DNA from: an uncultured Collinsella sp.
GTDB lineage: Bacteria; Actinomycetota; Coriobacteriia; Coriobacteriales; Coriobacteriaceae
DNA length: 8,038 nucleotides
Direction of reading: 5' to 3'
Assembly: GCA_958446785.1 (NCBI GenBank)
Contig: CAUCXP010000056.1
Coordinates: forward strand, 1-8,038
Shown: positions 1 to 8,038 of the stretch, piece by piece
Position numbering within the stretch: the first letter of the stretch is position 1
Layout: every line of letters starts with the position of its first letter
The notes under the pieces: generated by a model
What the model saw: the letters and a program-made list of their open reading frames with translations, nothing else
The model's database searches: none
Told to the model about the DNA's origin: nothing
Position numbers and translations under genes: made by a program

Positions 1-566
1 ACCCGCTCGAGATCTTTGCCACCAACGAGGGCGGCATGAGCTTCCACGGCGGCCTGGTGGGCGGCATCTTGGGCGGTATCATCGTGTGCCGCATGTACAA
101 GCTCGACGCCTGGACCATCGCCGACCTTGCTGTGATCGGTGCTCCGCTGGCGCTGTGCCTGGGACGTTGTGCCAATTTCGTCAACGGCGAGCTGTGGGGT
201 AAGCCGACCGATCTGCCCTGGGGTGTGGTCTTTGGCGGCACCGCGGGCGATATGCCGCGCCATCCCTCCCAGCTCTACGAGGCGTTCCTAGAGGGCATCG
301 TGCTCTTCTGTTTTTTGCAGGTGCTCAGCCGCAAAAAGCCACTGCTGCCCCAGGGCACGTTTATGGGCGTGTTCGTGATGGGGTACGGCATCGTCCGCTT
401 TCTCGTTGAGTTCGTGCGCGTGCCCGATGCGCAGCTGGGCTATCTGCTGGGAGGCGTTATCACCATGGGCCAGCTGCTGAGTTTGCCGCTCGTAATCGCC
501 GGCCTGGCGCTCATCATCTTCGCCCGACACCGCAACCGTCCCCAGCGCATCTACCTGGACGCCTAA
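1..566 (+). CDS. lgt: Prolipoprotein diacylglyceryl transferase, 3' part
   Basis: Lgt transfers the diacylglyceryl group of phosphatidylglycerol to the lipobox cysteine of prelipoproteins, the first step of lipoprotein maturation at the membrane. The reading frame is open from base 3; the gene begins before the window, so roughly the first 85-95 residues are missing by comparison with E. coli Lgt (291 residues). Visible family motifs: GGMSFHGG (30-53) with the histidine corresponding to E. coli H103 at 45-47; the Lgt signature GRCANFVNGELWG (162-200) with the arginine equivalent to R143 at 165-167; HPSQLYEA; and YGIVR with the tyrosine and arginine equivalent to Y235 and R239 at 384-386 and 396-398. 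The C-terminal MGQLLS segment and last membrane helix are present and the gene ends in TAA. All known key residues in the visible part are kept, so it should be active. The 83-base gap to the next gene has a stem-loop but no T-run terminator, so cotranscription downstream is possible. Confidence 0.97.
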   Translation, partial: PLEIFATNEGGMSFHGGLVGGILGGIIVCRMYKLDAWTIADLAVIGAPLALCLGRCANFVNGELWGKPTDLPWGVVFGGTAGDMPRHPSQLYEAFLEGIVLFCFLQVLSRKKPLLPQGTFMGVFVMGYGIVRFLVEFVRVPDAQLGYLLGGVITMGQLLSLPLVIAGLALIIFARHRNRPQRIYLDA

Positions 567-574
567 CCACCAAA

Positions 575-609
575 ACCACCACAAAGGGGACAGGCACCTT
601 TGTGGTGGT
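575..609. repeat. Stem-loop element copy 1 (GGGGACAGG core)
   Basis: A perfect 13-bp inverted repeat (575-587 with 597-609) encloses a 9-base loop GGACAGGCA. The core reads CAAAGGGGACAGG followed by CACCTTTG. It begins 8 bases after the lgt stop codon. No T-run follows on the + strand, so it is not a standard terminator; on the - strand the stem is followed by TTTT, but no - strand gene points this way. It is the longest stem of three related copies in the window (others at 2839 and 5452). Confidence 0.8.
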
Positions 610-649
610 CTTGCCGAGTTTGGCAGGTTTCTAGAAAGGCTTTTGGACT

Positions 650-2833
650 GTGAAGGATTCCGACCTCTCCACAACGGCTGCGCGCGACGCCGCCCGCATC
701 GTCTGGTTTAAGCGCTACCCAGCCAAGCAGACGCTCATCGCATTTTTGCTCGCGCTGTTGGCGACCACGGCGTTTTCTATCGATCCCGCCCCGGTGTCGA
801 GCAACGCGGTCTTGGCGATTGACCCCAAAGCCTCGGGCATGCTGTACGTGTGCTACGAGGTGCTCCTCTCGTTTGCCGGCCATACCGACGCGGTCATGCT
901 GCTTGCGCTTGCCTGCCTGCTCACTCTGCCGTTTCGCTACGTATTCTTTGGCCGCGGCGATGCTTGGCGTCCTTCGGTGATCCTTCCGTCGCTGTTCTTT
1001 GCCGTCTGCATGGTGTTTGGCCGCAGCTACGACCTCACCGATTCTGCCGAGATCGTGCTCGGCGACAAGGCTCGCATCATCTGCGCCTGGATAGGCGGTG
1101 CGGGCTGGATGCTCTTGGCGGTCGTTGCCTTCTACCTGGCTTTTGAGTGTCTAGATTGGCTGAGCTCTCGGCGCATTCCGTTTTCGGAAGCGCACTTTGG
1201 CCGCGTATGGCGTGTGGCTCACGCCGTGCTCTCGGTCCATCCCTTTGCCGGGCCCTTCCTGGTGCTTATGGTCGCCTGGGCGCCCACGCTTATCGCTTCG
1301 CTGCCCGGCCTTTTTATGGGAGATACGGGTGCGCAGATTCGCCAGTGGTTCAACTACCCCAACGGCACGAGTGACTACCTGCGTCTGCTCAATCCCAATG
1401 TGTTGCTCAACGGACATCACCCCGTGGTGCACACGGCTATCATCGGTTCGTGCGTCCAGCTGGGGCTTTCACTGTTCAACAGTGCCAACGCAGGTCTTGC
1501 CATCTACACCTGCGCTCAGTTCGTCATTACGGCCGCCTGCATGGCCTATTCCATCTCGTCGCTGCGCAAGCTGGGCGTGAGTCTGCCGGTCCGCGGCGTG
1601 ATCTTGCTGTTCTTTGTGTTTATGCCCATGTTCTCCAACTACGCGGCCCTGCTTACCAAAGATGTGCTGTTTGCCGACGCGTTTTTGGTGCTGTTGGTAC
1701 AGGCCGTGAAGCTCGTGGCATGCGGCCTGCCCCGTCGCGATGCCAATGCCGAGCGTGCGGGCGAACAGAGGCCCGTGCTCTTTGCGCGCCATGACTGGCT
1801 GCTGCTCGCTCTGGGTGCCATGGGTTCCACGTTTCTGCGCAACGGCGGCCTGGTGTTTCCCCTGGCGGCATGCGTAATCGCGGCGGCGTTTTGCGCATGG
1901 GACGCGCATGTGGCTCGTCGCGCAGCCAAGCAGGCTGGTGCTGCGTCTTCGGGCTCCATCCCGCGTTTCCGCTGGATGGGAGTTCTTGCGGTGCTTGCAC
2001 TCTGCCTTGCCTCTAATATGTACTTCACCAAGGTCTTTATGCCGGCGCACGACATTACGCCTGGTTCCAAGCGCGAAATCCTCTCGATTCCGTTCCAGCA
2101 GACGGCTCGTTTCGTCCAAAAGCACGACGGCCTCAACTCGGGTGTCAACCCTACGGTTAAGGAGGACGGCACTATCGTGGAGGCTCCTTGCGACGGCTTG
2201 GTGACCGACGATGAGCGTGCCGTGATCGACCGTGTGCTCAAGTACGACAATCTGGGCCGCCGTTACAACCCGGATAAGTCGGACGCTGTCAAAAATTGCT
2301 TTAACGAGTACGCCTCGCAGGAGGACATCAAGGCCTATTTTGAGGTCTGGGCGCAGATGTTCAAAAAGGATCCCGAGTGCTACATCTCGGCGCTCATCAA
2401 TAACTACTACGGCTACTTTTATCCGAGTGCCCGCGATGCGTGGGTCTACAGCACGGCGCGCAGTGCCGAGATTATGGCGAAGCCCGATAACCTCAAGTAC
2501 TTTGACTTCCATCCGGTCGATAGCAAGGTTGTGCGCTGGTGCGACCACCTGATCAACCTGTATCGCGTGGCAGTGCAGCGCATTCCGTTTATCTCGCTCA
2601 CCATGAGCTCGGCCACCTATGTGTGGATCATGATCGCCGTGGTGGGCTATCTGCTACGTCGTCATTCATGGCGCGGTCTGGCCATTTGGTTGCCGCTGCT
2701 GGGCGTGCTTGCCGTGTGCCTGATCGGTCCCTGCAACGGTTCGACCTATATGCGCTACCTGTATCCGGTTATCGCCTGCATGCCCTTTGCCATCGGGGCC
2801 ACCATCACTCGCAGCGACCTCCTCTGGTCCTAA
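650..2833 (+). CDS. DUF6020-type polytopic membrane protein, possible GT-C-like glycosyltransferase
   Basis: 727 residues. GTG start at 650, because an in-frame TAG lies at 632-634, a GAAAGG Shine-Dalgarno lies at 634-639, and the next ATG is codon 64. Membrane segments are seen near residues 27-43, 80-100, 107-124, 142-167, 199-218, 262-303 (two), about 314-360 (two), about 380-410, about 440-458, and three after residue 640. Residues about 460-640 form one large, mostly polar domain, probably outside the membrane, containing C514, C550, C577 and C631. Features I associate with DUF6020 are GLFMGDTGAQ (D225), NGHHPVVHT (H256, H257, H261), TKDVLFAD (K337, D338), LRNGG, and a C-terminal YMRYLYPV (R702, Y703). 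The combination of an acidic residue in an early loop, many helices and a large outer domain resembles GT-C enzymes that use lipid-linked sugars, but no activity is proven for the family. It lies between lgt and yebC; stem-loops flank it on both sides. Confidence 0.8.
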   Translation: MKDSDLSTTAARDAARIVWFKRYPAKQTLIAFLLALLATTAFSIDPAPVSSNAVLAIDPKASGMLYVCYEVLLSFAGHTDAVMLLALACLLTLPFRYVFFGRGDAWRPSVILPSLFFAVCMVFGRSYDLTDSAEIVLGDKARIICAWIGGAGWMLLAVVAFYLAFECLDWLSSRRIPFSEAHFGRVWRVAHAVLSVHPFAGPFLVLMVAWAPTLIASLPGLFMGDTGAQIRQWFNYPNGTSDYLRLLNPNVLLNGHHPVVHTAIIGSCVQLGLSLFNSANAGLAIYTCAQFVITAACMAYSISSLRKLGVSLPVRGVILLFFVFMPMFSNYAALLTKDVLFADAFLVLLVQAVKLVACGLPRRDANAERAGEQRPVLFARHDWLLLALGAMGSTFLRNGGLVFPLAACVIAAAFCAWDAHVARRAAKQAGAASSGSIPRFRWMGVLAVLALCLASNMYFTKVFMPAHDITPGSKREILSIPFQQTARFVQKHDGLNSGVNPTVKEDGTIVEAPCDGLVTDDERAVIDRVLKYDNLGRRYNPDKSDAVKNCFNEYASQEDIKAYFEVWAQMFKKDPECYISALINNYYGYFYPSARDAWVYSTARSAEIMAKPDNLKYFDFHPVDSKVVRWCDHLINLYRVAVQRIPFISLTMSSATYVWIMIAVVGYLLRRHSWRGLAIWLPLLGVLAVCLIGPCNGSTYMRYLYPVIACMPFAIGATITRSDLLWS

Positions 2834-2838
2834 TCTGC

Positions 2839-2863
2839 TGCAAAGGGGACAGGTCGCTTTGCA
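2839..2863. repeat. Stem-loop element copy 2 (GGGGACAGG core)
   Basis: A 7-bp perfect inverted repeat (TGCAAAG at 2839-2845 with CTTTGCA at 2857-2863) encloses the loop GGGACAGGTCG. The core CAAAGGGGACAGG is identical to copy 1, while the outer stem bases differ and still pair. It starts 5 bases after the DUF6020 gene stop codon. The right arm can also pair with a further CAAAG at 2865-2869, giving a competing 5-bp hairpin. No T-run follows. Confidence 0.75.
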
Positions 2864-2924
2864 CCAAAGGATGGCATCATCACGACGCCTTCATTTTGGG
2901 GTTTATCTCGCAGGCCAGTAGGTA

Positions 2925-2949
2925 TATCATAACGACGTTTGTTTATATT
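2925..2949 (+). promoter_or_regulatory. Possible yebC promoter region (-10-like boxes)
   Basis: The 165-base gap before yebC turns AT-rich here, unlike the rest of the window. Two -10-like hexamers are visible, TATCAT at 2925-2930 and TATATT at 2944-2949, each one base from TATAAT. I find no convincing -35 box at 16-18 bases for either, so the exact promoter is unresolved. The yebC Shine-Dalgarno AGGAG (2988-2992) lies further downstream. Confidence 0.3.
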
Positions 2950-2998
2950 GCCCGAGCATCTGCGCTGGGCTTTAGGTCAAAACCGATAGGAGACACGT

Positions 2999-3805
2999 AT
3001 GTCCGGACACTCTAAGTGGGCCACAACCAAGCATCGTAAGGGCGCGCAGGACGCCAAGCGTTCCGCCCTCTTCTCCAAGCTGAGCCGCAACATCACCGTT
3101 GCTGCCCGTCTCGGCGGTGACCCGCTGCCCGAGAACAACGCCAGCCTCGCCGCTGCCGTTGCTAAGGCCAAGGCTCAGTCCATGCCCAAGGACAAGATCA
3201 AGTCCGCTATCGACAAGGCTTTTGGTTCGGGTGCCGATGCCGCCGTCTACGAGAACATCGTGTACGAGGGCTATGGTCCCGCCGGTGTCGCCGTCTATGT
3301 TGACTGCCTGACCGACAACCGCAACCGTACTGCCGCCGATGTCCGTTCCGCCTTCTCCCACGCTGGTGGCAACCTGGGCACCTCCGGCTCCGTCGCCTTC
3401 CAGTTTGAGCGCAAGGGCCAGATCGTCGTCGCCAAGGAGATCCTGGACGAGAACGCCAAGAAGGAGACCATGATCGCCAACGGTGCTGCCGGTGACGAGG
3501 ATGAGTTCATGATGGCCATCGCCGAGGCCGGTGGCGAGGACTACGAGGACGCCGGCGAGGAGTGGATCGTCTGGACCGCTGCCAACGACGTCATGGCTGT
3601 CTCCAAGGCACTCGAGGAGCAGGGCATCCAGGTCAAGGGCTCCGAGACCACCATGGTTCCGACCACCCCGACCGAGGTCTCCGGTGCCGACGCCAAGAAG
3701 GTTCAGCGCCTCATCGACCGTCTCGAGGAGCTCGACGACGTCCAGGACGTCTACAGCACCATGGATATGACCGACGAGGTCATCGCTGCCCTCGAGGAGG
3801 AGTAG
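2999..3805 (+). CDS. yebC: YebC/TACO1-family translation or regulatory factor
   Basis: 268 residues, ATG start with AGGAG six bases upstream. The N-terminus MSGHSKWATTKHRKGAQDAKR is the family hallmark, followed by LFSKLSRNI, MPKDKIKSAIDKA, the YEGYGPAGVAVYVDCLTDNRNRTAADVR block (about residues 89-116), GGNLGTSGSVAF, and the C-terminal LEELDDVQDVYSTMD. The family was first described as transcriptional regulators; mitochondrial TACO1 and bacterial YebC proteins are now linked to translation, including relief of ribosome stalling at proline stretches. It acts in the cytoplasm. The protein is somewhat longer than the usual 240-250 residues, the excess being an acidic stretch around residues 150-195 (DEDEF, GGEDYEDAGEEW). 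Codons are strongly biased (GCC, CTC, AAG, GAG), unlike the neighbours, suggesting high expression. In many bacteria yebC precedes ruvC; here it does not, and a hairpin and terminator follow. Confidence 0.97.
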   Translation: MSGHSKWATTKHRKGAQDAKRSALFSKLSRNITVAARLGGDPLPENNASLAAAVAKAKAQSMPKDKIKSAIDKAFGSGADAAVYENIVYEGYGPAGVAVYVDCLTDNRNRTAADVRSAFSHAGGNLGTSGSVAFQFERKGQIVVAKEILDENAKKETMIANGAAGDEDEFMMAIAEAGGEDYEDAGEEWIVWTAANDVMAVSKALEEQGIQVKGSETTMVPTTPTEVSGADAKKVQRLIDRLEELDDVQDVYSTMDMTDEVIAALEEE

Positions 3806-3810
3806 CGCCC

Positions 3811-3828
3811 GCGCGGGTTAAGCCGCGC
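3811..3828 (+). other. GC-rich hairpin just after yebC
   Basis: GCGCGG (3811-3816) and CCGCGC (3823-3828) form a perfect 6-bp GC stem with the loop GTTAAG, beginning 6 bases after the yebC stop. No T-run follows, so it is more likely an mRNA 3'-end stabilising hairpin or a weak pause site than a full terminator. Confidence 0.5.
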
Positions 3829-3874
3829 ATATCTGGGCATAATGAAGCGAGCATGCAAGCCTCGTGGAATAGAT

Positions 3875-3916
3875 GAGCCGGATCCGCGTGCGTACAGCAC
3901 CGGACCCGGCTCTTTT
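3875..3916 (+). terminator. Rho-independent terminator after yebC
   Basis: GAGCCGGATCCG (3875-3886) pairs with CGGACCCGGCTC (3901-3912) with a single A-C mismatch. Inside it, GTGC (3888-3891) pairs with GCAC (3897-3900) around the loop GTACA, so the stem continues almost to the tip. Four T residues follow (3913-3916). It separates yebC from the amaP operon. Confidence 0.8.
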
Positions 3917-3921
3917 ATAAT
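3916..3921 (+). promoter_or_regulatory. Perfect TATAAT box, candidate amaP operon -10
   Basis: The T-run of the yebC terminator merges into TATAAT, an exact -10 consensus, 50 bases before the amaP start codon. The -35 position would fall inside the terminator stem or loop (about 3892-3898) and is not a recognisable TTGACA. The ten bases ATAATGATGC (3917-3926) recur upstream of the last gene at 6761-6770, which supports a promoter role there and here. Confidence 0.45.
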
Positions 3922-3971
3922 GATGCGAATCGTTTTGCATTCTGTGGATCGAGATTTGAAGGGAGCGCCGC

Positions 3972-4517
3972 ATGCGCGTGCTCAAACGAGCCCTAGCGAT
4001 CGTATATCTTGCCGCCGCCGTCGTGGCGCTGGGCACGTTGGTCTGCCAGTTTTGGGGGCCATATACCTACCGCTTTATGCTGCTGATGCGTGACCCCATG
4101 CCGCGCATTGTCGTTACAGTGAGCGGCGGTGTCGTGGCGCTTGGCGTGCTGGCGGTCTTCTTCCGCCTGATGTTTGCTCGCCGCGAGCCGTCCTGCGTGC
4201 ATCCGGCAGGGGAGCGCAATATCGAGGTCACGCTCGCGGCTCTCTCCTCGTGTGCCCGCGCTGCTGCCGAACGCGATGACCGCGTGATGGTCGAGCATAT
4301 CGAGGCGCGTGTTCAGGGTTCCGACGAATCGCACGTTCGTTTTAAGGTCGAAGCCATCGCGCTCGATGATAAAGACGTCGCTTCCCTTGCCACTGCGATG
4401 CAGCAGCGTATCGAGCGGGCCTGCGACACCATGCTCGGTACGCCGGGCACGACTGCGCGCGTTCGCTTTTTGCCGTCCAAGACTACCGTCCAGACCGTGG
4501 AGGTTTCCGGTGAGTGA
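3972..4517 (+). CDS. amaP: Alkaline shock response membrane anchor protein AmaP
   Basis: 181 residues, ATG start with AAGGGAG at 3959-3965. Two membrane helices are visible, about residues 7-27 and 44-68, joined by a short loop with several arginines and prolines. The remaining ~110 residues are an alpha/beta domain (NIEVTLAALSS near residue 83, VEHIEARVQ, RFKVEAIALDDKDVASLATAMQQRIERAC) of the kind found in AmaP, which itself resembles Asp23. In Staphylococcus aureus AmaP anchors Asp23 to the membrane. Here the gene heads a three-gene unit in the same order as in S. aureus (amaP, DUF2273, asp23), which strongly supports the name although the sequence itself diverges. Its last eight bases overlap the next gene. 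The unit starts right behind a terminator and so probably has its own promoter. Confidence 0.85.
   Translation: MRVLKRALAIVYLAAAVVALGTLVCQFWGPYTYRFMLLMRDPMPRIVVTVSGGVVALGVLAVFFRLMFARREPSCVHPAGERNIEVTLAALSSCARAAAERDDRVMVEHIEARVQGSDESHVRFKVEAIALDDKDVASLATAMQQRIERACDTMLGTPGTTARVRFLPSKTTVQTVEVSGE
4497..4512 (+). promoter_or_regulatory. Shine-Dalgarno and GTG start inside amaP end
   Basis: GTGGAGG (4497-4503) lies six bases before GTG at 4510-4512, within the last codons of amaP. This ribosome site decides the start of the DUF2273 gene: no in-frame ATG lies between the in-amaP ATG at 4309 and the conserved domain that would leave the genes separate. The eight-base overlap implies translational coupling of the two membrane proteins. 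Confidence 0.75.
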
Positions 4518-4887
4518 TACCAACCAAGACAAGACCGCCCGCACGCCGCGCCTGACGATCGACCAGAACGCTACGCCGGCAGGCGAGTCCGCCGACACCA
4601 AGCCCGAGGCCGGCGAGCAGCACGACAGCGCCGCTAATGACTTTGACGAGGCCATGGGTCTCATCAAAGGTACGGGCGCTGCTATCTGGAGCTACGCCGT
4701 GCGCCACCCCAACACTACGCTCGGTGCCGTGGCAGGCTTTATCCTCGCCGTGCTGGTACTTACATTGGGCCTGTGGGACACGCTCGTCATCGCATTCTTT
4801 GTGTTGATCGGCGCCGTGATCGGCCAGATTCGCGACGGCGAGAACGGTATCGTCAACTTCTTCGGCCGTCTGTTTAGCGGCCGCTAA
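4510..4887 (+). CDS. DUF2273 small membrane protein of the Asp23 cluster
   Basis: 125 residues from the GTG at 4510. Residues 1-55 are polar and rich in D, E, T and K (predicted disordered); residues 58-67 (IWSYAVRHPN) lead into two membrane helices, about 70-87 and 90-106, separated by a short GLWD turn, followed by GQIRDGENGIVNFFGRLF. The helical hairpin with GxIGQ/IxD after it fits DUF2273, a family of 60-70 residue proteins that accompany asp23 and amaP; the N-terminal extension is unusual in length for it. The function is not known; a role as partner in anchoring the Asp23 layer is inferred from position between amaP and asp23. The start overlaps the amaP end and the stop is 44 bases before asp23, so the three are surely one transcript. 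Confidence 0.8.
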   Translation: MSDTNQDKTARTPRLTIDQNATPAGESADTKPEAGEQHDSAANDFDEAMGLIKGTGAAIWSYAVRHPNTTLGAVAGFILAVLVLTLGLWDTLVIAFFVLIGAVIGQIRDGENGIVNFFGRLFSGR

Positions 4888-4931
4888 TACGTATTCGACT
4901 GTCGCATCCGCGGCAGGCATAAGGAGGAACC

Positions 4932-5447
4932 ATGGCTTTTAACACGAAGGTCGATGTGGCCGATACCGAGCTCGAGGCGAACGAGGCCGTCGCCGCCGAG
5001 GCGGAGGACGTAACGCTCGAGGACGAGACGCTCGTCGAGGCCGAGTCCGATACGGATGAGGACGACGAGGAAGCGGATGAGTCCGAGGACTCGCTGACCT
5101 ATTCCAACGGCGTGATCGAGAAGATCGTTGCCATGGCCACCCGCGAGGTTCCGCACGTTCTGGGCATGAAGGGTAACCTCATGCACTTTGTGCAGGAGCA
5201 GTTTGGTGCCGAGAATCTGACCAAGGGCGTGACGGTCGAGGTCACCGACGATAATCGCGTGGTCGTCAACATCTCCGTCATCATCGAGTACGGCGCCTAT
5301 GCGCCCGCGATCTTCGACGATGTTAAGGCACGTGTCACCGAGCGCCTTGCCGCGATGACCGGCCTTGAGGTGGCGGGCGTCAACCTGCGCATCGAGGATG
5401 TCATCACTCCCGAGGAGTACGAGCACCGTACCAGCCAGCACGAATAA
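4932..5447 (+). CDS. asp23: Asp23/Gls24 family envelope stress protein
   Basis: 171 residues, ATG start with a near-perfect AAGGAGG at 4921-4927. Residues 1-53 are extremely acidic (24 D/E against a single lysine) and have no counterpart in a minimal Asp23 protein. The Asp23/Gls24 domain runs from about 54 to 163: SLTYSNGVIEKIVAMATREV, GMKGNL, KGVTVEVTDDNRVVVNISVIIEYG, and the closing GVNLRIEDVITPEE. In Gram-positive bacteria such proteins are abundant, sit at the inner face of the membrane through AmaP, and are linked to alkaline, detergent and cell-wall stress. The strong ribosome site fits high output. It is the last gene of the amaP unit, followed by a stem-loop copy and then a strong terminator. 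Confidence 0.93.
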   Translation: MAFNTKVDVADTELEANEAVAAEAEDVTLEDETLVEAESDTDEDDEEADESEDSLTYSNGVIEKIVAMATREVPHVLGMKGNLMHFVQEQFGAENLTKGVTVEVTDDNRVVVNISVIIEYGAYAPAIFDDVKARVTERLAAMTGLEVAGVNLRIEDVITPEEYEHRTSQHE

Positions 5448-5451
5448 CCTT

Positions 5452-5476
5452 CCAAAAAGGGATAGGTTTGTTTTGG
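5452..5476. repeat. Stem-loop element copy 3 (GGGATAGG core, diverged)
   Basis: CCAAAA (5452-5457) pairs with TTTTGG (5471-5476) around AGGGATAGGTTTG. It aligns without gaps to copies 1 and 2 (AAA, GGGAYAGG, TTT are shared), with one C-to-T change in the core and different but complementary outer stem bases. It starts 5 bases after the asp23 stop codon. A 12-base word TTTGGCAGGTTT overlaps its right arm (5472-5483) and also occurs 10 bases after copy 1 (619-630). Confidence 0.6.
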
Positions 5477-5499
5477 CAGGTTTTATCTGCGAAAACGTT

Positions 5500-5541
5500 A
5501 AACGGCCGACCGCGCAAGCAAAAGCGTGGCCGGCCGTTTTT
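5500..5541 (+). terminator. Strong rho-independent terminator of the amaP-asp23 operon
   Basis: AACGGCCGACC (5501-5511) pairs with GGCCGGCCGTT (5528-5538) with one A-C mismatch, extended outward by an A-T pair and inward by GCGC/GCGT (5512-5515 with 5524-5527). The loop is AAGCAAAA and the stem is followed by TTTTT (5537-5541). This is the clearest terminator in the window. Confidence 0.9.
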
Positions 5542-5582
5542 ATACGCTCCCGATGTAGTCATACCGCTCGTCTAACTAGGGG

Positions 5583-5613
5583 TTGCAATCGTCGCGTTCC
5601 GCGTTACTCTAAT
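5583..5613 (+). promoter_or_regulatory. Possible promoter of the YitT-family gene
   Basis: TTGCAA (5583-5588) resembles a -35 box and TCTAAT (5608-5613) a -10 box, but the spacer is 19 bases, longer than ideal; TACTCT (5605-5610) gives 16 bases with a poorer match. The position, after a strong terminator and about 40 bases before the start codon, suits a promoter. Confidence 0.4.
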
Positions 5614-5653
5614 GGGCGCATTGTTTCCAAATTGTTAACGAGGGGTTGCCGTA

Positions 5654-6676
5654 ATGGCCGACGAGCACGAAACAGAAAGCAAGGCATGGGCAATTGAGGC
5701 CGCCGCGGCAGAGGCGGCATCGCGTGCTGCCGAGGAGGTGCATCGTCCTCCCGTAGTGCCGATGGAGCGCGTGGTCGATCGCGATGTTATCGAGCGGGGC
5801 GAGCGCGCTGGTCGCAAGCGCAGCCAGGAGCCGGGCTTTCCGCGCTTTTTTGCCGAGCTCAATTTGGGCCTGATCCTCACGGCCTTTGCCATCGTTGCGT
5901 TTAAAACCCCTAATCACTTTGCTTTTGGCGGCACCTCGGGCGTGTCGGTCATTCTGTCCACGCTGTTCCCGACCCTGCCCGTCGGCGTTTTTATGTGGAT
6001 TATCAATGCGGTGCTCGTCATCCTGGGCTTTATCTTTTTGGAGCGCAAGGCAATCCTGTGGAGTGTCTTTGCTTCGTTTGCGCTGTCCGCCTATGTTTCG
6101 CTGTTTGAGCTCTTTATTCCGACCGATGTCTCGATGACGGGCGATATGTGGCTCGACCTGTGCTTTGCCGTGATTCTGCCGGCGCTCGGCAGCGCCATCG
6201 TCTTTGATATTGGTGCCTCGACGGGCGGCACGGACATCCTCGCCATGATTCTCAAACGCCGCACGACGCTTGAGATCGGCCGTGCGCTGCTGCTGGTCGA
6301 TATCGGCATCGTGACCATCGCGGCCTTCTTGTACGGTCCGCGCGTCGGTCTGTACTGCGTGCTCGGCCTGTTTGCCAAGACGCTCGTGGTCGATAAGGCT
6401 ATCGAGAGCATCCACCTGCGCAAAGTCTGCACGGTCATTTGCTCCGAGCCCCTTAAGGTCGAGGAGTTTATCGTCAAGCATCTCAACCGTACGGCGACTA
6501 TCAGCCGCGGCTACGGTGCTTTCTCGGGCAAGTGCGTGACGGTGATCATGAGCGTGCTGAGTCGTCGCGAGGCCGTTCAACTGCGTCGCTACGCGCGCGA
6601 GATCGATCCGGGTGCCTTTATCACGATCGTCGACAGCTCCGAGATCGTCGGCAAGGGTTTCCGCGGAACGAACTAA
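5654..6676 (+). CDS. YitT-family membrane protein (YitT domain plus DUF2179)
   Basis: 340 residues, ATG start with GAGGGG at 5640-5645. Residues 1-65 are a polar extension, first Ala/Glu-rich then Arg-rich, longer than in typical YitT proteins. The YitT membrane region covers about residues 70-250: NLGLILTAFAIVAF, the FGGTSGVSVIL motif (91-101), helices near 111-129 and 135-155, then ILPALGSAIVFDIGASTGGTDILAMIL (174-200), whose glycine-rich motif mirrors the first, and two more helices. The C-terminal DUF2179 domain (about 255-335) contains ISRGYGAFSGK, LSRREAVQLRRYAREIDPGAFITIVDSSEIVGKGF. The family is widespread and paralogous in Firmicutes and actinobacteria; the soluble domain may bind a ligand or control a transporter, but substrate and function are not established. 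It is monocistronic at the 5' side. No T-run terminator follows, so some transcription may enter the next gene. Confidence 0.93.
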   Translation: MADEHETESKAWAIEAAAAEAASRAAEEVHRPPVVPMERVVDRDVIERGERAGRKRSQEPGFPRFFAELNLGLILTAFAIVAFKTPNHFAFGGTSGVSVILSTLFPTLPVGVFMWIINAVLVILGFIFLERKAILWSVFASFALSAYVSLFELFIPTDVSMTGDMWLDLCFAVILPALGSAIVFDIGASTGGTDILAMILKRRTTLEIGRALLLVDIGIVTIAAFLYGPRVGLYCVLGLFAKTLVVDKAIESIHLRKVCTVICSEPLKVEEFIVKHLNRTATISRGYGAFSGKCVTVIMSVLSRREAVQLRRYAREIDPGAFITIVDSSEIVGKGFRGTN

Positions 6677-6713
6677 CGCGGTCGAGCTCATCAAACAATC
6701 GAATAGCGCCCTG

Positions 6714-6728
6714 CGCATTGCAAATGCG
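6714..6728 (+). other. Short hairpin between the YitT gene and the last gene
   Basis: CGCATT (6714-6719) and AATGCG (6723-6728) form a perfect 6-bp stem around GCA. There is no following T-run, so it is not a convincing terminator. It could be a weak pause site or an operator-like palindrome upstream of the last gene. Confidence 0.3.
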
Positions 6729-6759
6729 TCATGTTGGAGTATTTGTCCCCACATTGGGT

Positions 6760-6765
6760 GATAAT
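6760..6765 (+). promoter_or_regulatory. GATAAT box, candidate -10 of the last gene
   Basis: GATAAT is one base from TATAAT and lies 61 bases before the chosen start codon. The surrounding ATAATGATGC (6761-6770) is identical to the sequence at the amaP operon's TATAAT box. A weak TTGGAG (6734-6739) lies 20 bases upstream, so the -35 is doubtful. Confidence 0.4.
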
Positions 6766-6826
6766 GATGCCAAAGACATCGTTTGCGATCCAGATGATTC
6801 GCTCAAGATACGAAGGGATGATCTCG

Positions 6827-8038
6827 ATGTTCTGTTCGCAGTGTGGTGCCCCCATGGGCGATAACGACAAGTTCTGCGGCGCGTGTGGTGCCCCCAATGC
6901 CGGTGCCGCAGCCTCTGCCCCTCAGGGTCAGCCCCAGCAGTTTGTTCCGCAAACGCCCGTGGCGAATGCGTCCAAGGGCTGTGTGGCTCAGGCGTTTGAG
7001 GATATGACCAAGACTCCGGGCGTGCTGCAGCGCGTGTGCCAGATTGCCTTTTTACCGGCGCTGATTTGTGTTGTGTCGGTACTCGTGCTGTTTATTCCCG
7101 TTATTGGCGGCATTGCAGCTGCCATCGGCTTTTTGGCAGCTTGCATTGCGAGCGTGTGCGGTTCCGGCTTTGGTATTGAGTGGGGTCGCGATCTGTCGCT
7201 CAAGGTTGATGACGGTATGGATCGTCCACTCATGCGTTCCACGTCGTTTGGCCTCGGAGTCTTTTCGAGCGTTATCTCGGTCGTGCTCGAGGTTATCGCT
7301 GCCATTCCCGTTATCGGTGTAGTGCTTTCGCTGGTGGAGAGCGTGGTAATTGGCGCCGCGGGCTCGTATTCGTATTACGGCTCTTATGCACTCGAGGCAG
7401 CGCTGTTCGGCTCGCTTGGCCTGCTTGTCCTGGCTATGATTGCCACGGCGGTCTTGGGGGTCTTCTTTAAGATGTTCGCCGACATTGCCGTGATGCACTT
7501 TGCGGTGACCGGTCGTGTCGAGAGCGCGTTTTCGCTCGATAAGGTCTGGGCGGCCTTTAAGCACAACAAGACCAAACTGTTCTGCGCTTCGTTCCTTCCC
7601 GAGTTTTTGACGGGTCTGGTCGCCAACGTTGTCACATGGATCCTGACGCTCGTCTTCGGCGCCATTGCCTCTGTCGGTATGTATAGCTACTACTACCGTC
7701 CTTCGGCTATTGAGGCGCTTGTTACCGGCGGTGGCATCACGCTCGTATTGTTCTTGGTGCTGACGGCGTTTGTCACGGTATTCCTCACGGTCTTTGGCAA
7801 GATGCTCAAGCATCGTGCCGTTGGCTATTGGGTTGCGCGCTACGCAAGCGAGTGGGCCGACGAAGACAAGGACGACGTCCTGACTTTTGTGCTGCCGTTT
7901 GAGAAGAAGTCTGCTCCGGCTGGTTTTAGCGCCGACGCAGCGCCCGTATCCGATTCCGCTGCGGCGCCTGCGCCCGAGCCCGATCCATGTGGTGGACGAC
8001 GAGGTAGGCGGGCTTCTCCCCTGCCAGTGCCTCGGTGA
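6827..8038 (+). CDS. Zinc-ribbon, DUF4013-like multispan membrane protein, C-terminus probably frameshifted
   Basis: 403 residues from ATG 6827, chosen because AAGGGA (6813-6818) lies eight bases before it and because the zinc ribbon begins at residue 3; an in-frame ATG at 6818 overlaps that ribosome site and one at 6731 lies upstream of the likely promoter. Residues 3-20 are a double CxxC zinc ribbon (C3, C6, C17, C20). A Gln/Pro/Ala linker (25-48) leads to six or seven membrane segments: about 73-92, 95-112, 141-176, 191-217, 252-285 and 301-324. The FAVTGRVESAFSLDKVWAAFKHNKTKLF block (225-252) and AFEDMTKTPGVLQRV (56-70) resemble DUF4013. Two IPVIG motifs (90-94, 160-164) suggest an internal repeat. 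The function is unknown; the ribbon may mediate protein contacts. After the Ala/Pro tail (362-386) the frame becomes Arg-rich with poor third-position GC, while the +1 frame reads a plausible acidic continuation, so the TGA at 8036 may not be the true end. Confidence 0.75.
   Translation: MFCSQCGAPMGDNDKFCGACGAPNAGAAASAPQGQPQQFVPQTPVANASKGCVAQAFEDMTKTPGVLQRVCQIAFLPALICVVSVLVLFIPVIGGIAAAIGFLAACIASVCGSGFGIEWGRDLSLKVDDGMDRPLMRSTSFGLGVFSSVISVVLEVIAAIPVIGVVLSLVESVVIGAAGSYSYYGSYALEAALFGSLGLLVLAMIATAVLGVFFKMFADIAVMHFAVTGRVESAFSLDKVWAAFKHNKTKLFCASFLPEFLTGLVANVVTWILTLVFGAIASVGMYSYYYRPSAIEALVTGGGITLVLFLVLTAFVTVFLTVFGKMLKHRAVGYWVARYASEWADEDKDDVLTFVLPFEKKSAPAGFSADAAPVSDSAAAPAPEPDPCGGRRGRRASPLPVPR

Follow-up and report, generated by a model that had tools for sequence, protein, structure and literature searches.

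TIRYT genes accompanied by GGGGWSAS repeats were described in 2013 (Di Nocera et al., PMC3733652). The text of that report places the Y1 gene of its TIRtrons between inverted repeats, some of them with GGGGWSAS, and describes moderately abundant families with many dimers or clusters and some self-complementary members. Subclass 2.1 of the TnpA-Y1 transposases, as outlined in PMC6006769 (Quentin et al. 2018), has NHxH, FQ and Y[IV]HxNP-like motifs, a C-terminal helix-turn-helix (HTH) and the flanking motif GGGG[AT][CG]A[CG]. According to the same source, the REPs and REPINs associated with RAYTs (subclasses 2.2 and 2.5) are short extragenic palindromes in tens of copies or more, some in inverted pairs, and their cognate Y1 transposases have family-specific repeats; PMC8266576 reports that the tested TnpA-REP systems need GTAG for cleavage and that the loop matters in some of them. 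IS200/IS605 elements also use Y1 HuH chemistry on single-stranded hairpins (PMC3733652, PMC6006769, PMC8266576). Each of these systems resembles in part the repeats and genes described below.

Our analysis concerns three stem-loops in an 8,038-nt stretch of DNA from an uncultured Collinsella sp. (contig CAUCXP010000056.1), hereafter called the window. They belong to a class of hairpin repeats with a GGGAYAGG loop and are probably non-autonomous mobile elements, moved in single-stranded form by a Y1 (HuH) transposase of the TIRYT/subclass 2.1 branch; we infer their mobility from sequence comparison. The kind of system, TIRYT genes with GGGGWSAS repeats, is already known. What looks new is that the motif forms the loop of a hairpin whose stem covaries, that such hairpins occur in large numbers 3′ of stop codons, and that exchange takes place at the loop. 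The TIRs of TIRtrons are long terminal repeats, mostly unrelated to REPs according to the text of PMC3733652, whereas here the motif lies in the loop and the stem covaries. The relevant text of PMC6006769 states that neither automatic nor manual searches found REP-like sequences near subclass 2.1 genes, but Collinsella genes bearing the motifs of this subclass have them. Unlike REPs and REPINs, the Collinsella hairpins have their fixed part in the loop and no GTAG foot (5′ GT[AG]G; counting letters 5′ of the hairpin in 61 rows of family A and 24 of family B showed none). IS200/IS605 elements differ in that the transposases here have the class 2 Y---NP motif together with a C-terminal HTH and the repeats are gene-free. 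The word Actinobacteria is absent from the main text of PMC3733652, figures aside. Searches of the literature with GGGGACAGG and related strings gave, among the matches listed, no title on a bacterial repeat, and these look like primer or oligonucleotide matches; the portions of papers checked for Collinsella and REP do not describe this repeat. The DeepHGT paper, which includes Collinsella among its genera, describes palindromic patterns where transfer took place; this hairpin is unnamed in the portion covered.

The features of the window are as follows (hairpin coordinates give the longest possible stems).

3–566, plus strand: lgt, prolipoprotein diacylglyceryl transferase (Pfam LGT, E 2.4e-55), 5′ end cut by the window
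571–613, plus strand: copy 1 hairpin (family A, consensus AAAACCACCACAAAGGGGACAGGCACCTTTGTGGTGGTTTT), 3′ of the lgt stop TAA at 564–566; 17-bp arms with one mismatch
586–594, plus strand: fixed loop motif GGGGACAGG of copy 1
619–627, minus strand: remnant arm TTTGGCAGG of a family B hairpin, once the inverted partner of copy 1 by the site 1 alignment
650–2833, plus strand: membrane protein gene with DUF6020
2836–2866, plus strand: copy 2 hairpin (named family F here), 3′ of the DUF6020 gene stop TAA at 2831–2833
2845–2853, plus strand: loop motif GGGGACAGG of copy 2
4932–5447, plus strand: Asp23-family protein gene
5446–5482, plus strand: copy 3 hairpin (family B: AACCTTCCAAAA-AGGGATAGGTTTG-TTTTGGCAGGTT), its stem beginning within the Asp23 gene stop TAA at 5445–5447
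5459–5466, plus strand: loop motif GGGATAGG of copy 3; most relatives have GGGACAGG
5481–5497, plus strand: 3′ tail TTTTATCTGCGAAAACG of copy 3, of which TTTTATCTG is conserved beyond the hairpin in family B

The earlier note, made from the letters of the window alone, had placed three stem-loops here. A covariance model (17 training rows, including the window's three copies) matched the window at precisely those three places (E 2.3e-11, 9.8e-9 and 1.1e-8). The gapless AAA-N-GGGAYAGG-NNNN-TTT core that it had aligned was recovered, the outer pairs differing between copies with complementarity kept. Its statement that the hairpins start 5–9 bases after stop codons was right in setting them directly at three stops; the longest stems begin 4 bases after the stop in copy 1, 2 bases after it in copy 2 and inside it in copy 3. 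The outer pairs of copy 2 are partly lost, and relatives retain TTGGTGCAAAG/CTTTGCACCAA. With regard to GGGGWSAS, GGGGACAG is present in copies 1 and 2; the corresponding letters are AGGGATAG in copy 3 and mostly AGGGACAG across family B, which therefore matches the motif in part only. Each of the nine letters of TTTTATCTG is found in 20–24 of 24 family B rows, some copies having been entered twice.

The loop is constant and the stems covary. Across the aligned rows, which had been chosen as hairpins, 87.9% of cells were paired against 55.6% after shuffling, and 13 of 14 pairs had changed on both sides, bearing out the covariation expected of further copies. A test free of that selection, on 800 kb of one relative (G015), placed 12 of 24 occurrences of the words GGGGACAGG or AGGGACAGG in stems scoring at least 7; for 60 permutations of these words, 13 out of 535 occurrences did so. 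An inverted-pair arrangement, as in REPINs, was also found: 13 of 20 relatives carry A followed by an inverted B at site 1, and further inverted pairs lie about 400 and 960 bp apart in two genomes (G008 and G011), with genes between them.

As the earlier note had anticipated, copy number is far above control. The pattern AAAGGGGACAGGNNNCTTT occurs in 20 of 58 relatives and its reverse in none of the 58. Families A and B (at most three mismatches) occupy the same 16 of these genomes, with 14–38 copies of A and 19–44 of B in each and none of the reversed controls; a lone family A match was found in a 17th genome (G028). The covariance model, with no more than 150 candidates scored per genome, matched in 26 of 39 genomes; 13 of these are A/B genomes, each with at least 58–77 matches. 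The copy 2 stem appeared at one or two places at least per genome among the matches listed. Outside the genus, GGGGACAGGCACC alone is near chance, except for a few genomes with 2–4 matches: it occurs in 31 of 246 genomes of the phylum, four of them of the same genus, and the other 27 compare with 30 genomes having the reversed control.

The link to a transposase comes from the Y1 loci. Inverted hairpin pairs scoring at least 17 flank 15 of 55 such loci, against a null of 300 mismatched pairs with a 99th percentile of 14 and a maximum of 25, which 4 of the 15 do not exceed; GWCAG is present in at least one copy in 13 of the 15. The other 40 loci, 14 of them RAYT345 orthologues, have no pair reaching 17. 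Of 47 Y1 genes of the same order, 10 have GGGGWSAS directed outward at both ends (6 of 33 non-redundant), as do 9 of the 16 Y1 genes that come from other classes in the phylum; none of the 47 and none of the 16 has it directed inward at both ends. In the other classes, a scored hairpin pair is absent from all 9 genes that have the motif at each end and present at 3 others of the 16, including L222, which has GGTCAGG as part of its loop.

By motif the transposases fall within subclass 2.1/TIRYT, the C-terminal HTH included. An alignment of 12 proteins contains NH[VIF]H, Y[IV]xxNP and F[QED]xR in all 12 (FQ in 8) and an HTH-like C-terminal block in 11, L102 being truncated. The motifs printed for subclass 2.1 are NHVH or NH[YF]H, FQ or W[EQ], and YIELNP or Y[IV]HLNP; the HLNP form of the Y motif is exact in only 2 of the 12. 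Among seven proteins scanned with Pfam HTH models, L101 passes the cut-off, L091 and L118 match weakly, and L103, L111 and L074 do not match. A search by sequence for a solved structure gave no Y1 relative for L103. The earlier suggestion of a REP-like element moved by a Y1 transposase thus gains from copy number, covariation and the flanked Y1 genes, but its RAYT-type label holds only for Y1, the motifs indicating the TIRYT/subclass 2.1 branch and not GTAG-reading RAYTs.

A Y1 gene flanked by the same stem-loop was found for the copy 3 stem: family B hairpins lie on both sides of a Y1 gene in two genomes (L102 and L074). For the stems of copies 1 (family A) and 2, none was found among the Y1 loci. 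Both family-B-flanked genes may be impaired, judging from their predicted products: L102 is without its C-terminal part and L074 has SHIH where others have NHxH. RAYT345 is a Y1 gene at a fixed locus, not surrounded by such hairpins, and is present in 15 of the 16 genomes that have families A and B; the other, G007, has both families without it. A, B and RAYT345 are confined to one clade and their co-occurrence may be a single event; RAYT345 is only a candidate transposase for the two families. Elsewhere, one genome (G006) has 19 model matches and no Y1 match, and another (G018) two Y1 matches and one model match. Mapping of loop type on the transposase tree gave 12 changes for 8 loop labels over 24 labelled rows, counted without a shuffled comparison, and cospeciation of loop and protein is not claimed because the same loop recurs in separate branches.

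In the proposed mechanism the transposase would bind the extruded hairpin on one strand, with the loop motif serving as the signal common to the families and the stem specifying the family, and would cut and rejoin single strands. Since copies directly 3′ of a stop codon would do little harm, it is mainly there that they would persist; the T-run that follows many stems could also aid the ending of transcripts. More tentatively, and less probably than not, the hairpins may form a third REP superfamily, tagged at the loop and not at the foot, in which an old recognition motif of subclass 2.1 transposases, GGGGWCAG, was taken into the hairpin loop and the stem left free to diverge into forms specific to each family; cutting and joining at the loop would then exchange arms and swap families at one stop codon. 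Such hairpins would account for a repeat found at the ends of dozens of genes in this gut genus. Within the order to which Collinsella belongs, genes are naturally paired with hairpins that have a single loop type but many different stems, so that what the proteins recognise can be tested directly.

Orthologous sites point to turnover. Among 14 clade genomes the aroQ junction holds A in 12, B in 1 and a degenerate element in 1; outside the clade the element is absent in all 5 resolved genomes. A second junction, resolved in 12 genomes, all of the clade, has A in 10, a chimera with a B left arm and an A right arm (L277), which breaks at the loop, and a broken copy (L273). The comparison of junctions proposed in the earlier note thus yielded absence outside the clade, but no clean empty site within it; the loci compared contain nothing of the kind beyond deletion and collapse at site 1. 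At site 1 about 61 bp are absent in the window and in 7 of 20 relatives, while the second hairpin is kept in 13 of 20. In-place inversion of a hairpin was suspected and then read as the collapse of inverted pairs, because the right flank can be aligned only past the second copy. Both orientations were seen in one of 29 orthologous groups, and that group combines both site 1 hairpins.

These sites also bear on a rival that we regard as a serious though doubtful contender, namely that the repeats are fossils, spread once by a transposase and now inherited passively, with reshuffling wherever they share loop and arms, through recombination or template switching. It fits the occupancy of site 1 in 20 of 20 relatives and of site 3 in all 19 compared, some copies having damaged loops, and again of site 3 in 13 of 13 clade genomes examined, and the close homologue of the B-flanked gene in only 2 of 16 B-bearing genomes, both seemingly impaired. 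Template switching at short homologies would also give chimeras that break at the loop. However, letter-perfect copies within G015 (8 in family A, 6 in family B) and the aroQ junction, where one family has taken the place of another, suggest recent activity.

It is rather improbable that the hairpins act mainly as RNA, being portable intrinsic terminators or 3′-end stabilisers kept by selection at their place 3′ of stop codons, with the transposase link a matter of history. Their position would suit such a role: among 57 intergenic copies, including the window's three, the loop lies within 35 nt of a sense stop in 25, against 3.0% of random intergenic positions, and 42 have a sense-oriented gene upstream, against 43% expected. 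Many family A copies are preceded by AAAA and followed by TTTT (T in 60, 50, 49 and 42 of 61 rows at the successive positions). A terminator, however, requires neither a fixed loop nor inverted copies around transposase genes. The T-run, present in many family A and B copies, is absent at copy 2, and copy 3 is followed by another terminator-like hairpin. Convergent copies show no significant tendency to lie closer to the sense stop (14 of 22, p 0.14), and there is only a weak bias towards co-directional placement (17 versus 7, p 0.06). No known RNA family reached its gathering score: Rfam 15 gave three sub-threshold matches elsewhere in the window and none at the hairpins. A terminator scan of the window, which allowed only loops of 3–8, lists none of the three copies.

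Folded by itself, copy 1 is far more stable than shuffles (z -4.4 as RNA, -5.4 as DNA). Chance hairpins in a compact genome, which the earlier note had thought an unlikely account, can be set aside even though copies 2 and 3 fold as RNA no more stably than shuffles (z -1.0 and -0.8; as DNA moderately more so, z -2.3 each), since first-order Markov resampling of the window gave a mean of 0.005 such hairpins and three in 0 of 1000 windows, and reversed controls were 0 in each of the 58 relatives.

The repeat could confuse the annotation of terminators or 3′-UTR RNAs. The stop codon is TAA at 15 of 25 copies near stops, compared with 201 of 563 genes, which hints at a TAA target preference but is too weak to claim. 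The terminator-like hairpin 3′ of copy 3, absent from the scan allowing loops of 3–8, was recognised by eye at about 5502–5543.

The three hairpins claimed in the earlier note are real, lie where it placed them and, as judged by resampling and a covariance model, exceed chance. The window contains the following features:

partial lgt gene
571-613, copy 1 (family A), behind lgt
DUF6020 membrane-protein gene
2836-2866, copy 2, behind the DUF6020 gene
Asp23-family gene
5446-5482, copy 3 (family B), behind the Asp23 gene
5502-5543, further terminator-like hairpin 3' of copy 3, GGCCGACCGCGC...GCGTGGCCGGCC then TTTTTAT (seen by eye; absent from the list of the hairpin scan)
YitT-family gene
two small genes
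gene that we take to be YebC-like
gene that is presumably zinc-ribbon-like

Among named organisms the window is closest to Collinsella, with C. aerofaciens accounting for many of the 20 related loci. The DUF6020 protein shares 93-98% identity over almost its full length at 19 of 20 loci, the other being a short piece, and the nearest genome among the relatives compared (G001) has 55% of sampled words in common.

The core AAAGGGGACAGGNNNCTTT was present in 20 of 58 relatives, its reversed pattern in none. With up to 3 mismatches allowed, family A, defined by the stem of copy 1, has 14-38 copies per genome in 16 genomes (and a single match in a 17th), and family B, with the stem of copy 3, has 19-44 in the same 16. 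The genome-wide count proposed in the earlier note gives tens of copies per genome bearing both families (A/B genomes), against none for the reversed pattern. Copy 2 has a third stem, whose form AAAGGGGACAGGTTACTTT occurs at at least 1-2 places per genome among the matches listed. A covariance model trained on 17 hairpins and run on up to 150 candidates in each of 39 genomes found matches in 26, with at least 58-77 per genome in the 13 A/B genomes among those searched and at least 100 in G009, which lacks both families.

In the 17-row hairpin alignment nine columns never vary, and seven of these belong to GGGACAGG. The stem covariation named as a check in the earlier note is present in these rows, picked as hairpins: pairing is kept while 13 of the 14 stem pairs vary on both sides. 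Paired cells amount to 87.9%, compared with 55.6% in shuffled rows and 51.6% and 49.5% when the alignment is slid one column, although these figures lean towards structure because the rows were chosen as hairpins. Without such preselection, genome G015 was read over 800 kb: of all its 24 GGGGACAGG or AGGGACAGG words there, 12 lay in stems scoring at least 7, compared with 13 among 535 instances of 60 permuted words. Family A has a symmetric AAAA...TTTT frame around the hairpin, and family B a conserved tail, TTTTATCTG, 3' of it.

Matches to PF01797 were found in 37 of the 58 relatives. In a motif-free search, hairpins upstream and downstream of 55 genes for Y1 (HuH tyrosine) transposases were paired (57 loci given, two without a match; many are mutual orthologues, and 14 are orthologues of the fixed-locus gene RAYT345). 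Inverted pairs scoring at least 17 were detected at 15 of the 55; for 300 mismatched pairs the 99th percentile was 14 and the highest score 25. GWCAG occurs in at least one copy at 13 of these 15 loci, the exceptions being L098 and L119. The earlier suggestion of a Y1 gene flanked by the same stem-loop holds in part: at L102 and L074 (genomes G019 and G004) a transposase gene lies between hairpins with the copy 3 stem, but neither gene looks fully sound. The L102 protein ends early, and that of L074 contains SHIH. At L111 the loop region is family-B-like and the stem different. Twelve aligned Y1 proteins have NH[VIF]H, F[QED]xR and Y[IV]xxNP in common, and all but the truncated L102 an HTH-like C-terminal block; their catalytic domain is predicted from Pfam and these motifs. 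Passages of PMC6006769 report GGGG[AT][CG]A[CG] at the flanks of subclass 2.1 (TIRYT) genes; the twelve proteins resemble the marks of that subclass as given there, but their F[QED] and HxNP are looser than the published motifs.

The hairpins are most likely non-autonomous elements moved by single-strand transposition through TIRYT-type Y1 transposases, in which the loop would be the common signal for the transposase and the stem a family mark. For tested TnpA-REP systems, the portion of PMC8266576 consulted describes cleavage at a CT adjoining the hairpin, a requirement for GTAG and, in some, a role of the loop. The strongest rival is that the hairpins are relics.

RAYT345 is a single-copy, fast-evolving Y1 gene at a fixed locus (L101, L076, L078 and orthologues). 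It was identified (identity 65% or higher) in 15 of the 16 A/B genomes and in none of the 42 others; because the 16 seem to form a single clade, this co-occurrence counts as one correlated event at best. Hairpins of this kind were not found flanking the locus, internal stops are present in G004, G013 and G029, and the gene is possibly domesticated.

As orthologous junctions show, elements have appeared at the ends of genes, taken one another's place and recombined there; a transposase is the putative agent. Behind a gene that, from its first residues, we take to be aroQ, 26 of 30 returned loci were examined and 19 resolved. Family A is present in 12 of 14 resolved clade genomes, some with altered loop letters; in one (L245) family B begins at the identical stop codon, in another (L253) the element is degenerate, and in the five resolved genomes outside the clade it is absent. 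At a second junction (orthologues of L181; 12 of 26 examined loci resolved, all clade), ten loci carry family A, L277 is a chimera whose left half is family B and whose right half is family A, the two meeting at the GGGGACAG loop, and in L273 the element is broken directly after GGGGACAG. At the junction of copy 1 an inverted family B hairpin is kept in 13 of 20 relatives, one arm being left in the window and seven relatives. At that of copy 3, family B occurs in 13 of 13 clade genomes (loop damaged in L303, L307 and L311) and in none of 12 genomes of the genus that fall outside the clade. Four of these 12 have other GGGG-type repeats no more than about 130 nt behind the Asp23 stop codon, with stems scoring at least 7 in L320 and L322 and weaker ones in L319 and L323, as if this junction had been targeted more than once. 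Where one genome has an inverted pair of hairpins some hundred bases apart (L201 versus L177; L157 versus L207 and L125), another seems to keep one hybrid hairpin into which the pair has collapsed.

Separately, L174 (compared with L161) and L186 carry the family B left arm TAACCTGCCAAAA fused directly to a family A hairpin, and the G015 site orthologous to L174 has an inverted family B element. At the junction of copy 2 (window 2845-2853; L051-L069), GGGGACAGG was seen in 4 of 19 relatives, GGGGTCAGG in ten and other variants in five; GGGGTCAGG is also the variant that flanks several Y1 genes in other classes.

With orthologues merged, 61 distinct places remain, the three of the window among them, drawn mostly from family A pattern matches and Y1 loci; 57 are intergenic, with genes called by a simple custom codon-usage caller. 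The upstream gene is in sense at 42 of the 57 (43% expected), and in 25 the loop lies within 35 nt of its stop, versus 3.0% of random intergenic positions. In co-directional gaps the orientation bias is weak (17 versus 7). Position and T-runs are compatible with a secondary RNA-level role.

A paper of 2013 (PMC3733652) already describes TIRYT genes whose terminal repeats carry GGGGWSAS, with some of these repeats forming families. Our search, with most subscription journals outside it, found no published account of this class in Collinsella, and the text examined of the TIRYT literature, figures and supplements aside, nowhere places the motif in the constant loop of a hairpin whose stem covaries. 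The class is therefore known; the motif in such a loop appears to be new.

Both ends carry an outward-pointing GGGGWSAS in 10 of 47 Y1 genes of the same order (67 loci given), or 6 of 33 once redundancy is removed, and in 9 of 16 from the phylum's other classes (20 loci given). No gene of either set has it pointing inward on both sides. The wider GGG[AT]C[AG]G was outward at both ends in 17 of the 33 non-redundant genes and inward in one. In the other classes no scored hairpin pair was found at the nine genes flanked by GGGGWSAS on both sides; three further genes of the 16 have one, including L222, and the loop-tagged form may reach beyond the order of Collinsella. The inverted hairpins flanking L222 have a loop with GGTCAGGCA (GGTCAGG).
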